From an uncultured Pelagibacteraceae bacterium (GTDB lineage Bacteria; Pseudomonadota; Alphaproteobacteria; Pelagibacterales; Pelagibacteraceae), in the NCBI GenBank assembly GCA_902636025.1, contig CACPQG010000001.1, positions 371,636-435,635 of the forward strand: DNA of 64,000 nucleotides, written 5' to 3'. Within the stretch, counting starts at the first letter, position 1; each line of letters opens with the position of its first letter. The notes beneath the pieces are model-generated. The model was not told the origin of the DNA and did not search any database. It saw only the letters and a list, made by a program, of their open reading frames with translations. Shown here piece after piece: positions 1-64,000 of this stretch. The position numbers were made by a program, and so were the translations under genes.

Positions 1-26
1 AATATAGATAGATCCTTACTTGTCAT
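1..26 (-). CDS. Start of a gene running off the left edge (partial)
   Basis: Only the first eight codons are present (M-T-S-K-D-L-S-I, then open to the edge). The ATG at 26-24 is preceded by a perfect AGGAGG Shine-Dalgarno at 36-31 with a four-base spacer. The leader folds like a SAM-II/SAM-V riboswitch. Such elements in SAR11 relatives are known to control methionine and SAM metabolism genes such as bhmT and metY, so this could be one of those, but the visible residues are too few to name it. The product is therefore left unassigned. Confidence 0.5.
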
Positions 27-30
27 TTTT

Positions 31-78
31 CCTCCTTTGTTAGCAAGGTTTATTACAAGCCCCAATAAGGCGACTTAT
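31..78 (-). promoter_or_regulatory. Putative SAM-II/SAM-V-type riboswitch overlapping the Shine-Dalgarno
   Basis: Read on the minus strand, ATAAGTC (78-72) pairs with GGCTTGT (61-55), a 7-bp stem with G-U pairs. It encloses a 10-base loop (71-62) containing CCTT. The loop CCTT can pair with AAGG of the AAAGGAGG Shine-Dalgarno, forming an H-type pseudoknot that would hide the ribosome binding site. The 3' part GCTAACAAAGG closely resembles the conserved GCUAAAAAGG end of SAM-II aptamers. The architecture fits SAM-V, the marine variant acting at translation. The fold was done by eye and the ligand is inferred from resemblance. Confidence 0.55.
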
Positions 79-106
79 AAACTTTATGTAGGTATTAATT
101 AAAATC

Positions 107-112
107 TTTCAA
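107..112 (-). promoter_or_regulatory. Possible -35 element for the left-edge gene
   Basis: TTGAAA on the minus strand (112-107) lies just after the oligopeptidase B stop codon and about 16 bases before TACATA (90-85), a poor -10 match. It is the only candidate promoter seen between the oligopeptidase gene and the riboswitch-like leader. Readthrough from the oligopeptidase gene is an equally good explanation. Confidence 0.2.
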
Positions 113-119
113 GTATGGA

Positions 120-2195
120 CTAAATTTTTTCTGCTATTTTTAAAATAAATGCATAGTCGAACGCTATTTCTTCAATAGCACCATCTCTGCCTGACTTACC
201 TCCGTGGCCTGCATTCATTTCAGTCTTAAGTAATAAAAGATTGTTATCAGTTTTATAATCTCTTAGTTTAGCTGTAAACTTTGCTGGTTCATCAAATAAA
301 ACTCTATTATCGCTTAAACTTGTTGTAATTAAAATATTTGGGTAATCCATTTTTCTTATATTGTTATATGGCGCATAAGAATAAATATAATCAAAGTGAT
401 CTTTATTATCTTTTGCGTTTCCAAATTCATCAAATTCTCCAATTGTTAACGGTAAAGAATGGTCTAGGTTGGTTGTTAGACTGTCAACAAATGGAACAGC
501 CATAATCATCCCTAAAAATAAATCTGGAGCCTTGTTAACAACTGCGCCCATCAGTAACCCTCCAGCTGAACCACCCATTCCTATAATCTTGCCCTTTGAA
601 GTATATTTTTTTTCTATCAAAAATTTTGCTGCAGCAATGTAATCATTAAAGGTATTTTTCTTATTAAGAAGTTTTCCTTCTTTCCACCACTTCATTCCTC
701 TTTCCATTCCCCCTCGTATATGAGCGGTTACCCAAATTATATTTCTATTAATTAGACTTAATCTCGTAGAAGAAAATGATGGAGACATTGAAGCACCATA
801 AGAACCATACCCATATAAAAGAAGATTTGCAGATCCATCCAAAGGAGTATCTTTGTGCCTAGTTATTGTTAAAGGTACTTTTCTTCCATCATCAGAACTA
901 CATTCAATTCTTTGCACTATATAGTTTTTTGGATCATGTCCTGTTGGAATAACTTGTTCCTTTACTAATTTTTTTTCTTTAGTCTTTAAATTATATAAAT
1001 AGGTCCTCGCTTGAGTTTTTGGAGTAGAATATGAAATATAAATTAGATCAGTATTTCTATCTTTTTGTGTATGTGAAATACTACCATCATAAACTTCTTC
1101 ATCAGTAAAAATAAGCTCTTCCTCCTTATTTGAATTGATATCTCTTACAAAGATTTTATCTAAAGCGTTATTAAGTTCAGATCTAATAATCCAATTTTTT
1201 AAAAATGTTAGTCCACCAATCATTGTTTCATTTTTAGCTGGGATAAATACTTCCCATTTAGATGCCTCGATATCTCTCGATCTTTCTATTTTGAAATCTT
1301 CTGCACCTTTGTTGGTGTGAATATAAAAATAACCACCCCAAGAACTTACGCTATATATAATTCCTTTTTCTCTTTTTCTTACTATTTTTGGTTTAGGTAA
1401 ACTCTCATTACTTTTAAAATAATATTTCTCAGAGGTGTTATGATCAGAGGAATTAATAAAATAGTATTTTTCATCTGCGCTAATACCAATGCTTACAGTA
1501 AATGCTGGGGTTCTTTCCTCAAAGATCAATAGATCTTCTTTGATTGATTTACCAATTTCATGCCTGAAAATTTTTTTAGGTCTGTGATTTTCATCAAGCT
1601 TAGAATAAAAAATAAATCTGTCATCTAAACTAAACAAGATAGAACCTGAGGTATTTTCAATTTTATCTGTAATAATCTTATTTGTCTTAATATCTCTTAC
1701 ATGAATAGTGAAATACTCAGAACCTTTCAAATCTAATGAATACGCTAAATATTTATCGTTGTAGCTTACTTCTAAATCACCAACCCCAAAATATTTAGTT
1801 TTAAGTTTTTCTTTCTCTTTATCTCCATTCCAAATTTCCTCAATATTATTAGAACCAATTTTTTTTCTTAATTTAATTGAATAATTTCCTTTTGTTGTTG
1901 TTTTAGTCCAATATTCATAATTTTTATCTTTGAACGGCAAAGACTCATCATCTAATTTAATTCTTCCCTTGATTTCATCAAAAAGTTTTTTTTGATATTC
2001 TTTCGTATCCTTTAAATTCTCCTCTGTATATTTATTTTCATCTTCTAGATATTTTCTTACCTCTGGTAAGAGTTTAGAGCTGTCTTTTAAAACCTCTAAA
2101 ATATTATTTTGATGAATCCAGCTATAATTATCTTCCCATGTCACATTGTGACAAGATTTTAGTTCTGGTTTTTTCTCAAGTTGTGGTATTTTCAT
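120..2195 (-). CDS. ptrB: Oligopeptidase B (prolyl oligopeptidase family, S9A)
   Basis: Serine peptidase that cleaves short peptides, typically after Arg or Lys, in the cytoplasm. The N-terminal two thirds form the beta-propeller that restricts substrate size; the C-terminal third is the alpha/beta hydrolase domain. In the reading from 2204, the nucleophile is in GGSAGG (Ser about 546), the Asp is in SLSDNRVL (about 632) and the His is in NAGHGGKSG (about 667). Length (about 691 residues) is normal for the family. Two start codons are possible, 2204 and 2195; I prefer 2195, which gives MKIPQLEKKP and leaves more room for the divergent gene starting at 2212. No signal peptide is seen. Confidence 0.93.
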   Translation of the reverse strand: MKIPQLEKKPELKSCHNVTWEDNYSWIHQNNILEVLKDSSKLLPEVRKYLEDENKYTEENLKDTKEYQKKLFDEIKGRIKLDDESLPFKDKNYEYWTKTTTKGNYSIKLRKKIGSNNIEEIWNGDKEKEKLKTKYFGVGDLEVSYNDKYLAYSLDLKGSEYFTIHVRDIKTNKIITDKIENTSGSILFSLDDRFIFYSKLDENHRPKKIFRHEIGKSIKEDLLIFEERTPAFTVSIGISADEKYYFINSSDHNTSEKYYFKSNESLPKPKIVRKREKGIIYSVSSWGGYFYIHTNKGAEDFKIERSRDIEASKWEVFIPAKNETMIGGLTFLKNWIIRSELNNALDKIFVRDINSNKEEELIFTDEEVYDGSISHTQKDRNTDLIYISYSTPKTQARTYLYNLKTKEKKLVKEQVIPTGHDPKNYIVQRIECSSDDGRKVPLTITRHKDTPLDGSANLLLYGYGSYGASMSPSFSSTRLSLINRNIIWVTAHIRGGMERGMKWWKEGKLLNKKNTFNDYIAAAKFLIEKKYTSKGKIIGMGGSAGGLLMGAVVNKAPDLFLGMIMAVPFVDSLTTNLDHSLPLTIGEFDEFGNAKDNKDHFDYIYSYAPYNNIRKMDYPNILITTSLSDNRVLFDEPAKFTAKLRDYKTDNNLLLLKTEMNAGHGGKSGRDGAIEEIAFDYAFILKIAEKI

Positions 2196-2211
2196 TTTTA
2201 ACATCTATTAC

Positions 2212-2721
2212 ATGAATATTTTTTTCTTAACACTAATTATTTTTGTCCTAGTCTATTTATTACTTAATTGGTTTGTAAAGACATCAAGTGCTAAAATTTC
2301 TAAAGGAATTAGAACTTTTACTATTATTTTATCTATAGTTCTTGCTGTGATAATGGCCTTTGCCGGAAGGTATATATTTTCTTTACCATTTTTACTTATG
2401 ATTTTGCCATTAATAAAGACCAAAGCTGGTTTGACCTTACTTCAATTAGTAAGAATTTGGGGCCTAGTAAGATTCTTAAAAAATTCAGGAAGGTTTAATT
2501 TTAATAATATGGGATCAGCACCTAATACACAGTCTATATCATTAGATGAGGCTTACAAAATACTAAATTTAAATCCAAAAAAAAAGTATTCTAAAGAAGA
2601 AGTTATGAAATCTTATAAAAATATTATGAAAAAAATTCACCCAGATGTAAGTCCCGATTTATCTAGATTAGCAGCAATAGTAAATGAGGCTAAGGAAATA
2701 GTTTTGAAAGATGTTAGTTAA
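2212..2721 (+). CDS. Membrane-anchored J-domain protein
   Basis: 169-residue protein with two or three hydrophobic segments in the first 80 residues and a C-terminal J domain (about 116-169) carrying the HPD motif (His about 143) that stimulates DnaK ATPase. The layout, membrane anchor followed by a terminal J domain, resembles the Tim14/Pam18-like DnaJ proteins common in alphaproteobacteria, so it probably recruits DnaK to the membrane. There is no Gly/Phe region or zinc finger, so it is not DnaJ itself. It starts 7-16 bp from the divergent oligopeptidase gene, and its stop overlaps the end of the convergent glycosyltransferase gene by 8 bp. Confidence 0.82.
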   Translation: MNIFFLTLIIFVLVYLLLNWFVKTSSAKISKGIRTFTIILSIVLAVIMAFAGRYIFSLPFLLMILPLIKTKAGLTLLQLVRIWGLVRFLKNSGRFNFNNMGSAPNTQSISLDEAYKILNLNPKKKYSKEEVMKSYKNIMKKIHPDVSPDLSRLAAIVNEAKEIVLKDVS

Positions 2722-3679
2722 TTAATTCATTAAATTTATAAAATATCTTTTGTGGATCAATTTTCTCTTTACCTAAAGTATCATGTTTGACTGTAACCTC
2801 CCCGTCAGGAATTATTGGAAACATTTTTGAACTATAACTCCCATATAGCAAAGGTGTATCTGCCATTAAAACTATAGTTGGTATACCAATTGCAGCGGAT
2901 AAGTGACTAAAGCTAGAGTCATTACAAACTGCTACATCGCAATTAGCAATTATAGGCAAGATTTGAAACAAACTCATTTTATCTAAAGTTAAACATTTAG
3001 AATTATATTTTGAATTCAATATATCCTTTAAAATAATTTGCTCTTCTTCATTAGTTCCTGTGGCTAAAAAAAATCTACAATTATGTTTGTTTTCACACAT
3101 TTCCATAAATCTCAAAAATATTTTTGATGGTATTCTTTTAGTATTTCCAGACCCCCCTATACCTAATATTATATTTTTTTCACTCTTTGTTATTTTTAAC
3201 TTAATTGCTGTTTCAGAAATACTTTTTTTATCTACGTTGATTACGGGTTCACTTTTTACAGTTTCACCAATAGAATTTTTTAGAAAATTTTGTGCTGCTA
3301 AAATAATATGCTGGTTTTTTTTTTTAAACAATGGATATTGATGTATCTCTTTGATAGATGCCAATTTACATATTAACTTGTATCTTAAAGACGAATTAAA
3401 AATAAATACTTTTTCAAAATTATATTTTTTTAATTGATTTGCTAAACTGATTGATCCAAAAATTCCATCATGTGTCCCTTTTTTATTCTTATTAGTTCTG
3501 TCTAAATTTATAATTTCTCTAATATATTTGTTATTCTTCAAAATTTCTGAGGCTTTAGAGTTTTCTTTAACTAGAATGTCAACTTTTGTATTATATTTTT
3601 TTGATATCGCTTCTATAAAAGGTAAATATATTATCATATCACCAATACCCATTCTGTTTTGAATAGCTAGAATTTTCAT
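2714..3679 (-). CDS. Glycosyltransferase family 9 (heptosyltransferase-like)
   Basis: 321 residues with the GT-B layout of the ADP-heptose:LPS heptosyltransferases. The N-terminal Rossmann half begins MKILAIQNRMGIGDMIIYLPF, a variant of the usual RxxxxGD start. The C-terminal half has GGSGNTKRIP and a conserved CNDSSFSHLSAAIGIPTI stretch, which in the family binds the nucleotide sugar. The protein most likely adds a sugar to lipopolysaccharide core or O-chain on the cytoplasmic side of the inner membrane. Acceptor and donor cannot be read from the sequence, and heptose itself is not certain. It stands alone rather than beside other LPS genes. Confidence 0.85.
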   Translation of the reverse strand: MKILAIQNRMGIGDMIIYLPFIEAISKKYNTKVDILVKENSKASEILKNNKYIREIINLDRTNKNKKGTHDGIFGSISLANQLKKYNFEKVFIFNSSLRYKLICKLASIKEIHQYPLFKKKNQHIILAAQNFLKNSIGETVKSEPVINVDKKSISETAIKLKITKSEKNIILGIGGSGNTKRIPSKIFLRFMEMCENKHNCRFFLATGTNEEEQIILKDILNSKYNSKCLTLDKMSLFQILPIIANCDVAVCNDSSFSHLSAAIGIPTIVLMADTPLLYGSYSSKMFPIIPDGEVTVKHDTLGKEKIDPQKIFYKFNELIN

Positions 3680-3726
3680 TTTTTTATCAACTTTACTAAA
3701 ATTTTATTTTTATATAAGTTTTTATT

Positions 3727-4611
3727 ATGAGTAAAATTAATGGCATTTATGCGGCTTCGGTATCTGTGTTAGATAAAGAATTGAATCTAAATATAGATAA
3801 AACAATTAAACATGCAGAAAATTTAATATTACAAGGCTGTCATGGAGTTGTGATTTTTGGTAGCACGGGACAAGCTCAATTAATTTCTGTTTCAGAAAAA
3901 ATTAAATTAATTGAGAAACTTTCAAAAAATAAATTTAAAAATAATTTTATAATTGGCACTGGTTTTAATTCACTTAAAGAAACTATTTCATTTCTTAATG
4001 TATGTAAAAATTTTAATTTTGAGAATTTTCTTATAATGCCACCAGCGTATTACGTTTATGCAGATAATGATGCGATTAAATTTTACTCTGAGATAATCAA
4101 AATTCACCCATGGTGTAAAATCGTTTTATATAATTTTGAAAAATTATGTGGATATAAATTTTCAGTAGAATGTGTTGAGGAGCTTGTAAAAATTTACCCA
4201 GATCAAATCATAGGAGTTAAAGACAGCACATATAATTTGTACAAAAACTTAAAATTAAAAAATTTTTCTATCTTACCTGGCTCAGAAACAAAATTATTAA
4301 ATGGTTTAGAATTGGGATGTTCAGGAATAATTACTGCAACCTGCAATGTTACAGCAGAATTATCAAGAAATGTTTATGATAACTTTATTAATAAAATAGA
4401 TCAAACTAATAACCAAAAATTATGTAATGTACGAGAGGAATTTGATAAATACAATTTAATATCTAGTATCCATACAATTTTATCAATTTCAGATAATTCT
4501 TATACTAATTTATTGCCGCCACTTTCGTTATTAAATCAAGATAGCAAAAAAAAATTACTTGATGAATTAGCCAAATTAGATTTTAATTATAACTTTTTAA
4601 AGGTAGCTTAA
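3727..4611 (+). CDS. DapA/N-acetylneuraminate lyase family aldolase
   Basis: 294-residue TIM-barrel class I aldolase. Family marks are GSTGQ near residue 45 (the GTTGE loop of DapA, here with Gln in place of Glu), a Tyr in VLYNF near 135 and the Schiff-base Lys in IGVKDST near 160. The altered substrate loop and its pairing with a lipid gene, not lysine genes, suggest a paralogue acting on another 2-keto acid rather than true dihydrodipicolinate synthase. The gene ends 1 bp before the cfa start, so the two are surely co-transcribed. The preceding 47 bp is AT-rich with a TATATA stretch near 3710 that could be its -10. Confidence 0.8.
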   Translation: MSKINGIYAASVSVLDKELNLNIDKTIKHAENLILQGCHGVVIFGSTGQAQLISVSEKIKLIEKLSKNKFKNNFIIGTGFNSLKETISFLNVCKNFNFENFLIMPPAYYVYADNDAIKFYSEIIKIHPWCKIVLYNFEKLCGYKFSVECVEELVKIYPDQIIGVKDSTYNLYKNLKLKNFSILPGSETKLLNGLELGCSGIITATCNVTAELSRNVYDNFINKIDQTNNQKLCNVREEFDKYNLISSIHTILSISDNSYTNLLPPLSLLNQDSKKKLLDELAKLDFNYNFLKVA

Positions 4612-4612
4612 A

Positions 4613-5806
4613 ATGAAACTAGCAAAGTTCTTAAATAGCTTATTTATTAAAAATGGATTTATTTTAATCGATGCTGATAGCAACAAGTATAAGATTGGAA
4701 ATCCTAAAAAAGAAAATCCAATTATTCTTAGACTTTTGGATAGAAGTTTACATTCAAAATTACTTTTTCATCCAGATCTTTATTTTGGAGAAGCTTATTC
4801 AAATGGATCAGTTGTTATTGAAAATGGATCAATAACAGACTTTTTAGAAATTGCATTTGAAAATATCGGAAGGGGTGAGATAAATAATTATGGAATGATA
4901 ATAAATAAACTCAGAGGATTCTATAAAACCCTAACAAGTTTCAACTTTATAAAAAAATCGAAAAAAAATGTTGCACATCATTATGATATATCTGAAAAAC
5001 TTTATGATTTATTTTTGGATGAGAAAAGACAATATTCTTGCGCGTATTTTAAAGATGAAAAAAATACTTTAGAAGAAGCTCAAAATAATAAGATCGACCA
5101 TATAATTAAAAAACTTAAATTAGAAAATGATCAAAGAGTTTTAGACATTGGAAGTGGATGGGGGACATTAGCCTTAGAAATAGCAAAAAAAACCAAATGT
5201 TCCGTACTTGGCATTACTCTTTCAGAAAACCAGTTGCAATATAGCAAACAAAAAGCAAAAGAGATGAACTTAGAAAATCAAGTTGATTTTAGACTTGAGG
5301 ATTATAGAAATTTAAATGAAAAGTTTGACAGGATAGTGAGTGTTGGAATGTTTGAACATGTAGGAAAGAAGTTTTATAGGAAATACTTTAATACAGTATC
5401 AAAACTACTTTCCGAAGATGGTATTGCATTGATACATACGATCGGATCAATAAATCCACCACGTGATCCACAGCCATGGATAAATAAATATATTTTTCCT
5501 GGAGGATATACACCAAGTTTAAGTGAAGTAGCTTTACCAATTGAAAAATCTGGATTAATACTTTCTGATATTGAAGTTTTAAGAAAGCATTATGCTTACA
5601 CCTTAAGACACTGGAAAGAACGATTTCTCAGTAAAAAAAGTCAGGTTTTAGAAATGTTTGATGAAAAATTTTTTAGAATGTGGGAATTTTATCTTGCAAG
5701 TTGTGAAATGGCTTTTAAATGGGGAGACCAGGTTGTATTTCAATTCCAATTATCTAAAAAATTAGATTCTGTACCGAACACAAGAGACTATATTTATCAA
5801 CAATAA
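4613..5806 (+). CDS. cfa: Cyclopropane-fatty-acyl-phospholipid synthase
   Basis: SAM-dependent enzyme that adds a methylene bridge to unsaturated acyl chains of membrane phospholipids. 397 residues, normal for the family. After an N-terminal lipid-binding region, the block VAHHYDISEKLYDLFLD (about 120-136) is diagnostic, followed by the SAM loop VLDIGSGWGTLALEIA (about 176-191) and VGMFEHVG, the segment that in the family contributes to the active site. C-terminal HYAYTLRHWKERF is also typical. Translation is tightly coupled to the DapA-family gene just upstream. The enzyme acts at the inner face of the cytoplasmic membrane. Confidence 0.93.
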   Translation: MKLAKFLNSLFIKNGFILIDADSNKYKIGNPKKENPIILRLLDRSLHSKLLFHPDLYFGEAYSNGSVVIENGSITDFLEIAFENIGRGEINNYGMIINKLRGFYKTLTSFNFIKKSKKNVAHHYDISEKLYDLFLDEKRQYSCAYFKDEKNTLEEAQNNKIDHIIKKLKLENDQRVLDIGSGWGTLALEIAKKTKCSVLGITLSENQLQYSKQKAKEMNLENQVDFRLEDYRNLNEKFDRIVSVGMFEHVGKKFYRKYFNTVSKLLSEDGIALIHTIGSINPPRDPQPWINKYIFPGGYTPSLSEVALPIEKSGLILSDIEVLRKHYAYTLRHWKERFLSKKSQVLEMFDEKFFRMWEFYLASCEMAFKWGDQVVFQFQLSKKLDSVPNTRDYIYQQ

Positions 5807-5832
5807 ATTGATAAATCTCTAAAACCCACTAA

Positions 5833-6990
5833 ATGAAAAAAAAGAAAAAAAAAAATAAAAAAGTTAAAAGAGTCTCTAAAATCAAAAAGACTAAAAAATC
5901 CTCAATAAAGTCGAAAAAACGAAAAAAAACAAAAAAGAGAAAGAAAAATATAAAAAAAAAATTTAAAGTTGATAATAAAAATAAAAAAAATCAAGTCCTT
6001 TTAAGATTAATAAGATTTCAAAGCTCTTTGAAGCCTGACATTAAAATAAGCTTTAATCCTTTTGTAGCTATCGATACCTTCCTTCAAAAATTCTTTACAA
6101 AAATTTCAGATACAATCAATGAGTACAAGGTATTACAAAAAGATGAAACGAGAAGAAAAAAAATTGAGGAAATGGAAAGAATTGAAAAAGAGAAAATCGA
6201 TAAAAAATTACGTCTAGAAGAAGAAAAGCAAGCTAATTTAAAACTCAAAGAACAACTATTAAAAGATGAGATAAAATTAGAGAAAGAGAGAGTTAAAGAT
6301 ATCAAATCATTTTTAAGAAAAGAACAGGCGATAATAAGACAAGAACAAGCTGAAAAGCAGAGAAAATTCCTTGAACAACTAAAATTAGAAAAACAAATTG
6401 AAAAATTTAGAATAAGAGAAATAAAAGAATTAGAACAATTAGAAAAAATCTCACTAAAAGAAAAAAGAGAGGACTATGCTGGTCTTCAGGAGAGAATAGA
6501 TAAATTAAGAGAAAAATATAGAATTATAAGAGACCAAAAAATTCGAGAGCGAGTAGAGGCTCTTGGGGTAAAAATACAAGGTGACGAAGATAGGGAAACG
6601 CTACTTCAAAAAGAAAAAGATTATACATTAGCAAGACAAAAAATTGAGTTTGCTTTAGAGAGTTTTTATAGAAGCGCAAGCAGTTTGGTTTTCCAATTAA
6701 ATAAAAGACATATCACAAGACAGATGTCTATTTTAAGATGTATAGATCGAAGATTTGAAACTGGAGAAATTTTCATTAAATGGGATGAAAATGAAGATGA
6801 TAATTGGCTGATATTAATTTATATTAAAAATAATTCGCCTGATGAAGGAATAATAATAGAAGATAAAACTAATCCAGAAAAAAATTTATCTTACGATTAC
6901 AAAACTACAGAAATTTTTAAAGCTTCAGATCAAATGGTTGACTCGTTAACACAGTTAATTGCAAGAGTAAGAAAAAAAAAGGAAAATTAA
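5833..6990 (+). CDS. Lysine-rich coiled-coil protein of unknown function
   Basis: 385 residues in three parts. Residues 1-50 are overwhelmingly Lys/Arg (histone-tail-like). Residues about 95-265 are a long charged helix rich in Glu, Lys and Arg, almost certainly coiled coil. Residues about 270-385 look globular, with a motif around NKRHITRQMSILRCIDRRFETG and a beta-rich stretch (WLILIYIKNNSPDEGIII). I do not recognise the family. No signal peptide or membrane segment is visible, so a cytoplasmic role contacting nucleic acid or ribosomes is possible, but this is inferred from charge alone. It lies 26 bp after cfa and 4 bp from the convergent next gene. Confidence 0.75.
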   Translation: MKKKKKKNKKVKRVSKIKKTKKSSIKSKKRKKTKKRKKNIKKKFKVDNKNKKNQVLLRLIRFQSSLKPDIKISFNPFVAIDTFLQKFFTKISDTINEYKVLQKDETRRKKIEEMERIEKEKIDKKLRLEEEKQANLKLKEQLLKDEIKLEKERVKDIKSFLRKEQAIIRQEQAEKQRKFLEQLKLEKQIEKFRIREIKELEQLEKISLKEKREDYAGLQERIDKLREKYRIIRDQKIRERVEALGVKIQGDEDRETLLQKEKDYTLARQKIEFALESFYRSASSLVFQLNKRHITRQMSILRCIDRRFETGEIFIKWDENEDDNWLILIYIKNNSPDEGIIIEDKTNPEKNLSYDYKTTEIFKASDQMVDSLTQLIARVRKKKEN

Positions 6991-6994
6991 TTTT

Positions 6995-7675
6995 TTAATT
7001 ATATTTCTTTAATTTATATTCCCATCTGCCCATTCTTTCATATGCAACTTTTAAAATTATATTTGTGCTAGGGTCTATCCATATTATAAAATCAAGCTTT
7101 TTATCTTCAGGGAGGTTTTGGTTTTTTGATTTCAAACTAAATTTTTTTGTTTCTATTTTTCTGTCCAAAATTTTTATTAATTCATCGCCTATATATTTTA
7201 CCTCTTGTTTTTTTACACTTCCTGATAAAGGGCTTATTTGGGTATCAGTCTGTAAAATTTGATAGTTCCACCAGTTTCCTATAACATTATTTAGAGCAGC
7301 ACTTCCTTTATACGATGAACCGTTTATTAAATATTGAGTTTTATCCTCTGAAAGTTTTAAATTTACATATTTTACTTTTTTATTTTGAAAAGTTTCAGAT
7401 TCAAATGAAACTAACTTATTATTCTCGTAAAATTCAATACCCAAGCTATCAATTTTGAATAAATTTACCCCTAAAACATCGACTTTGAATTTTGTTTCAT
7501 TTTCAACTTTCAAAAAATTATTTTCTTTTGAGAATTTGTAATTAGAAAAACCAATTACATCCCCATTTCTTAATACTTCCATTTCTATAAACTTTAAATC
7601 AATTAGTTCTTTGGAGACAGAAGTTTTAAAGATACCTAAAGTTAATATTATAGCAGTAATGAAGATTTTTTTCAT
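6995..7675 (-). CDS. Exported protein, DUF6134-like
   Basis: 226 residues from the preferred start at 7675, where MKKIFITAIILTLGIFKTSVSKE reads as a Sec signal peptide; an upstream in-frame start at 7729 would bury this signal behind 18 residues. The mature part is beta-rich, with repeated short strands and a WWNYQIL motif in the middle, resembling the DUF6134 family of periplasmic proteins (recognition by general pattern, not certain). Function is unknown; proteins of this shape often bind lipids or sit at the outer membrane, which is speculation here. The gene is divergent from the YczE-like gene across 99 bp. Confidence 0.7.
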   Translation of the reverse strand: MKKIFITAIILTLGIFKTSVSKELIDLKFIEMEVLRNGDVIGFSNYKFSKENNFLKVENETKFKVDVLGVNLFKIDSLGIEFYENNKLVSFESETFQNKKVKYVNLKLSEDKTQYLINGSSYKGSAALNNVIGNWWNYQILQTDTQISPLSGSVKKQEVKYIGDELIKILDRKIETKKFSLKSKNQNLPEDKKLDFIIWIDPSTNIILKVAYERMGRWEYKLKKYN

Positions 7676-7774
7676 AAAAGTAAGTTTATAGATTTTTTTA
7701 ATTACTAAAATAAGATTATTTATTTGCAAATTATTTTTTATTAGGATTTATTAAGTTTTATTACTAAATAAACT

Positions 7775-8422
7775 ATGTTTCTAAAAATTAAAAATATTCC
7801 ACAGGTTTCATGGAGTTCTAAAAATCCTCTTAATTTAAAACCAAAATTATCAACTTTTTTCTTTTTATGCTTTGGGCTAAGTTTATTTGGTATAGGTGAA
7901 GGTTTACTGCTTGTATCTTATACCGGTGCTTCTCCATGGAGTGTATTAGCTCAAGGTATTTCATTGAAAGTAAATGCTTCAATTGGAATTATAACTTTTT
8001 TTATTAGTATTTTCGTTATCTCTCTTTGGGTATTTTTGAGCCAAAAACCAGGAATTGGTACAATCCTTAATGCAGTAATTATAGCAACAATGATAGATCT
8101 CTGTTTAAATTATGTTTCCACTCCCGAAGGCTTTCTTTTAAAAATGATCTTAGCAGTAGCAGCTGTCCTGCTCGTTGGAATAGGAAGTGGTATTTATCTT
8201 GTAGCTAATTTAGGCCCCGGTCCTAGAGATGGTTTGATGACTGGACTTCAAAAAAAAACACATTTGCCAATAGCAGCAGTTAGAGCATTTTTAGAAATAA
8301 CAGTAGTTAGTATTGGTTGGTATTTAGGTGGGACAGTTGGTATTGGAACCATACTTTTTGCCTTTGGTATTGGACCATCAGTGGCACTTGGTTTATTTAT
8401 TGTTGGTAGAATTTTTAAATAA
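7775..8422 (+). CDS. YczE/YitT-like integral membrane protein
   Basis: 215 residues with five or so transmembrane segments. It carries the internal duplication typical of the YczE family: GASPWSVLAQGIS in the first half and GPGPRDGLMTGL in the second, each following a hydrophobic helix and followed by a GIGTIL motif. The family is widespread but its molecular function is not established; a transport or channel role is often suggested. The next gene, PsiE-like, follows after 41 bp on the same strand, so the two may be co-transcribed. Confidence 0.8.
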   Translation: MFLKIKNIPQVSWSSKNPLNLKPKLSTFFFLCFGLSLFGIGEGLLLVSYTGASPWSVLAQGISLKVNASIGIITFFISIFVISLWVFLSQKPGIGTILNAVIIATMIDLCLNYVSTPEGFLLKMILAVAAVLLVGIGSGIYLVANLGPGPRDGLMTGLQKKTHLPIAAVRAFLEITVVSIGWYLGGTVGIGTILFAFGIGPSVALGLFIVGRIFK

Positions 8423-8463
8423 TTTCTTGTATTTTAGTAATCGAATCATTATTTTAAAATTGT

Positions 8464-8847
8464 ATGAGAGATCTTGTAAAATATTTACAACTTGGCTTAC
8501 TTGGAATAATTTTAGTTAGTACTATCATTGCTGTAGTTTTAGAGATTAAACTAATGTTCATAAATACATCAGTAACTCTTGCTGATTTACTTTTAATGTT
8601 CCTATACTTAGAGGTGCTTGCAATGGTTAGAGTGTTTTGGGATCAACAGTCAATTAGTATTACTTTACCACTTTTAATTGCAATTACTGCTCTTTCACGA
8701 TTCATAATTTTGCAAGGAAAGGAAATGGATCCTTCAGCACTAGTCTACGAAGCGGTAGCCATTGTATTAATTGCTGGGGCAATTGTTATATTAAGGTTAA
8801 GACATAGCGATAAGCTAGGAATATCAAAAAAAAAGAAAAGTAAGTAA
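8464..8847 (+). CDS. PsiE-like membrane protein
   Basis: 127 residues with four predicted membrane helices and a short basic tail (KKKKSK). The pattern DLLLMFLYLEVLAMVRVFW in the second helix, followed by a helix ending SRFIIL, matches the phosphate-starvation-inducible PsiE family. In E. coli psiE responds to phosphate limitation and cAMP-CRP, but the biochemical role is unknown. No Pho-box-like direct repeats were noticed upstream, so phosphate control here is not supported by the sequence. It converges on groEL, sharing the terminator in the 187-bp gap. Confidence 0.78.
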   Translation: MRDLVKYLQLGLLGIILVSTIIAVVLEIKLMFINTSVTLADLLLMFLYLEVLAMVRVFWDQQSISITLPLLIAITALSRFIILQGKEMDPSALVYEAVAIVLIAGAIVILRLRHSDKLGISKKKKSK

Positions 8848-8980
8848 ATTTAATTTTCAACAAATTAGTGATTTATACAACTTATTAAGAAGCGTATGAT
8901 TTTAATATGTGGTTTGTTAGAATTAGACTACATAAATTTGTTAGATTGACTTTTCATCCACCATGAAGAGGATAGGCAAA
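8848..8980. other. Non-coding gap between psiE-like gene and groEL terminator
   Basis: Part of the largest gap in the window (8848-9034). Besides the groEL terminator it holds a short hairpin, CTTTTCAT/ATGAAGAG with a five-base loop at about 8951-8971, without a following T-run. No open reading frame with a plausible start and ribosome binding site was seen. Confidence 0.5.
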
Positions 8981-9008
8981 AAAAAGGGCAGTAAAAACCG
9001 CCCTTTTT
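8981..9008 (-). terminator. Rho-independent terminator of groESL (probably bidirectional)
   Basis: AAAAAGGGC (8981-8989) pairs perfectly with GCCCTTTTT (9000-9008) around a 10-base loop. On the minus strand the stem runs into eight Ts, 26 bp after the groEL stop codon. On the plus strand the right arm is followed by more T-rich sequence, so it could also stop transcripts from the psiE-like gene. Confidence 0.85.
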
Positions 9009-9034
9009 GAATTTTTGTTTGAGAACAATGGGGA

Positions 9035-10705
<1,671 letters not shown>

Positions 10706-10999
10706 TTATTTTCCTGTTGAAATACCCATAATGTCCGACTCTTTCATTATGCTGTATTCTTTTCCATCAATTTTAACTTCTGTACCAGACCATTTACCGA
10801 AAAGAACTTTATCTCCAACTTTAACATCCATTGGGATTATCTTTCCGTCTTCAGTTTTTGCTCCTCCGCCTACAGCAACAACTTTACCTTCTTGCGGTTT
10901 TTCCTGAGCCGTGTCTGGTATGATTATTCCACCCGCAGTTTTTTCACTGCCATCTAGAACTTCAATAAGCACTCTATCGTGCAAAGGTTTAAATTTCAT
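10706..10999 (-). CDS. groS: Co-chaperonin GroES
   Basis: 97-residue subunit of the heptameric lid of GroEL. It begins [13 protein letters not shown], carries the mobile loop that contacts GroEL ([18 protein letters not shown], about residues 18-35) and ends with the [11 protein letters not shown] strand. An upstream in-frame ATG at 11026 would add nine residues not found in the family; the start at 10999 has AGGAG at 11009-11005 with a five-base spacer and is clearly correct. It is the first gene of the groESL operon, under the putative heat-shock promoter at 11024-11053. Confidence 0.97.
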
Positions 11000-11023
11000 A
11001 AAAACTCCTATAAATATGTGGAT

Positions 11024-11053
11024 CATATAAAGATGCTTGGCTATTATTTCAAG
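11024..11053 (-). promoter_or_regulatory. Putative RpoH (sigma-32) promoter of groESL
   Basis: On the minus strand, CTTG (11053-11050) is followed after 18 bases by TTTATATG (11031-11024). The alphaproteobacterial heat-shock consensus is CTTG-N17/18-CyTATnTnnG; the match is complete at -35 and six of seven positions at -10. Transcription would begin near 11017, giving a leader of about 18 bases that includes the groES Shine-Dalgarno. No CIRCE inverted repeat is present. Confidence 0.5.
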
Positions 11054-11119
11054 ATATCATCAAGAAATTTAAACCTAAAAAACCAAGAAATATTGATTTT
11101 TTTAAGCTATATCTCCTAA

Positions 11120-11935
11120 ATGCCAAAAAATTTAGATGATTTAGGACTGAAGACAGTAGCGAACAGCTACGATGTCTTCTTTATTGATATTTGGGGAGTA
11201 CTTCATAACGGAATAAGTCTTCATCAAAATTCTGTTAATGTTTTAAACGAATTAGAAAAATTAAATAAGAAATATATTTTGCTCACTAATGCACCAAGAC
11301 CAAATAGTACAGTAATTGAATTCTTAAAAAAGATGGGATTAGATGAAAATAAATGTAGCAAAGTTTATACATCTGGGGAATCTGCACTGAAACATTTAGA
11401 AAAAAATTATAAAGAGAAGAAATTTTATCATATTGGACCCTCAAGAGATTTTGATCTTTTTAAACTGTTTGAAAAAAATAAAATTGATAATTTAGAACAA
11501 TCAAATTTTATATTATGCACAGGACTTTTCGAGGAATATGAAGAAGACTTAAAATATTATAAAGAAATATTTAAAAATGTAATTGGTAAAATAATGATAT
11601 GTACAAATCCTGATTTAATTGTAGATAGAGGCAATGTTACAGAGTATTGTGCAGGCTCGGTAGCAAAAATATTCGAGGATCTTGGAGGAAAGGTTGAATA
11701 TTTTGGAAAACCTTATCCACCAGTATATCGACAAGCTGCGGACATAAAAAATAAAAAAATATTATGTATCGGAGATAATCTTAATACGGATATCAAAGGA
11801 GCTAATATTCAAAATTTCGACTCTATGCTAATATCATCGGGTATACATAAAAAAGAAATAGATAAAAATATTGAAAAAGTTCAATTAAAATACAATGTAA
11901 AGATTAATTATTATCAATCACACTTAAAATGGTAA
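11120..11935 (+). CDS. HAD-superfamily class IIA phosphatase-like hydrolase
   Basis: 271 residues. Motif I is FFIDIWGVLHNG (nucleophile Asp near 22), motif II is LLTNAPRP with the Thr, and motif IV is ILCIGDNLNTDIKGA near residue 215. The class IIA cap lies between. This combination matches the TIGR01459 HAD hydrolases found beside ribF/ileS in alphaproteobacteria. The substrate is unknown; a sugar- or nucleotide-phosphate is likely from the family. The gene overlaps ribF by 7 bp. No convincing Shine-Dalgarno precedes the ATG. Confidence 0.85.
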   Translation: MPKNLDDLGLKTVANSYDVFFIDIWGVLHNGISLHQNSVNVLNELEKLNKKYILLTNAPRPNSTVIEFLKKMGLDENKCSKVYTSGESALKHLEKNYKEKKFYHIGPSRDFDLFKLFEKNKIDNLEQSNFILCTGLFEEYEEDLKYYKEIFKNVIGKIMICTNPDLIVDRGNVTEYCAGSVAKIFEDLGGKVEYFGKPYPPVYRQAADIKNKKILCIGDNLNTDIKGANIQNFDSMLISSGIHKKEIDKNIEKVQLKYNVKINYYQSHLKW

Positions 11936-12861
11936 ATAAAATAAAATATTACAAAAATTTTGACGTACAAAAGAAACACAAAAACTCAATTATATTAATT
12001 GGTAATTTTGATGGTGTTCATTTAGGACATCAAAAATTATTTAAAAAAGCGCTGATATTAAAAAAAAGGAAAAAATATAAAATTGGGGTAGTGACATTTG
12101 ATCCAATTCCTAAAATGTTTTTTTTTAAAAAAATTAAAAATTATAGAATATCCAACTTTGATCAAAAGTTGGATATTTTAAAAAGGTTTAAGGTTGATTT
12201 TGTTATTAACAAAAAATTTGATTTAAAATTTTCAAAGATAAAATGTAATCAATTTATTGAAAAATTCCTTTACAAAAAATTATCTGCAAAATTAATTTTT
12301 GTAAGTAATAATTTTAGATTTGGAAATAAGCGTGAGGGAGATGTAAAATTATTAAAATTTTTTGAAAAAAGATTCAAATATAGAATAATAAATCCATCAC
12401 CTTTAAAAAAAAGGAAAAAGATTATATCTTCAACGTCTATAAGGAAACTTTTAGAGAAAGGACAAATCTCTACTGCCAATAAATACTTAGATAGAAATTG
12501 GTCGATACAGGGAATTGTGCAATACGGAAGAAGATTAGGAAAAACTATTGGATTTCCAACTTGCAACATAGACATTGGAAATTATGTGATAGCTAAACCA
12601 GGAGTTTATGCAGTTAAAATCTTAATTAATAAGACAAAAAAAAAACTGAGTGGTATTGCAAACTTGGGTTATAGGCCTACATTTAACCAAAATAAAATTC
12701 TTCTTGAGGTAAATATTTTTAATTTTAAAAAAAATCTTTATAATAAAAAGCTAACGGTTGAGTTTTTGAAGTTTATAAGAGGTGAAAAAAAATTTAATAG
12801 TATAGATGAATTAAAAAAACAGATAAAAAAAGATGTAAAAATGGCTAAAAAATTAAAATGA
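11929..12861 (+). CDS. ribF: Bifunctional riboflavin kinase/FAD synthetase RibF
   Basis: Converts riboflavin to FMN and then to FAD in the cytoplasm. The N-terminal FMN adenylyltransferase domain has IGNFDGVHLGHQ (about residues 24-35) and the SSTSIRKLL block near 165. The C-terminal flavokinase domain has GRRLGKTIGFPTCNI near 205 with the key Thr/Asn, and GIANLGYRPTF near 245. 310 residues is normal. Its stop overlaps the ileS start by 4 bp. No FMN riboswitch is evident upstream. Confidence 0.95.
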   Translation: MVNKIKYYKNFDVQKKHKNSIILIGNFDGVHLGHQKLFKKALILKKRKKYKIGVVTFDPIPKMFFFKKIKNYRISNFDQKLDILKRFKVDFVINKKFDLKFSKIKCNQFIEKFLYKKLSAKLIFVSNNFRFGNKREGDVKLLKFFEKRFKYRIINPSPLKKRKKIISSTSIRKLLEKGQISTANKYLDRNWSIQGIVQYGRRLGKTIGFPTCNIDIGNYVIAKPGVYAVKILINKTKKKLSGIANLGYRPTFNQNKILLEVNIFNFKKNLYNKKLTVEFLKFIRGEKKFNSIDELKKQIKKDVKMAKKLK

Positions 12862-15596
12862 GCAAAGATCAAATAAACCTTCCAAAAACAGCTTTTTCGA
12901 TGAAAGCAAATCTCCCATTGAAAGAACCTAAGATCGTTGAACATTGGAATAAAATCGATCTTTACAATTTATTAAGAGAAAATAATAAAGGCAAAGAAAA
13001 GTTTGTTCTTCACGATGGGCCTCCTTATGCAAATGGTAATATTCATATGGGAACAGCTTTTAACAAAATTCTTAAAGACATAATTACAAAATTTCATCAA
13101 ATGGATGGCAAAGACTCTGTATATGTTCCAGGATGGGATTGTCATGGTTTGCCGATTGAATGGAAAATAGAGGAACAATATAAAAAAAATAAAAAAAATA
13201 AAAATGACGTGCCAGTCGTTGAATTTAGAAAAGAATGCAGAGAGTTTGCTAATAAATGGATCAAAGTTCATAAAGAGCAATTTAAGAGGCTTGGAGTTGT
13301 TGGAGATTGGGAAAATTACTATTCTACAATGAGTTATGATGCTGAGGCTCAAATAGTAAGGGAATTAGGTAAATTTTTAAAAGAAGGTAGTTTATATAGA
13401 GGCTACAAGCCAGTTTTGTGGTCCACTGTAGAAAAAACTGCTTTAGCTGATGCAGAGGTTGAATATATGGATCATACATCAGATACAATTTATGTTTCGT
13501 TTCATATTCAAAAATCAAAATTAGAAAATCTTTTAGGCGCAGAAGTAATTATCTGGACAACCACACCATGGACGATACCAGCAAATAAAGCTTTAGCTTA
13601 CAACAAATCTTTAAAATATGTTGTAATACAAGTTAATGACAAAGGTGATTTTAACACTAGAAAAATTATAGTTGCAAAAGATCTTTTAAAAAGTGTAATT
13701 GAGGATTGTAAAATTAACGACTACAAAATTATAAGTGAAATAAATGGATCCGATTTTGATGGAGTAGTTTGTTCCCATCCATTCAAGAACGTAGGCTACA
13801 ATTATGATATACCGATGCTCGAGGCAAGGTTTGTTACGACAGAACAAGGCTCAGGAATAGTACATTGCGCTCCAAGCCATGGTCCAGATGATTTTAATTT
13901 ATGTTTAAATAATAATATTAAAGCTGTCGAAACCGTTGATGATGATGGAAAGTATACAAAACATGTTTTAAATTTTGAAGGTATTCATATTTTTAAAGCA
14001 AACCCCATTGTTATTGAGAAGCTTAAAAATGAAAAAAATTTATTAGCAAATGGAAAACTAAACCACTCATATCCTCATTCGTGGAGATCTAAAGCTCCAT
14101 TAGTTCATAGAGCTACACCTCAATGGTTTATTTCTATGGAAAGCCATAAATTAAGAGATAAAGCTTTAAAAGCTATAGATGATACAGAATTTTATCCTGC
14201 AAAAGGGAAAGAAAGATTGAGATCAATGATCGAAACAAGACCAGATTGGTGTGTTTCTAGACAAAGAGTTTGGGGCGTACCATTGCCTATATTTATTTCT
14301 AAATCAGATGGTAAAGTTTTAGTAGATGAAGATGTTTTTGAAAATATTGCGTCTATCTATGAAAAAGAAGGATCAGATTGCTGGTTTTCAGATGACCCAC
14401 AAAAGTTCTTAGGAGATAAATATAAAGCTGAAAATTTTGTTAAACTAAAAGATATTGTTGAGGTTTGGTTTGATAGTGGATCCACACATTCATTTGTTTT
14501 AGAAAAAAGAGGAGATTTAAAATGGCCTGCATCTATGTACCTAGAAGGATCTGATCAACATAGAGGATGGTTTCACTCATCATTATTAGAATCTTGTGGA
14601 ACAAGAGGCAGAGCTCCATTTGAAAGTATCTTATCTCACGGATTTGTGATGGATGGTAAGGGTTTGAAAATGTCAAAATCTTTAGGGAACCAGATCTTTC
14701 CCGAGGATATTTTAAAAAAATATGGAGCAGATATCCTTAGAGTTTGGGTGACTGCATCCGATTACTCTGAAGATTTGAGAATAGACTACTCAATTTTAGA
14801 GCAACATGCTGAAGCATATAGAAAGATAAGAAATACATTTAGATACTTAATGGGAAATATAAATGACAATTATTCAGAGCATGAATATGCTAATATTGAT
14901 ATTAGCAAACTTCCAGAACTCGAAAAATTAATGTTACACAAATTGTATATTTTGAATGAAAAATTTAAAGCAAATTTTAGAGAGTACAACTTTCATGTTT
15001 TGTACAAAGAACTATTAAACTTCTGTACTGTAGATCTTTCTTCATTTTATTTTGATATCAGAAAAGACACTCTATATTGCGATAAAAAAAATTCAGATAA
15101 GAGACAAAGTTGTATTTTAATATTAAATACAATATTGGATGCCTTGCTAAAATGGTTTGCACCAATTTTATCTTTTACGACAGAGGAAATTTTTAGTCTT
15201 TTAAACAAAGATGAAAAAAACAGTATTCATTTAAAAAAATTTCCAGAATTTCCAAAATCTTGGAAAGATGAGGAACTTAATAACAACTGGGAAAAAATTA
15301 ACAAAATAAGAGATATAGCAAATATAAGTATTGAAGAAAAAAGAGCAGCCAAAACAATAGGATCTAGCTTAGAAACTGCAATTGATATCAGATTGAGTAA
15401 GGAACTTTATGATCTTGCAAAAAAATATGATTTTTCAGAAATATGTATAACTTCACTTGCAAATACTATTTTGGATGAAAATGCAAAAGACAACATAGAA
15501 GTAAAAACTTCAAAAGCAAACGGAAAAAAATGTACTATTTGTTGGAAAATTAGAGAAACAGAGTGTGAAAGACACCCAACATGCAATTTTAAATGA
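12858..15596 (+). CDS. ileS: Isoleucyl-tRNA synthetase
   Basis: Class I synthetase charging tRNA-Ile. 912 residues. The HIGH-type signature is PPYANGNIHMG near residue 55, the KMSKS loop is GLKMSKSLGN near 600, and the editing domain between contains WTTTPWTIPANKALA. The C-terminus carries a zinc-binding Cys set (CTIC...C...C within the last 20 residues), as in bacterial-type IleS such as the E. coli enzyme. Coupled by 4-bp overlaps to ribF before it and lspA after it, the conserved alphaproteobacterial order. Confidence 0.97.
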   Translation: MSKDQINLPKTAFSMKANLPLKEPKIVEHWNKIDLYNLLRENNKGKEKFVLHDGPPYANGNIHMGTAFNKILKDIITKFHQMDGKDSVYVPGWDCHGLPIEWKIEEQYKKNKKNKNDVPVVEFRKECREFANKWIKVHKEQFKRLGVVGDWENYYSTMSYDAEAQIVRELGKFLKEGSLYRGYKPVLWSTVEKTALADAEVEYMDHTSDTIYVSFHIQKSKLENLLGAEVIIWTTTPWTIPANKALAYNKSLKYVVIQVNDKGDFNTRKIIVAKDLLKSVIEDCKINDYKIISEINGSDFDGVVCSHPFKNVGYNYDIPMLEARFVTTEQGSGIVHCAPSHGPDDFNLCLNNNIKAVETVDDDGKYTKHVLNFEGIHIFKANPIVIEKLKNEKNLLANGKLNHSYPHSWRSKAPLVHRATPQWFISMESHKLRDKALKAIDDTEFYPAKGKERLRSMIETRPDWCVSRQRVWGVPLPIFISKSDGKVLVDEDVFENIASIYEKEGSDCWFSDDPQKFLGDKYKAENFVKLKDIVEVWFDSGSTHSFVLEKRGDLKWPASMYLEGSDQHRGWFHSSLLESCGTRGRAPFESILSHGFVMDGKGLKMSKSLGNQIFPEDILKKYGADILRVWVTASDYSEDLRIDYSILEQHAEAYRKIRNTFRYLMGNINDNYSEHEYANIDISKLPELEKLMLHKLYILNEKFKANFREYNFHVLYKELLNFCTVDLSSFYFDIRKDTLYCDKKNSDKRQSCILILNTILDALLKWFAPILSFTTEEIFSLLNKDEKNSIHLKKFPEFPKSWKDEELNNNWEKINKIRDIANISIEEKRAAKTIGSSLETAIDIRLSKELYDLAKKYDFSEICITSLANTILDENAKDNIEVKTSKANGKKCTICWKIRETECERHPTCNFK

Positions 15597-16090
15597 CAAA
15601 ATTTTTAAACAAAAAAATTTTTTTTTATTTTTTAATTACATTATTAATTTTTACTTTAGATAGAATTTCAAAGATTTATATTATAAATATTGCTGAAACT
15701 TATGGCGAAGTAGATATTTATCTAAATCAATTTATAAATATAATTTTAGTTTGGAATACAGGAATAGGTTTTGGATTATTGTCATTTGAAAAACAATTTG
15801 TTTATAATTTAATTACATTAATAATCGTATTAGTTAATTTTGTAATTTTATACCTTGGTGTAAAGGCGAGTAATTTTAAAGGACTTATATTTTTTGTCAT
15901 TTTGGGTGGATCACTTGGCAACCTATTCGATAGACTTTATTATTCTGCAGTTCCTGATTTTATAGATTTAAATTATAATGATTTTCATTGGTTTATTTTC
16001 AATGTAGCTGATATATTTATTTCTACTGGAATCGTTTGCCTTATTTTTGTTGAATTATTTTTTAATAAAGAGGAAAAACTTAATGCATAA
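15593..16090 (+). CDS. lspA: Lipoprotein signal peptidase LspA
   Basis: Aspartyl membrane protease that removes the signal peptide of lipoproteins after diacylglyceryl transfer. 165 residues with four membrane helices. The two catalytic Asp residues are in NLFDRLYYSAVPDFID (DR motif) and FNVADIFISTG; the conserved N-T-G-x-G-F-G segment is also present. Overlaps ileS by 4 bp and the next lipoprotein gene by 8 bp, so protease and a candidate substrate are made from the same message. Confidence 0.94.
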   Translation: MTKFLNKKIFFYFLITLLIFTLDRISKIYIINIAETYGEVDIYLNQFINIILVWNTGIGFGLLSFEKQFVYNLITLIIVLVNFVILYLGVKASNFKGLIFFVILGGSLGNLFDRLYYSAVPDFIDLNYNDFHWFIFNVADIFISTGIVCLIFVELFFNKEEKLNA

Positions 16091-16397
16091 AAATATTTTT
16101 TTTTTAGTTTGTACATTTTTTCTATTAAACGCTTGTCAAGCTGTACAAGATGGTTTAGCTGGTAACAAAAATAAAAATAGTGACGAATTTTTAATTGAAA
16201 AGAAAAACCCATTAGAAATACCACCAGATTTTGGCTTACTTCCAAAACCTAACCCAGAAAATGAGGAAGTTAATCAAGCTGATAAGATAGATCAAGATAT
16301 AGAAAAATTATTACAAAATAGTGATATTGATAATAGCTTGGAAAATAAAGATAATTCAGCTGAAGATTTTGTTCTTAAACAAATCAAAAAAAATTAA
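16083..16397 (+). CDS. bamF: BamF-like lipoprotein (DUF3035)
   Basis: 104 residues from the ATG at 16083; an upstream in-frame start at 16047 inside lspA would place 12 residues before a clean lipoprotein signal. The signal MHKNIFFLVCTFFLLNAC ends in an LNAC lipobox (Cys 18). The mature part has DEFLIEKKNPLEIPPDFGLLPKP, the hallmark of DUF3035, the family of the BamF subunit of the Caulobacter beta-barrel assembly machine. It is therefore likely an outer-membrane lipoprotein of the BAM complex. The rest is acidic and probably disordered. Ends 1 bp into the pgi start. Confidence 0.75.
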   Translation: MHKNIFFLVCTFFLLNACQAVQDGLAGNKNKNSDEFLIEKKNPLEIPPDFGLLPKPNPENEEVNQADKIDQDIEKLLQNSDIDNSLENKDNSAEDFVLKQIKKN

Positions 16398-17557
16398 TGT
16401 TTACTAAAAATATTCGTCTTAAAGGTTTTGGAGCTATTAAGAATAAAAAAAAAAATAAAGCCAATATTCTAAAGTCTCTTAATAATTATAAAAAGCTCAA
16501 ACTTGTAGAAAGTTTTTCAAAAAACTATACCTATAATTTTTCTCAGACCCAAATAAAAAAATATAAAAAATTTAATAATTATAATTTAATTGGTATGGGT
16601 GGATCTTCTCTTGGAGCTAAGGCTATCTATAATTTTTTGAAACCAAAAATAAAAAGAAATTTTACCTTTTTTGATAACCTGTACTCCAAAAAAAAAATTC
16701 TCAAGAAAACAAAGACTCTAAATATTATAATTTCAAAGTCAGGTAATACTCTTGAAACAATTTCAAATTATTCTGCAATTAAAGGAAATAAGAGAAACCT
16801 ATTTATATGTGAAAATACTGATAATTATATTAAATCTTTAGCAAATAAACTTAATTGTGAAATTATTGCTCATAAAAACTATATAGGCGGCAGATACTCA
16901 GTGCTTTCCGAAGCTGGAATGTTGCCAGCAATATTTATGGGACTTAAGGAAGAAAGATTTAAAAATTTTAACAATTTAATAAAAAATAAAAATTTTATTA
17001 ACTCCCTGTTGGATAGCGTATTATCGACTAAATATTTTTTGGAAAAAAAAAAATTTAATTCTATAATTTTAAACTATGACGAACTTTCAATAAATTTATT
17101 TCAATGGTACCAACAACTTATAGCTGAAAGCTTAGGTAAAAATTCAAAAGGTATCTTGCCTTTGATTTCGAGTATGCCAAAAGATAATCACAGTTTAATG
17201 CAGTTATATCTTGATGGACCTAAAAATTCTTTTTTTACTTTTTTTGATGTAAATGATCATGATAAACAAAAAATTAACAATTCTGAGATATTGCATTCGT
17301 TCAGGTTTTTAAAAAATAAAAACTTATATCAGGTTAAATATGCACAAAAAAAAGCTACAGAGAATATATTCAGAAAAAAAAATATACCATTTCGAAGTTT
17401 TAAGGTTTTACTTCGTTCAGAAGAGTCATTAGGTGAATTGTTTACCTTCTTTATGCTGGAAACTATTCTTTTAGGAGATTTAATGAAAGTCAATCCTTTT
17501 GACCAACCATCAGTGGAACTAATTAAAACTGAAACAAAAAGAATTCTAGTAAATTAA
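16397..17557 (+). CDS. pgi: Glucose-6-phosphate isomerase
   Basis: Interconverts glucose-6-phosphate and fructose-6-phosphate. 386 residues, clearly shorter than the usual 450-550. Sugar-phosphate binding motifs are intact: GMGGSSLGAKA (about 67), ISKSGNTLETIS (about 112), GGRYSVLSEAGMLPA (about 158, with the catalytic-region Arg), QWYQQLIAESLGKNSKG (about 235, catalytic Glu) and a C-terminal QPSVELIK with the Lys. The shortening has removed peripheral segments rather than the core. Last gene of the plus-strand ribF-ileS-lspA run; its stop shares TTAA with the convergent rsmD stop. Confidence 0.92.
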   Translation: MFTKNIRLKGFGAIKNKKKNKANILKSLNNYKKLKLVESFSKNYTYNFSQTQIKKYKKFNNYNLIGMGGSSLGAKAIYNFLKPKIKRNFTFFDNLYSKKKILKKTKTLNIIISKSGNTLETISNYSAIKGNKRNLFICENTDNYIKSLANKLNCEIIAHKNYIGGRYSVLSEAGMLPAIFMGLKEERFKNFNNLIKNKNFINSLLDSVLSTKYFLEKKKFNSIILNYDELSINLFQWYQQLIAESLGKNSKGILPLISSMPKDNHSLMQLYLDGPKNSFFTFFDVNDHDKQKINNSEILHSFRFLKNKNLYQVKYAQKKATENIFRKKNIPFRSFKVLLRSEESLGELFTFFMLETILLGDLMKVNPFDQPSVELIKTETKRILVN

Positions 17558-18117
17558 AATTTTCCAAAGTATATTTTTGATGAACCATACGTTCTCTCTT
17601 CAAGTATTTGAAAATTACTAGGAAATTCGTCTTTAGTTTTCTTATTTCTATGTAAGATAAGTAAACTATTTTGTTTTAAAATTTTTTTTTCGAAAATAGA
17701 ATTTAACAACTCTATAATCTCACTTTGTTTATATGGAGGGTCCATAAAAATGATATCATACTTTCTTTCATTAATTTTTAGTCTTTTAATAAATTTTAAA
17801 ACTTTTTCATTTGATAATTCTATTTGATTATTGAGATCTAAATAAACAATATTTTTTTTTAGTACTTCAAATGCAGGTGAATAGTTTTCACAAAATAATA
17901 CCTTGGACGCTCCTCTGGATAAACATTCAAGGCCAAATGAACCTGACCCTGAATAAAGATCTAGAACAGAGGAATTTAAAATTTTTCTTTCTATAAGATT
18001 CGAGTGTTCAATAATATTAAATATAGATTCCCTTACAATGTCCTTTAGTGGTCGTGTTGTTTTATTAGTTGGTAAAAAAATTTTTTTGTTTTTCAATTTA
18101 CCGCTAATTATTCTCAT
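17554..18117 (-). CDS. rsmD: 16S rRNA (guanine-966-N2) methyltransferase RsmD
   Basis: Methylates G966 of 16S rRNA with SAM. The start at 18117 (MRIISGKLKNKKIF) matches the family; an in-frame start at 18177 lies within purD and would add a non-homologous extension. The protein is 187 residues. Motifs: RPLKDIVRESIFNI, the SAM loop VLDLYSGSGSFGLECLSRGA (about 65-85) and the catalytic DPPY in IIFMDPPYKQ (about 130). It begins 1 bp after the purD stop, so the two are co-transcribed. Confidence 0.94.
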   Translation of the reverse strand: MRIISGKLKNKKIFLPTNKTTRPLKDIVRESIFNIIEHSNLIERKILNSSVLDLYSGSGSFGLECLSRGASKVLFCENYSPAFEVLKKNIVYLDLNNQIELSNEKVLKFIKRLKINERKYDIIFMDPPYKQSEIIELLNSIFEKKILKQNSLLILHRNKKTKDEFPSNFQILEERTYGSSKIYFGKF

Positions 18118-18118
18118 G

Positions 18119-19378
18119 TTAAGCAACTTTATAAGCAATATCTTTTCGGAAAAAACCTTCTTTCCAGTCAATATCATTTAAAATTTTTAAAGCTTGTTCT
18201 TTTGATTGTTTAAAATCTTTTGTTGTAGTGACCACATTTAATACTCTCCCTCCGACTGCAATATAATCTTCATTTTCAGCTTTTGTCCCTGCATGAAATA
18301 AATATTCATCTTTATTTAGCTTAATATTTTTTAATTGATTAATTTTAATATTTTTTTGATAATCATCTGGATATCCGCTAGAACACAAAACAATACATAC
18401 ACTTTTTTTTTCTTTCCATTTGATTTCAATATTATTTAATTTTTTGTCACAACAAGCTAAAACTATTTTTCCGAAATCTGTTTCTAACATTGGGAGTATG
18501 GTTTGGCATTCTGGATCACCCATCCTAACATTAAATTCTATAAGGTAGGGATCGTTATTTATAATCATTAATCCAATATATAAAAATCCACAATAAGTCG
18601 TACCAAGATCTTTAATACCACTCATGGTTGGTTTTATGATTTTTTCATTAATTTTTTTATCAAGTTCTTTACTATAAAGTCTTGAAGGAGAATATGCCCC
18701 CATACCTCCAGTATTTTTACCAGTATCATTTTCACCAACGCGTTTATGGTCTTGAGCAGTTTGAAAAAATTTATGAGTAATGCCATCGGAAATAATAAAG
18801 TAACTCATTTCTTCACCATCTAAAAATTCCTCAATAAGCACACAGTCAGCCTTGCCAAAACGTCCGTTGAATATTTCTTGAACTGCAAACTTTGCATCAC
18901 TTTCATTTTTGCAAATATAAACTCCTTTTCCTGATGCCAGGCCATCAGCCTTTACTACGACTGGATAATTTAAAGATTTTATGTAATTTAAAGCTAACTT
19001 TTCTTCATTAAAAATTTCAAAATTTGACGTAGGTATTTTATATTTCTTGCAAAGTTTTTTCGTAAAGGTTTTTGATCCTTCTAATTGTGCACTTACCTTG
19101 TCAGGGCCAAAAATTTTAATTTTTGTTTTTTTAAAATATTCAACGATACCCTCTACCAAAGGTTTTTCTGGTCCTACAATTATTAACTCAATGTTTTTTT
19201 CATCGCAAGTTTTGTGAATTTTTTTGAAATCTGAGGTATCTAGATTTATATTTTCAGCAATTAATCCTGTACCAGCATTTCCAGGAAAACAGAATATCTT
19301 ATTGACGACACTTGATTCTTTAAGCTTAAAACAAAGTGAGTGTTCTCTTCCACCACTTCCAATAATTCCAATGTTCAT
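18119..19378 (-). CDS. purD: Phosphoribosylamine-glycine ligase (GAR synthetase)
   Basis: Second step of purine synthesis: joins phosphoribosylamine and glycine using ATP. The start at 19378 gives MNIGIIGSGGREHSLCFKL, the canonical N-terminus; an ATG at 19393 is five residues upstream and less likely. 419 residues. ATP-grasp features are VVKADGLASGKGVYIC (about 135), the Glu-rich EEFLDGEEMSYF (about 185), HKRVGENDTGKNTGGMGAYSP (about 210) and the metal-binding EFNVRMGDPECQ (about 285). Divergent from the DUF2093 gene with 22 bp between start codons. Confidence 0.96.
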   Translation of the reverse strand: MNIGIIGSGGREHSLCFKLKESSVVNKIFCFPGNAGTGLIAENINLDTSDFKKIHKTCDEKNIELIIVGPEKPLVEGIVEYFKKTKIKIFGPDKVSAQLEGSKTFTKKLCKKYKIPTSNFEIFNEEKLALNYIKSLNYPVVVKADGLASGKGVYICKNESDAKFAVQEIFNGRFGKADCVLIEEFLDGEEMSYFIISDGITHKFFQTAQDHKRVGENDTGKNTGGMGAYSPSRLYSKELDKKINEKIIKPTMSGIKDLGTTYCGFLYIGLMIINNDPYLIEFNVRMGDPECQTILPMLETDFGKIVLACCDKKLNNIEIKWKEKKSVCIVLCSSGYPDDYQKNIKINQLKNIKLNKDEYLFHAGTKAENEDYIAVGGRVLNVVTTTKDFKQSKEQALKILNDIDWKEGFFRKDIAYKVA

Positions 19379-19400
19379 ATATATTTTATACAACTAAATA

Positions 19401-19580
19401 ATGAAAAATAAATTAGCTAAATTAAAATATTTGCCTAATAACTTTGAAATATTAGAAAATGGAGATCATGTTATTTGTGCAGTATCAGGAAAGAAAATAC
19501 AACTTGAAAATCTCAATTACTGGAATGTGGAACTACAGGAGGCCTATTTTTCTTATTTAGAGGCATCAAAAAAAAGGTAA
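19401..19580 (+). CDS. DUF2093 small protein
   Basis: A 59-residue gene. It reads MKNKLAKLKYLPNNFEILE at the start, continues with a central GDHVICAVSGKKIQLENLNYW and ends ELQEAYFSYLEASKKR. This matches the DUF2093 family, a small conserved protein of alphaproteobacteria whose role is unknown. The single Cys in VICAVSGK is typical; a link to metal or nucleic acid binding is only a guess. Its stop codon TAA is part of the left arm of the terminator of the convergent lpxL-like operon. Confidence 0.8.
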   Translation: MKNKLAKLKYLPNNFEILENGDHVICAVSGKKIQLENLNYWNVELQEAYFSYLEASKKR

Positions 19581-19592
19581 GAACTTCTTACC
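19568..19592 (-). terminator. Rho-independent terminator of the ubiA-msbA-waaA-lpxK-lpxL operon
   Basis: On the minus strand GGTAAGAA (19592-19585) and TTCTTACC (19583-19576) form a very tight hairpin of seven or eight base pairs, followed by eight Ts (19575-19568). It lies right after the lpxL-like stop codon. The same bases encode the last codons and stop of the DUF2093 gene on the other strand. Confidence 0.75.
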
Positions 19593-19594
19593 AG

Positions 19595-20458
19595 TTACAG
19601 CTTCCATTTATTATGTGTCCATATCCACTGATCAGGGTTTAGAGATATTTTACTTTCAAGCCAATTATTTAATTTTAATGTAATACTCTTAACATCATCA
19701 TTTTCACTAAAGTATATTGGTTTTTCAACAGTCATATCAAAAAAAATATCATTGCTTCTTTGAATATAAATCGGCACGACTGGACACTTATACTTTTTAA
19801 CCAGTTGTGCTGGAATAGTAGTTGTGTAAGTAGATTTTTTGAATAAGATAGATTTTTCTCCTTCAGTAACACGTTGATCAATCATCAATGCTATAGATAT
19901 ATTTTGAGAGAATGCTTTAATAATTTCTCTCACACCACCCAATCCCTTTTTAATTTGATTTTTACAAATATAACTTTTTCTTAAATTTTCCATTGTTCGA
20001 TTCAAAAATATATTATTCAAAGGTCTATAAACCGCTGATAGCTCAATTCCAGATAATTCAATTTTCATAGCCATTAATTCAAAATTATTAAAATGGCCTG
20101 ATATAAAAATTACAGGCTTTCCCTCATTTTTAATTTTTTCTAGAATTTCAATTCCATTGATAACAATGTATTTTTGTAATTTTTTTGATCTAAATTGATC
20201 GATAAATACGTAATCAGAAAAAATCCTTCCATAATTTCTCCACATGTTCTTTATCAGAATGTCAATCTCTTTATCTGTAATACTTGGAAAACTATTCTTT
20301 AGATTGTTTCTTATCAATTTTCTTGATCTAAAGAATGGACCCAAAATTGATCCTAGTTTTGCACCTAAATTTGAAGCGTTTTTGTATCCAATCAATTTAA
20401 AAATTAAAAAAAATAACTTTATTAATAAAAATTCTATGAAATATCTTAATTGTTTCAT
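19595..20458 (-). CDS. Lipid A biosynthesis acyltransferase (LpxL/HtrB family)
   Basis: Adds a secondary acyl chain to Kdo-lipid A at the inner membrane. 287 residues with an N-terminal hydrophobic anchor. The catalytic dyad is in ISGHFNNFELMAM (H-x4-E, His near 118), followed by the substrate-binding AVYRPLNN block and ALMIDQRVTEG near 195. Position in the lipid A operon after lpxK supports the call. Which acyl position (LpxL or LpxM type) is used cannot be decided. It is the last gene before the terminator. Confidence 0.88.
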   Translation of the reverse strand: MKQLRYFIEFLLIKLFFLIFKLIGYKNASNLGAKLGSILGPFFRSRKLIRNNLKNSFPSITDKEIDILIKNMWRNYGRIFSDYVFIDQFRSKKLQKYIVINGIEILEKIKNEGKPVIFISGHFNNFELMAMKIELSGIELSAVYRPLNNIFLNRTMENLRKSYICKNQIKKGLGGVREIIKAFSQNISIALMIDQRVTEGEKSILFKKSTYTTTIPAQLVKKYKCPVVPIYIQRSNDIFFDMTVEKPIYFSENDDVKSITLKLNNWLESKISLNPDQWIWTHNKWKL

Positions 20459-20461
20459 TCT

Positions 20462-21388
20462 CTATGAAATTAAATCTAAAAATGTTTTTTTATCACTTAT
20501 ATCCAGGTTCATTTTAATATAATCAATATCGTTTCTCAATTCTTTGCTTATTCTGAGGTAATCTTTCTCAGTGGTTACTATTTTTAAATTATTAGTATTT
20601 GCAAACTTTTTGATACTTTCAATTTCATTTTTTTTATAATTATAATGATCTGGAAAAGAAAAATCCCTTGTTATTTTAAACTTATTTTCTTTTAGAGTAA
20701 GATAAAAATTTTCTGGGTTTCCTATACCAGAAAATGCAATATAGTTTTTAGACAAGTCAAACTTTTCAATATTTTCTATCTCATATCTTCCTTCAAAAAT
20801 TTTAATTTTTTTCTTAATTTTTAAAATTTTTTCTTTTATTTCTTCATTATTAATATCTGGCCCATTTAAAAAGACTATATCAACATTTTTTAATGAGGAA
20901 ATTTTTTCTCTTAAGGGACCAGCAGGTATTACACAGCCATTTCCAATCCAATTATTAGAATTAAAGCAACAAATCTTTATATCATATTTAATAGACTTAT
21001 CTTGTAACCCATCGTCAAATACTGCATATTTAAAATTTTTGTTTATAGCCTCATTGCTACATTCTTTTCTAGATTTTTTACTTATCAAATTAGTTCTACT
21101 TTTAATTAATAGTTGTTCATCCTTTTGCTCACTGTAAAACTTTTTTAAAACTGTTGTTTTAATACCTTTTGAATTTAACATTTCGCTTATTTTGATCGAT
21201 AAAGGTGTTTTTCCAGTGCCTCCGATATAAATATTTCCTACACAAATTGTTCTTATTTTAGGAAATTCTAAAACATTTTTGCTTCTAAGAAGACTGTAAA
21301 TAGTTACAATGTTGGATAACGGAGTTAACAAATAGGCAAAAAAGTTGGGTTTTTTTTGATCCCAAAATTTAGGTTTTTTAATAAACAT
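20462..21388 (-). CDS. lpxK: Tetraacyldisaccharide 4'-kinase LpxK
   Basis: Phosphorylates the 4' position of the lipid A precursor at the inner membrane. 308 residues. The P-loop is GNIYIGGTGKTPLSI (about 52-66), the second conserved block is FDDGLQDKSI (about 125, DDG.Q motif) and the CVIPAGPLREKISSL segment (about 150) is characteristic. The N-terminus has one hydrophobic segment as membrane anchor. The start overlaps the waaA stop by 1 bp; ends 3 bp before the acyltransferase. Confidence 0.93.
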   Translation of the reverse strand: MFIKKPKFWDQKKPNFFAYLLTPLSNIVTIYSLLRSKNVLEFPKIRTICVGNIYIGGTGKTPLSIKISEMLNSKGIKTTVLKKFYSEQKDEQLLIKSRTNLISKKSRKECSNEAINKNFKYAVFDDGLQDKSIKYDIKICCFNSNNWIGNGCVIPAGPLREKISSLKNVDIVFLNGPDINNEEIKEKILKIKKKIKIFEGRYEIENIEKFDLSKNYIAFSGIGNPENFYLTLKENKFKITRDFSFPDHYNYKKNEIESIKKFANTNNLKIVTTEKDYLRISKELRNDIDYIKMNLDISDKKTFLDLIS

Positions 21389-22635
21389 TAATTTAATACT
21401 CTTTCAATCTCTTTAACTGTACTTATTAAAATTTTATCTCCAAATTTCTTTACTTTTCTCACAACTAGTTTGGATTTATTTTTATTTTTAAACAATATTT
21501 TAATTTTTTTATTCAAGTTTTGAATGTTGTTTACTTTCTTTGATAAATTAATTTTATCAAGATAATTATAAATATTTTTGAAGTTATTCACATAAGGACC
21601 ATACAAAACAAAACAGCCGTGCCTTACTGGCTCTAAAGGATTTTGTCCACCATGTTTTACAAAAGAACCACCAACAAAAACTATTTTAATTAAATTAAAA
21701 AATTTTTCTGTTTCACCATAGGTGTCAACTAGGTATATATCGGTTTTTTCAGGTATTTTGGATTTCCAACTATGGCAATGAACATTTAATTTATGGTGAT
21801 TAAACATTTCTATAAGTTCATTTGATCTTTCTACGTGTCTTGGAATAATAACACTAAGTAAATTATTATGTTTTCTTTTTAATATTTTATGTGTCTTGAT
21901 GGATATAAGCTCTTCACCTCTATGGGTACTTGAGGAACACCATGAATTTTTCTTTAAAATAAATTTTCTCAAGTTTTTTGACAAAGAAAGATTTTTATAT
22001 CTATTTTGGATAAATTTCAAATTACCAACTGACTTAACATTTTTAACACCAAAATATTTTAGATATTTAATTGTTTCAACATTGGATACTAAAGTTTTAT
22101 CAATGCATTGGAAAACGTCATTGCTAAAACTACCTAACATTTTCCATCTTCGAAAAGATCTATTCGTTATTCTTGCATTCAATAGTAAAATAGGAATAGA
22201 TTTTTTTTTCAAATTAAAAACCATATTAGGCCAAATTTCTGAGTCAATGAAAACAGCTAATGATGGTTTCCAGTAATTTAAAAATTTGTTTGACAATTGA
22301 TTTGTATCAATAGGAAAGAATTGATGTATTGTTTTTTTGAATTTAAATTGTTTTAATATATTTGAAGAACTTAATGTAGATGATGTGATTAATATTTGAT
22401 CTATTTCTCTATTTTTTTCTAATTTAAAAACAAGAGGAATTATACTTAATATCTCACCAACACTAGCTCCATGAAACCAAATAAGCTTTTTTTTTATTTT
22501 TTTCTTTGAATAAAAACAAAGTTTTTCTTTAAATCTTTTTGGATCCTCTTTATTTCTAAAAATTCTATATAAAATTATTATAGGAGATAATAAAAAAATT
22601 AAATTAATTATTAACCTGTAAATGAATAAAAACAT
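21388..22635 (-). CDS. waaA: 3-deoxy-D-manno-octulosonic acid transferase (Kdo transferase)
   Basis: Transfers Kdo from CMP-Kdo to lipid IVA. 415 residues, GT30 family. An N-terminal membrane anchor is followed by WFHGASVGE (about 54-62; the Glu is the catalytic residue of the family), PIDTNQLSNKFLNYWKPSLAVFIDSEIWP (split across about 105-140) and, in the C-terminal nucleotide-binding half, VFVGGSFVKHGGQNPLEP (about 312). One-bp overlaps with both msbA and lpxK show a tight operon. Confidence 0.94.
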   Translation of the reverse strand: MFLFIYRLIINLIFLLSPIIILYRIFRNKEDPKRFKEKLCFYSKKKIKKKLIWFHGASVGEILSIIPLVFKLEKNREIDQILITSSTLSSSNILKQFKFKKTIHQFFPIDTNQLSNKFLNYWKPSLAVFIDSEIWPNMVFNLKKKSIPILLLNARITNRSFRRWKMLGSFSNDVFQCIDKTLVSNVETIKYLKYFGVKNVKSVGNLKFIQNRYKNLSLSKNLRKFILKKNSWCSSSTHRGEELISIKTHKILKRKHNNLLSVIIPRHVERSNELIEMFNHHKLNVHCHSWKSKIPEKTDIYLVDTYGETEKFFNLIKIVFVGGSFVKHGGQNPLEPVRHGCFVLYGPYVNNFKNIYNYLDKINLSKKVNNIQNLNKKIKILFKNKNKSKLVVRKVKKFGDKILISTVKEIERVLN

Positions 22636-24377
22636 TATTTAGGTTTAAGTTGGTTTTGATAAAAATTTTTATAGATTTTTGAGTTTTCAATTAGCTCAGT
22701 ATGAGTGCCATCAGCAACAATAGATCCCTTATCTATTACAAAAATTTTATGAGCATTAATAATTGTAGATAACCTATGAGCAATAACAAGTGTTGTTTTA
22801 TTTTCAGTAAGTATTTCCATAGCATTCTGTATTTTGCTCTCAGTTTCTGCATCTAACGAAGATGTAGCCTCATCTAATAAAATTATTGGTGTTTTTTTTA
22901 GCATTGCTCTTGCAATTGAAATTCTCTGTTTTTCTCCGCCAGACAGGCGAACACCATTCTCACCAATAATTGTATCAAACTTATTTGGTAATTTTTCAAT
23001 AAACTCTAGAGCAAAGGAGTTTTTTGCAACCTCCAAAATTTCTTTTTCTGTAGCATATGGATTTGCATAAATTATATTATTTCTTATTGTGTCGTCAAAA
23101 AGTGTTATGTCTTGAGTAACTATAGAAATATTTTTTCGTAAATCTTTGACCTTTAATGTATAAATGGATTGACCATCAATCTGAATATCTCCCTTTTCAC
23201 AATCATAAAACCTTGGTATTAAATTTAATATTGAAGATTTGCCAGCACCAGTATAACCGATAAGCGCTGTAGTTTTACCCCCCTCTATTGTCAAATTCAA
23301 ATCATCTAAAATTAAATTTTTAGAAGAATCATATTTAAAATTACAGTCTTTAAATTTAATAGTACAATTTTGAATTTTAAGTTCTTTAGCATCATGCTTT
23401 TCAATAATTTTATTTTTTGTATCTATAATTGGTATAATTCTTCTAGCAGCTGATAAACCTGTGTTAATACTTAGATTTAGTGTAGCTAAAGCCCTGACTG
23501 GTTGATATGCGAGCATCATCGCAGCCAAAAAAGAAAAAAAATTATTTATTTCCAATTCGTCATTTATAATTAATTTTCCTGAGTAAAAAATTAACAAAGC
23601 TATCATGATACCAGTTAATACCTCCATTATTGGAGAAGCTCTCACAAAAACAATTGCAATTTTTTTTGCTTTTTCTTTTAGATTAACAAGAAAATTATCA
23701 GTCCTCTCGATTTCAAAAATTTCTTTCTGAAAAATTTTTATTAATTTATGATTTTTAAATATTTCCATTAAATGTTTATTCAACTCACCAGATTTAATCT
23801 GAGCCTCTGTAGTTACTTTTCCAATTCTTTTACCAAGAGTTTTGGCAGCAGCTGAAGCCAAAGGTATCATGATAATTGCAATTAGTGATAATTTCCAATT
23901 TTGATAAAACATAACAATTAATAGTCCAAGCAAAGTAATAGAATCTTTAAATAAACTTAATAAAGCTGTGCTGACCAAACTTACTATAAGAGAAGTATCA
24001 TAAGTAAGGTTAGAAATAAATTTCCCAGTATGCTTGTTATCAATAGCTGTAATATCAGCCTTTACCAAACTTGTGATCATATCTTTTTGAATATCTTTCT
24101 TAATATCTTCAGCAACGCCAATCATAAGAACCTTTGCCAAATATAGAGAAATACCTTTTGCAGAAAAAGCTAGAATTATAGCCAAAGGAATTATTAAAAT
24201 TAATGTTTGATCCTTTTCAATAAATAATTTTTTTATTGCTGGATCTAAAAGCCAAGCTATCGCTGAGGTGGCTGCCGCTACAATCATAGAAAGTAAAATT
24301 GAAATAATAATTTTACCTAAAAAACGTTTTGTATAACTATGGTAAAGCCTAAGAATTGCGTCTTTATTTGAAATCAT
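22635..24377 (-). CDS. msbA: Lipid A export ABC transporter MsbA
   Basis: Homodimeric ABC exporter flipping lipid A across the inner membrane. 580 residues: an N-terminal membrane domain with six helices (about 1-310), then the ATPase domain with Walker A GYTGAGKSS (about 370), signature LSGGEKQR (about 473), Walker B IILLDEATSSLD (about 494) and the H-loop AHRLSTI. Its place between ubiA and waaA/lpxK supports the MsbA role rather than a drug exporter. It overlaps ubiA by 4 bp. Confidence 0.93.
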   Translation of the reverse strand: MISNKDAILRLYHSYTKRFLGKIIISILLSMIVAAATSAIAWLLDPAIKKLFIEKDQTLILIIPLAIILAFSAKGISLYLAKVLMIGVAEDIKKDIQKDMITSLVKADITAIDNKHTGKFISNLTYDTSLIVSLVSTALLSLFKDSITLLGLLIVMFYQNWKLSLIAIIMIPLASAAAKTLGKRIGKVTTEAQIKSGELNKHLMEIFKNHKLIKIFQKEIFEIERTDNFLVNLKEKAKKIAIVFVRASPIMEVLTGIMIALLIFYSGKLIINDELEINNFFSFLAAMMLAYQPVRALATLNLSINTGLSAARRIIPIIDTKNKIIEKHDAKELKIQNCTIKFKDCNFKYDSSKNLILDDLNLTIEGGKTTALIGYTGAGKSSILNLIPRFYDCEKGDIQIDGQSIYTLKVKDLRKNISIVTQDITLFDDTIRNNIIYANPYATEKEILEVAKNSFALEFIEKLPNKFDTIIGENGVRLSGGEKQRISIARAMLKKTPIILLDEATSSLDAETESKIQNAMEILTENKTTLVIAHRLSTIINAHKIFVIDKGSIVADGTHTELIENSKIYKNFYQNQLKPK

Positions 24378-25243
24378 ATAATTATTTTTCCAATTAAAAT
24401 ATTTATAAAAACCATAAATCCTAAAAAATTATTTGATTTAAATATTTCAAGACAATTTCTTTCTGAATTAATATTTAATTTAAATATTTGGTAAACAAAT
24501 AGATGCAAAGAAATTATAACAATTCCAAAAAAATAAATATTAGCAAAATTCATTTTAAAACCGATATAAACCTGAGATATAATAAATATTAAATAACATA
24601 TTAAAATAAATTGCTTTGGATTATTCTTAAATTTAATTGATGTTGATTTAACTCCTATTATTTCATCATCTTTTATATCCTGAAACCCATAAATAGTGTC
24701 GTAACCTAATGTCCAAAATATGGCCCCAAAATAAAATATTAGAGGCACAACGTTTAGATCAGCATAAATTGCAGTCCAACCAAGAATAAGACCATAATTA
24801 AACGTAATACCCAAAAAAAGTTGCGGCCAATAAGTGAACCTTTTCATGTAAGGATATGAAAATGCTAAGAACATAGAGCACATTGCCAGTATTATGGTAA
24901 AAATATTAAATTGAATTAAAACTAAAAAAGCAATTAGGCAAAGAAATGCCGAATAAAATAGACCAAGTCTAATAGAAATTTTACCTGAAGCTATGGGTCT
25001 TGATTTAGTTCTCGAAACTTTTGCGTCAAAATCCTTATCTACAATATCATTAATAATGCATCCAGCTGATCTCATTAATATTGAGCCACATAAGAATAAT
25101 ATTCCGTATTTTAGATAAATTTGTATGTTGTTTGAAAAATCATAAGCTATCGTTAGACCCCAAACACAAGGCCAAAATAAAAGCATATAACCTATTGGTT
25201 TCTTTAATCTAGTTAATTCAAAAAAATGATTAATTTTTTCCAT
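24374..25243 (-). CDS. ubiA: 4-hydroxybenzoate polyprenyltransferase UbiA
   Basis: Integral membrane enzyme attaching the polyprenyl chain to 4-hydroxybenzoate in ubiquinone synthesis. 289 residues, eight or nine helices. The first Asp-rich motif is NDIVDKDFDAKVSRTKSRP (about 66-84) and the second is YDTIYGFQDIKDDEIIGVKST (about 180-200). First gene of the minus-strand operon that continues with lipid A genes; 52 bp separate it from the divergent DUF2721 gene, and a promoter for the operon should lie there. Confidence 0.95.
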   Translation of the reverse strand: MEKINHFFELTRLKKPIGYMLLFWPCVWGLTIAYDFSNNIQIYLKYGILFLCGSILMRSAGCIINDIVDKDFDAKVSRTKSRPIASGKISIRLGLFYSAFLCLIAFLVLIQFNIFTIILAMCSMFLAFSYPYMKRFTYWPQLFLGITFNYGLILGWTAIYADLNVVPLIFYFGAIFWTLGYDTIYGFQDIKDDEIIGVKSTSIKFKNNPKQFILICYLIFIISQVYIGFKMNFANIYFFGIVIISLHLFVYQIFKLNINSERNCLEIFKSNNFLGFMVFINILIGKIII

Positions 25244-25295
25244 CAGAATTTACTTGTAAATAGCAAAGGGTAGTTTCATAATCAAATTGATTCGT

Positions 25296-25700
25296 ATGAA
25301 TATAGATTATACAGTAACCGCATTGATGTTTCCCGCTATTCCACTACTTATGGGAGTTTATAGCAATCGATTTCACACATTAAGTAAATTAATAAGGGAA
25401 TTGCATGATGAGCATGTCTATGAAAAACATGTCCCACCTGAATGGAAAAAGCAATTTTTGAATTTAAGTAATAGAATTTCAATTTTAAGATGGACTATAA
25501 TGTTTGCAGCTTTTGGTTTTTTATTTAATATGCTAACTGTTTTTGCTCTTTATTTGGATGAATTATTTGTGGCAAGAGTTATTTTCGGTTCTTGTTGTTT
25601 GTCTATGATTGTTTCGATTGTTTTCTTCATCAGAGAAATACAAGTTTCTACCAACGCATTAAACCTTCATATGTCTGATATGGATGTAAAAATTGATTAA
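25296..25700 (+). CDS. DUF2721 membrane protein
   Basis: 134 residues from the ATG at 25296 (a TTG three codons upstream is less likely). Three membrane helices. The N-terminal ALMFPAIPLLMGVYSNRFHTLSKLIRELH block, here about residues 9-37, is the DUF2721 signature. The function of the family is unknown. The stop overlaps that of the convergent quinone reductase by 4 bp. Confidence 0.78.
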   Translation: MNIDYTVTALMFPAIPLLMGVYSNRFHTLSKLIRELHDEHVYEKHVPPEWKKQFLNLSNRISILRWTIMFAAFGFLFNMLTVFALYLDELFVARVIFGSCCLSMIVSIVFFIREIQVSTNALNLHMSDMDVKID

Positions 25701-26671
25701 TTAGGAACTATAATCGCGGGTCCAATAATTTTTCTTCCTTCTAGATCTTTATGAGCATTAACCACGTCCTCAAGAGAATATTTTTTAAAAATATCAATTT
25801 TTACTTTTTGTGTTTTTACCATCTCAAATAATTTATTAGCAGCTTCATCTAGTTCTTTTCTAGTTGAAGTATAGTGCGCTATACTCGGACGTGTTAAAAA
25901 TAATCCTTTAGGTGCAATTAATTTTCCAACATCTAGGAGATCAAGTTTTCCAGATGCATTTCCAAAAGAGACAAAAGTTCCTCTCATTTTTAAGCATCCT
26001 AATGATTTTTCCATTGTCTCCTTTCCAACACCATCATAAACAACTGGCAAACCTTCCTCATTGGTTATCTCCATAACTTTTTTCTGAAAATCGTCTTTAG
26101 AGTAATTAATTACATGAGTACAACCAAATTTTTTTGCAATTTCGATTTTTTCATCAGACCCAACAGTTCCTATCACATCACAACCTAAGCTTTTTGCCCA
26201 TTGACAAAAAATTTGGCCAACCCCTCCTGCTGCAGCGTGAAATAATATTTTTTGACCTGATTTTACAGCGTATGTTTTATGCAATAGATAAAAGGTTGTC
26301 AGACCCTTAGTCATTAATGTTGCAACAATCTCAAGATCTATTCCATCTGGAACCTTTACTAAACTTTTGACAGGATAAATTCTGTGTGATGAATATGAGC
26401 CAATCGGTGCAGCAGCATAAGCAACTTTATCTCCTTCTTTAAAATGACCAACATTTTTTCCAATTTTTTCTATAATACCTGATGCCTCTAATCCTATCCC
26501 AGATGGTAGTGGAAGAGGATATAAACCTGATCTGTGATATGTATCTATATAATTTAAACCAATAGCTGTATGCTTAATAAGAACTTCACCGTCTTTAGGA
26601 TCTTCAAGTTTGATATTTTTTAGCTCTAAAACTTCAGGACCACCAGTTTTTTTTATTTCAATTGCTTGCAC
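25697..26671 (-). CDS. Quinone oxidoreductase, zinc-independent MDR family
   Basis: NADPH-dependent one-electron or two-electron quinone reductase of the QOR type. 324 residues. N-terminal GroES-like fold with GLNYIDTYHRSGLYPLPLP (about 34-52) and GLEASGIIEKIG; the Rossmann domain has AAAGGVGQIFCQWAK (about 148-162). The structural and catalytic zinc Cys residues of alcohol dehydrogenases are absent, as expected for QOR. It starts where the pirin gene ends (1-bp overlap), suggesting a small stress or detoxification operon with pirin and DoxX. Confidence 0.9.
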   Translation of the reverse strand: MQAIEIKKTGGPEVLELKNIKLEDPKDGEVLIKHTAIGLNYIDTYHRSGLYPLPLPSGIGLEASGIIEKIGKNVGHFKEGDKVAYAAAPIGSYSSHRIYPVKSLVKVPDGIDLEIVATLMTKGLTTFYLLHKTYAVKSGQKILFHAAAGGVGQIFCQWAKSLGCDVIGTVGSDEKIEIAKKFGCTHVINYSKDDFQKKVMEITNEEGLPVVYDGVGKETMEKSLGCLKMRGTFVSFGNASGKLDLLDVGKLIAPKGLFLTRPSIAHYTSTRKELDEAANKLFEMVKTQKVKIDIFKKYSLEDVVNAHKDLEGRKIIGPAIIVPN

Positions 26672-27507
26672 TATTTAACGAAAGTTCCATTATGAAAATC
26701 ATCCACAGCTTGTAAAATTTCAGATTTAGTATTCATAACGAACGGACCTCCTCTAGCAATTTGTTCATTAATAGGTTTTCCAGAAATAAGCAAGAATTTT
26801 GAATTAGAAATACATTTTACTTTAAGATTTTCACCATTGGATAGTAAAATTAAATTTGAATTCCTAATTCTTTCATGCTCTTTTTCTCCAATTTTAATTT
26901 CACCATTTACCAAATAAATAAGAGAATTGTGAGTATTAGGAAGATTAAAAACAAACTCTTTATCTTTGTTTAATTCTATATCAAAATAAATTGGTTCTAC
27001 ATTATGACCTTTAATTGGACCTTCAGCTTTTTCAAATTTACCTGCTATTGTTTTCACAGTCTTGTCCTGATCCTTATGTATTTGCATTTCCTTAGAGTCG
27101 ATATAAATGTACTCAGGTTTACTCATTTTTAATTTAGCAGGCATGTTAATCCATAATTGGAAACCTTGAAGTTTTCCATCACTCATTGCAGGCATTTCTG
27201 AATGAATAATGCCGCTTCCAGTTTTCATCCACTGCACATCACCAGCTTTCATTCTACCTTTTCCGCCAGTACTATCTTTATGCTCAAACTCACCGTGGAG
27301 CATGTATGTTACTGTTTCTATTCCTCTATGAGGATGTGGTGGAAAACCACCTATATAATCCTCTTTATCTTCTGATCCAAACTCATCTAACATTAAAAAT
27401 GGATCATAATAATTTGGTTCTACCCCAATACTTCTTTTCAATTTAACACCAGCACCATCTGACGAAAGTATGGGCTTGATTATTTTCTCGACTTCAATGT
27501 TTTTCAT
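26671..27507 (-). CDS. Pirin family protein
   Basis: 278-residue bicupin. The N-terminal cupin carries the metal ligands in FPPHPHRGIETVTYML (about 56-71; two His spaced two apart) with His in GEFEHKDSTGG and a Glu in IHSEMP (about 105). Bacterial pirins can act as iron-dependent quercetinases or redox regulators; the substrate here is unknown. It lies between the quinone reductase and a DoxX protein in one minus-strand run. No export signal is visible. Confidence 0.9.
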   Translation of the reverse strand: MKNIEVEKIIKPILSSDGAGVKLKRSIGVEPNYYDPFLMLDEFGSEDKEDYIGGFPPHPHRGIETVTYMLHGEFEHKDSTGGKGRMKAGDVQWMKTGSGIIHSEMPAMSDGKLQGFQLWINMPAKLKMSKPEYIYIDSKEMQIHKDQDKTVKTIAGKFEKAEGPIKGHNVEPIYFDIELNKDKEFVFNLPNTHNSLIYLVNGEIKIGEKEHERIRNSNLILLSNGENLKVKCISNSKFLLISGKPINEQIARGGPFVMNTKSEILQAVDDFHNGTFVK

Positions 27508-27509
27508 AA

Positions 27510-27884
27510 TTACTTACGTTTATTGTCTAAACTGTATTTTTTTGAACCATTAATAACAAGAAACAAAAATCCACCTGCTAATGCAATGTTCTTTAAAAAA
27601 GAGGTTAGTTGCATTTGGTTACTAAATTCATTGTGGAATATAATTGCTGTTAGCAAACAAAATAAACTTAAAAATGCCGCAGTAATTTTTGTTTGATACC
27701 CTACTATTATTAAAATTGGACCTAAAATTTCTATCATTATTGCTGGGATTATAAGAATTCCAGGTACACCATACCCTTCCATCCAGTCTACAGTGCCATC
27801 ATAATTAGTTATTTTAAAAATTCCATTTATTAAAAATAATGTTGAAATTAATACTCTTGCAAAAAGATCTAAAATATTTGTCAT
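27510..27884 (-). CDS. DoxX family membrane protein
   Basis: 124 residues with four predicted helices. The N-terminal LFARVLISTLFLINGIFKI is the DoxX family signature, and the third and fourth helices flank FHNEFSNQMQLTSFLKNIALAGG. In other bacteria DoxX proteins sit with thiol or peroxide stress genes, consistent with the pirin and quinone reductase next door. Molecular function is not established. Confidence 0.85.
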   Translation of the reverse strand: MTNILDLFARVLISTLFLINGIFKITNYDGTVDWMEGYGVPGILIIPAIMIEILGPILIIVGYQTKITAAFLSLFCLLTAIIFHNEFSNQMQLTSFLKNIALAGGFLFLVINGSKKYSLDNKRK

Positions 27885-27908
27885 AATTATTTAAGAAATA
27901 ATACTTAA

Positions 27909-28571
27909 TTAAATAATATCAAGTAATTCATTTAAATTTTTTAATTCATACTTTGGCGAATAATCTAAATTATCAAATACATCTTTAGTTCTATTGACCC
28001 AGAAACAATTGTATCCAAAATTTCCACCTCCAGAAATATCCCATGTATTTGAACTTAAAAAAGCAATCTCTCCTTTATCTATTTTATATTTTATAACAGG
28101 GATTTCGTATACTTTTGAACTTGGTTTAAATATTCCAACCTCCTCTATAGAAAAAATATCATCAAATAAGTTTTTCATGTCATTTTTTTCAACTAACTCA
28201 TTTAGCAGTGAAGGTGTTCCATTTGATAGAATAGCAATTTTATAGTTTTTATTTTTTAGTTGTTTTAAGGTTTCTTTAACCTCTGGGTATGGAGATAAAA
28301 TTTTATACAGGTCTAAAAGCTCGCTTCTCATATTATTTTGTATTTTAAATTTTTTCATAGATTTATCTAAGCTGTCCTCAGTTATTTGCCAGAAATTTTT
28401 ATGTCTACTCATCATACTTCTAAGCCATGTATATTCTAACTGGGTTATTCTCCAATAATTTGCAAAATTTTCCCACTTATCACCAATTTTATTTTTGCAT
28501 TTCTCAGCTGCTGAATTTACATCAAATAAAGTTCCATAAGCATCGAAAATTATTGCTTTAAGATTTTTCAT
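27909..28571 (-). CDS. Haloacid dehalogenase type II
   Basis: 220 residues of the HAD class I fold. Motif I is IIFDAYGTLFDVNSA (nucleophile Asp near 10), motif II LSNGTPSLL near 115, the Lys in FKPSSKVYEI near 148, and the ending SSNTWDISGGGNFGYNCFWVNR (about 173-194), which is typical of L-2-haloacid dehalogenases. It should hydrolyse short 2-haloacids to hydroxyacids. First gene of the run with DoxX, pirin and quinone reductase; 16 bp from the divergent rsmE start. Confidence 0.88.
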   Translation of the reverse strand: MKNLKAIIFDAYGTLFDVNSAAEKCKNKIGDKWENFANYWRITQLEYTWLRSMMSRHKNFWQITEDSLDKSMKKFKIQNNMRSELLDLYKILSPYPEVKETLKQLKNKNYKIAILSNGTPSLLNELVEKNDMKNLFDDIFSIEEVGIFKPSSKVYEIPVIKYKIDKGEIAFLSSNTWDISGGGNFGYNCFWVNRTKDVFDNLDYSPKYELKNLNELLDII

Positions 28572-28587
28572 AAATTAACTTATTTAA

Positions 28588-29289
28588 ATGAGTAATATTA
28601 GATTATTTTTTAATGAAAGTTTATACATAAATTTAAAATCTAAATTAGATAAAACTCAATCACACTATATTCATAAGGTGATGAGAATTAAAGAAGGACA
28701 AAATTTTAGTTTGTTTAATCAATCTGGAGAATTTGAGGCAAAAGTAGAAAATATAATAAGAGGAATTGTAGAGTTTTCAATAAAAAAAAAATTAAGGTCA
28801 GCAGATAATCCAACAGAAATGTGGCTTGCCTTCACACCTATTAAACTAAATTATCTCAACTTAATGATTCAAAAAGCCACCGAGCTTGGAGTAACTAGAT
28901 TTATCCCACTGCTTACCGATCGCACTGTCGTAAGGAAGATAAATGAAAAAAGAATTAAAAAAATTATTGTTGAAGCGTCAGAACAAAGTAATAGATTAAA
29001 TTTACCAACTTTAGATAAATTAAAAAATCTTAGAGAATTTTTAAAAGAAAATATTGATATAACAATTCATTTTGGTGATCTTAATTCAAAAAATAAAAAA
29101 ATTGATATTAAAAGAGATGAGCCGTTATGCATTCTGATTGGTCCAGAGGGTGATTTTTCCATTAAAGAAAGAGAAATAATTTCTAAAATGAAAAATATAA
29201 TTCCTATAAATATTAATAAAAATATTTTAAGATCTGAAACTGCAGCAATATCGATGATTTCTATAATCAGTTATACTTTATTATCGTAA
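28588..29289 (+). CDS. rsmE: 16S rRNA (uracil-1498-N3) methyltransferase RsmE
   Basis: SPOUT methyltransferase modifying U1498 of 16S rRNA. 233 residues. The N-terminal PUA-like part has HYIHKVMRIKEGQNF (about 27-41); the SPOUT knot shows KATELGVTRFIPLLTDRT near 95, CILIGPEGDFS near 183 and NILRSETAAI near 215. All are standard for RsmE. The last 9 bp overlap the end of the convergent sco1 gene. Confidence 0.94.
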   Translation: MSNIRLFFNESLYINLKSKLDKTQSHYIHKVMRIKEGQNFSLFNQSGEFEAKVENIIRGIVEFSIKKKLRSADNPTEMWLAFTPIKLNYLNLMIQKATELGVTRFIPLLTDRTVVRKINEKRIKKIIVEASEQSNRLNLPTLDKLKNLREFLKENIDITIHFGDLNSKNKKIDIKRDEPLCILIGPEGDFSIKEREIISKMKNIIPININKNILRSETAAISMISIISYTLLS

Positions 29290-29871
29290 ATATTTATCTA
29301 TCACCTTAAACATATCCTTGTATTTAGCATGATGATTAATTCTGTCTAAATACTTTCCATCTTTTAAAAGTAATACCGACGAACTATGATTAATTAAATA
29401 ATTTCCATCCTCATTAAATATTTTTTCTGATAAGACACCCCAGGATTGAGATAATAGAAAAACTTTTTTTGGATCACCAGTTATCCCAAACATTTGGTTT
29501 TCAAATGTGTCTAGATAATTTTTTATTACACTCGGGCTATCTCTCTCAGGATCTATGCTTACAAAGAAAACCTTAAATTTTTTCTTTTTTTGTTCATTTA
29601 AATTTTTAATAACTAAATCTATATTGCTTAACGTCATTGGACATATATCAGGGCAGTTTGTAAAACCAAAAAAAATTGCTGTTAATGGTCCTTCAAAAGA
29701 TTTTTCAGTTATTGTATTATTATTTACATCTTTAAGTGAAAAAGTTGATCCTTTGAATGATGCGACAAGATCTTCCTTCTGATTTTGAATAGATAAAAAA
29801 ACTGGTAGCATTAAAAACAGAAAAATTACCAGACATCCACTTATGATTGCAATTGATGTTTTTATTTTCAT
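29281..29871 (-). CDS. SCO1/SenC copper chaperone for cytochrome oxidase
   Basis: Membrane-anchored thioredoxin-fold protein that delivers copper to the CuA site of cytochrome oxidase subunit II. 196 residues with one N-terminal transmembrane anchor (about 7-27). The copper motif is NCPDICPMT (C-x3-C near 75-79) and the distant His is in YLINHSSSVLLL (near 163). Its position beside the oxidase genes fits. Divergent from the orphan subunit III gene across 36 bp. Confidence 0.92.
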   Translation of the reverse strand: MKIKTSIAIISGCLVIFLFLMLPVFLSIQNQKEDLVASFKGSTFSLKDVNNNTITEKSFEGPLTAIFFGFTNCPDICPMTLSNIDLVIKNLNEQKKKKFKVFFVSIDPERDSPSVIKNYLDTFENQMFGITGDPKKVFLLSQSWGVLSEKIFNEDGNYLINHSSSVLLLKDGKYLDRINHHAKYKDMFKVIDKYLR

Positions 29872-29907
29872 TGTTGATAAATAATTATTATTTATTATAT
29901 AGGATCC

Positions 29908-30588
29908 ATGAGCAATTTTATAAAGAAACTTTTCGGCACACTAACTGAAAAACCTTGGGAGAGTGATAGAGCAAAAATAGATGATGCTCATATAGGTAAG
30001 ACTTTCGACCTTTCAGTTCAGACTTCTGCTGTAATAATTATCTTTGGTATTGCAACTGTTTTGTTTAGCTTAATATTTACAGGTTACATTTATTCTATCC
30101 CACCTGAACAAGACACTAGATATCTTTTAAAACCAAACTTTCTTTGGATAAACACTTTTGTACTTTTTGTTATTGCTTACTTTTTTTCAAAAATAACTAG
30201 CGATTTAAAGCAAAAAGAAACTATGAGAATAAAAAGAAACATAATCTTAGTTGGTGGCCTAAGTTATTTGTTTTTATTTGGGCAATTGTATTTTTGGGTG
30301 CAATTAATGCAAAGTGGAAACTATGTTTCAACTAATTCATATTTCTCATCATTTTATATTTTCACTGCGCTTCATGGAATGCACTTGCTTGGAGGATTAT
30401 TTTTTTGGGGTAGGGTAGCTGGTAGAATTTTAAAAATGGAGCAGAATAAAATTTTAGATGAGGAAAATAATATCTCTGCGTTATCAATGTACTGGATGTT
30501 TTTATTAGTAGTTTGGTTAGCTTTCTTTTTAATGATTTATATTTTTAATGATTCATTTATTGCTTGGTGCAAAACACTTATTTCTTAA
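29908..30588 (+). CDS. Orphan heme-copper oxidase subunit III-like protein
   Basis: 226 residues, five predicted helices. SFYIFTALHGMHLLGGLFFWG (about residues 149-169) is the subunit III signature, and an acidic residue follows an N-terminal soluble stretch. It is a second subunit III in the same locus, since a complete coxC lies at 33594-34307. NorE-type or assembly-related paralogues are alternatives. It is flanked by sco1 and a convergent 64-residue gene, not part of the coxBAC transcript. Confidence 0.8.
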   Translation: MSNFIKKLFGTLTEKPWESDRAKIDDAHIGKTFDLSVQTSAVIIIFGIATVLFSLIFTGYIYSIPPEQDTRYLLKPNFLWINTFVLFVIAYFFSKITSDLKQKETMRIKRNIILVGGLSYLFLFGQLYFWVQLMQSGNYVSTNSYFSSFYIFTALHGMHLLGGLFFWGRVAGRILKMEQNKILDEENNISALSMYWMFLLVVWLAFFLMIYIFNDSFIAWCKTLIS

Positions 30589-30779
30589 TCAAGAAAAAGC
30601 ACAAGTATTGACCCTACAACCGCGATAACAGCTAACAATATTTTTACTGACTTTAAATATTTCTTTGTTTCTGGTTTTGTTTCTCCTTTTGAGAACGCCC
30701 CAGCCCCGAAGGATATGACAACATAAAATAATAAGACCAAAATGAGTAAGACTACAAGAATTCCAAATTTACCGAGCAT
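30585..30779 (-). CDS. Small two-helix membrane protein of unknown function
   Basis: 64 residues: a hydrophobic helix (about 5-27), a polar loop SKGETKPETKKYLKS, and a second helix (about 44-63). I do not recognise a family; it lacks the features of SecG. It lies between the orphan subunit III and coxB, on the opposite strand, its stop overlapping the former by 4 bp. Hydrophobic two-helix layout and retention in a compact locus argue that it is real, possibly an oxidase accessory peptide, but that is inference. Confidence 0.55.
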   Translation of the reverse strand: MLGKFGILVVLLILVLLFYVVISFGAGAFSKGETKPETKKYLKSVKILLAVIAVVGSILVLFLD

Positions 30780-30815
30780 AATTCAATGTATATATAAGTT
30801 TATTTTCTTTAATTT

Positions 30816-30832
30816 TATGACATTTTGTCATA
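30816..30832. promoter_or_regulatory. Palindromic operator candidate upstream of coxB
   Basis: TATGACA-TTT-TGTCATA, a perfect 7-bp inverted repeat with a three-base centre. Its right arm contains the TTGTCA that serves as -35 of the coxB promoter candidate. A dimeric regulator bound here would cover the -35. The regulator is not identifiable from the sequence. Confidence 0.5.
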
Positions 30833-30853
30833 GGTATTTATACTATTAATAAT
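30825..30853 (+). promoter_or_regulatory. Sigma-70-type promoter candidate for the cox operon
   Basis: TTGTCA (30825-30830), a 17-base spacer and AATAAT (30848-30853): five of six matches at each hexamer. Transcription would start near 30860, leaving a leader of only about eight bases before the coxB ATG at 30868. No Shine-Dalgarno is seen in that leader. Confidence 0.55.
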
Positions 30854-30867
30854 CTATATAAATAGCC

Positions 30868-31740
30868 ATGCACGCAGGTATAATATTTTTTTTAGTGATT
30901 TTAGGTTCAATACTTTTCCATATTTTTACACCTTGGTATTGGACTGATATTGCATCAAACTGGAAAGGAATGGACGATACTATAACTCTCACCTTTTGGG
31001 TAGGTGGAGGAGTATTTGTAGCTGTTTGTCTTTTCATGATTTATTGCGTTTTTAAGTATTCTTATAAAGAAGATAGAAAAGCAGAGTATAAACCTGAAGA
31101 TAAAAAATTAGAAAAAATTTTAACAGTAGCCACTACACTTGGAGTTGCAGCTCTACTAGCTCCAGGATTAATAATTTGGAACCAATATGTAAACGTTCCA
31201 AAAAACTCAATTGAGATAGATGTCATGGCATGGCAATGGGGCTGGCAATATAGACTGCCTGGTAATGATGGAAAACTCGGCACTACAAAAGTTGTAAATA
31301 TAAATGACGATAACCCATTTGGTATCAATCTAGACGATCCTTACGGGAGAGACGATGTAATGGTGCAAAGTGATATAATTAATTTAGAAAATAATAGACC
31401 AGTAAAAATTTTATTAAGATCTGTAGATGTGCTTCATAATTGGTATGTGCCTCAATTTAGAGCAAAGATGGATGCTGTGCCTGGAGTTGTAACATATTAT
31501 TGGTTTGAGCCTAACAAAGTGGGCGAGTATGAAGTTTTATGTGCTGAATATTGCGGCGTCGGTCATTATGCAATGAGAGGTGGGGTAGAGGTGCAAGATC
31601 CTAATAGTTACCAAGAATGGTTGGGAGAACAAGAAACCTTCTCAGACCTTTTAGCTAAGCAAAACAAGGAAATTGAGACAAAAAAGGTCGCAAAAAATAA
31701 TTCAAATATTGAAAAAGTTATATATAAAGAGGAAAAATAA
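30868..31740 (+). CDS. coxB: Cytochrome c oxidase subunit II
   Basis: Carries the CuA centre that accepts electrons from cytochrome c. 290 residues. Three hydrophobic segments near the N-terminus, then the periplasmic cupredoxin domain with WQWGWQYRLP (about 125), DVLHNWYVPQF (CuA His) and CAEYCGVGHYAM (about 226-237), giving the Cys, Glu, Cys, His and Met ligands. It lacks a fused cytochrome c domain, so it is an aa3-type subunit. First gene of the cox operon, with coxA 2 bp downstream. Confidence 0.95.
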   Translation: MHAGIIFFLVILGSILFHIFTPWYWTDIASNWKGMDDTITLTFWVGGGVFVAVCLFMIYCVFKYSYKEDRKAEYKPEDKKLEKILTVATTLGVAALLAPGLIIWNQYVNVPKNSIEIDVMAWQWGWQYRLPGNDGKLGTTKVVNINDDNPFGINLDDPYGRDDVMVQSDIINLENNRPVKILLRSVDVLHNWYVPQFRAKMDAVPGVVTYYWFEPNKVGEYEVLCAEYCGVGHYAMRGGVEVQDPNSYQEWLGEQETFSDLLAKQNKEIETKKVAKNNSNIEKVIYKEEK

Positions 31741-31742
31741 TT

Positions 31743-33578
31743 ATGTCTGACGAATACGAAAATAAATCTGGTTATCAAGCACAATCATCAGAAGCACTTA
31801 CAGGTTCTGCGGGTTCAACTCCAGATATGGACTATGTAAGACCGGCTGAGTTACCAGAACAAGATTTATACCACGGTCATACTTTTTTAACTAAATGGGT
31901 TTTTTGTCAGGATGCAAAAGTAATTGGAGTACAATATTTTTTAACTGCTGTGTTTACTGGAATTGTGGGTTTAATTTTATCTTGGTTAATGAGATTACAA
32001 TTAGGTTTTCCAGGGCTAGCAGGATTTATAACTGCCGAACACTATTATCAGTTTGTAACAATGCATGGAATGATAATGGTAGTTTATTTTTTAACTGCCT
32101 TGTTTTTAGGAGGCTTTGGAAATTATTTAATACCGTTGATGGTTGGTGCAAGAGATATGGTTTTTCCATATGTTAACATGTTAAGTTTTTGGATGTTCTT
32201 TGTTGCGGTAGCTATTTTAATGGCAAGTTTCTTTGTACCAGGTGGTCCAACTGGAGCAGGCTGGACACTATATCCTCCACAAACTATTTTAGAGGGTACA
32301 CCAGGTTCAGGAATGGGTATTCTGCTAATGTTGGTCTCTTTGGCTCTTTTTGTAATTGGTTTCACTATGGGTGGACTAAATTACATGATCACTGTCTTAC
32401 AAGCTAGAACAAGAGGTATGACTTTAATGAGAATGCCTCTAACTGTATGGGGAATTTTTACAGCAACTGTTTTAGCGATGTTAGCATTCCCAGCTTTACT
32501 AGTAAGTGCAATAATGATGACACTGGATAAAGTTATTGGAACAAGTTTCTTTATGCCTACAATTTTAAAAGCTGGTGAAGTTTTGGAATATGGTGGAGGA
32601 AGTCCAATTTTATTTCAACATTTATTTTGGTTTTTTGGTCACCCAGAAGTTTATATTGTGGCATTGCCTGCTTTTGGTATCGTTTCAGATTTAATTTCAG
32701 TTCATGCGAGAAAAAATATATTTGGATATAGAATGATGGTTTGGGCAATTGTTGGAATTGGTGCTTTAAGCTTTTTCGTTTGGGCGCATCATATGTATGT
32801 AAGTGGGATGAACCCATGGTTTGGTTTCTTTTTTGCTACCACAACACTTATAATAGCAGTACCAACCGCTATGAAAGTTTATAACTGGATTTTGACATTG
32901 TGGAGAGGAAACATAAGAATTAATACAGTAATGCTTTGGTGTTTAGGATTTATAGTAACATTTGTTAATGGAGGTATAACTGGTATATTTTTAGGAAATG
33001 TTTCCGTTGATGTTCCATTATCAGACACTTATTTCGTTGTAGCTCATTTCCATATGGTAATGGGTATAGCCCCGGTTATGGTTATCATGGGAGCGGTATA
33101 TCATTGGTTTCCATTAATAACTGGAAGATTATTAAATGAGACTTTAGGTAAATGGCACTTTTGGGCAACATTCTTAGGCGCTTATTCGATATATTTCCCA
33201 ATGCATTATCTAGGATTTATAGGGGTTCCAAGAAGGTATTATGAAATGTATGACAGTCCGTATATGACTTCAGCTGTAGGAATGAATGAATTTATTAGTT
33301 TAGCTGCTTTCTTAGTAGGTGCAGCACAATTTATTTTGATCTTCAATATAATTAAAACTTTAAAGACTGGAAAACCAGCTCCTAAAAATCCATGGAAAGC
33401 AAATTCTTTAGAGTGGCATACTTCAACACAGCCACCTGAACATGGAAATTTTGGTGAAAGATTGCCTGTGGTTCACAGATGGCCGTATGATTTCAGTGTG
33501 CCTGGGGCTAAAGATGACTTTATACCTCAAACTACTCCTCCAAGTGAAGTGGTACATACTAAAGTGGAGAAAACATAA
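31743..33578 (+). CDS. coxA: Cytochrome c oxidase subunit I
   Basis: Catalytic subunit with heme a and the heme a3-CuB site, reducing O2 and pumping protons. 611 residues, twelve or more helices. Key motifs are TMHGMIMVVYF (heme a His), GHPEVYIVALPAFG (CuB His, cross-linked Tyr and the D-channel Glu of A1-type oxidases), WAHHMYVSGM (two CuB His) and VVAHFHMVMG (heme ligands). The A1-type Glu marks it as a mitochondrial-like oxidase. Confidence 0.98.
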   Translation: MSDEYENKSGYQAQSSEALTGSAGSTPDMDYVRPAELPEQDLYHGHTFLTKWVFCQDAKVIGVQYFLTAVFTGIVGLILSWLMRLQLGFPGLAGFITAEHYYQFVTMHGMIMVVYFLTALFLGGFGNYLIPLMVGARDMVFPYVNMLSFWMFFVAVAILMASFFVPGGPTGAGWTLYPPQTILEGTPGSGMGILLMLVSLALFVIGFTMGGLNYMITVLQARTRGMTLMRMPLTVWGIFTATVLAMLAFPALLVSAIMMTLDKVIGTSFFMPTILKAGEVLEYGGGSPILFQHLFWFFGHPEVYIVALPAFGIVSDLISVHARKNIFGYRMMVWAIVGIGALSFFVWAHHMYVSGMNPWFGFFFATTTLIIAVPTAMKVYNWILTLWRGNIRINTVMLWCLGFIVTFVNGGITGIFLGNVSVDVPLSDTYFVVAHFHMVMGIAPVMVIMGAVYHWFPLITGRLLNETLGKWHFWATFLGAYSIYFPMHYLGFIGVPRRYYEMYDSPYMTSAVGMNEFISLAAFLVGAAQFILIFNIIKTLKTGKPAPKNPWKANSLEWHTSTQPPEHGNFGERLPVVHRWPYDFSVPGAKDDFIPQTTPPSEVVHTKVEKT

Positions 33579-33593
33579 TCAAAGATTTATAAA

Positions 33594-34307
33594 ATGTCAG
33601 ATCCTAAAATAGATGGCTTTGAATTAAAACCAGGTTTTAGAGGTATGGCATCTGATACTGGCTCAGACCAGACAATGTTCAAAGGTGTTCATTGGGGTAA
33701 AGCAATGATGTGGATATTCCTTCTGAGCGATACATTTGTATTTAGTTGTTTTTTAATTGCATATATGAAAGGAAGAGGTTCAACTCCAGTCGAATGGCCA
33801 AATCCAAGTGAAGTATTTGCATTAGAAGCATTTGGTGTGCCAGTTCCTTTATTACTGATCGCACTTATGACATTCGTTTTAATTACTAGTAGTGGGACAA
33901 TGGCTCTAGCAGTTAAGTATGGATACGAGAAAAACAGAAAAATGTGCGGCTGGCTTGTTCTTGCAACTGCTATTGGTGGACTGACATTTGTAGGTATGCA
34001 AGCATATGAATGGTCAAAACTTATTCATGAAGGTGTAAGACCTTGGGAAAATCCATTTGGAGCTGCACAGTTTGGTTCTTTCTTTTTTATGATAACTGGT
34101 TTTCACGGCACCCACGTATCAATTGGTGTAATTTTCTTGTTTATATATGCATACAAGGTATTTGCAGGTCATTACGAGAATGGTGGTAAAAGAGGTTGGT
34201 TTACAACTATGAAAGGAGATTATGTTGAAATAGAAATTCTAGGTTTATATTGGCACTTTGTTGATTTAGTCTGGGTTTTTATTTTTGCATTTTTCTACTT
34301 ATGGTAA
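33594..34307 (+). CDS. coxC: Cytochrome c oxidase subunit III
   Basis: Seven-helix-family subunit that stabilises the oxidase core. 237 residues. FFFMITGFHGTHVSIGVIFLF (about 162-182) is the subunit signature, and the C-terminal IEILGLYWHFVDLVWVFIF (about 214-232) is the conserved end. It follows coxA by 15 bp with no ctaG or ctaB between, so the gene order differs from that of many alphaproteobacteria, where these lie between coxA and coxC. Confidence 0.93.
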   Translation: MSDPKIDGFELKPGFRGMASDTGSDQTMFKGVHWGKAMMWIFLLSDTFVFSCFLIAYMKGRGSTPVEWPNPSEVFALEAFGVPVPLLLIALMTFVLITSSGTMALAVKYGYEKNRKMCGWLVLATAIGGLTFVGMQAYEWSKLIHEGVRPWENPFGAAQFGSFFFMITGFHGTHVSIGVIFLFIYAYKVFAGHYENGGKRGWFTTMKGDYVEIEILGLYWHFVDLVWVFIFAFFYLW

Positions 34308-34318
34308 AATAATTTTAT

Positions 34319-34678
34319 ATGGACGATACAAATCAAATAAACGAAAAAGATAAGAAACCCATAGAGTCAACGCATAAAATAGGTATTTATTTATGGATCT
34401 GGGGTCTACTTTTTGTACTAAGTTTTTTCTCTTATATGGTTGACTGGTATCAGTTTCAAGGAATGTTGAGATGGTCTTTGATTTTATTTTTTATGTTTGC
34501 AAAAGCCGGACTAATAATGGCATTCTTTATGCATCTATTTTGGGAAAGATATGCGTTAGTTAACGTATTATTATGGCCGATGACCGCAATAGCCTGTTTT
34601 GTATTTTTAATGGCTGCAGAATTTGAATATACTTTATTTTCAAGAATGTTTTATTTCTTTGTTGGAGGAGGTGCGTAA
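34319..34678 (+). CDS. coxD: Cytochrome c oxidase subunit IV (prokaryotic type)
   Basis: 119 residues with three membrane helices, matching the COX4_pro family of small oxidase subunits. The typical central piece MFAKAGLIMAFFMHLFWER lies near residues 59-77. The role is structural, within the inner-membrane oxidase complex. It follows coxC by 11 bp. Confidence 0.82.
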   Translation: MDDTNQINEKDKKPIESTHKIGIYLWIWGLLFVLSFFSYMVDWYQFQGMLRWSLILFFMFAKAGLIMAFFMHLFWERYALVNVLLWPMTAIACFVFLMAAEFEYTLFSRMFYFFVGGGA

Positions 34679-34682
34679 TTAT

Positions 34683-34946
34683 ATGGATGGTTATACAATC
34701 TTAGCAGGATTATTAATATTTTTTGGTTTTTTTATCTACATCACATGGTTTGGATATTCTGTAAAAGTCGAAAACGAAAAAGAAGAGGGACCAAATATTA
34801 AACTTAACCCGTATGATCAGCTTCCATTGCACAGAAAAATAATAGATAAAAAAAATAATAAAGTTGGAATTTTTGATTTAGGAAACCACATCCTTATTAT
34901 TGGTCTTATTTTAATAGTAATTTTTGTATCACTTAATGTCGACTAA
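34683..34946 (+). CDS. Unknown two-helix membrane protein in the cox operon
   Basis: 87 residues from the ATG at 34683, which has GGAGGAGG (ending about 12 bases upstream) as ribosome binding site inside the coxD end; the in-frame ATG at 34623 would make a frame largely overlapping coxD and is rejected. A helix near the N-terminus (about 5-24), a charged loop with LNPYDQLPLHRKI, and a second helix (about 66-84). I do not recognise it. Its place between coxD and ctaB suggests an oxidase assembly or accessory subunit. Confidence 0.6.
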   Translation: MDGYTILAGLLIFFGFFIYITWFGYSVKVENEKEEGPNIKLNPYDQLPLHRKIIDKKNNKVGIFDLGNHILIIGLILIVIFVSLNVD

Positions 34947-34948
34947 AA

Positions 34949-35860
34949 GTGAGTACAAATATTTTAAAAAAAAAATCTGTTTCATTTAACTTTTCATCTT
35001 ATTTAAAATCTCTAATTTTATTAATGAAGCCAAGGGTAATGTCTTTGGTTATATTCACTTGCGCAGTTGGATTATTGGTATCACCGGTTAAGGTAGAATT
35101 ATTTGACGCTATGATAAGTATTTTTTTCGTTGCTGTTGGAGCTGGCGCAGCGGGTACATTAAACATGTGGTATGAGGCAGATCTCGATAAATTAATGTCT
35201 AGAACATGTTTAAGACCAATTCCAACAGGTAAAATTGAAAAAAAGGATGCATTATTGTTTGGTGTTGCACTATCATTTATTTCAGTTTTTGGTTTGTATT
35301 ATTTTTCAAATTTAATATCTGCATCTTTATTGCTTTTAACGATAGTTTTTTACGTTTTTGTTTACACTGTTTGGTTAAAAAGAAAAACTCCGCAAAATAT
35401 TGTAATTGGTGGAGCTTCTGGCGCCTTACCCCCTGTAATAGGTTGGACAATTGCAACAAATTCACTAACATTTGAACCAATTACATTATTTTTAATTATA
35501 TTTTATTGGACGCCGTCGCACTTTTGGGCATTAAGTTTGTATAAAGCTAAAGATTACGAAAAGGCAAAAATCCCAATGCTTCCAAATACTAATGGAGTAG
35601 AGGAAACTAAAAAGAAAATCTTTATTTATTCACTTTTTATGCTTCCGGTAATAATTTTACCTTATTATATTGGCTTTAGTGGAAAATTATTCTTGATAGC
35701 ATCATTAGTTTTAACAATTTATTATAATTATATTTGTTATGATCTTCTTAAATTTAAAAAGAATAAATTTGAGGTAAAAAAGGCAAAAAAAGTTTTCTCT
35801 TATTCAATATTTTATTTGTTTTTAATATTTGTTTTATTTTTGATAGATAAATTAATCTAA
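34949..35860 (+). CDS. ctaB: Protoheme IX farnesyltransferase (heme O synthase)
   Basis: Converts heme b to heme o, the precursor of the heme a used by the oxidase. 303 residues, UbiA-superfamily membrane protein. It starts with GTG at 34949, 2 bp after the previous stop. The first Asp-rich motif, NMWYEADLDKLMSRTCLRPIPTG, lies about 72-94, and WTPSHFWALSLYKAKDYEKAKIPMLP about 190-215 is the second. Co-transcription with coxABCD is logical since the product feeds subunit I. Confidence 0.95.
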   Translation: MSTNILKKKSVSFNFSSYLKSLILLMKPRVMSLVIFTCAVGLLVSPVKVELFDAMISIFFVAVGAGAAGTLNMWYEADLDKLMSRTCLRPIPTGKIEKKDALLFGVALSFISVFGLYYFSNLISASLLLLTIVFYVFVYTVWLKRKTPQNIVIGGASGALPPVIGWTIATNSLTFEPITLFLIIFYWTPSHFWALSLYKAKDYEKAKIPMLPNTNGVEETKKKIFIYSLFMLPVIILPYYIGFSGKLFLIASLVLTIYYNYICYDLLKFKKNKFEVKKAKKVFSYSIFYLFLIFVLFLIDKLI

Positions 35861-35890
35861 TTAAAAAACTACACTTAATATCATAGGAAA

Positions 35891-35906
35891 ATCAGATTTA
35901 TCTGAT
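35891..35906. promoter_or_regulatory. Palindrome in the thrC promoter region
   Basis: ATCAGAT-TT-ATCTGAT, a perfect 7-bp inverted repeat, ending where a -10-like TATAAA (35906-35911) begins. The thrC ATG is at 35918, so any transcript from this -10 would be almost leaderless. It is not followed by a T-run on the plus strand, so an operator is more likely than a terminator. No matching -35 is evident. Confidence 0.4.
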
Positions 35907-35917
35907 ATAAAAAAATC

Positions 35918-37291
35918 ATGGAATATTTAAGTACTAGAAATGATAAGATTAGTGAGAAATTTGAGCATATATTTATTAAAGGACTCTCTGATGACGGCGG
36001 TTTATTTCTGCCAAAACAAATTAAAAAATTATCTGATAAAGAATTTTTAAATCTTAGAAATTTATCATATGTTGATTTGGCTACAGAAATCATTTCTAGA
36101 TTCACTGGTGATTTTTGCTCTAATGAAAAACTGCACCAAATTGTTAAAAAATCGTATTCTACATTTAACGAGCACAATGTAGTTAAAATTAAAAAAGTAG
36201 AGGATTTACATGTACTAGAGCTTTTTCACGGTCCTACGCTAGCTTTCAAAGATGTTGCAATGCAACTTATTGGAAATTTTTATGAATATTACTTAAGCAA
36301 GAATACTAAAAAAATAAATATCATTGTTGCAACCTCAGGTGATACAGGAGCAGCCGCGATAGATGCAGTCAAAGGAAAAAAAAACATAAATATTTTTGTT
36401 TTACATCCAAACAATCGTATATCACCAGTCCAGAGAATGTTAATGACTACAAATCCATCAAAAAACGTATTTAATATCGCTGTTGAGGGAAACTTTGACG
36501 ACTGCCAAAAACTTGTTAAAGAAATGTTTTCTGACAATGAGTTTTCTAAATCTATAAACATGTCAGGTGTAAATTCAATTAATTGGGCCAGAATAGTTGC
36601 ACAAACAGTCTATTATTTTTTTTGCTATTTTAAATTAGATGTACAAGAAAAAATTTCATTTTCTGTTCCTACTGGAAATTTTGGAGATGTTTACGCTGGA
36701 TATCTGGCTAAGAAAATGGGCCTTCCCATAGATAAGTTGTTAGTAGCAACAAATGAAAATGATATTCTTCACAGAGCAATATCAAAAGGTGATTATAAAG
36801 CAAGTAAGGTTCAAGAGACAATTTCTCCAAGTATGGATATTCAGGTTGCAAGTAATTTTGAGAGATTATTATTTGATATTTATAATGAGGATTCAAACAA
36901 AGTTGTGGAAATAATGAATAATATTAAAAGCAATAAATTCAACTTAGATCAAAGTTCATTAAAAAAAATACAAAACGATTTTATTTCTGAAAGTCTTAAT
37001 GAAAAAGAAATCTTAGATACAATTAAGAATATATATAAAAATAGTGGTATTGTAATTGATCCTCATACTGCTATAGGAGCTGGGGCAGTTAAAAAGCATA
37101 ACGGGAAAAATTACGTTGTTTTAGCAACTGCACATCCAAGTAAATTTCCTGATGCTATTTTCAAAGCAATTGGTAAAAAAGAGGAATTACCAAGTCATCT
37201 TAAGAGCATATTAAATCAAAAAGAACAATATGTAGTATTTAAAAACAATATACAGAATTTGAAATCCTATATAAAAAAAAATTCTGCATGA
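35918..37291 (+). CDS. thrC: Threonine synthase
   Basis: PLP enzyme converting O-phosphohomoserine to threonine. 457 residues, the fungal/proteobacterial long type. It begins YLSTRND and has the PLP Lys in GPTLAFKDVAMQ (about 103-114) and the phosphate-binding loop VATSGDTGAAAI (about 138). The segment SVPTGNFGDVYAGYLAKKMG (about 248) is typical. Homoserine kinase, its substrate supplier, is encoded 1 kb away on the other strand. It overlaps the peroxiredoxin start by 4 bp. Confidence 0.96.
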   Translation: MEYLSTRNDKISEKFEHIFIKGLSDDGGLFLPKQIKKLSDKEFLNLRNLSYVDLATEIISRFTGDFCSNEKLHQIVKKSYSTFNEHNVVKIKKVEDLHVLELFHGPTLAFKDVAMQLIGNFYEYYLSKNTKKINIIVATSGDTGAAAIDAVKGKKNINIFVLHPNNRISPVQRMLMTTNPSKNVFNIAVEGNFDDCQKLVKEMFSDNEFSKSINMSGVNSINWARIVAQTVYYFFCYFKLDVQEKISFSVPTGNFGDVYAGYLAKKMGLPIDKLLVATNENDILHRAISKGDYKASKVQETISPSMDIQVASNFERLLFDIYNEDSNKVVEIMNNIKSNKFNLDQSSLKKIQNDFISESLNEKEILDTIKNIYKNSGIVIDPHTAIGAGAVKKHNGKNYVVLATAHPSKFPDAIFKAIGKKEELPSHLKSILNQKEQYVVFKNNIQNLKSYIKKNSA

Positions 37292-37773
37292 GGTTAAAGA
37301 TTAAAGACAACATTCCTGATGTTAAAGTTTTTCAACTTATAAACAATGAACCAGTGAAAATTAGAATTAAAAAAATGTTTAAAGAAAAAAAATCTATATT
37401 ACTTGGCATGCCTGGTGCTTTTACATCTGTTTGCTCTTCAAAGCATCTTCCAGGATATTTAAATAATATTGATCGATTTAAATCTAAAGGTATCGAATTA
37501 ATAGCTTGTATTGCTGTAAATGATCCTTTTGTAATGAATGCGTGGGGAAAAAAACAAAATGTTCATGAAAATATTTTAATGTTGGGAGATCCTTTCTTAA
37601 CTTTTACAAAATCTATAGGAGCTGAGGTTGATAAATCTGGAAGAGGTCTTGGAATTCGATCAAATAGATATACCATGTTGATTGAAGATAATAAAATTTT
37701 ACAAATCCAAGAAGAAAAAGAAACAGGAATGTGTGAAATCTCGGCAGCAGAAAATTTTCTAAATTTAATTTAG
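37288..37773 (+). CDS. Peroxiredoxin, Prx5-like
   Basis: Thiol peroxidase reducing hydrogen and alkyl peroxides. 161 residues. The peroxidatic Cys lies in MPGAFTSVCSSKH (about residues 40-52; P-x3-T-x2-C). Downstream Arg-containing SGRGLGIRSNRYTML (about 126) is the Prx5 region. Further Cys residues occur in LIACIAVND and TGMCEIS, but no standard resolving Cys is obvious, so a 1-Cys mechanism with an outside thiol is likely. Coupled to thrC; the 3' end overlaps rnhA by 9 bp. Confidence 0.9.
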   Translation: MRLKIKDNIPDVKVFQLINNEPVKIRIKKMFKEKKSILLGMPGAFTSVCSSKHLPGYLNNIDRFKSKGIELIACIAVNDPFVMNAWGKKQNVHENILMLGDPFLTFTKSIGAEVDKSGRGLGIRSNRYTMLIEDNKILQIQEEKETGMCEISAAENFLNLI

Positions 37774-38190
37774 GTTTGCTGCTTTTTTAGCAATTAAATC
37801 GACCTCATTATTTAATTGATCTGTTGAGTGACCCTTAACCCAGGACCATTTAATGTTAAAATTTTCAACTAAACTATCTAATTCTTTCCATAGTTCTATA
37901 TTTTTGACTTCTTTCTTGTTTGCAGTTTTCCAACCATTTTTTTTCCAATTATTTATCCATTCTGTAATTCCCGATTTAACGTATTTTGAATCTGTAATGA
38001 TTTCTATCTCTGAATTAATTTCAAGAGTTTTTAAAGCTTCAATTGGTGCTAATAGTTCCATCCTGTTATTGGTTGTATTTTTCTGGTTTCCAGAAATAAT
38101 TTTTTTTTCTTTATTGCTAATAATTATAGCAGCCCAACCCCCGTTGCCTGGATTTTCTAAACATGAACCGTCTGTATAAATCTTTATCAT
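37765..38190 (-). CDS. rnhA: Ribonuclease HI
   Basis: Cleaves RNA in RNA-DNA hybrids. 141 residues. Catalytic acids are visible in IYTDGSCLENPGNGGWAA (Asp 6 or so), MELLAPIEAL (Glu), IITDSKYVKSGI (Asp) and the final Asp in NNEVDLIAKKAA; the basic handle WKKNGWKTANKKEVKN is present. It is the last gene of the crt-blh-ispH-thrB run and overlaps thrB by 4 bp, the alphaproteobacterial ispH-thrB-rnhA order. Confidence 0.96.
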   Translation of the reverse strand: MIKIYTDGSCLENPGNGGWAAIIISNKEKKIISGNQKNTTNNRMELLAPIEALKTLEINSEIEIITDSKYVKSGITEWINNWKKNGWKTANKKEVKNIELWKELDSLVENFNIKWSWVKGHSTDQLNNEVDLIAKKAANLN

Positions 38191-39155
38191 TTTATATAAT
38201 TTTTAAAATCGTGTAAGTTATTATGAAAAATAAGTTTTTTAAAATATTCTTTTGGGTCTTTTACTTTTATTAATGCTGTTTTCGGAGTGTTAAGAAAATC
38301 ATATGATCTTGTCAACAAATACCTAAGTGCTGAACCTTTACAAAGAATATTAAAATTATTTTTTTCAGATGAATTTAATTTTCTTATTTTTTGATATCCT
38401 TTTAAAAGATTAGAAGATTTATTAAGGTCAAGAAAATATTGATTCTTCTTTTTTTTAAAACATATAGCATTAATACAAGTAGCTAGTTCATATGCATAAA
38501 AATCTGTTGAAGAAAAGTAAAAATCTATAAAACCATAAAATTTTTTTCTAAAAAAGAATATATTATCTATGAAAAGATCAGCGTGTATAACGCCTTTAGG
38601 TAAGTTTTTTGGCCAATTTTTTTCAATATTATAAATATTTTCCTCTATTATATTTTTGAGGTTTTTTGATAGCTTGTTAATTCTTTTATCAATCTTTTTA
38701 TTTAACTTAGACCATGATTTTACATCTAATGAGTTTTTTCTATGCAAGTTTAATTTCTTTGAGTCTCTATGTAAGATCGCTATATTTTTTCCCAAAATAT
38801 AACAATCTTTTGGTGTTAAATTTTTTTTATCATTACCCTGCAAAAAACTTACAAGACAAGCTTTTTTTTTCTTAATATTGAAAAGATAACTATTTTTTTT
38901 TGTTTTTATGGGTCTTGGGCAATTGATGTTTAAGTTTGAAAGCCCTGACATAAGCTTCATGAAAAATGGCAGATCTTTAGTTTTTACCCGTTTTTCAAAA
39001 ATTGTTAAAACAAACTTTGTGCTATTAAATTTGACTATATAGTTAGTATTTTCTATTCCTTTTTTAATGCCTTTTACCTGATTAATTGAGCCAAGATTAA
39101 AAATATTTTCTATTTTTTTTATATCCTTAGAATTTATTTTTGTAAAAACTGCCAT
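38187..39155 (-). CDS. thrB: Homoserine kinase (ThrB, APH-fold type)
   Basis: Phosphorylates homoserine ahead of threonine synthase. 322 residues of the aminoglycoside phosphotransferase fold, not the GHMP-kinase type. N-terminal KGIENTNYIV loop (about 30), catalytic loop GVIHADLFIDNIFF (about 188-201) and the following DFYFSSTDFYAYELA metal-binding block. Overlaps ispH by 1 bp and rnhA by 4 bp. A choline-kinase-like function is unlikely given the neighbours and thrC nearby. Confidence 0.93.
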   Translation of the reverse strand: MAVFTKINSKDIKKIENIFNLGSINQVKGIKKGIENTNYIVKFNSTKFVLTIFEKRVKTKDLPFFMKLMSGLSNLNINCPRPIKTKKNSYLFNIKKKKACLVSFLQGNDKKNLTPKDCYILGKNIAILHRDSKKLNLHRKNSLDVKSWSKLNKKIDKRINKLSKNLKNIIEENIYNIEKNWPKNLPKGVIHADLFIDNIFFFRKKFYGFIDFYFSSTDFYAYELATCINAICFKKKKNQYFLDLNKSSNLLKGYQKIRKLNSSEKNNFNILCKGSALRYLLTRSYDFLNTPKTALIKVKDPKEYFKKLIFHNNLHDFKNYIK

Positions 39156-40099
39156 TAATTTAATTTTCCAGGAATTTTGAAAGTTACTTCTTCTTTTACA
39201 ATTTCAACCTCTTCGACAAAAATATTATATTTTTTTTTTATCCGATCTAAAAACTGTTCCACTAATACCTCTGGTGCAGATGCACCAGAGGAGATGCCTA
39301 TGCTCTTACACTTATCAATTTTATCAAATGGTACATCGCTTTCTGAATGTAGGAGGATAGAATTTTCACAACCTGAATTTTTTGCAACCTCTACTAGTCT
39401 TAGAGAATTCGATGAATTTCTACTTCCAATAACAAAAAACATATCACATTTGCTGGCGATTTTTTTAACTGCAGCTTGTCTATTAGTAGTCGCATAACAG
39501 ATATCTTCTTTTTTTGGTTCTCTTATCTCTGGAAATTTTTTCTTTAATCCGTCAACTATATCTTTTGTATCGTCAACGGATAGGGTTGTCTGAGTAATAA
39601 ACGCTAATTTTTTATCATTCTTTTTAGTATACTTATCCACATCTTCTAAACTTTGAATTAGATCTATACCATCAGATGGAATTTGACCCATAGTTCCTAT
39701 TACTTCAGGATGATTTTTATGGCCAATCAAAAGAACATGTGATCCATTTTTATATAAATTTTCAGCTTCTCTATGTACTTTGGTAACGAGCGGACATGTT
39801 GCATCAATATATTCCATATTTAGTTCTTTTGCTTCATTAGGGATTTTTTTTGGTACACCGTGAGCAGAAAATATTACTGGTCTAGATTTGTCTTTGATTT
39901 CATCCAATTCCTCAACAAATATGGCTCCAATTTTTTTTAGGCTCTCAACAACATGTTTATTATGAACAATTTCGTGTCTCACGTATACTGGTGCACCATA
40001 TTTTGAAATACTTTTTTTTACAATTTCAATTGCTCTATCAACACCTGCGCAGAAACCCCTAGGTGATGCCAGGTATATTTTTAAATCGTTAATCTTCAT
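39155..40099 (-). CDS. ispH: 4-hydroxy-3-methylbut-2-enyl diphosphate reductase
   Basis: Last enzyme of the MEP pathway, making IPP and DMAPP. 314 residues. The three Cys ligands of the 4Fe-4S cluster are in SPRGFCAGVDRA (Cys 17), DATCPLVTKVH (about 100) and DICYATTNRQAAV (about 200). SAHGVPK and the SSNSLRLVEVA stretch are also present. The gene follows the retinal/carotenoid genes in one overlapping minus-strand run, so precursor supply and carotenoid synthesis are probably expressed together. Confidence 0.96.
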   Translation of the reverse strand: MKINDLKIYLASPRGFCAGVDRAIEIVKKSISKYGAPVYVRHEIVHNKHVVESLKKIGAIFVEELDEIKDKSRPVIFSAHGVPKKIPNEAKELNMEYIDATCPLVTKVHREAENLYKNGSHVLLIGHKNHPEVIGTMGQIPSDGIDLIQSLEDVDKYTKKNDKKLAFITQTTLSVDDTKDIVDGLKKKFPEIREPKKEDICYATTNRQAAVKKIASKCDMFFVIGSRNSSNSLRLVEVAKNSGCENSILLHSESDVPFDKIDKCKSIGISSGASAPEVLVEQFLDRIKKKYNIFVEEVEIVKEEVTFKIPGKLN

Positions 40100-40262
40100 C
40101 GCTTTCTTTTCTAAAAAATGGAATAAGAAATATAAGGCATGCTACTAAAAAAAAAAGACTACCAAACATCGCCCAGAAACTACCAATACTTGATATAGTA
40201 AAGCCAATCGCTGATATTATAAACAATATCCATCCTAATAAATTTATGTTTTTATTTTTCAT
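40089..40262 (-). CDS. 57-residue two-helix membrane protein between blh and ispH
   Basis: ATG at 40262-40260, stop at 40091-40089. Residues about 6-24 and 33-51 are hydrophobic helices separated by a short Gly/Ser/Phe/Trp turn, and the end is the charged RKESDED. The start overlaps the end of blh by 11 bp and the stop overlaps the start of ispH by 11 bp, so it is translationally embedded in the operon. No Shine-Dalgarno stands out. No family recognised. It could assist retinal or carotenoid enzymes in the membrane, which is inference from location only. Confidence 0.6.
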   Translation of the reverse strand: MKNKNINLLGWILFIISAIGFTISSIGSFWAMFGSLFFLVACLIFLIPFFRKESDED

Positions 40263-41148
40263 TTTTTTCGACTAAATATTCGAGCAATATATGCGGAAAG
40301 GTTAAAGACGCCAAACCAATAAATATAACTTTTGATACTGCTGCATCTAAAATATAATAATTATTCAACAAAAATAGTGATACAAGGAATAAAATAGCAG
40401 TTAAAATAGTTAATGGAACTGCTTTAATTATAAATTTTTTAACACCTTTAACAAAATTATTAGTATTAAGTTCATTAGATAATTTAAATGAATGTCTAAT
40501 TGAGTGTAAAAAACAAAAGTAAATTGTAAACGCTAAAATTGGTTGTAGAAAAAAATTTATTAATAAGACAGATATAAAATCCATCAAAAGAAGAGCCTTT
40601 ATATTAATATCCTTATTTAGTGAAATAACTATATTTGATATAAAGCTTAAACCAATTAAAAAATAAATAAATTCATTAGATACAAAAAAACTTTGAGATA
40701 CATTAAAATTTAAATCCATAAAAATTTTTAGAGTTTCACTTTTATGAAACAATAATGGAGCGGCTATGACTAAACTTCCTTTAAAAAAATAAATTATGTC
40801 ATTTTTAAAATTTAATTTTATAAATTCCGAGTCCTCTTTGCCAAAATGATAAGATGCAATGATTAAAAAAAGTAATAACAAAAATTTAGGTAGAATCATC
40901 CAAGCAAAAATTACAATGAATGCCAATAAAATATAAAAAAAATAAAAAATATAAATTGTTTCATGCTTTAAAATCTTCAATAACCTCATTCCTTTTAAAT
41001 GATCTAACGCTCCGTGTGATATCCCTAAACTTAGTATTAAAAATAAGGATAGAATTAAAAAATCGTTATTATGTAAAAAATCAAATGCTGACAATAGAAT
41101 ACAAATGTTAAAAAAAATTAAAGAGTGTAAATAATTAATTCTATTCAT
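40252..41148 (-). CDS. blh: Beta-carotene 15,15'-dioxygenase, Brp/Blh family
   Basis: Integral membrane iron enzyme that cleaves beta-carotene into two retinals, the chromophore of proteorhodopsin. 298 residues, about eight helices. Conserved His residues expected to bind iron appear in SHGALDHLKG (His 45 and 50), SYHFGKEDSEF, HSIRHSFK and FPHILLEYLVE. It follows crtY by 4 bp. The opsin gene itself is not in the window. Confidence 0.93.
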   Translation of the reverse strand: MNRINYLHSLIFFNICILLSAFDFLHNNDFLILSLFLILSLGISHGALDHLKGMRLLKILKHETIYIFYFFYILLAFIVIFAWMILPKFLLLLFLIIASYHFGKEDSEFIKLNFKNDIIYFFKGSLVIAAPLLFHKSETLKIFMDLNFNVSQSFFVSNEFIYFLIGLSFISNIVISLNKDINIKALLLMDFISVLLINFFLQPILAFTIYFCFLHSIRHSFKLSNELNTNNFVKGVKKFIIKAVPLTILTAILFLVSLFLLNNYYILDAAVSKVIFIGLASLTFPHILLEYLVEKNEK

Positions 41149-41152
41149 ATTA

Positions 41153-42217
41153 TTAAAAAATATTCTTAATAAATAGCATTTTCGGCATTTTGAAAATTAT
41201 TTTTAAATCTTCAAAAAAATTACTTTTATTAGAAAGAAATTTAATCACAACCTCGGATGATCCATTAAACATATCAAAAAATATTTTTGGCATTTTATCA
41301 GGATGTCTCTTTAATACATTCAAGAATACCTTATCAAGAAATTCATATTTTTTTCCAATATGATAAATTTTCGCTTTTTTAATCATTTCAATATTTTTGG
41401 TTATATATTTACTATGCTCTTGAATATTTAAAAAGGTATAACCAGTACTTAGACGTGTCATACATCCAGCTGAGCCAATGTGAAGTTTGTTTTGTTCGAT
41501 TTTATTAATTGGGTAAAAAAGTGGTATTGCACCCTCTTCTTCATATTTAATTTTGTAATTTTTTATTTTAAGCGTTTCTTTAATATAATTTTCTAACTGC
41601 GTATCATAATCATATAGAGTTTTATCATTCATTTTGGACAACCATGTAGTCTCAACTAAAGCCTTATTTTTTGCAAAAGGCAAAGTATAAAAAAAATGTA
41701 CATTATTTCTTTGATCACAATTGAAGTCCATTAAGTTGAAGATTTCATCATCAAAAATATTTTTTTGAGTTTCAATCTCTATACCTTTAAAATGTTGCCA
41801 GAGATTAGAATCATGAATTTGATTAGTTGAAATACTATTAAATATAAAAGAATTTTTAGTATTTAATTGATTTATATCGTTTAGAAATTGAATGTTTTGA
41901 TTCTTTTTTAAACTATCTATTACTTTTTTGTAAAATAAACCACTATCAATAGTTTGGTATGGATATCGTTTATTTACCATTTCATGAGTACCGTGAAGAG
42001 AGTTAATTGTAAAATTATTCCAGCTTTTTATAACACAATCCTCAAAATTATGATCAACCACTTTCCAAAAAGACCAAGTTTTATCTCTTTTATATTTCTC
42101 TCTAATTTCGATAATTGCTAGAGTTTTCTTATCTAACTTTTTGTTTATATTAAGTTCATATGCTAAAGATAAGCCCGCACATCCACCGCCAATAATAATA
42201 TAATCAAATTCTTTCAT
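41153..42217 (-). CDS. crtY: Lycopene beta-cyclase CrtY
   Basis: Forms the beta-ionone rings of beta-carotene from lycopene. 354 residues, slightly short for the family. N-terminal dinucleotide-binding motif DYIIIGGGCAGLSLAYEL (about 4-21), the DKTWSFW block near 65, and the C-terminal IGSAGCMTRLSTGYTF (about 273-288). It overlaps crtB by 14 bp. Substrate comes from CrtB and CrtI encoded upstream; product goes to Blh. Confidence 0.93.
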   Translation of the reverse strand: MKEFDYIIIGGGCAGLSLAYELNINKKLDKKTLAIIEIREKYKRDKTWSFWKVVDHNFEDCVIKSWNNFTINSLHGTHEMVNKRYPYQTIDSGLFYKKVIDSLKKNQNIQFLNDINQLNTKNSFIFNSISTNQIHDSNLWQHFKGIEIETQKNIFDDEIFNLMDFNCDQRNNVHFFYTLPFAKNKALVETTWLSKMNDKTLYDYDTQLENYIKETLKIKNYKIKYEEEGAIPLFYPINKIEQNKLHIGSAGCMTRLSTGYTFLNIQEHSKYITKNIEMIKKAKIYHIGKKYEFLDKVFLNVLKRHPDKMPKIFFDMFNGSSEVVIKFLSNKSNFFEDLKIIFKMPKMLFIKNIF

Positions 42218-43055
42218 CTAAATTTATTTCCTCTTTAATTAAAGCATGTTCTTTTCTCTGAATTTCATTATCTTTTTTTGAATAATATAAGTTAAACATA
42301 TCTAAAATACTTAAAATTGTTTGGTTAAACTTGCCTAAGGACGAAACATAAATTTTTCCTGCAGATTTGTAATTTTCCATATTTTTCTTTTTTAAAATCT
42401 CGTTCCCGATCTCTCTATAGACTCTTCTTGCAACTAAAATCGCAAATCTACTTAAAAATGGTATTTCACTTATAGCACTAAAAGATCTTTTATAAAAAAT
42501 GTCAGCAAATTTTATTGTATCCTCTATTGTCTCAAAATTTGAATTTATGTACATCCTATTTCTATTTTTATCTTCTAATACATCCCTCGCTATATTGGTT
42601 AATTGCATTGCTATCCCTAAATCTATTGCAGACATTAATGAACTTTTAGATCTAACATTCAAAATCTTCGCCATCATTAGTCCAACGGTACCAGCAACAC
42701 GATAGGAATATATTATTAAATCTTTTTTTGTATCAAAGGTTACCTTTTCTTTTAAATCTGTTTCAACTCCATCGAATAAATCTTTTACAATTTTCCTATC
42801 AATATTAAATTTTTGAATGAGTAAGTATATTTTTTTGATATTTTTATTCTCAAAGTTTTTATTCTCAAAGTCACTTTTAAATGCATTAAATTTTTTAATT
42901 TTTTCGTTAAGTAAAAGATCTTGATCAACAATATCATCTAATGTTCTACAAAAATCATATAAATCAGAACTATCTTTATATTTATTTTTTGGTAAAAAAA
43001 AACCTGCCCAACTAAAAGATTTTGCATGAATAGATAAAAGACTTTTAGTCATCAT
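42204..43055 (-). CDS. crtB: Phytoene synthase CrtB
   Basis: Condenses two geranylgeranyl diphosphates to phytoene. 283 residues, all-alpha isoprenoid synthase fold. The two Asp-rich motifs are RTLDDIVDQ (about 36-44) and NIARDVLEDKNRNRMY (about 152-167). SKSFSWAGFFLP near the start is typical. The 4-bp overlap with crtI shows coupled translation. No geranylgeranyl diphosphate synthase (crtE) lies in the window, so its substrate must be made by a gene elsewhere. Confidence 0.94.
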   Translation of the reverse strand: MMTKSLLSIHAKSFSWAGFFLPKNKYKDSSDLYDFCRTLDDIVDQDLLLNEKIKKFNAFKSDFENKNFENKNIKKIYLLIQKFNIDRKIVKDLFDGVETDLKEKVTFDTKKDLIIYSYRVAGTVGLMMAKILNVRSKSSLMSAIDLGIAMQLTNIARDVLEDKNRNRMYINSNFETIEDTIKFADIFYKRSFSAISEIPFLSRFAILVARRVYREIGNEILKKKNMENYKSAGKIYVSSLGKFNQTILSILDMFNLYYSKKDNEIQRKEHALIKEEINLDERI

Positions 43056-44512
43056 AAAATTTTATCAAGAACTTTTGCGGATGAGAGGACGCCAGGAACA
43101 CCTGCGCCAGGATGTGTTCCAGCTCCTACAAAGTATAACCCATCATAAATTTCTGATTTATTGTGAAATCTAAAATAGGCTGACTGTGAAAATTTTGGCT
43201 GTATTGAAAAACCAGAACCATATTTTGTATTAAGATCTTTTTCGAAATAATCAGGTGTTAGATAAAAATCCTCAACAATGTTTTTTCTCAAATCTGGCAT
43301 TAAATCGTTTTCCATCTTATCTATTACTAGGTCTTTCATTTTTTCTCCTTCAATATTCCAATTAATATTAGATTGGTTGTTAGGAACTGGTACTAAAACA
43401 TAAAAACAATCATGACCCTCTGGAGCCATAGACTTATCCGTGGCAGATGGCCTGTGTAAATAATAACTTATATCATTATTTAATTTTTTATTATCAAATA
43501 TGTCGTCTAAATGTTCTTTATATTTATTGCCAAATTTTATTGTATGATGTTCTATTGAATCATAAGTTTTTTTAGTTCCGAAATAATAAACAAACAATCC
43601 CATTGAATATTCCATTCTATTTTTTTTCCATTCAAATAGTAAAGAACTTCTCTTACTACCATTTAATAAATTTTCATATACCGCAGGTGGATCTGCATTA
43701 CATACTACGTTGTCAGCATTTATGTTTTGTTTATTATCCAATTGGATTCCTGTTATTTTTTTTTCTTTTAAAGTTATTTTATTTACTTCGTGACCTTTAA
43801 TTATTTTAATTCCAACTTCACTCATTAATTTTTCGAGCCCACTTATAATATTTCCGGTTCCACCCATAGAATAATGAATTCCCCATTTCTTTTCTAAATA
43901 TAAAATTAATCCATATATTGATGTCGTCGTAAAAGGGTTTCCACCTACTAATAATGGGTGCATACTCAACATTCTCCTGAGCTTCTCATTTCTAACATAA
44001 GATGAAACTAAAGAATAAACTGATTTATAGCTTTTTAACTTTAATAAAGCAGGCAACTGTTGAATCATTGCAAATGGTTTATTAAATGGTACATCAGCTA
44101 GTTCGGTAAAACCTTTATCAAAAATTTTTTTTGTGAAACTTACTAAGTTCGAATAACCCTCGACATCTTCTTTGCTGAAATTTTCAATTTGCTTTTTCAT
44201 ATCATTTTCATTTCCTGAATAATTAAATTTTGTCTTATCCTCAAAAACAAATTGATACCAAGTCTGGAGAGGTTGCAGTTTTATGTAATTTTCCGGATTT
44301 TTTTTGAACAATTCAAATAGTTCGTTAATAAGGTAAGGAGCAGTGATAACAGTTGGTCCACCATCATATGTGAAACCATTTTTTTTAAATACTCTTGCTC
44401 TGCCACCAAGATCTTTATGTTTTTCTATCAATGTAACGTTATGACCTTTCGCCCTTAGCCGCAGAGCAGCTGCTATGCCACCAAAACCAGAACCAATTAC
44501 AATAGAATCCAT
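43052..44512 (-). CDS. crtI: Phytoene desaturase CrtI
   Basis: FAD enzyme that introduces four double bases-pairs of conjugation, turning phytoene into lycopene. 486 residues. N-terminal FAD motif VIGSGFGGIAAALRLRAKG (about 4-22) followed by LIEKHKDLGGRARVF; C-terminal signature GLYFVGAGTHPGAGVPGVLSS (about 456-476, quoted in part). First gene of the carotenoid run. The 51 bp before it hold the likely ATP-operon terminator; a strong promoter was not found there. Confidence 0.94.
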   Translation of the reverse strand: MDSIVIGSGFGGIAAALRLRAKGHNVTLIEKHKDLGGRARVFKKNGFTYDGGPTVITAPYLINELFELFKKNPENYIKLQPLQTWYQFVFEDKTKFNYSGNENDMKKQIENFSKEDVEGYSNLVSFTKKIFDKGFTELADVPFNKPFAMIQQLPALLKLKSYKSVYSLVSSYVRNEKLRRMLSMHPLLVGGNPFTTTSIYGLILYLEKKWGIHYSMGGTGNIISGLEKLMSEVGIKIIKGHEVNKITLKEKKITGIQLDNKQNINADNVVCNADPPAVYENLLNGSKRSSLLFEWKKNRMEYSMGLFVYYFGTKKTYDSIEHHTIKFGNKYKEHLDDIFDNKKLNNDISYYLHRPSATDKSMAPEGHDCFYVLVPVPNNQSNINWNIEGEKMKDLVIDKMENDLMPDLRKNIVEDFYLTPDYFEKDLNTKYGSGFSIQPKFSQSAYFRFHNKSEIYDGLYFVGAGTHPGAGVPGVLSSAKVLDKIL

Positions 44513-44536
44513 AAATATTTAATCTATATTATTTTG

Positions 44537-44561
44537 AAAAAAAGTAACTAATTTATAGTTA
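44537..44561 (-). terminator. Weak terminator candidate after the ATP synthase operon
   Basis: On the minus strand TAACTA (44561-44556) pairs with TAGTTA (44550-44545) around a five-base loop, followed after one base by seven Ts (44543-44537). A second inverted repeat, AGATTAA-GAA-TTAATCT (44561-44577), overlaps the atpF stop. Stems are AT-only or nearly so and may leak into crtI. Confidence 0.4.
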
Positions 44562-44563
44562 GA

Positions 44564-45061
44564 TTAAGAATTAATCTTTTTAAGTAGACTTTTTGTTTGC
44601 TCTAAATCTTTTGAAAATAAATTATCCAGCTTAGATTTATCTACTGATGTTGATATTGCTTTTTTTACAGATTCAACAGCAATACTGATTGATGCTTTTT
44701 TAATATCATTAAGCGCCGCCTCTTTCATTTGTGAAATTTTAGATTTTGCTAAATTTTTTTTTATATCAGAAATTTTATGAAATTTATCATTCATCTCTAT
44801 AATAAGTTTTTCGCTATCTTGTTTGGCTCTATCTGAGATTTCCTTCACTTCTGATTTAGCACTATCTAATTTGGCTTGTGCATTATCTAGCATGACTTTT
44901 GACTCTTCTCGTAATTTCTCACTTTCATCAATTTCGTTTTTAATATCTGAAATAAGTTTATTTAAAGTTTCATTTACCTTTTGAGGAATTTTAAAGTAAA
45001 CAAGAACAGCTACAAAAATAAAAAAAGATACCGCTACCCAAAATGTTGCATCAATTGCCAT
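44564..45061 (-). CDS. atpF: ATP synthase FO subunit b
   Basis: Peripheral-stalk subunit. The start at 45061 (MAIDATFWVAVSFFIFVAVLVYF) is right; an in-frame start at 45136 would prefix 25 residues that overlap b'. 165 residues: one N-terminal membrane helix, then a long charged helix (about 30-130) forming the stalk dimer with b', and a C-terminal part that contacts F1. It overlaps atpF' by 11 bp. The F1 genes and delta are not in the window. Confidence 0.92.
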   Translation of the reverse strand: MAIDATFWVAVSFFIFVAVLVYFKIPQKVNETLNKLISDIKNEIDESEKLREESKVMLDNAQAKLDSAKSEVKEISDRAKQDSEKLIIEMNDKFHKISDIKKNLAKSKISQMKEAALNDIKKASISIAVESVKKAISTSVDKSKLDNLFSKDLEQTKSLLKKINS

Positions 45062-45641
45062 AATATTTACCTTTATTTTTTTTAGAAAGATCTTCAACAA
45101 TAGCAGAAATACTGCTATTATTAATTTCTTCACCAATCAATTGCTTAATTAATTGCGCTGATGTTTCAGTTGCAATTTTGTTAATCTTTTCTGGCGAACT
45201 TTTTTTTAGTTCAACTATTTCTTTTTCAGCATTCTGTATCTCTAAGTTTATCTCCTCTTCAATTTTTTCTCTTTTTTTATCTATATCTTGAATTATTTTT
45301 TTTCTAGCCTCATTGAAATAGTTTCTAGCCTCGTTTTTACTGTTATTAATTAAAGTCTCATATTCTTTTATTTTATTTTCACTTTCAATTTTTTGTTTTT
45401 CGGCTGTTTCTATATTCTCTAAAATTTGTGATTTTCTTAATTCTAAATTATTACTTATTTTTGGAAGTATAAATTTAGATAAAATTACGAACAAAAATCC
45501 AAAGGTTAATATTAGCCAAAAAATTTGTGAAACCCAAAACTCAGGATTCAATTGTGGCATACCTTCTGATTCCGCACCATATGCATTTGAAAAAAATGCA
45601 ATGATCGAAAGGAATAAATATAAAACTAATTTTTTATGCAT
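45051..45641 (-). CDS. atpG: ATP synthase FO subunit b'
   Basis: Second, divergent b-type stalk subunit, as found in alphaproteobacteria and chloroplasts. 196 residues. It begins with MHKKLVLYLFLSIIAFFSNAYGAES, which looks like a cleavable Sec signal peptide, then MPQLNPEFWVSQIFWLILTFGFLFVIL as membrane anchor (about 28-54) and a long charged coiled-coil. The signal-like front end is unusual, though N-terminal extensions of b' occur. Four bases separate it from atpE. Confidence 0.88.
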   Translation of the reverse strand: MHKKLVLYLFLSIIAFFSNAYGAESEGMPQLNPEFWVSQIFWLILTFGFLFVILSKFILPKISNNLELRKSQILENIETAEKQKIESENKIKEYETLINNSKNEARNYFNEARKKIIQDIDKKREKIEEEINLEIQNAEKEIVELKKSSPEKINKIATETSAQLIKQLIGEEINNSSISAIVEDLSKKNKGKYYGN

Positions 45642-45644
45642 TAT

Positions 45645-45872
45645 TTAAAATGCAAATAAAATAATCAATGCTACAACTAGTCCAAATAAACCAGTAGCCT
45701 CAGCTAACGCGAAACCTAATAGTAAATTTGGGAATTGTTTTTGGGCTGCAGACGGATTTCTCATAGCTCCTGAAAGATAGTTACCGAATATAATTCCAAT
45801 ACCCACTCCAGCTCCAGCTAATGCTATTGCTGCTAGACCTGCTCCTATCATTTTTGCTGCTTCTAGTTCCAT
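45645..45872 (-). CDS. atpE: ATP synthase FO subunit c
   Basis: 75-residue hairpin that forms the rotor ring. Helix 1 has the Gly/Ala-rich AIALAGAGVGIGIIFGNY run; the polar loop is RNPSAAQKQ; helix 2 carries the proton-binding Glu in LAEATGLFGLVVAL. The residue after that Glu is Ala, not the Ser/Thr of sodium-type rings, so proton coupling is expected. Shine-Dalgarno AGGAGG lies just upstream of the ATG. Confidence 0.97.
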   Translation of the reverse strand: MELEAAKMIGAGLAAIALAGAGVGIGIIFGNYLSGAMRNPSAAQKQFPNLLLGFALAEATGLFGLVVALIILFAF

Positions 45873-45887
45873 TATTCCTCCTTTTTG

Positions 45888-46622
45888 TTAATGGTGTAAA
45901 TTTAATGCATCATTTAAATATATGCATGTTAAAATTGCAAATACATATGCTTGAAGAAAAGCAACTAATATCTCCAAACCAGTTAATGCAACCGAAAAAC
46001 CTAGTGGAAGCCATCCACCAACTAATCCGAGGCTTATAACAAATCCCCCGAAAACCTTCATCATTGTATGACCAGCCATCATGTTTGCAAAAAGTCTTAC
46101 AGATAGGCTTATTGGTCTACTTAGATACGAAATAACTTCTATTATTACAATTAAAGGCAATAAAACAATTGGAACTCCACTTGGAACAAATAATTTCAAA
46201 TAACCAAGACCATGTTTTAAAAAACCTATTACAGTTACCCCAATAAATATGAATGCTGCAAGGACAAAGGTAACTATTATATGACTAGTTACTGTAAAAG
46301 CATAAGGCAACATTCCTAACATATTACAAAATAGAACAAACATAAATAATGAAAATATAAATCCAAAATATGGCTTTCCCTTCGAACCAGCAGTATCACT
46401 GATCATTTTTGAAATGAAAGAATAGCTTAGCTCAGCAAGTAACTGAATTTTATTCGGTATGATATTTTTTTTTACAGAACCTAAATTGAATATAATCAAA
46501 ATAAATAATGAGCTTATTACCATAAACAAACTTGCGTTAGTAAATGAAATATCTATTTGATCTATTTTTATCTCAGGGCCAATTCTATAAACATTGAATT
46601 GGTGCATTGGGTTTGTAGCCAT
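45888..46622 (-). CDS. atpB: ATP synthase FO subunit a
   Basis: Stator channel subunit guiding protons to the c ring. 244 residues, five or six helices. The essential Arg is in SLSVRLFANMMAGHTMMKVFGG (about 174-195, quoted in part), and the last helix has LEILVAFLQAYVFAILTCIYLNDA. It begins MATNPMHQFNVYRIGPEIKI. Six bases separate it from atpI. Confidence 0.96.
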   Translation of the reverse strand: MATNPMHQFNVYRIGPEIKIDQIDISFTNASLFMVISSLFILIIFNLGSVKKNIIPNKIQLLAELSYSFISKMISDTAGSKGKPYFGFIFSLFMFVLFCNMLGMLPYAFTVTSHIIVTFVLAAFIFIGVTVIGFLKHGLGYLKLFVPSGVPIVLLPLIVIIEVISYLSRPISLSVRLFANMMAGHTMMKVFGGFVISLGLVGGWLPLGFSVALTGLEILVAFLQAYVFAILTCIYLNDALNLHH

Positions 46623-46628
46623 AATATT

Positions 46629-46904
46629 TTACTTTTGCATGTTTTTTGCAGATCTTACTACGTTTAAAACTCCCGCTATAACTCCTACAAAAAAAAATGT
46701 TAAAATTAACCATGGTTTAGTACCAAACCAGCTATCAAAAATAAACCCAATAATACTACCCACCAGAACTGCGGCCACAAGTTCAGTGCTCATTTTGAAT
46801 GCTACCCCTAAAAGTGACGTCTTTTTATCGCTATTTTTGTTTTCATCATCAGATAACTTTTTTTTTGCAATTTCTAGGCGAGTTTTAAATTTTTCTTCGG
46901 TCAT
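46629..46904 (-). CDS. atpI: ATP synthase-associated protein AtpI
   Basis: 91 residues: a charged N-terminal half and two membrane helices. The block VLVGSIIGFIFDSWFGTKPW (about 43-62) matches the AtpI/AtpZ-type F0F1 assembly proteins, which help c-ring assembly or carry magnesium. It heads the FO operon, 2 bp after smc, with both likely on one transcript. Confidence 0.85.
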   Translation of the reverse strand: MTEEKFKTRLEIAKKKLSDDENKNSDKKTSLLGVAFKMSTELVAAVLVGSIIGFIFDSWFGTKPWLILTFFFVGVIAGVLNVVRSAKNMQK

Positions 46905-46906
46905 TA

Positions 46907-49480
46907 TTAAGCGACCATACTCTCAGCTTTCTGTAAATCAACAGCTACTAGTTGGCTGATACCTTTTTCAGGCATTGTAACACCGTAAAGTTTGTTCATT
47001 TTTGACATTGTTAAAGCATGATGGGTTACAATTACAAATCTTGTCTGAGTAATTTTCGTAAGTTCCTCAAGTAAATTACAAAACCTTGTAACATTCGCAT
47101 CATCTAGAGGTGCATCAACTTCGTCTAAAACACAAATTGGTGCAGGGTTAGTTAAAAAAACTGCAAAAATAAGTGATAAAGCTGTCAATGCTTGCTCACC
47201 TCCTGACAACAGAGTAATAGATTGAAGTCTTTTTCCTGGAGGGCTTACTAATAATTCTAAACCAGCTTCAAGAGGATCATCAGAATCTACAAGTTCAAGT
47301 TTAGCACTTCCACCATTAAATAATTTTGTATAAACCTCATTAAATTTTCTATTAACTTTTTCAAAAGCCTCCAAAAGCCTTTCCCTTCCTTTTTGATTTA
47401 ATTCACTTATGCTGTCTTTAAGTTTTGAAATTGCTTGAACTAAGTCTTGTCTATCATTTTCCATTTTTTTTATTTCAATTTCGTATTTGCTGGTTTCTTC
47501 ATCTGCTCTTAAGTTTACTGATCCTAATTTTTCTCTTTCTCTCTTTCTAGCGTCCAAAAGTTCTTCTTGTGTGACTGCATCTGGAAATTCATCTTGTTTT
47601 TCAAGATTAGAAAAACCTAACAGATTTTCTTCATTGAGGTTTAAGTCAGTATCTATTCTATCCAATAAATCAGTTCTTCTTTTATCCAGACCCTCTATAG
47701 TTGCAGTTGAGCTTGCTTTTCTCTCTCTAATTTCGATTGATGATTCTTTTGTAACATTTAATTCGTTTCTATAGTCATTTATTTGATTATCAATTTGATC
47801 AATCAAAACTTCATTTTCTTTTTTTTCATTTTCTGAAATTCTTAAACTTTCCGAAATTTGACCTTTTTTTTCAGCCTGAGTTTGTGGTTGTTTATCTAAT
47901 TCTTCTAATTTTTGGTTAAGAGTTTTTTTACGTTCATTCAATTCATTTATTTTTTTTTCAGAATTTATTAATAAATTTTTCCAACTATTAACCTCATTTT
48001 CAATAGTCTTTATTCTCTCATTTCTTTTAATAGATTCTTTTTTTAGATTTTGGTTTTTACTGTAATTATCTGCATATATTTCTTGTAATTTTTTTATATT
48101 TTCGTTTTTTTCAGAAAGATTAGATAACTTTTTATCATCATCATTCTCATTTATTGTCTGGGTTAAATAACCAATAGTTATTTGGCATGACTCTAAAATT
48201 TTAATAGCATCATCGTTATTTCTGTTTTTAACAAGTTTGATAATTTCATCAATGTTATCTTTTATTTCCCTAATTGTGTGTAGATTTTTCTTTAGATTTT
48301 CGGAACCAAAATTACTTATAAGATTATCGACTTTTTCTTGTTCTTGTTTTAAATTCTTTTTTGCAACATCTAAATCCTCGTTTGACTGTTTTTCAGTTAC
48401 ATAATATTTAGAGTCAATATCAATTAGTTCTTGTTTTTCTTCCTTCAGTCTTTTCTCGTTAGATTTAGCGTCTATAATAATACTCTTTTCTCTGTCAGTA
48501 TCACTTTCTAGAATTTTTAAAGAGCTTTTTATTTCCTCTATTTCACTTTTAATTCTCTCATTTTCCTCGTCTAATCCTTTCAATTCAAGATTTAATCTTT
48601 GAATTTTGGATAAAATTTCAAAATTTTTATCTCTTATAGGATTTACTTTCTCAGTTTCGTCATTTATTTTTTTTTCAATTAATTCTAATTTTTCATTAAA
48701 GTCTTTTACTTCGTTGTCTGCTTCGTTATTTATCTCTTTTTCAAGTTTAATTTCATTGTCAATATCTCTTAGTTTTAAATAATAGAGGCCCGCTTCAATC
48801 TTTTTAATATCTTCGGAAATATTTTTATATTTTGTAGCTTCCTCAGCTTGTTTTAATAAATTTTGCAATTGCCTTTCTTGTTGTCTTCGTAACTCATCTG
48901 CTCTCTTTAAATTATTTTCAGCCGCATCTAATCGTAGTTCCGCTTCATGTCTTCTCACATGTAAACCTGCTATACCAGCAGCTTCCTCTAATACTGCTCT
49001 TCTGTCTGTAGGTTTTGCAGTAACAAGCGCTCCTATTCTACCTTGGCTTATTATTGACGGAGAGTGTGCACCAGTAGACAAATCTGCAAAAAACATTTGA
49101 GCATCTTTTGCTCTCACTTCTTTTTCATTAATATAAAACTTTGATCCCTTATCTTTTTCTATTTTACGTTTTACTTCAATGGAATCAAAATCTTTATATT
49201 GATTTGGACCATCTTTGTTTTGATTTGAAAGTGAAATTATAACCTCTGCTAAATTTTTTGAGGGTTTATTGGAAGTTCCAGAAAATATAACATCTTCCAT
49301 CCCGGAACCTCTCATACTTTTTGCTGATGTTTCACCCATGCACCATCTTAAAGATTCTACAATATTTGATTTTCCACAACCGTTTGGTCCAACTATTCCA
49401 GTTAAACCTTTATCTATTATGAATGTTGTATTTTCAGCAAATGATTTGAAACCATTTAACTGGATTTTTTTAAACTCCAT
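46907..49480 (-). CDS. smc: SMC-family chromosome segregation ATPase, short form
   Basis: ATPase of the SMC condensin class. Both halves of the head are intact: Walker A VGPNGCGKSN (about 30-39) with FKSFAENT before it, QGRIGALVTAKPTDRRAVLEEAAGI, then near the C-terminus the signature LLSGGEQALTALSL (about 757) and Walker B CVLDEVDAPLDDAN (about 783). In between is one long coiled coil (about 170-700) with no recognisable hinge domain around the midpoint, where only a short helical stretch with a single Cys (ILESCQIT) is seen. 857 residues against the usual 1150 or so. Identity as SMC is sure; the architecture is reduced. Confidence 0.9.
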   Translation of the reverse strand: MEFKKIQLNGFKSFAENTTFIIDKGLTGIVGPNGCGKSNIVESLRWCMGETSAKSMRGSGMEDVIFSGTSNKPSKNLAEVIISLSNQNKDGPNQYKDFDSIEVKRKIEKDKGSKFYINEKEVRAKDAQMFFADLSTGAHSPSIISQGRIGALVTAKPTDRRAVLEEAAGIAGLHVRRHEAELRLDAAENNLKRADELRRQQERQLQNLLKQAEEATKYKNISEDIKKIEAGLYYLKLRDIDNEIKLEKEINNEADNEVKDFNEKLELIEKKINDETEKVNPIRDKNFEILSKIQRLNLELKGLDEENERIKSEIEEIKSSLKILESDTDREKSIIIDAKSNEKRLKEEKQELIDIDSKYYVTEKQSNEDLDVAKKNLKQEQEKVDNLISNFGSENLKKNLHTIREIKDNIDEIIKLVKNRNNDDAIKILESCQITIGYLTQTINENDDDKKLSNLSEKNENIKKLQEIYADNYSKNQNLKKESIKRNERIKTIENEVNSWKNLLINSEKKINELNERKKTLNQKLEELDKQPQTQAEKKGQISESLRISENEKKENEVLIDQIDNQINDYRNELNVTKESSIEIRERKASSTATIEGLDKRRTDLLDRIDTDLNLNEENLLGFSNLEKQDEFPDAVTQEELLDARKREREKLGSVNLRADEETSKYEIEIKKMENDRQDLVQAISKLKDSISELNQKGRERLLEAFEKVNRKFNEVYTKLFNGGSAKLELVDSDDPLEAGLELLVSPPGKRLQSITLLSGGEQALTALSLIFAVFLTNPAPICVLDEVDAPLDDANVTRFCNLLEELTKITQTRFVIVTHHALTMSKMNKLYGVTMPEKGISQLVAVDLQKAESMVA

Positions 49481-49487
49481 TTGGAGA

Positions 49488-50069
49488 CTATATCAGTTTT
49501 TCTAAGGCTTTTTTCAAGTTTTTAAAGTTTAATGCTTTTTCAAACTTTTTATCGTTAATTATTATCGTAGGAGTAGCATTTATTTTAAATTTTTTCGCTC
49601 CCTCGATTCGATCTTCCAGTATGTGATCTTCAATATTCTTGTCTGCTATGCAACTGTCAAAATTTAAATTAAAATTTTGATTTTTAATTACATCTTTTAG
49701 ATTTGAATTTAATTTTTCAATAGTATTTCCTTCCATCCAATCCTCTTGCTTTAAGTATAAAAAATGAAGAATATTTGCTTTACCATCATTTTTACAATGA
49801 GCCAATTTTGATGCGTTTAAAGCTGCAATATCCAACGGAAAATTTTTAAATTCTATCGACACCAAACCTTTATCTAAAAATTCATCTTTCAGTTTTGGAT
49901 AGACGTTTTTATGAAAGTTAGCGCAATGTGAGCAGGTTAGGGACTCATAAACTATAATTTTTACTTTTGCATTTATATTTCCCTCTATAATAGGCTTTAT
50001 TTTTTCACTTGCACTTAGACTATGATTTAAAAAAAAAAATAGAAATAAAGTGAAAATTTTATTTTTCAT
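49488..50069 (-). CDS. DsbA-like periplasmic thiol-disulfide oxidoreductase
   Basis: 193 residues with Sec signal peptide MKNKIFTLFLFFFLNHSLSA. The active site is YESLTCSHCANFHKNVYP (CSHC, about 42-45), followed by a helical insertion and the cis-Pro loop in INATPTIIINDKKFE (about 166-180). The CSHC variant and the length match the DsbA/DsbG-like (thioredoxin_4) proteins of alphaproteobacteria. It should form or isomerise disulfides in exported proteins. It lies between the DciA-like gene and smc. Confidence 0.87.
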   Translation of the reverse strand: MKNKIFTLFLFFFLNHSLSASEKIKPIIEGNINAKVKIIVYESLTCSHCANFHKNVYPKLKDEFLDKGLVSIEFKNFPLDIAALNASKLAHCKNDGKANILHFLYLKQEDWMEGNTIEKLNSNLKDVIKNQNFNLNFDSCIADKNIEDHILEDRIEGAKKFKINATPTIIINDKKFEKALNFKNLKKALEKLI

Positions 50070-50547
50070 TATCTTTAAATAATTTACTTAATTCTAAAAG
50101 TGAGTTTTTTATTTTCTCGTTTTTAATGTTTGTGATTTTTTTTGTATATTGGTTTTTTGTCACATCTTTTATTATTTCTTTTTTGAAAACTTTTTGGTTA
50201 CCATCAAAAGTTATTAATCTTATTTTTTCGACTATTGTGTCGTTAAAGTATGTATTAATTTTTTTAATAATTTCATTTTTTGAATACTCCATTTCAACCT
50301 CATGACCCCTTTTGACCATTATGTTAAGAGTTCTTGAACTAAATTTATTAGAACTTTTGAAAGATTTTGGGTAGCATACTTTGAATAATTCATCACCAAC
50401 AATGTACCTCCAATTATCAAGAGTTTCTGAAAAGATATGACCTTTCTTTTTTAAAATCTTTTTGACTTTTGTTGGTAAAGTATCTTTAAAAGATCTTAAT
50501 CCTTGAATGGATCTGTATCTCTGCTTAGAATTGGATTTATATTGCAT
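50059..50547 (-). CDS. DciA-like protein (DUF721)
   Basis: 162 residues. The block SETLDNWRYIVGDELFKVCYPKSF followed by a beta strand LNIMVKRGHEVEMEY is the DUF721 core (about 35-95). Members of this family, DciA, load or assist the replicative helicase DnaB in most bacteria. The C-terminal tail is basic and probably flexible. The start codon abuts that of mutY exactly (CATATG), and the stop overlaps the dsbA-like start by 11 bp. Confidence 0.8.
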   Translation of the reverse strand: MQYKSNSKQRYRSIQGLRSFKDTLPTKVKKILKKKGHIFSETLDNWRYIVGDELFKVCYPKSFKSSNKFSSRTLNIMVKRGHEVEMEYSKNEIIKKINTYFNDTIVEKIRLITFDGNQKVFKKEIIKDVTKNQYTKKITNIKNEKIKNSLLELSKLFKDNEK

Positions 50548-51534
50548 ATGAATAAACAGAACATACCAAAAAAAATTCTACATTGGTACGATAATAATAA
50601 AAGACCTTTACCGTGGAGAAGAAATAATACAAAAAAGCAACATGAATATTTTACTTTAGTAAGTGAGTTTATGCTTCAACAAACTCAAGTAAAAACAGTT
50701 ATTCCATTTTTTAATAGATTTATTAAAAAATTTCCAAATCTCAAATCTTTAGCTAATGCAGATGAAAATAGTATACTTAAATATTGGGAGGGTCTCGGTT
50801 ATTATTCAAGAGCAAAAAATCTTAAGAAGACAGCTACTATATTAATAAAAGAACATCGTGGAAATTTGCCTAAAGATTTAGAAAAACTCAAAGCCCTTCC
50901 AGGTATTGGAGAATACACATCAAGATCAATTTTATCTATTGCACATAATAAACCCTATATTCCATTGGACGGCAATGTTGAAAGAATATTAAAAAGAGTT
51001 TTCTTATTAAAAAATAAAGTTGAAATATCTAAAGAAAATTTAATTGAAAAAAAAAGTTTTTTTTCAAACTCAAAAAGATCAAGTGATTACGCTCAAGCAA
51101 TAATGGAGATAGGGGCTTTAATTTGTAGACCGTCATTACCAATATGTAATTCGTGTCCATTAACTGCTTATTGTAAAGCTTATAAAAAAAAAGATTTTGC
51201 AATAATTACAAATAATAAATTAAACAAAACTAAATATTTTGAGGCTCAGGTATATAAACGTAAAAATAAATATTTAGTAATAAAAAATAAAAAATTTAAT
51301 TTTTTAAAGAATCTAGTCATTTTTCCAATGGATGAAATTGACAAAAAAAAATATAAATTATCGATCGATAAAAAGATAAACATTAAACTATCTAATATGA
51401 ATATGAAAATAATAATTAACAAAAATAATAGTAGAAAAACAATAAAAAATAGTTTTCTTTTAGATAAATCAAACTTTAGTAAATTTATTTTACCTTCATT
51501 TACAAAAAAAATATTCAATTCGTTACCCACTTAA
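50548..51534 (+). CDS. mutY: A/G-specific adenine glycosylase MutY
   Basis: Removes adenine paired with 8-oxoguanine. The start at 50548 (MNKQNIPKKILHWYDNN) is preferred over an upstream one at 50503 that would lie in the divergent gene. 328 residues. The catalytic Glu is in EFMLQQTQV (about 36), the helix-hairpin-helix in LPGIGEYTSRSI (about 108), the catalytic Asp in LDGNVERIL (about 135). The iron-sulfur loop C-x6-C-x2-C-x5-C (about 185-201) is complete. The C-terminal 8-oxoG domain is short and weakly conserved. Confidence 0.94.
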   Translation: MNKQNIPKKILHWYDNNKRPLPWRRNNTKKQHEYFTLVSEFMLQQTQVKTVIPFFNRFIKKFPNLKSLANADENSILKYWEGLGYYSRAKNLKKTATILIKEHRGNLPKDLEKLKALPGIGEYTSRSILSIAHNKPYIPLDGNVERILKRVFLLKNKVEISKENLIEKKSFFSNSKRSSDYAQAIMEIGALICRPSLPICNSCPLTAYCKAYKKKDFAIITNNKLNKTKYFEAQVYKRKNKYLVIKNKKFNFLKNLVIFPMDEIDKKKYKLSIDKKINIKLSNMNMKIIINKNNSRKTIKNSFLLDKSNFSKFILPSFTKKIFNSLPT

Positions 51535-51535
51535 A

Positions 51536-52669
51536 ATGAAAAAAATCGCAATAATAGGTGCAGGCATTTCGGGTTTGTTTTTTGCAAACCTAATAGAAAA
51601 AAATAAATCTTATTCATATAAAATATTTGAACGAAAAAATTCAATTGATCTAAATGATGGATATGGAATACAATTATCTGTTAATAGTATTAAATTGCTT
51701 AATAATATTGGTTTTAAAAAACTTAACAATAATGAACTTTACTTTCCAAAAAAAGTCAATTTTCTAAATGCAAAAGACTCAAAAAAAATATGCGACATTG
51801 ACCTATCAAAGTTCAATAATGAAAATAATCATTATACTACGTTGAAAAGATCGAATTTAATTGAATTTCTACTAAATGGAATTCCAAAAGATAATTTGAT
51901 TTTAAATTATGAGCTTGATGATATTAAGCAAGGATATCAATCATCACTATTATCTTCAAATAATAGAACTGATGAATTTGATTATTTGGTGGCAGCTGAT
52001 GGTGTTTATTCAAAAACAAAACGAATATTATTTAAAAAAGAAGGTTTGCCCAAATACTTTAATAGTATTGCTTTAAGAGGGAACATTAAAGATTTTAATA
52101 ACTTTGATATTTCTTTATACCTTGGGCCAAACTTTCATTTTGTGATATACCCCATTAATCAAAAAAAAGAATTTAATTTTATAGCAATAATTAGAAAAGA
52201 ATTAATTCAAAAGAAAATAATCAACAAAGATTTATTGAATGATAATACTTTTAAGAAAAATTTATTAAACGAAATTTCCTCTAAATCAAATCTAAATCTA
52301 GTTGAAAAGGTCGAAGAGACTAAATGCTTTCCAATTTTTGTTAGCAAAAAATTTCTAATACCTAAATCAAATAATATTTTTTTAACTGGGGACGCATTTT
52401 ATGCATTTCCTCCTTCATTCGCACAGGGTGCATCACAATCAATAGAATCTGCAAACGAGCTTTTTTCGGATTTAAAGAACAATACCTCAAATTATTATAA
52501 AAATAGAGTTTTCAGAACTAAACAAATAATTTCAAGATCTAATCTTAATCATTTTGCATTTCATTTATCAAACCCTTTAAATATTTTTTTTAGAAACATT
52601 TGTTTGAAATATCTCTCGAAAAATGACAAATTTTTAGAAAATTATTTAGGAAAAGTTTATAACAACTAA
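51536..52669 (+). CDS. FAD-dependent aromatic-ring monooxygenase-like protein
   Basis: 377 residues of the PHBH/UbiH flavoprotein fold. FAD motif IAIIGAGISGLFFANLIE (about 4-21), the central DG motif YLVAADGVYSKTKR (about 153) and the C-terminal GDAFYAFPPSFAQGASQSIESA (GD...P, about 285-306, quoted in part). The substrate is unknown. Ubiquinone hydroxylation (UbiH/UbiF type) or catabolism of an aromatic compound are both possible. It follows mutY by 1 bp and overlaps the ccrM stop by 4 bp. Confidence 0.82.
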   Translation: MKKIAIIGAGISGLFFANLIEKNKSYSYKIFERKNSIDLNDGYGIQLSVNSIKLLNNIGFKKLNNNELYFPKKVNFLNAKDSKKICDIDLSKFNNENNHYTTLKRSNLIEFLLNGIPKDNLILNYELDDIKQGYQSSLLSSNNRTDEFDYLVAADGVYSKTKRILFKKEGLPKYFNSIALRGNIKDFNNFDISLYLGPNFHFVIYPINQKKEFNFIAIIRKELIQKKIINKDLLNDNTFKKNLLNEISSKSNLNLVEKVEETKCFPIFVSKKFLIPKSNNIFLTGDAFYAFPPSFAQGASQSIESANELFSDLKNNTSNYYKNRVFRTKQIISRSNLNHFAFHLSNPLNIFFRNICLKYLSKNDKFLENYLGKVYNN

Positions 52670-53739
52670 CTTCTTGGCCTTAATCGTTGCCTAAGATCAT
52701 CTATTGGTTTTAAGATTTTTCCTGACTGATAATGCCAATAGGTCCAACCATTGCAACTTTCAGAACCTAATATTTTAGCAGCCACCTTGTGAATTGATCC
52801 CTCATTTTTTTTATATCTTATACTCCCATCAACCATAACTTTTGCATAAATCTCCTTTTTTTTATCATAAATTTCTACTCCAGGTTTTATTACACCTAAT
52901 TCAATTAAAGATCCGAAAGGAATTCTCGGTTTTGATTTATTATTTTGAATTACATCTAAATATTCATCTTTAATCTCTTTTGTACTTTGTAATCTCTTAC
53001 TTGCAGCTTCATAATAAATTTTTTCTTTCTCAATTCCAAAGTATGATCTGCCTAGTTTTTTTGAAACTACTGCCGTTGTTCCCGATCCTAAAAAAGGATC
53101 GAATATAAAATCATTTTTATTTGAAGAGGCTAATATAATTCGATGAAGCAAGGCCTCTGGTTTTTGAGTAGAATGAACTTTCACTCCATTATTTTTCAAT
53201 CTTTCTTTACCATTACAAATAGGTAAATTCCATGTCGATCTCATCTGCAGGTCATCATTAAAAGATTTCATTGATTGATAATTGAATGTATATTTTGATT
53301 TTTTGCTTTTAGAGGCCCATATCAAAGTTTCATGTGCATTTGTAAATCTTGTACCCCTAAAATTTGGCATTGGATTATTTTTATTCCAGATTACGTCATT
53401 CAATATCCAAAAACCTAAATCCTGAACTATTTTTCCTACTCTAAATATATTATGATAACTTCCAATTACCCAAATAGATCCATTTTTCTTTAATATTCTT
53501 TTACATTCGCTTAACCAATCTGATGTGAATTTATCATATGTTTTAAAACTCTTAAACTGATCCCATTTGTCATTTACAGCATTTACTTTTGATCTGTCAG
53601 GTCTAACTAAACTATTTTGTAATTGTAAATTATATGGAGGATCTGCAAAAATTAAATCAAATGTCTCATCAGGAATTTTTTTTAGCTCTTTTAGACTATC
53701 TGCATTTAAAATTTTATTATGTAAATTTTTCAACATCAT
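52666..53739 (-). CDS. ccrM: CcrM-type adenine-N6 DNA methyltransferase (GANTC)
   Basis: Beta-class N6-adenine methyltransferase. 357 residues. Catalytic DPPY in LIFADPPYNLQL (about 29-40), the SAM motif in FDPFLGSGTTAVVSKKLG (about 217-234) and a C-terminal RAMA domain (about 270-350) ending GWTYWHYQSGKILKPIDDLRQ, the arrangement seen in Caulobacter CcrM and HinfI-like enzymes. Recognition of GANTC is inferred from the family and from GANTC sites in its own promoter. Starts at 53739 or at the next codon, 53736. Confidence 0.95.
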   Translation of the reverse strand: MMLKNLHNKILNADSLKELKKIPDETFDLIFADPPYNLQLQNSLVRPDRSKVNAVNDKWDQFKSFKTYDKFTSDWLSECKRILKKNGSIWVIGSYHNIFRVGKIVQDLGFWILNDVIWNKNNPMPNFRGTRFTNAHETLIWASKSKKSKYTFNYQSMKSFNDDLQMRSTWNLPICNGKERLKNNGVKVHSTQKPEALLHRIILASSNKNDFIFDPFLGSGTTAVVSKKLGRSYFGIEKEKIYYEAASKRLQSTKEIKDEYLDVIQNNKSKPRIPFGSLIELGVIKPGVEIYDKKKEIYAKVMVDGSIRYKKNEGSIHKVAAKILGSESCNGWTYWHYQSGKILKPIDDLRQRLRPRS

Positions 53740-53752
53740 TTTTTAAAATTTA

Positions 53753-53805
53753 ATTAGACTCCAGACCAGAATCTTCGTCAACCAGTGATTGAAAAAAAAG
53801 GACTC
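53753..53805 (-). promoter_or_regulatory. ccrM promoter with three GANTC sites
   Basis: On the minus strand TTGACG (53781-53776), a 17-base spacer and TCTAAT (53758-53753) form a good sigma-70-type promoter. Three GANTC sites lie here: 53757-53761 (overlapping the -10), 53769-53773 (in the spacer) and 53801-53805 (20 bp upstream of the -35). Transcription would start near 53746, so the leader is only about seven to ten bases. Confidence 0.65.
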
Positions 53806-53811
53806 TTCTTG

Positions 53812-54396
53812 TTACGAAATTTTTTTGAGACTCAATATATTGTGTATTGGCACGAACGTTTTTCTGTGATGCTTTGTTACACCAAATTTTTTAATCGCTT
53901 CTAAATGCTGTTTTGTGCCGTAGCCTGAATTTTTATTCCAGCCATATTTAACGAACTTTTTTGACATTTTTGAAATAAGTCTATCTCTAGAAACTTTAGC
54001 AATAATAGATGCTGCTGAAATTTCAGCTACTTTTTGGTCACCCTTAATTATAGACTTTAATTTATAACCATTCATTATTGGAGACTTATTACCATCAATC
54101 ATGATTAAAGATGGTTTAGATTTTAGTTTTTTTATAGACCGTTTCATTGCTAGCAGACTTGCTTTTAATATATTTAATTTCTCAATTTCTCTTAACGAAG
54201 CAGAGCCAATCGTCCAAATACTATTTTTTTTAATATATTTTTCTAATAAGTTTCTCTGATTTTTTGAGAGTTTTTTTGAGTCCTTAATTCTTTTTTTATC
54301 CACATGTTTTTTAAATATTACTGTGGCTGCAAAAACTGGTCCTACCAAACTTCCTCTACCAACTTCGTCGACACCAGCAATTACTTTTTTCATCAA
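53812..54396 (-). CDS. rnhB: Ribonuclease HII
   Basis: Removes ribonucleotides embedded in DNA. 194 residues. Catalytic acids in AGVDEVGRGSLVGPVFAA (DE near 6-7), LIMIDGNKSP (Asp near 100) and AEISAASIIAKVSRD (Asp near 133). It overlaps the upstream uracil-DNA glycosylase gene by 4 bp and sits 72 bp before ccrM, the neighbour order common in alphaproteobacteria. Confidence 0.95.
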   Translation of the reverse strand: MMKKVIAGVDEVGRGSLVGPVFAATVIFKKHVDKKRIKDSKKLSKNQRNLLEKYIKKNSIWTIGSASLREIEKLNILKASLLAMKRSIKKLKSKPSLIMIDGNKSPIMNGYKLKSIIKGDQKVAEISAASIIAKVSRDRLISKMSKKFVKYGWNKNSGYGTKQHLEAIKKFGVTKHHRKTFVPIHNILSLKKIS

Positions 54397-55082
54397 ATTT
54401 TAATTTTCAATTCATCAATTTTTTTTCTTATATTTTTTAAATCTTCCCAGGAATATTTTTTTTGATCAGGTTGTCTTAATAAATAAGCTGGATGGAAAGT
54501 CAGAATGGTTAAAAAAGTTTTTTGATTAATTATTATTTCTTTCCATTTACCTCTCTCTTTTGAAATTTTTAGTTTTTGACCAAATAAAGCTTCCATAGCT
54601 GTACTACCCATTAATATCAATATTTTTGGGTTTATAATTAAAATATGTTCACGTAAAAAAACTGAATATCTTTTGATTTCTGAAATTTCAGGTTTTCTAT
54701 TTTGGGGAGGTCTATAGTTAACAACGTTTGTTATATAAACATCTTCTCTTTTAATTTTAATTGCATTTAACATTTTATTCAGCAGCATCCCAGCGTCGCC
54801 AACGAATGGTTTACCCTGCATATCCTCTTTCTCCCCTGGTCCTTCTCCCACTATCATAACTTGGCTGTTTGGATTGCCGTCACTGAAAACTATATTTTTT
54901 GCAAATTTTTTAAGTTCACAATCCTCAATTGATTTAATTTTTTCTCTAAGCTCTATCAACTTTTTATCAATTCCATCATTTTCTTCATTTTTTTTTAAGC
55001 GATTTATTGGCGCGTTATCAAAAATATATTCAGATTCTATTGATTTTAAAAACGCTTGATTTAAAATTTCTTTATTAACCAT
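54393..55082 (-). CDS. Uracil-DNA glycosylase, family 4, lacking Fe-S cysteines
   Basis: 229 residues. Motif A is VMIVGEGPGEKEDMQGKPFVG (about 76-95, quoted in part) and motif B lies in LTFHPAYLLRQP (about 194), so the glycosylase core is intact. Family 4 enzymes hold a 4Fe-4S cluster with four Cys. Here only one of the first pair remains (Cys 55), and the later two positions are Tyr (about 123 in NYRPPQNRKP and about 139). It probably removes uracil from DNA without the cluster. First gene of a run with rnhB, and 6 bp from the divergent TPR gene start. Confidence 0.85.
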   Translation of the reverse strand: MVNKEILNQAFLKSIESEYIFDNAPINRLKKNEENDGIDKKLIELREKIKSIEDCELKKFAKNIVFSDGNPNSQVMIVGEGPGEKEDMQGKPFVGDAGMLLNKMLNAIKIKREDVYITNVVNYRPPQNRKPEISEIKRYSVFLREHILIINPKILILMGSTAMEALFGQKLKISKERGKWKEIIINQKTFLTILTFHPAYLLRQPDQKKYSWEDLKNIRKKIDELKIKI

Positions 55083-55088
55083 TTTGAA

Positions 55089-56771
55089 ATGATAGCAAAA
55101 AACTTAAAAATAATCTTTAGTATATTTTTCATTTTTTTCCCCATTGAGGCGAAATCCAAAAATATCTATTCCAAAGATTTTAATTCCAAAGAATTGTCGA
55201 ATTATTTTTCAGGAGTTATTTCACATAATAATCAAGAAAATGAACAGGCTCTTAAATATTTAAAATCTTCAAAACAACTATTAAATAAACACGATGAGTA
55301 TTTTAAGAGATTGATTTTCTCACTTGTACTTAATCAAAATGTAGACAGGGCCATTCAAGAAATAAAGTTTTTAAAGAGCAAAAAAAAATCAGAATTTTTT
55401 GAGGCCCAATTGATTTTACTAATAGATAGTATTAATAAAAAAAATTTTGATAAAACTAAAATATACCTAAATAGTATAGCCAAATACACAGAAGAAGGCA
55501 CATTTGAAAAAGTTATTTATGAAACACTAAGAGATTACGCATATACGTTCGAAGAAAAAAAAATGAGTATTTTCAAATCTAATTTCGGTAATTTAATAGC
55601 CATTAATAATGCATTTCAAAGTTGTTACTTAAATAAACCAGAAACTTTAGAGTACTTTGATCAATTAAAAAGTTCAGAGGCCGCTGATTATTCAAGATAT
55701 TTATTTTTTTATGTAAATTATCTTATTCACAAAAAAAGATTTGATTTAGTTCAAGAAATTTCATTTGAAATAGATGAGCTGTCGGGCAACTTAATAACCC
55801 TACAAACAAAATCATGGATTGATAAGAGCAACTTTAACGAAATAAAAGAAATATTTTCTTGTAATAATGAAAATGACCTTTTAGCTGAGTTTTTTTATTT
55901 GGTTTCTAATTTATATTCATCCCAAGATGAATATGAACAATCAAATTTTTACCTAAATATCTCATATTTTTTAAATAAAAAATTTAAAATAAATTTATCT
56001 TTAATGGCAGATAACTATTTCCTTAATGAAAATTATGATCAAAGTTTAAAAGTTTTACAATTATTTAATTCAAAAGATGATCTTTATTACTGGTTTAAAA
56101 TTAAACAAGAAGCAAAAATAATCACAGAAAAAAAAAATAAAGATGAAGCTTTGACGTATATTGAAAAAAATTTTAAAAATATAAAAAATCCATCAATTAA
56201 AGTTTTATTCGATCTTGCAACAATTTATAAAAATTCCAAAAAATATGAGAAGGCAATTGAGTTATATACATCTGTAATGAATATTATGGATAAAGATGAT
56301 TTAAATTATGCAGACTTACTTTACAGGAGAGGCGGGAGTTTTGAAAGGATTGGAAAATATGAAAAATCAGATAAAGATTTACTAGATGCATTAAAAATAA
56401 TACCAAACAATTCATATGTATTAAATTATTTAGCTTACTCATGGTTGGAGCGTAATCAAAATATTAATAAAGCAATATTGATGCTGGAGAAAGCTTATAA
56501 AGAAAATGAAAATGACCCTTATATAATTGATTCAGTAGGGTGGGGGTATTTTCTAGTAGGAAAATATAAAGATGCTGAAAAATATATGCGAAGAGCTTTA
56601 GAATTAATGCCTAACGATCCTATCGTAAACGACCATTATGGAGATATTCTATGGAAACTGAATAGAAAAATTCAAGCACAATATTTTTGGAATAGTGTAC
56701 TAAAAATGGATGATGCTGAAAAAGAAATGATAGAAAAAATTAAGGTAAAATTAATTAATGGCTTATCATAA
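55089..56771 (+). CDS. Exported TPR-repeat protein
   Basis: 560 residues with a signal peptide (about 1-22, IIFSIFFIFFPIEAKS). The rest is helical. Clear TPR units lie in the C-terminal third, for example KYEKAIELYTSVM (about 394), GKYEKSDKDLLDALKIIPNN and GKYKDAEKYMRRALELMPND (about 495). Such proteins in alphaproteobacteria act as periplasmic or outer-membrane scaffolds; partner unknown. It precedes ispE by 5 bp. Confidence 0.85.
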   Translation: MIAKNLKIIFSIFFIFFPIEAKSKNIYSKDFNSKELSNYFSGVISHNNQENEQALKYLKSSKQLLNKHDEYFKRLIFSLVLNQNVDRAIQEIKFLKSKKKSEFFEAQLILLIDSINKKNFDKTKIYLNSIAKYTEEGTFEKVIYETLRDYAYTFEEKKMSIFKSNFGNLIAINNAFQSCYLNKPETLEYFDQLKSSEAADYSRYLFFYVNYLIHKKRFDLVQEISFEIDELSGNLITLQTKSWIDKSNFNEIKEIFSCNNENDLLAEFFYLVSNLYSSQDEYEQSNFYLNISYFLNKKFKINLSLMADNYFLNENYDQSLKVLQLFNSKDDLYYWFKIKQEAKIITEKKNKDEALTYIEKNFKNIKNPSIKVLFDLATIYKNSKKYEKAIELYTSVMNIMDKDDLNYADLLYRRGGSFERIGKYEKSDKDLLDALKIIPNNSYVLNYLAYSWLERNQNINKAILMLEKAYKENENDPYIIDSVGWGYFLVGKYKDAEKYMRRALELMPNDPIVNDHYGDILWKLNRKIQAQYFWNSVLKMDDAEKEMIEKIKVKLINGLS

Positions 56772-56776
56772 AAACA

Positions 56777-57616
56777 ATGAGAGTTTATAGAATTAATTCT
56801 CGAGCAAAGATCAATCTTAATTTAAATATAATCAGGAAATCCAAAAAAAAAAAAGTGCATTTAATCGAGTCTCTTGTTTGTTTTGTGAATCTATCTGATA
56901 AAATTTATATAAATAAGTCTACCTCAAAATATCATAAAGTTAAATTTATAGGAAAATTTTCAAAAAAAATTACAAAAAAAAATACAGTTACAAAGTTACT
57001 TAGCTTGTTGGATAAAGATAATGTTTTGAAAAATAAATATAAAATTCTGGTTAAAAAAGAAATTCCACTTCAATCTGGGATGGGAGGCGGGTCAATGAAT
57101 GCAGCAAACTTATTAAACTATTTCTACAAAAAAAAGATTATAAATTTGAAAAAATTAAAAAAGTATTCTCTAAAAATTGGATCCGATGTTATTCTTGGGT
57201 TGAATACTAAGCCAAAAATTTTATATAGGGATGGATCTATAAAAGAAGTTGCAGATATTAAAAAATATCATGTCTTAATTGTAAAACCTACATTTGGTTG
57301 TTCGACTAAGAAAATATATTCATCAAATAAAACTTTTTCTAAATCTGAGTTTAATATACCAAAAGAAAAAATTGTTAAGAATGTGATTCTTAACGGTAAA
57401 AATGACTTAGAAAAAAGCGCCTTTAATATACATCCAGCCTTAAAAAAAATTAAAAATTTACTTAATCAAAACGAAAAAGCTAATTTTGTTAGAATGACAG
57501 GTTCTGGATCTGCGATAATTATGTACTTTAATTCAAATAAATTTGCAAAAAATGCTTTGAAAATTTATAAAAGGAAATTAAATAATTGTTTGTGTATTAT
57601 AACTAAAATTATATAA
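56777..57616 (+). CDS. ispE: 4-diphosphocytidyl-2-C-methyl-D-erythritol kinase
   Basis: MEP-pathway GHMP kinase. 279 residues. N-terminal SRAKINLNLNII has the catalytic-region Lys; the ATP loop is PLQSGMGGGSMNAANLL (about 96-112); IGSDVILGL (about 134) contains the catalytic Asp. C-terminal RMTGSGSAIIMYF is the third GHMP motif. The next element downstream is tRNA-Gln, after 28 bp. Confidence 0.94.
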   Translation: MRVYRINSRAKINLNLNIIRKSKKKKVHLIESLVCFVNLSDKIYINKSTSKYHKVKFIGKFSKKITKKNTVTKLLSLLDKDNVLKNKYKILVKKEIPLQSGMGGGSMNAANLLNYFYKKKIINLKKLKKYSLKIGSDVILGLNTKPKILYRDGSIKEVADIKKYHVLIVKPTFGCSTKKIYSSNKTFSKSEFNIPKEKIVKNVILNGKNDLEKSAFNIHPALKKIKNLLNQNEKANFVRMTGSGSAIIMYFNSNKFAKNALKIYKRKLNNCLCIITKII

Positions 57617-57644
57617 AAAGTTGCGATATAAAATAGATAATTTT

Positions 57645-57719
57645 TGGGGCGTAGCCAAGTGGTAAGGCAGCGGTTTTTGGTACCGCCATTCCTAGGTTCG
57701 AATCCTAGCGCCCCAGCCA
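57645..57719 (+). tRNA. tRNA-Gln (anticodon TTG)
   Basis: Seven-bp acceptor stem TGGGGCG/CGCCCCA, D arm GCCAAGTGGTAAGGC, anticodon stem GCGGT/ACCGC with loop TTTTGGT giving anticodon TTG (reads CAA, and CAG by wobble), T arm CCTAGGTTCGAATCCTAGG-type, discriminator G and an encoded CCA at 57717-57719. The gene ends 3 bp before the start codon of the CCA-adding enzyme gene. Confidence 0.97.
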
Positions 57720-57722
57720 GAT

Positions 57723-58997
57723 ATGCTAAGTATTATAAATAAAATCTTTTCATCAACAAAAAATCTAAACACTATAAATCAAAGATTTATAAGGTTAAGA
57801 AAAGATACAAATGTAGAAAAAATTTTTCATGCAATTGAAAGTTATTCAAGTGAAGCCGAGATAAGATATGTCGGAGGTTGTGTAAGAAAAATAATTAATA
57901 ATGAACAAGTTGATGATATTGACCTAGCAACAAATATAGATCCAACAAAGGTAAAAGAGGCTCTAAAAAACAATAATTTAAAATTTTTTGAGACTGGTAT
58001 TGAACACGGAACAATTACAGCTTTAATAGAAAATGATAAATTTGAAATTACTTCTTTAAGAAGTGATATTAAAACTGATGGACGTCATGCAGAAATAGAA
58101 TTTACGACAGATTGGATTAAAGACGCTCAAAGACGCGACTTTACTATCAACTCCATATATGCAGATATTAACGGAAATTTATTTGATCCTTTTGATGGGA
58201 AAAAAGATTTAGAAAACGGATTAATAAAATTCATAAGAAAGCCAGAACAAAGAATAAAAGAAGACTACTTAAGAATACTAAGGTATTTCAGATTTTTTGC
58301 ATTATATAGCAAAAATGACCACAGTTTAGCAGTTAAAAATATAATTAAAAAAAATATAGTAGGTATAAAAAAACTATCATCAGAGAGATTGCTAGATGAA
58401 TTGAAAAAAACTTTTAAATCAAATTGCTTTATAAAATTATGCGAAGATGAATTTTCTTACAAAATAATTTCTGCAGTCTTTCCTGAATTTAAACAAATCG
58501 AATTATTAAGAAAATTAAATGATTACACAAAATTAAACTTGCATAGTCTAGACTTTGTATTTTTCTTATCACTTTTGATCCTTGATGATACAGATAATTC
58601 TGATTATTTTTTTTTTAAATTTAATGTTTCAAAAAAAAATCAAAAAAGAATAAAATCAATTAAAAATTTTTATTTTAGCAAAAAATTACCTCTTAAATTT
58701 ACATCTCAAAATCTTTGGAAAATATTTTATTTTAACGGTAAGGAAGGATTGATTGATATTTTAAATTACAAAATATTTACCTCTAAAAAATTTGATAAAA
58801 GTTTAGTAAATCAAATTAATTATTTTAAAAATAAAGAGCTACCCAAATTACCCATCACTGGAGGTGATTTAATTAAAGATTTTGGTATTCCAGAGGGAGA
58901 AACTGTAGGCGAGAAACTAAAAGAAATAGAGAATATCTGGATTAATAACAATTTTAAAATCTCTGATAAAAATCTAAAAAAAATATTAAAAAATTAA
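57723..58997 (+). CDS. cca: tRNA CCA nucleotidyltransferase / poly(A) polymerase family
   Basis: Class II nucleotidyltransferase, 424 residues, that repairs or adds the CCA end of tRNAs. Motifs: VGGCVRKIINNEQVDDIDLAT (about 49-69, quoted in part; DxD catalytic acids), RRDFTINSIYAD (about 139-150), EDYLRILRYFRFFA (about 180) and the neck region. The C-terminal domain is divergent. The ATG lies 3 bases after a complete tRNA-Gln gene, so any ribosome binding site would be inside the tRNA. It ends with a 4-bp overlap with greA. Confidence 0.9.
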   Translation: MLSIINKIFSSTKNLNTINQRFIRLRKDTNVEKIFHAIESYSSEAEIRYVGGCVRKIINNEQVDDIDLATNIDPTKVKEALKNNNLKFFETGIEHGTITALIENDKFEITSLRSDIKTDGRHAEIEFTTDWIKDAQRRDFTINSIYADINGNLFDPFDGKKDLENGLIKFIRKPEQRIKEDYLRILRYFRFFALYSKNDHSLAVKNIIKKNIVGIKKLSSERLLDELKKTFKSNCFIKLCEDEFSYKIISAVFPEFKQIELLRKLNDYTKLNLHSLDFVFFLSLLILDDTDNSDYFFFKFNVSKKNQKRIKSIKNFYFSKKLPLKFTSQNLWKIFYFNGKEGLIDILNYKIFTSKKFDKSLVNQINYFKNKELPKLPITGGDLIKDFGIPEGETVGEKLKEIENIWINNNFKISDKNLKKILKN

Positions 58998-59470
58998 ATA
59001 TATTTAACATCCTTAATTTCAAAATTTTTAGTGCCCGCTGGTGTATTGATTTCTACTGAATCTCCTTTATTTTTTCCTATCAAACCTTTTCCTATGGGTG
59101 ATTTAAAAAAAATTAATTTTTTTTTCAAATCTGCCTCATCTTTTCCAACAATTTTATAATCAATTTTTTCGTCAGTATCTAAATTTATTAAATAAACTGT
59201 TGAACCAAAAATTACCTTACCATCGTTGGTAAGTTTTGTTACATCAATCACATTTGCTCGAGCAATTATATCGTTGATTTCTTCTATTCTTCCCTCATTT
59301 AAAGATTGTTGTTCTTTGGCTGCATGATACTCAGCATTTTCTTTTAAATCTCCATGTGATCTTGCCTCAGATATTGCCGCAACAATCTCTGGTCGTTTTT
59401 TTTCTTTTAAAAAAACCAATTCGGTTTTTAGTTTTTCTAAACCACTTACAGTTATAGGTTCTTTTTCCAT
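58994..59470 (-). CDS. greA: Transcription elongation factor GreA
   Basis: Rescues stalled RNA polymerase by stimulating transcript cleavage. The start at 59470 (MEKEPITVSGLEKL) gives the usual 158 residues; a TTG at 59488 is rejected. N-terminal coiled-coil (about 10-75) with the tip acidic residues in ARSHGDLKENAEYHAAKE and the C-terminal FKBP-like domain with SPIGKGLIGKNKGDSVEI. It overlaps the hemF end by no bases (1-bp gap), so co-transcription is likely. Confidence 0.96.
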   Translation of the reverse strand: MEKEPITVSGLEKLKTELVFLKEKKRPEIVAAISEARSHGDLKENAEYHAAKEQQSLNEGRIEEINDIIARANVIDVTKLTNDGKVIFGSTVYLINLDTDEKIDYKIVGKDEADLKKKLIFFKSPIGKGLIGKNKGDSVEINTPAGTKNFEIKDVKYI

Positions 59471-59471
59471 C

Positions 59472-60293
59472 TTATTTCCATTTGGCAACTGGAGGCAGGG
59501 ACATTAATATTCCTTCTACATTTCCTCCCGTTTGTAGTCCAAATTTAGTGCCTCTATCATATAAAAGATTGAACTCAACGTATCTACCTCTTTTTAAATA
59601 TTGAAGCTCTTTTTGTTTTGTTGTCCATTTCTTTTTTCTTTTTTTTTTTATTATTTCATTAAATATTTTAGTAAATGATAATCCAATATCTCTTACAAAT
59701 GCAAAATCTTTTTCCCAATTTCCTTTTTTGTAATCAAAAAAAATACCACCAATTCCTCTCTCCTCATTTCTGTGAGGTAAAAAAAAATATTTTTCACACC
59801 ACTTTTTATATTTTTTGTAATAATTTTTGTTATGTCTATTACATGCTTTTTTAAGTTCATTATGAAGCCATTTTTTTAAAATTTCATCCCTTAAACACGG
59901 CGTTACGTCCATTCCTCCACCAAACCATCCATGAGAGGTAACAATATATCTTGTATTGAAATGCATAGCAGGTATATGAGGATTTTTCATATGCATAACC
60001 ACCGAAATACCTGATGCCCAAAAATTTGAATGTTTCTTTGTTCCAGGAATTTGTCCTTTAAATTTTTTGGGAAATTTTCCATATACCTCTGAAAAATTTA
60101 CACCAACTTTCTCAAACAACTTACCATTTTCAAAAATTCGAAATTGTCCACCCCCTGCATTTGGGCCTCTTGACCAATTTTTAATTTTGAAAACATTTTT
60201 TTTATTTTCTAATTTTTCAATATCATTTGTGATTATATCTTGTAAAATTACAAACCAGTTTTTAACAATATTTTTCTTTGAAGCAATTTCCAT
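59472..60293 (-). CDS. hemF: Oxygen-dependent coproporphyrinogen III oxidase
   Basis: Converts coproporphyrinogen III to protoporphyrinogen IX using O2. 273 residues. Signature blocks are RGPNAGGGQFRIFENG (about 43), MHMKNPHIPAMHFNTRY (about 99), HGWFGGGMDVTPCL (about 121) and GRYVEFNLLYDRGTKFGLQTGGN (about 238-260). Its presence fits an aerobic organism. It lies between trmL and greA. Confidence 0.95.
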   Translation of the reverse strand: MEIASKKNIVKNWFVILQDIITNDIEKLENKKNVFKIKNWSRGPNAGGGQFRIFENGKLFEKVGVNFSEVYGKFPKKFKGQIPGTKKHSNFWASGISVVMHMKNPHIPAMHFNTRYIVTSHGWFGGGMDVTPCLRDEILKKWLHNELKKACNRHNKNYYKKYKKWCEKYFFLPHRNEERGIGGIFFDYKKGNWEKDFAFVRDIGLSFTKIFNEIIKKKRKKKWTTKQKELQYLKRGRYVEFNLLYDRGTKFGLQTGGNVEGILMSLPPVAKWK

Positions 60294-60294
60294 A

Positions 60295-60765
60295 TTAAAT
60301 CTTAAGTTGCCTTATACTTTCGCTCAGAATTATCGCAACTGATGTGGACAAGTTTAGTGATCTTTTTTTATCTACCATAGGAATTTTTATTTTTTTTTTC
60401 AATAAATCATGAACTTTTTTTGGTACCCCGGCACTTTCTTTACCAAAAAGTAAAGTATCTTTTCTATTGAATTTAAAATTAGTATATAATTTTTTCGCTT
60501 TTGTTGTAATTAAAATTACCCTATCATTTGATTTAGCTTCAAAAAATTCCTCATCACTTTGATAAAATTTTATATTTTTAGTGTCCATATAGTCCATAAC
60601 GACCCGTTTAAATCTTTTGTCGCTAAGAAGAAAACCGCATGGCTCAATAATTTCTAATTGAGCACCGAGACAAGCACAAGTTCTAATAATTGCAGCTGTA
60701 TTTTGCGGTATGTCTGGCTCGTATAAGGCTATTTTAGGAGTAAAATTGGCTTTATAATGTGTCAT
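60295..60765 (-). CDS. trmL: tRNA (cytidine/uridine-34-2'-O)-methyltransferase TrmL
   Basis: SPOUT methyltransferase acting on the wobble ribose of tRNA-Leu. 156 residues. ALYEPDIPQNTAAIIRTCACLGAQLEII (about 13-40), DTLLFGKESAGVPKKV (about 98) and MVDKKRSLNLSTSVAIIL (about 133) form the trefoil knot and SAM site. All standard for TrmL. One base separates it from hemF. Confidence 0.92.
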   Translation of the reverse strand: MTHYKANFTPKIALYEPDIPQNTAAIIRTCACLGAQLEIIEPCGFLLSDKRFKRVVMDYMDTKNIKFYQSDEEFFEAKSNDRVILITTKAKKLYTNFKFNRKDTLLFGKESAGVPKKVHDLLKKKIKIPMVDKKRSLNLSTSVAIILSESIRQLKI

Positions 60766-60795
60766 TCTATCAGTGGAAATATTATGCTTTTTTAT

Positions 60796-60811
60796 TATAT
60801 GAAATCATATA
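60796..60811. promoter_or_regulatory. Palindrome upstream of petA
   Basis: TATATGA-AA-TCATATA, a perfect 7-bp inverted repeat with AA in the middle, in the 72-bp gap between trmL and petA. A TATAAT lies at 60828-60833, four bases before the petA ATG at 60838; the palindrome covers the place where its -35 would be. Half-sites TATGA/TCATA also occur in the coxB palindrome, with a wider spacing. Confidence 0.4.
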
Positions 60812-60837
60812 TTAAATATTATTAATTTATAATTTAA

Positions 60838-61347
60838 ATGTCAGAGAAAAAAGTCAAAAGAAGAGAATTCATTTTTACAGCAACTTATGCAGTTGGAGCG
60901 GTTGGGGTAGGAGCAACTGTTTGGCCTCTAATTGACCAAATGAACCCTGATGCATCAGTAAAAGCTTTAGCCAGCACTGAAGTTGACATTAGCAATGTAG
61001 AGAAGGGTCAGTCCATAACAGTCTTGTGGAGAGGAAAACCAGTTTTTATTAGAAGAAGAACTGAAGAAGAAATTGCAAAAGCAAGAGATGTTAACATAGA
61101 TGAATTAAAGCATCCAGAGAAAGATGAGGATAGAGCAAAAGATCCAGAATGGCTAGTTATGTTAGGTGTTTGTACACACTTAGGATGTGTGCCATTAGGC
61201 GATAAAGGAGAATATGGAGGATGGTTTTGCCCATGCCATGGATCACATTATGATACGTCTGGAAGAATAAGAAAAGGTCCTGCCCCTACAAATATGGAAG
61301 TGCCTAAATACGAATTTGTAAATAGTAACACTATAAAGATAGGTTAA
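60838..61347 (+). CDS. petA: Rieske iron-sulfur protein of the bc1 complex
   Basis: Carries the 2Fe-2S centre that oxidises ubiquinol. 169 residues. N-terminal [19 protein letters not shown] (about 7-25) is a twin-arginine-type anchor. Cluster ligands are in [10 protein letters not shown] (about 118) and [13 protein letters not shown] (about 137), with Cys and His in both. Ending [13 protein letters not shown] is standard. Followed by petB after 4 bp. Confidence 0.96.
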
Positions 61348-61351
61348 GTAA

Positions 61352-62611
61352 ATGAGTGATCACGAATATACTCCTAGTTCAAAATTTGGAAAATGGTTTA
61401 ACGACCGTTTACCCCTTCTAACACTAGGAAAGCACTTAACTGATTATCCAACACCAAAAAATCTTAACTATTGGTGGACGTTTGGAGGAATATTAACTTT
61501 TTGTTTAATTACTCAAATTGTTACAGGATTAATTTTGGCAATGCATTATGTTGCTCATGCAGACTTAGCTTTTGGAAGTGTCGAACATATTATGAGAAAC
61601 GTTAACTATGGATGGCTTATAAGATATGTTCATGCAAATGGTGCATCAATGTTTTTTTTAGCTGTATATATTCATATATTTAGATCTTTGTATTATGGCT
61701 CTTATAAATCACCTCGAGAAATAATATGGATCCTAGGAATGATAATTTACATACTTATGATGGCTGCCGCATTTATGGGGTATGTTTTACCTTGGGGTCA
61801 AATGAGCTTTTGGGGGGCGACAGTTATAACAAATCTTTTTAGCGCAATTCCATTAGTTGGCGAAAGCATAGTAACATGGTTATGGGGAGGATATTCAGTA
61901 GATAACCCTACATTAACTCGTTTTTTTAGCTTGCATTACTTAATTCCATTTTTGATACTAGGTCTTGTGGTTCTTCATATTTGGGCCCTTCACGTACCTG
62001 GCAATAATAATCCTATTGGTATTGATTTAAAAAAACCTTCTAAGGATACTGTTCCTTTTCACCCATATATAGTGATCAAAGATTTATTTGCGTTATTAAT
62101 TTTTTTAATAGTTTTTGCTTTCTTTGTTTTTTATTCACCAAATATTCTTGGTCATGCTGATAATTACATTGAAGCAAACCCAATGGTTACGCCAGCACAT
62201 ATTGTTCCAGAATGGTATTTACTTCCTTTTTATGCAATTCTAAGATCTGTGCCAGATAAGCTTTTAGGTGTAATTGCAATGTTTGGCGCTCTATTTATTT
62301 TAGTAGTACTTCCATGGCTTGATACTTCAAAAACCAGATCAGCTATTTTTAGACCATTATACAAACAATTTTATTGGTTCCTTGTAGCTGATGTTTTGAT
62401 ACTTGGCTACGTTGGGGCAATGCCAGCAGAAGGGGTGTATTTGCTAGTCGCAAGAGTCGCTACGGCATATTATTTTGCTCATTTTTTAATAATTCTACCA
62501 ATTTTAAGCAGGAAAGAAAAAGTGTTAGAGGTACCTTTAAGTATAACAGAACCAGTCCTTGGAGGATCAGTTAGCGCGTCAGTAGCTAAACAAAAAAAAG
62601 ATAAATTATGA
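61352..62611 (+). CDS. petB: Cytochrome b of the bc1 complex
   Basis: Membrane subunit with two hemes and the quinone sites. 419 residues, eight helices. Four heme His residues appear in [44 protein letters not shown] and [16 protein letters not shown]. The Qo-site motif PEWY is in [15 protein letters not shown]. It overlaps petC by 4 bp. It is a separate gene from cytochrome c1, not a fused fbcH. Confidence 0.97.
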
Positions 62612-63390
62612 AAAAATTAACATTTGTCTTTTTTTTTTTTATAATATTGAATTTAACAAATACTACTTCTTTTTCTGCAGAAAAAGCAGCCAAACCCATG
62701 AGTCCTGGCTGGAGTTTTAAAGGTTTTTTTGGAACTTTTGATAGAGCATCATTACAAAGGGGTTACCAAGTATATACAGAAGTTTGTGCGTCTTGCCATT
62801 CAATGAAACATCTGAGTTACAGAAATCTATCACAACCAGGTGGACCAGAATTTAGCAAAGAACAAGTAAAAATTATAGCTTCGCAATTTGAAATAAGGGA
62901 CGGACCAAATGATGATGGAGAGATGTTTGATAGACCCGCAAGACCGTCGGATAATTTTGTTAGTCCTTATGCTAACGACAAGGAGGCTACTGCTGCAAAT
63001 GGAGGAGCGTACCCACCAGATATGTCAGTGCTTGTCAAAGCAAGGAAAGGGGGAGCAGATTATATATATTCTTTATTGCTTGGATACGATGAACCACCTG
63101 AGGGTATTTCTTTAGACGACGGGGTTTATTACAATAAATACATGGCTGGAAACAAAATTAAAATGTCAAATCCTTTGTCTGAGGGCATAGTTGAGTATGC
63201 TGATGGAACTAAATCAACAGAAGAACAAATGGCTAAAGATGTAACAACTTTTCTCTCTTGGGCTGCAGAACCACATCTAGAGGAAAGACATAAAATTGGA
63301 TTTAGAGCAATTGTCTATTTAATAATAATTACAATTTTAGTTTACTTTAGTATGAAAAAGATTTGGTCACGTGTTGAATCTGAAGTTTAA
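62608..63390 (+). CDS. petC: Cytochrome c1 of the bc1 complex
   Basis: Periplasmic c-type cytochrome passing electrons to cytochrome c. 260 residues with a signal peptide (about 1-24), heme motif [15 protein letters not shown] (about 60-74), the axial Met ligand likely in a [15 protein letters not shown] block (about 178-192), and a C-terminal membrane anchor (about 233-250). The last 24 bp overlap the end of the convergent ychF gene. Confidence 0.95.
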
Positions 63391-64000
63391 AACATCACCG
63401 TCTTTTACGATATAATCTTTACCCTCTAACCTCATATTCCCGTTGTTTTTTGAGTTTAACCATCCACCATTTTTAACAAAATCCTCATATGAAATAGTTT
63501 CCGCTCTTATGAAACCTTTCTCAAAATCAGTGTGTATTACACCAGCAGCATTAGGAGCGATACAGTTTTGTCTGATCGTCCATGCTCTTGTTTCCTCTGG
63601 TCCTGATGTGAAGAAAGTTTCTAAATTTAAAATATTGTAACCTTTACTGATTAGTTTATTAAGTCCAGTTTCTTTAAGGCCAATCATGTCCATATAATTT
63701 TTTTTTTCTTCCTTTTTGAATTGATTAATTTGGTTTTCAATATCTGCAGAAATAATTATTGTATTATCTGGACCAAATTTTTTTATAAATTCAACTGTAT
63801 AATTGTTACCGCTATTAACACTTTTTTCATCTACATTGCATACATAAATCTTAGGTTTAATTGATAATAATCCAGTTTGATTAATTATTTTTTCATCAAA
63901 CTCACTAAGTAATTCAGATAAATCTATACTATTATTAAGCTTTTCAAATGCAATTTCTAAAACTTTTTGCATTTTTTCATCAATATTTTTCTTATTTTTT
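63367..64000 (-). CDS. ychF: Ribosome-binding ATPase YchF (C-terminal part, cut by window edge)
   Basis: The reading frame is open to position 64000, so the N-terminal P-loop half lies outside. What is visible: KPKIYVCNVDEKSV (NVDE, the NxxE variant of the G4 motif that favours ATP over GTP), helical hairpin, and the TGS-like end with LNLETFFTSGPEETRAWTIR, PNAAGVIHTDFEKGFIRAE and [16 protein letters not shown]. This order is diagnostic for YchF. An internal ATG at 63972 is not the start. Confidence 0.93.
   Translation of the reverse strand, partial: KNKKNIDEKMQKVLEIAFEKLNNSIDLSELLSEFDEKIINQTGLLSIKPKIYVCNVDEKSVNSGNNYTVEFIKKFGPDNTIIISADIENQINQFKKEEKKNYMDMIGLKETGLNKLISKGYNILNLETFFTSGPEETRAWTIRQNCIAPNAAGVIHTDFEKGFIRAETISYEDFVKNGGWLNSKNNGNMRLEGKDYIVKDGDVLNFRFNT

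Follow-up and report, generated by a model that had tools for sequence, protein, structure and literature searches.

In Caulobacter, ccrM is driven by the regulator CtrA. SAR11 bacteria, which rank with the most numerous cells of the ocean, do without it; what, then, controls the synthesis of their GANTC methyltransferase? We approached this question at the ccrM locus of an uncultured Pelagibacteraceae bacterium, contained in a window of 64,000 nucleotides (the whole stretch of DNA that was analysed). The ccrM product matches the Caulobacter CcrM structure 6pbd over residues 9-354 (E 1.4e-135), and this full-length match is combined with an N6_N4_Mtase catalytic domain and a RAMA-type C-terminal region, the features that mark the orphan CcrM methyltransferases. 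On these grounds the window gene is a true CcrM, and its enzyme is predicted to methylate GANTC. The first-pass annotation had read TTGACG-N17-TCTAAT on the minus strand before ccrM, together with GANTC at three places: overlapping the -10, within the spacer and about 20 bp upstream. All of these elements are present, the upstream site lying 19 bp from the -35, and a fourth GANTC follows inside rnhB. The features, all on the minus strand, are as follows.

52666..53739, minus strand: ccrM, GANTC adenine methyltransferase, 357 aa, with Pfam PF01555 (N6_N4_Mtase) and PF18755 (RAMA)
53745..53747, minus strand: predicted transcript start, placed from the -10 and implying a leader of about 5-8 nt
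53753..53758, minus strand: -10 element TCTAAT, following TTGACG after a 17-bp spacer, with GAGTCTAAT nearly invariant across 108 Pelagibacter promoters
53757..53761, minus strand: GANTC at the -10 (GAGTC), its overlap being the TC that starts the -10
53769..53773, minus strand: spacer GANTC (GATTC)
53776..53781, minus strand: -35 element TTGACG, whose TTGAC is the alignment anchor
53777..53793, minus strand: TTCAATC-N3-R-GTTGAC, a dyad (TCAAYC-N3-GRTTGA) overlapping the -35, possible operator
53801..53805, minus strand: upstream GANTC, 19 bp upstream of the -35, at offset -24 from TTGAC
53812..54396, minus strand: rnhB, ribonuclease HII (Pfam PF01351), upstream of ccrM and in the same direction
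53829..53833, minus strand: fourth GANTC, offset -52, inside the rnhB 3' end; present at -52/-51 in 66 of the 108 promoters

We asked how unusual such a group of sites is. GANTC occurs 82 times in the 64 kb, or once per 780 bp, where shuffles expect 168, an under-representation of about twofold across positions 1-64000. The ccrM coding sequence in the window has no GANTC at all. The rarity of the motif claimed by the first-pass annotation thus stands, whereas the cluster that it called striking is only modest at the scale of the window. When 82 sites are placed randomly in the window, any three fall within 49 bp with P = 0.11 and any four within 77 bp with P = 0.009; shuffling the 72-bp rnhB-ccrM gap gives three or more GANTC with P = 0.003. 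The value of 0.11 is what speaks for the alternative that an ordinary promoter sequence happens to contain GANTC by chance, and it led us to reject clustering within the window as proof. Clustering by itself is weak evidence, and the argument must therefore rest on conservation, which is decisive.

To measure conservation we assembled 108 distinct promoters from the ccrM upstream regions of relatives and 80 named Pelagibacteraceae contigs, anchored them on GTTGAC and counted offsets from the first T of TTGAC. The -10 site, GAGTC at +20, is kept in 106 of the 108. A spacer GANTC is found in 98, at +8 in 67 and at +9 in 31, with the distance between -35 and -10 constant throughout, and at +8 any of the four bases occurs as its N. 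Sixty-six promoters have the upstream site, at -24, again with all four bases at N. Both core sites (spacer and -10) are present in 96 promoters, and not one of the 108 lacks both. The positions relative to the -35 and -10, on whose conservation the first-pass annotation had made its proposal depend, are accordingly held in place. One of the sequences with a Pelagibacter-type ccrM and promoter is NYYU01000038.1, titled Parcubacteria group bacterium, a contig that is probably mislabelled or contaminated.

Retention of this kind exceeds what common descent would leave. Fitch counts on the ccrM tree gave 0-2 changes per -10 GANTC position versus 15-30 in the free spacer columns. In neutral simulations on the same tree (2000 runs per rate), the spacer GANTC was retained in at most 39 of the 108 promoters at a rate calibrated from the free columns, and in at most 85 at a slower, conservative rate, compared with the 98 observed. 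In the ccrM coding sequences, GANTC falls in 23 alignment columns, all but one of them common to no more than five of the 108. Since N is free and the phase shifts by 1 bp, it is GANTC itself that the spacer retains. At the -10, N never varies in the Pelagibacter GAGTC and the whole of GAGTCTAAT is frozen, so that selection for GANTC there is inseparable from selection for the -10. These comparisons demonstrate, at the level of sequence, that selection maintains the promoter with its GANTC sites in Pelagibacter, and that the spacer site is kept specifically as GANTC. For the site in the end of rnhB, coding constraint may contribute to its retention. Chance, already refuted by conservation with a free N and a phase shift and by the class-wide recurrence described below, retains practically no weight.

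The -10 assignment deserves comment. A simple consensus scan misses the ccrM promoter because TCTAAT has no A as its second base, where a good -10 has one. The distance from TCTAAT to the ATG is 12-13 nt in 106 of the 108 Pelagibacter promoters. Outside SAR11, in other families of the class, TTGAC-GANTC-GANTC precedes ccrM in 30 of 86 upstream regions (shuffle mean 0.01), and TTGAC with one GANTC in a further 27 (shuffle mean 1.5). Among these 30 class promoters the second GANTC sits at +19 in 28, the first floats between +8, +9 and +10, and with an A at +24 and a T at +28 the -10 reads CAnnnT, 17 bp from the -35. In the second SAR11 family the -35/GANTC/GANTC layout recurs as TTGACCTCGATTCTATTTTGAATCATATT. 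The ATG comes 6-9 nt after the hexamer in most genomes of that family, as it does in roughly one third of the 30; with a start codon as close as 6-7 nt to the hexamer, ccrM is probably transcribed without a leader there and in several other families. This short distance, with a probably leaderless mRNA, lends independent support to the -10 assignment. On the bottom strand, the m6A position coincides with the first base pair of the -10 in the window promoter and lies one pair upstream in the other families.

The layout is thus class-wide rather than peculiar to SAR11, which goes beyond the first-pass annotation, as do GcrA as the likely reader and a second invariant element overlapping the -35. 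A search for the two-site pattern across 192 whole genomes gave matches at ccrM for at least 43 of them. Inside SAR11 the layout is partly or wholly lost from genera g5-g7 and rearranged in g8 and g9; a g8 promoter carries GATTCAA-N7-TTGAATC, a palindromic GANTC pair at a different spacing. A single-contig genome of genus g7 has its ccrM matched as two overlapping pieces in different frames (G190:C1:621780-622828), which suggests a frameshift near the C-terminus. The genome searches also returned a second recurrent TTGAC-GANTC-GANTC promoter (TTGAC-N4/5-GAATC-N5-GTGATTC), at about one per genome and in many families. It precedes a short FtsB/DivIC-like septum gene, which adjoins pdhA in most of the cases examined, and may be another ancestral methylation-marked promoter.

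We then considered which regulators could act on such a promoter. The ctrA gene is reported absent from P. ubique (PMC2877005, PMC7987155), and the CtrA site TTAA-N7-TTAA occurs in 1 of the 108 Pelagibacter promoters, which are thus not of the CtrA-activated type. We therefore rejected CtrA control of SAR11 ccrM. GANTC is methylated in Pelagibacter, with 99.86% of sites fully methylated in strain NP1 (PMC9516812). GcrA is known to bind m6A-GANTC, to contact sigma2 and to speed open-complex formation at methylated promoters (PMC7403470, PMC3667746). The genome analysed here encodes its own GcrA (G000:C1:74455-74886; PF07750, 7e-38), which aligns with the DNA-binding and sigma-binding parts of the GcrA structures 7ye1, 5yiu and 5yix, and GcrA is found in 54 of 61 relatives. 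A GANTC between or overlapping the -35 and -10, the placement that characterizes GcrA-dependent sigma70 promoters, is present in the window and, at both sites, in 96 of 108 relatives. Compared with the extended Caulobacter motif YGAKTCK, the Pelagibacter -10 site is mostly GGAGTCT, with no Y; in Brevundimonas the extension is not needed (PMC7987155). The gcrA gene of the same genome has one GANTC only, far upstream, in the 300 bp before it, and a GANTC-rich gcrA promoter like that of Agrobacterium was rejected for this genome.

Together, these observations point to a CtrA-independent, methylation-sensitive sigma70 core promoter through which CcrM would control its own transcription, probably via GcrA-sigma70, a reading to which we assign a probability of roughly 0.65. 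We infer that the methylation state of the core GANTC sites would set the activity of the ccrM promoter, in line with the direct autoregulation that the first-pass annotation had proposed. CcrM would mark the DNA that polymerase touches in front of ccrM itself, at GANTC sites placed in the spacer and on the upstream border of a weak -10. GcrA, as the sigma70 partner, would read m6A-GANTC and help to open the weak -10 without CtrA.

A serious rival, which we nonetheless think unlikely, dispenses with GcrA: methylation would act directly on sigma70/RNA polymerase, full methylation weakening binding or melting and so repressing ccrM by simple negative feedback. It draws strength from the -10 site being the least mobile, at +19 in 28 of the 30 class promoters and at +20 in 106 of the 108 from Pelagibacter, and from the Agrobacterium gcrA promoter, which is lowered by methylation even in E. 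coli, a host with no GcrA (PMC11514494). Six genomes of six families also bear the layout while a search for GcrA detected none, and a search for its DNA-binding domain was negative as well, with two positive controls found. Direct sensing accounts less well for the spacer site, which lies away from the base pairs that sigma reads and is also selected as GANTC, and for the fact that almost every SAR11 genome has GcrA, whose reading of GANTC in spacers is established. The presence of GcrA is rejected as a predictor of the layout: it is present in 24 of 30 genomes with the layout versus 26 of 29 without any TTGAC-GANTC, which is no association and speaks against GcrA as the exclusive reader. Some SAR11 genera with GcrA (g5, g6 and g7) have lost parts of the layout.

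The sites might also leave promoter activity unaffected, setting instead the timing of re-methylation by CcrM, sequestering the locus or serving, for example, to mark strands for repair. GcrA-bound GANTC promoters do often show no change in transcription (PMC7987155), which is compatible with such roles, but the sites hold set positions relative to the -35 and -10, beyond simple proximity to the gene, and the strict motif is confined to ccrM. Exact matches to TTGAC-N15-GANTCTAAT were found in 28 of 61 relative genomes, one in each, and all 28 are upstream of ccrM. We regard a role without any effect on the promoter as highly improbable.

For the reading in which GcrA and sigma70 act on a methylated core promoter, the sign of the response also matters. 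In Caulobacter models ccrM is on when hemimethylated and full methylation turns it off (PMC10073500, PMC2217572), and ctrA P1 of Caulobacter fires when hemimethylated, with GcrA (PMC4287350). With less certainty, and leaning only a little to this side, we propose that the SAR11 promoter would be most active when hemimethylated, just after the fork passes ccrM, and that full re-methylation would shut it. Each replication round would then give one pulse of CcrM, closed by re-methylation, a version that we favour because of the behaviour of Caulobacter ccrM, ctrA P1 and Agrobacterium gcrA (PMC10073500, PMC2217572, PMC4287350, PMC11514494). The distance between ccrM and parB is 211-226 kb in six complete Pelagibacter genomes (1.2-1.5 Mb), and ccrM would replicate early, provided that parB marks the origin. 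No terminator-like site was found on the minus strand of the rnhB-ccrM gap, so a terminator separating the two genes was rejected, and since none is visible, read-through from rnhB may provide a basal supply of CcrM.

The Pelagibacter promoters contain one further element. The sequence TTCAATC-N3-R-GTTGAC shows no or very few changes across all 108; GTTGAC served as the alignment anchor, and the independent evidence is the TTCAATC half alone. The element has one exact match per genome, at ccrM only, and a search of the sister genera found it absent there, confining it to Pelagibacter. A wider regulon for TTCAATC-N3-RGTTGAC was rejected, as exact matches lie only at ccrM and matches with one mismatch were not clearly above a reversed-pattern control. 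The dyad over the -35 looks like a candidate single-target operator; we know of no factor that binds TCAAYC-N3-GRTTGA.

These features permit a broader and more tentative proposal, for which we would set the odds somewhat below even. Alphaproteobacteria may ancestrally have controlled ccrM without CtrA, by a promoter that reads itself through two GANTC sites held in fixed places within the -35/-10 region; the replication-driven methylation state of the DNA contacted by polymerase would have timed CcrM synthesis. SAR11 would have kept this promoter at the centre of a cell cycle without CtrA, and a single-target operator over the -35 would be an addition made in Pelagibacter. A methylation-sensitive core promoter would itself explain how so streamlined a cell times DNA methylation by CcrM, GcrA and sigma70 alone. 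The ccrM promoter also offers a compact substrate for asking whether GcrA, sigma70 or both read the m6A at the -10.

Comparison with known systems places the SAR11 promoter among relatives that differ from it in instructive ways. The Caulobacter crescentus ccrM promoter serves the orthologous gene, and the methylation state of GANTC near it affects ccrM there; it is CtrA-activated, in contrast to SAR11, where the sites are inside the spacer and the -10 and there is no CtrA site and no CtrA. The Caulobacter GANTC sites were reportedly placed 3' of the promoter by Stephens in 1995. The parallel drawn in the first-pass annotation survives as methylation-dependent ccrM expression in general, with two GANTC sites in the Caulobacter promoter according to reviews (PMC10073500, PMC2217572), and breaks down in that the promoter there is CtrA-driven. 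GcrA control of ccrM has apparently been lost in the Caulobacterales (PMC7987155).

The GcrA/sigma70 promoters of Caulobacter (ctrA P1, mipZ and podJ P2) resemble the SAR11 promoter in being of sigma70 type with a GANTC between or near the -35 and -10, at -29 in ctrA P1 and -24 in podJ P2 (PMC4287350), and GcrA is present here too. Their targets, however, are other cell-cycle genes, whereas SAR11 ccrM has a pair of core sites in a fixed arrangement instead of a single site, and its link to GcrA is predicted. The Agrobacterium gcrA promoter (PMC11514494) likewise serves a gene of the CcrM/GcrA module, has several upstream GANTC sites and is repressed by methylation, but the gene is a different one, with six sites spread over 250 bp and the promoter unmapped there.

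Closest to our results is the study of Adhikari 2021 (PMC7987155), in which ccrM was predicted as a core GcrA target in 13 orders from extended GANTC motifs. That work used the presence of motifs irrespective of promoter position, and high scores were few among P. ubique genes; the text consulted is silent on a fixed TTGAC/GANTC/GANTC geometry, on the overlap with the -10 and on conservation in SAR11. Already known, then, are ccrM as a predicted core GcrA target (PMC7987155) and, from older work in Caulobacter, the sensitivity of ccrM to methylation. New, within the literature searched, are the fixed geometry with GANTC at the -10, the selection on the spacer GANTC, the recurrence of the layout across the class and its CtrA-free version in SAR11. 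Where there had been a general prediction, that GcrA targets ccrM, the class-wide geometry now specifies a design: selection holds a spacer GANTC that tolerates any N, and a second GANTC is fixed at the -10.
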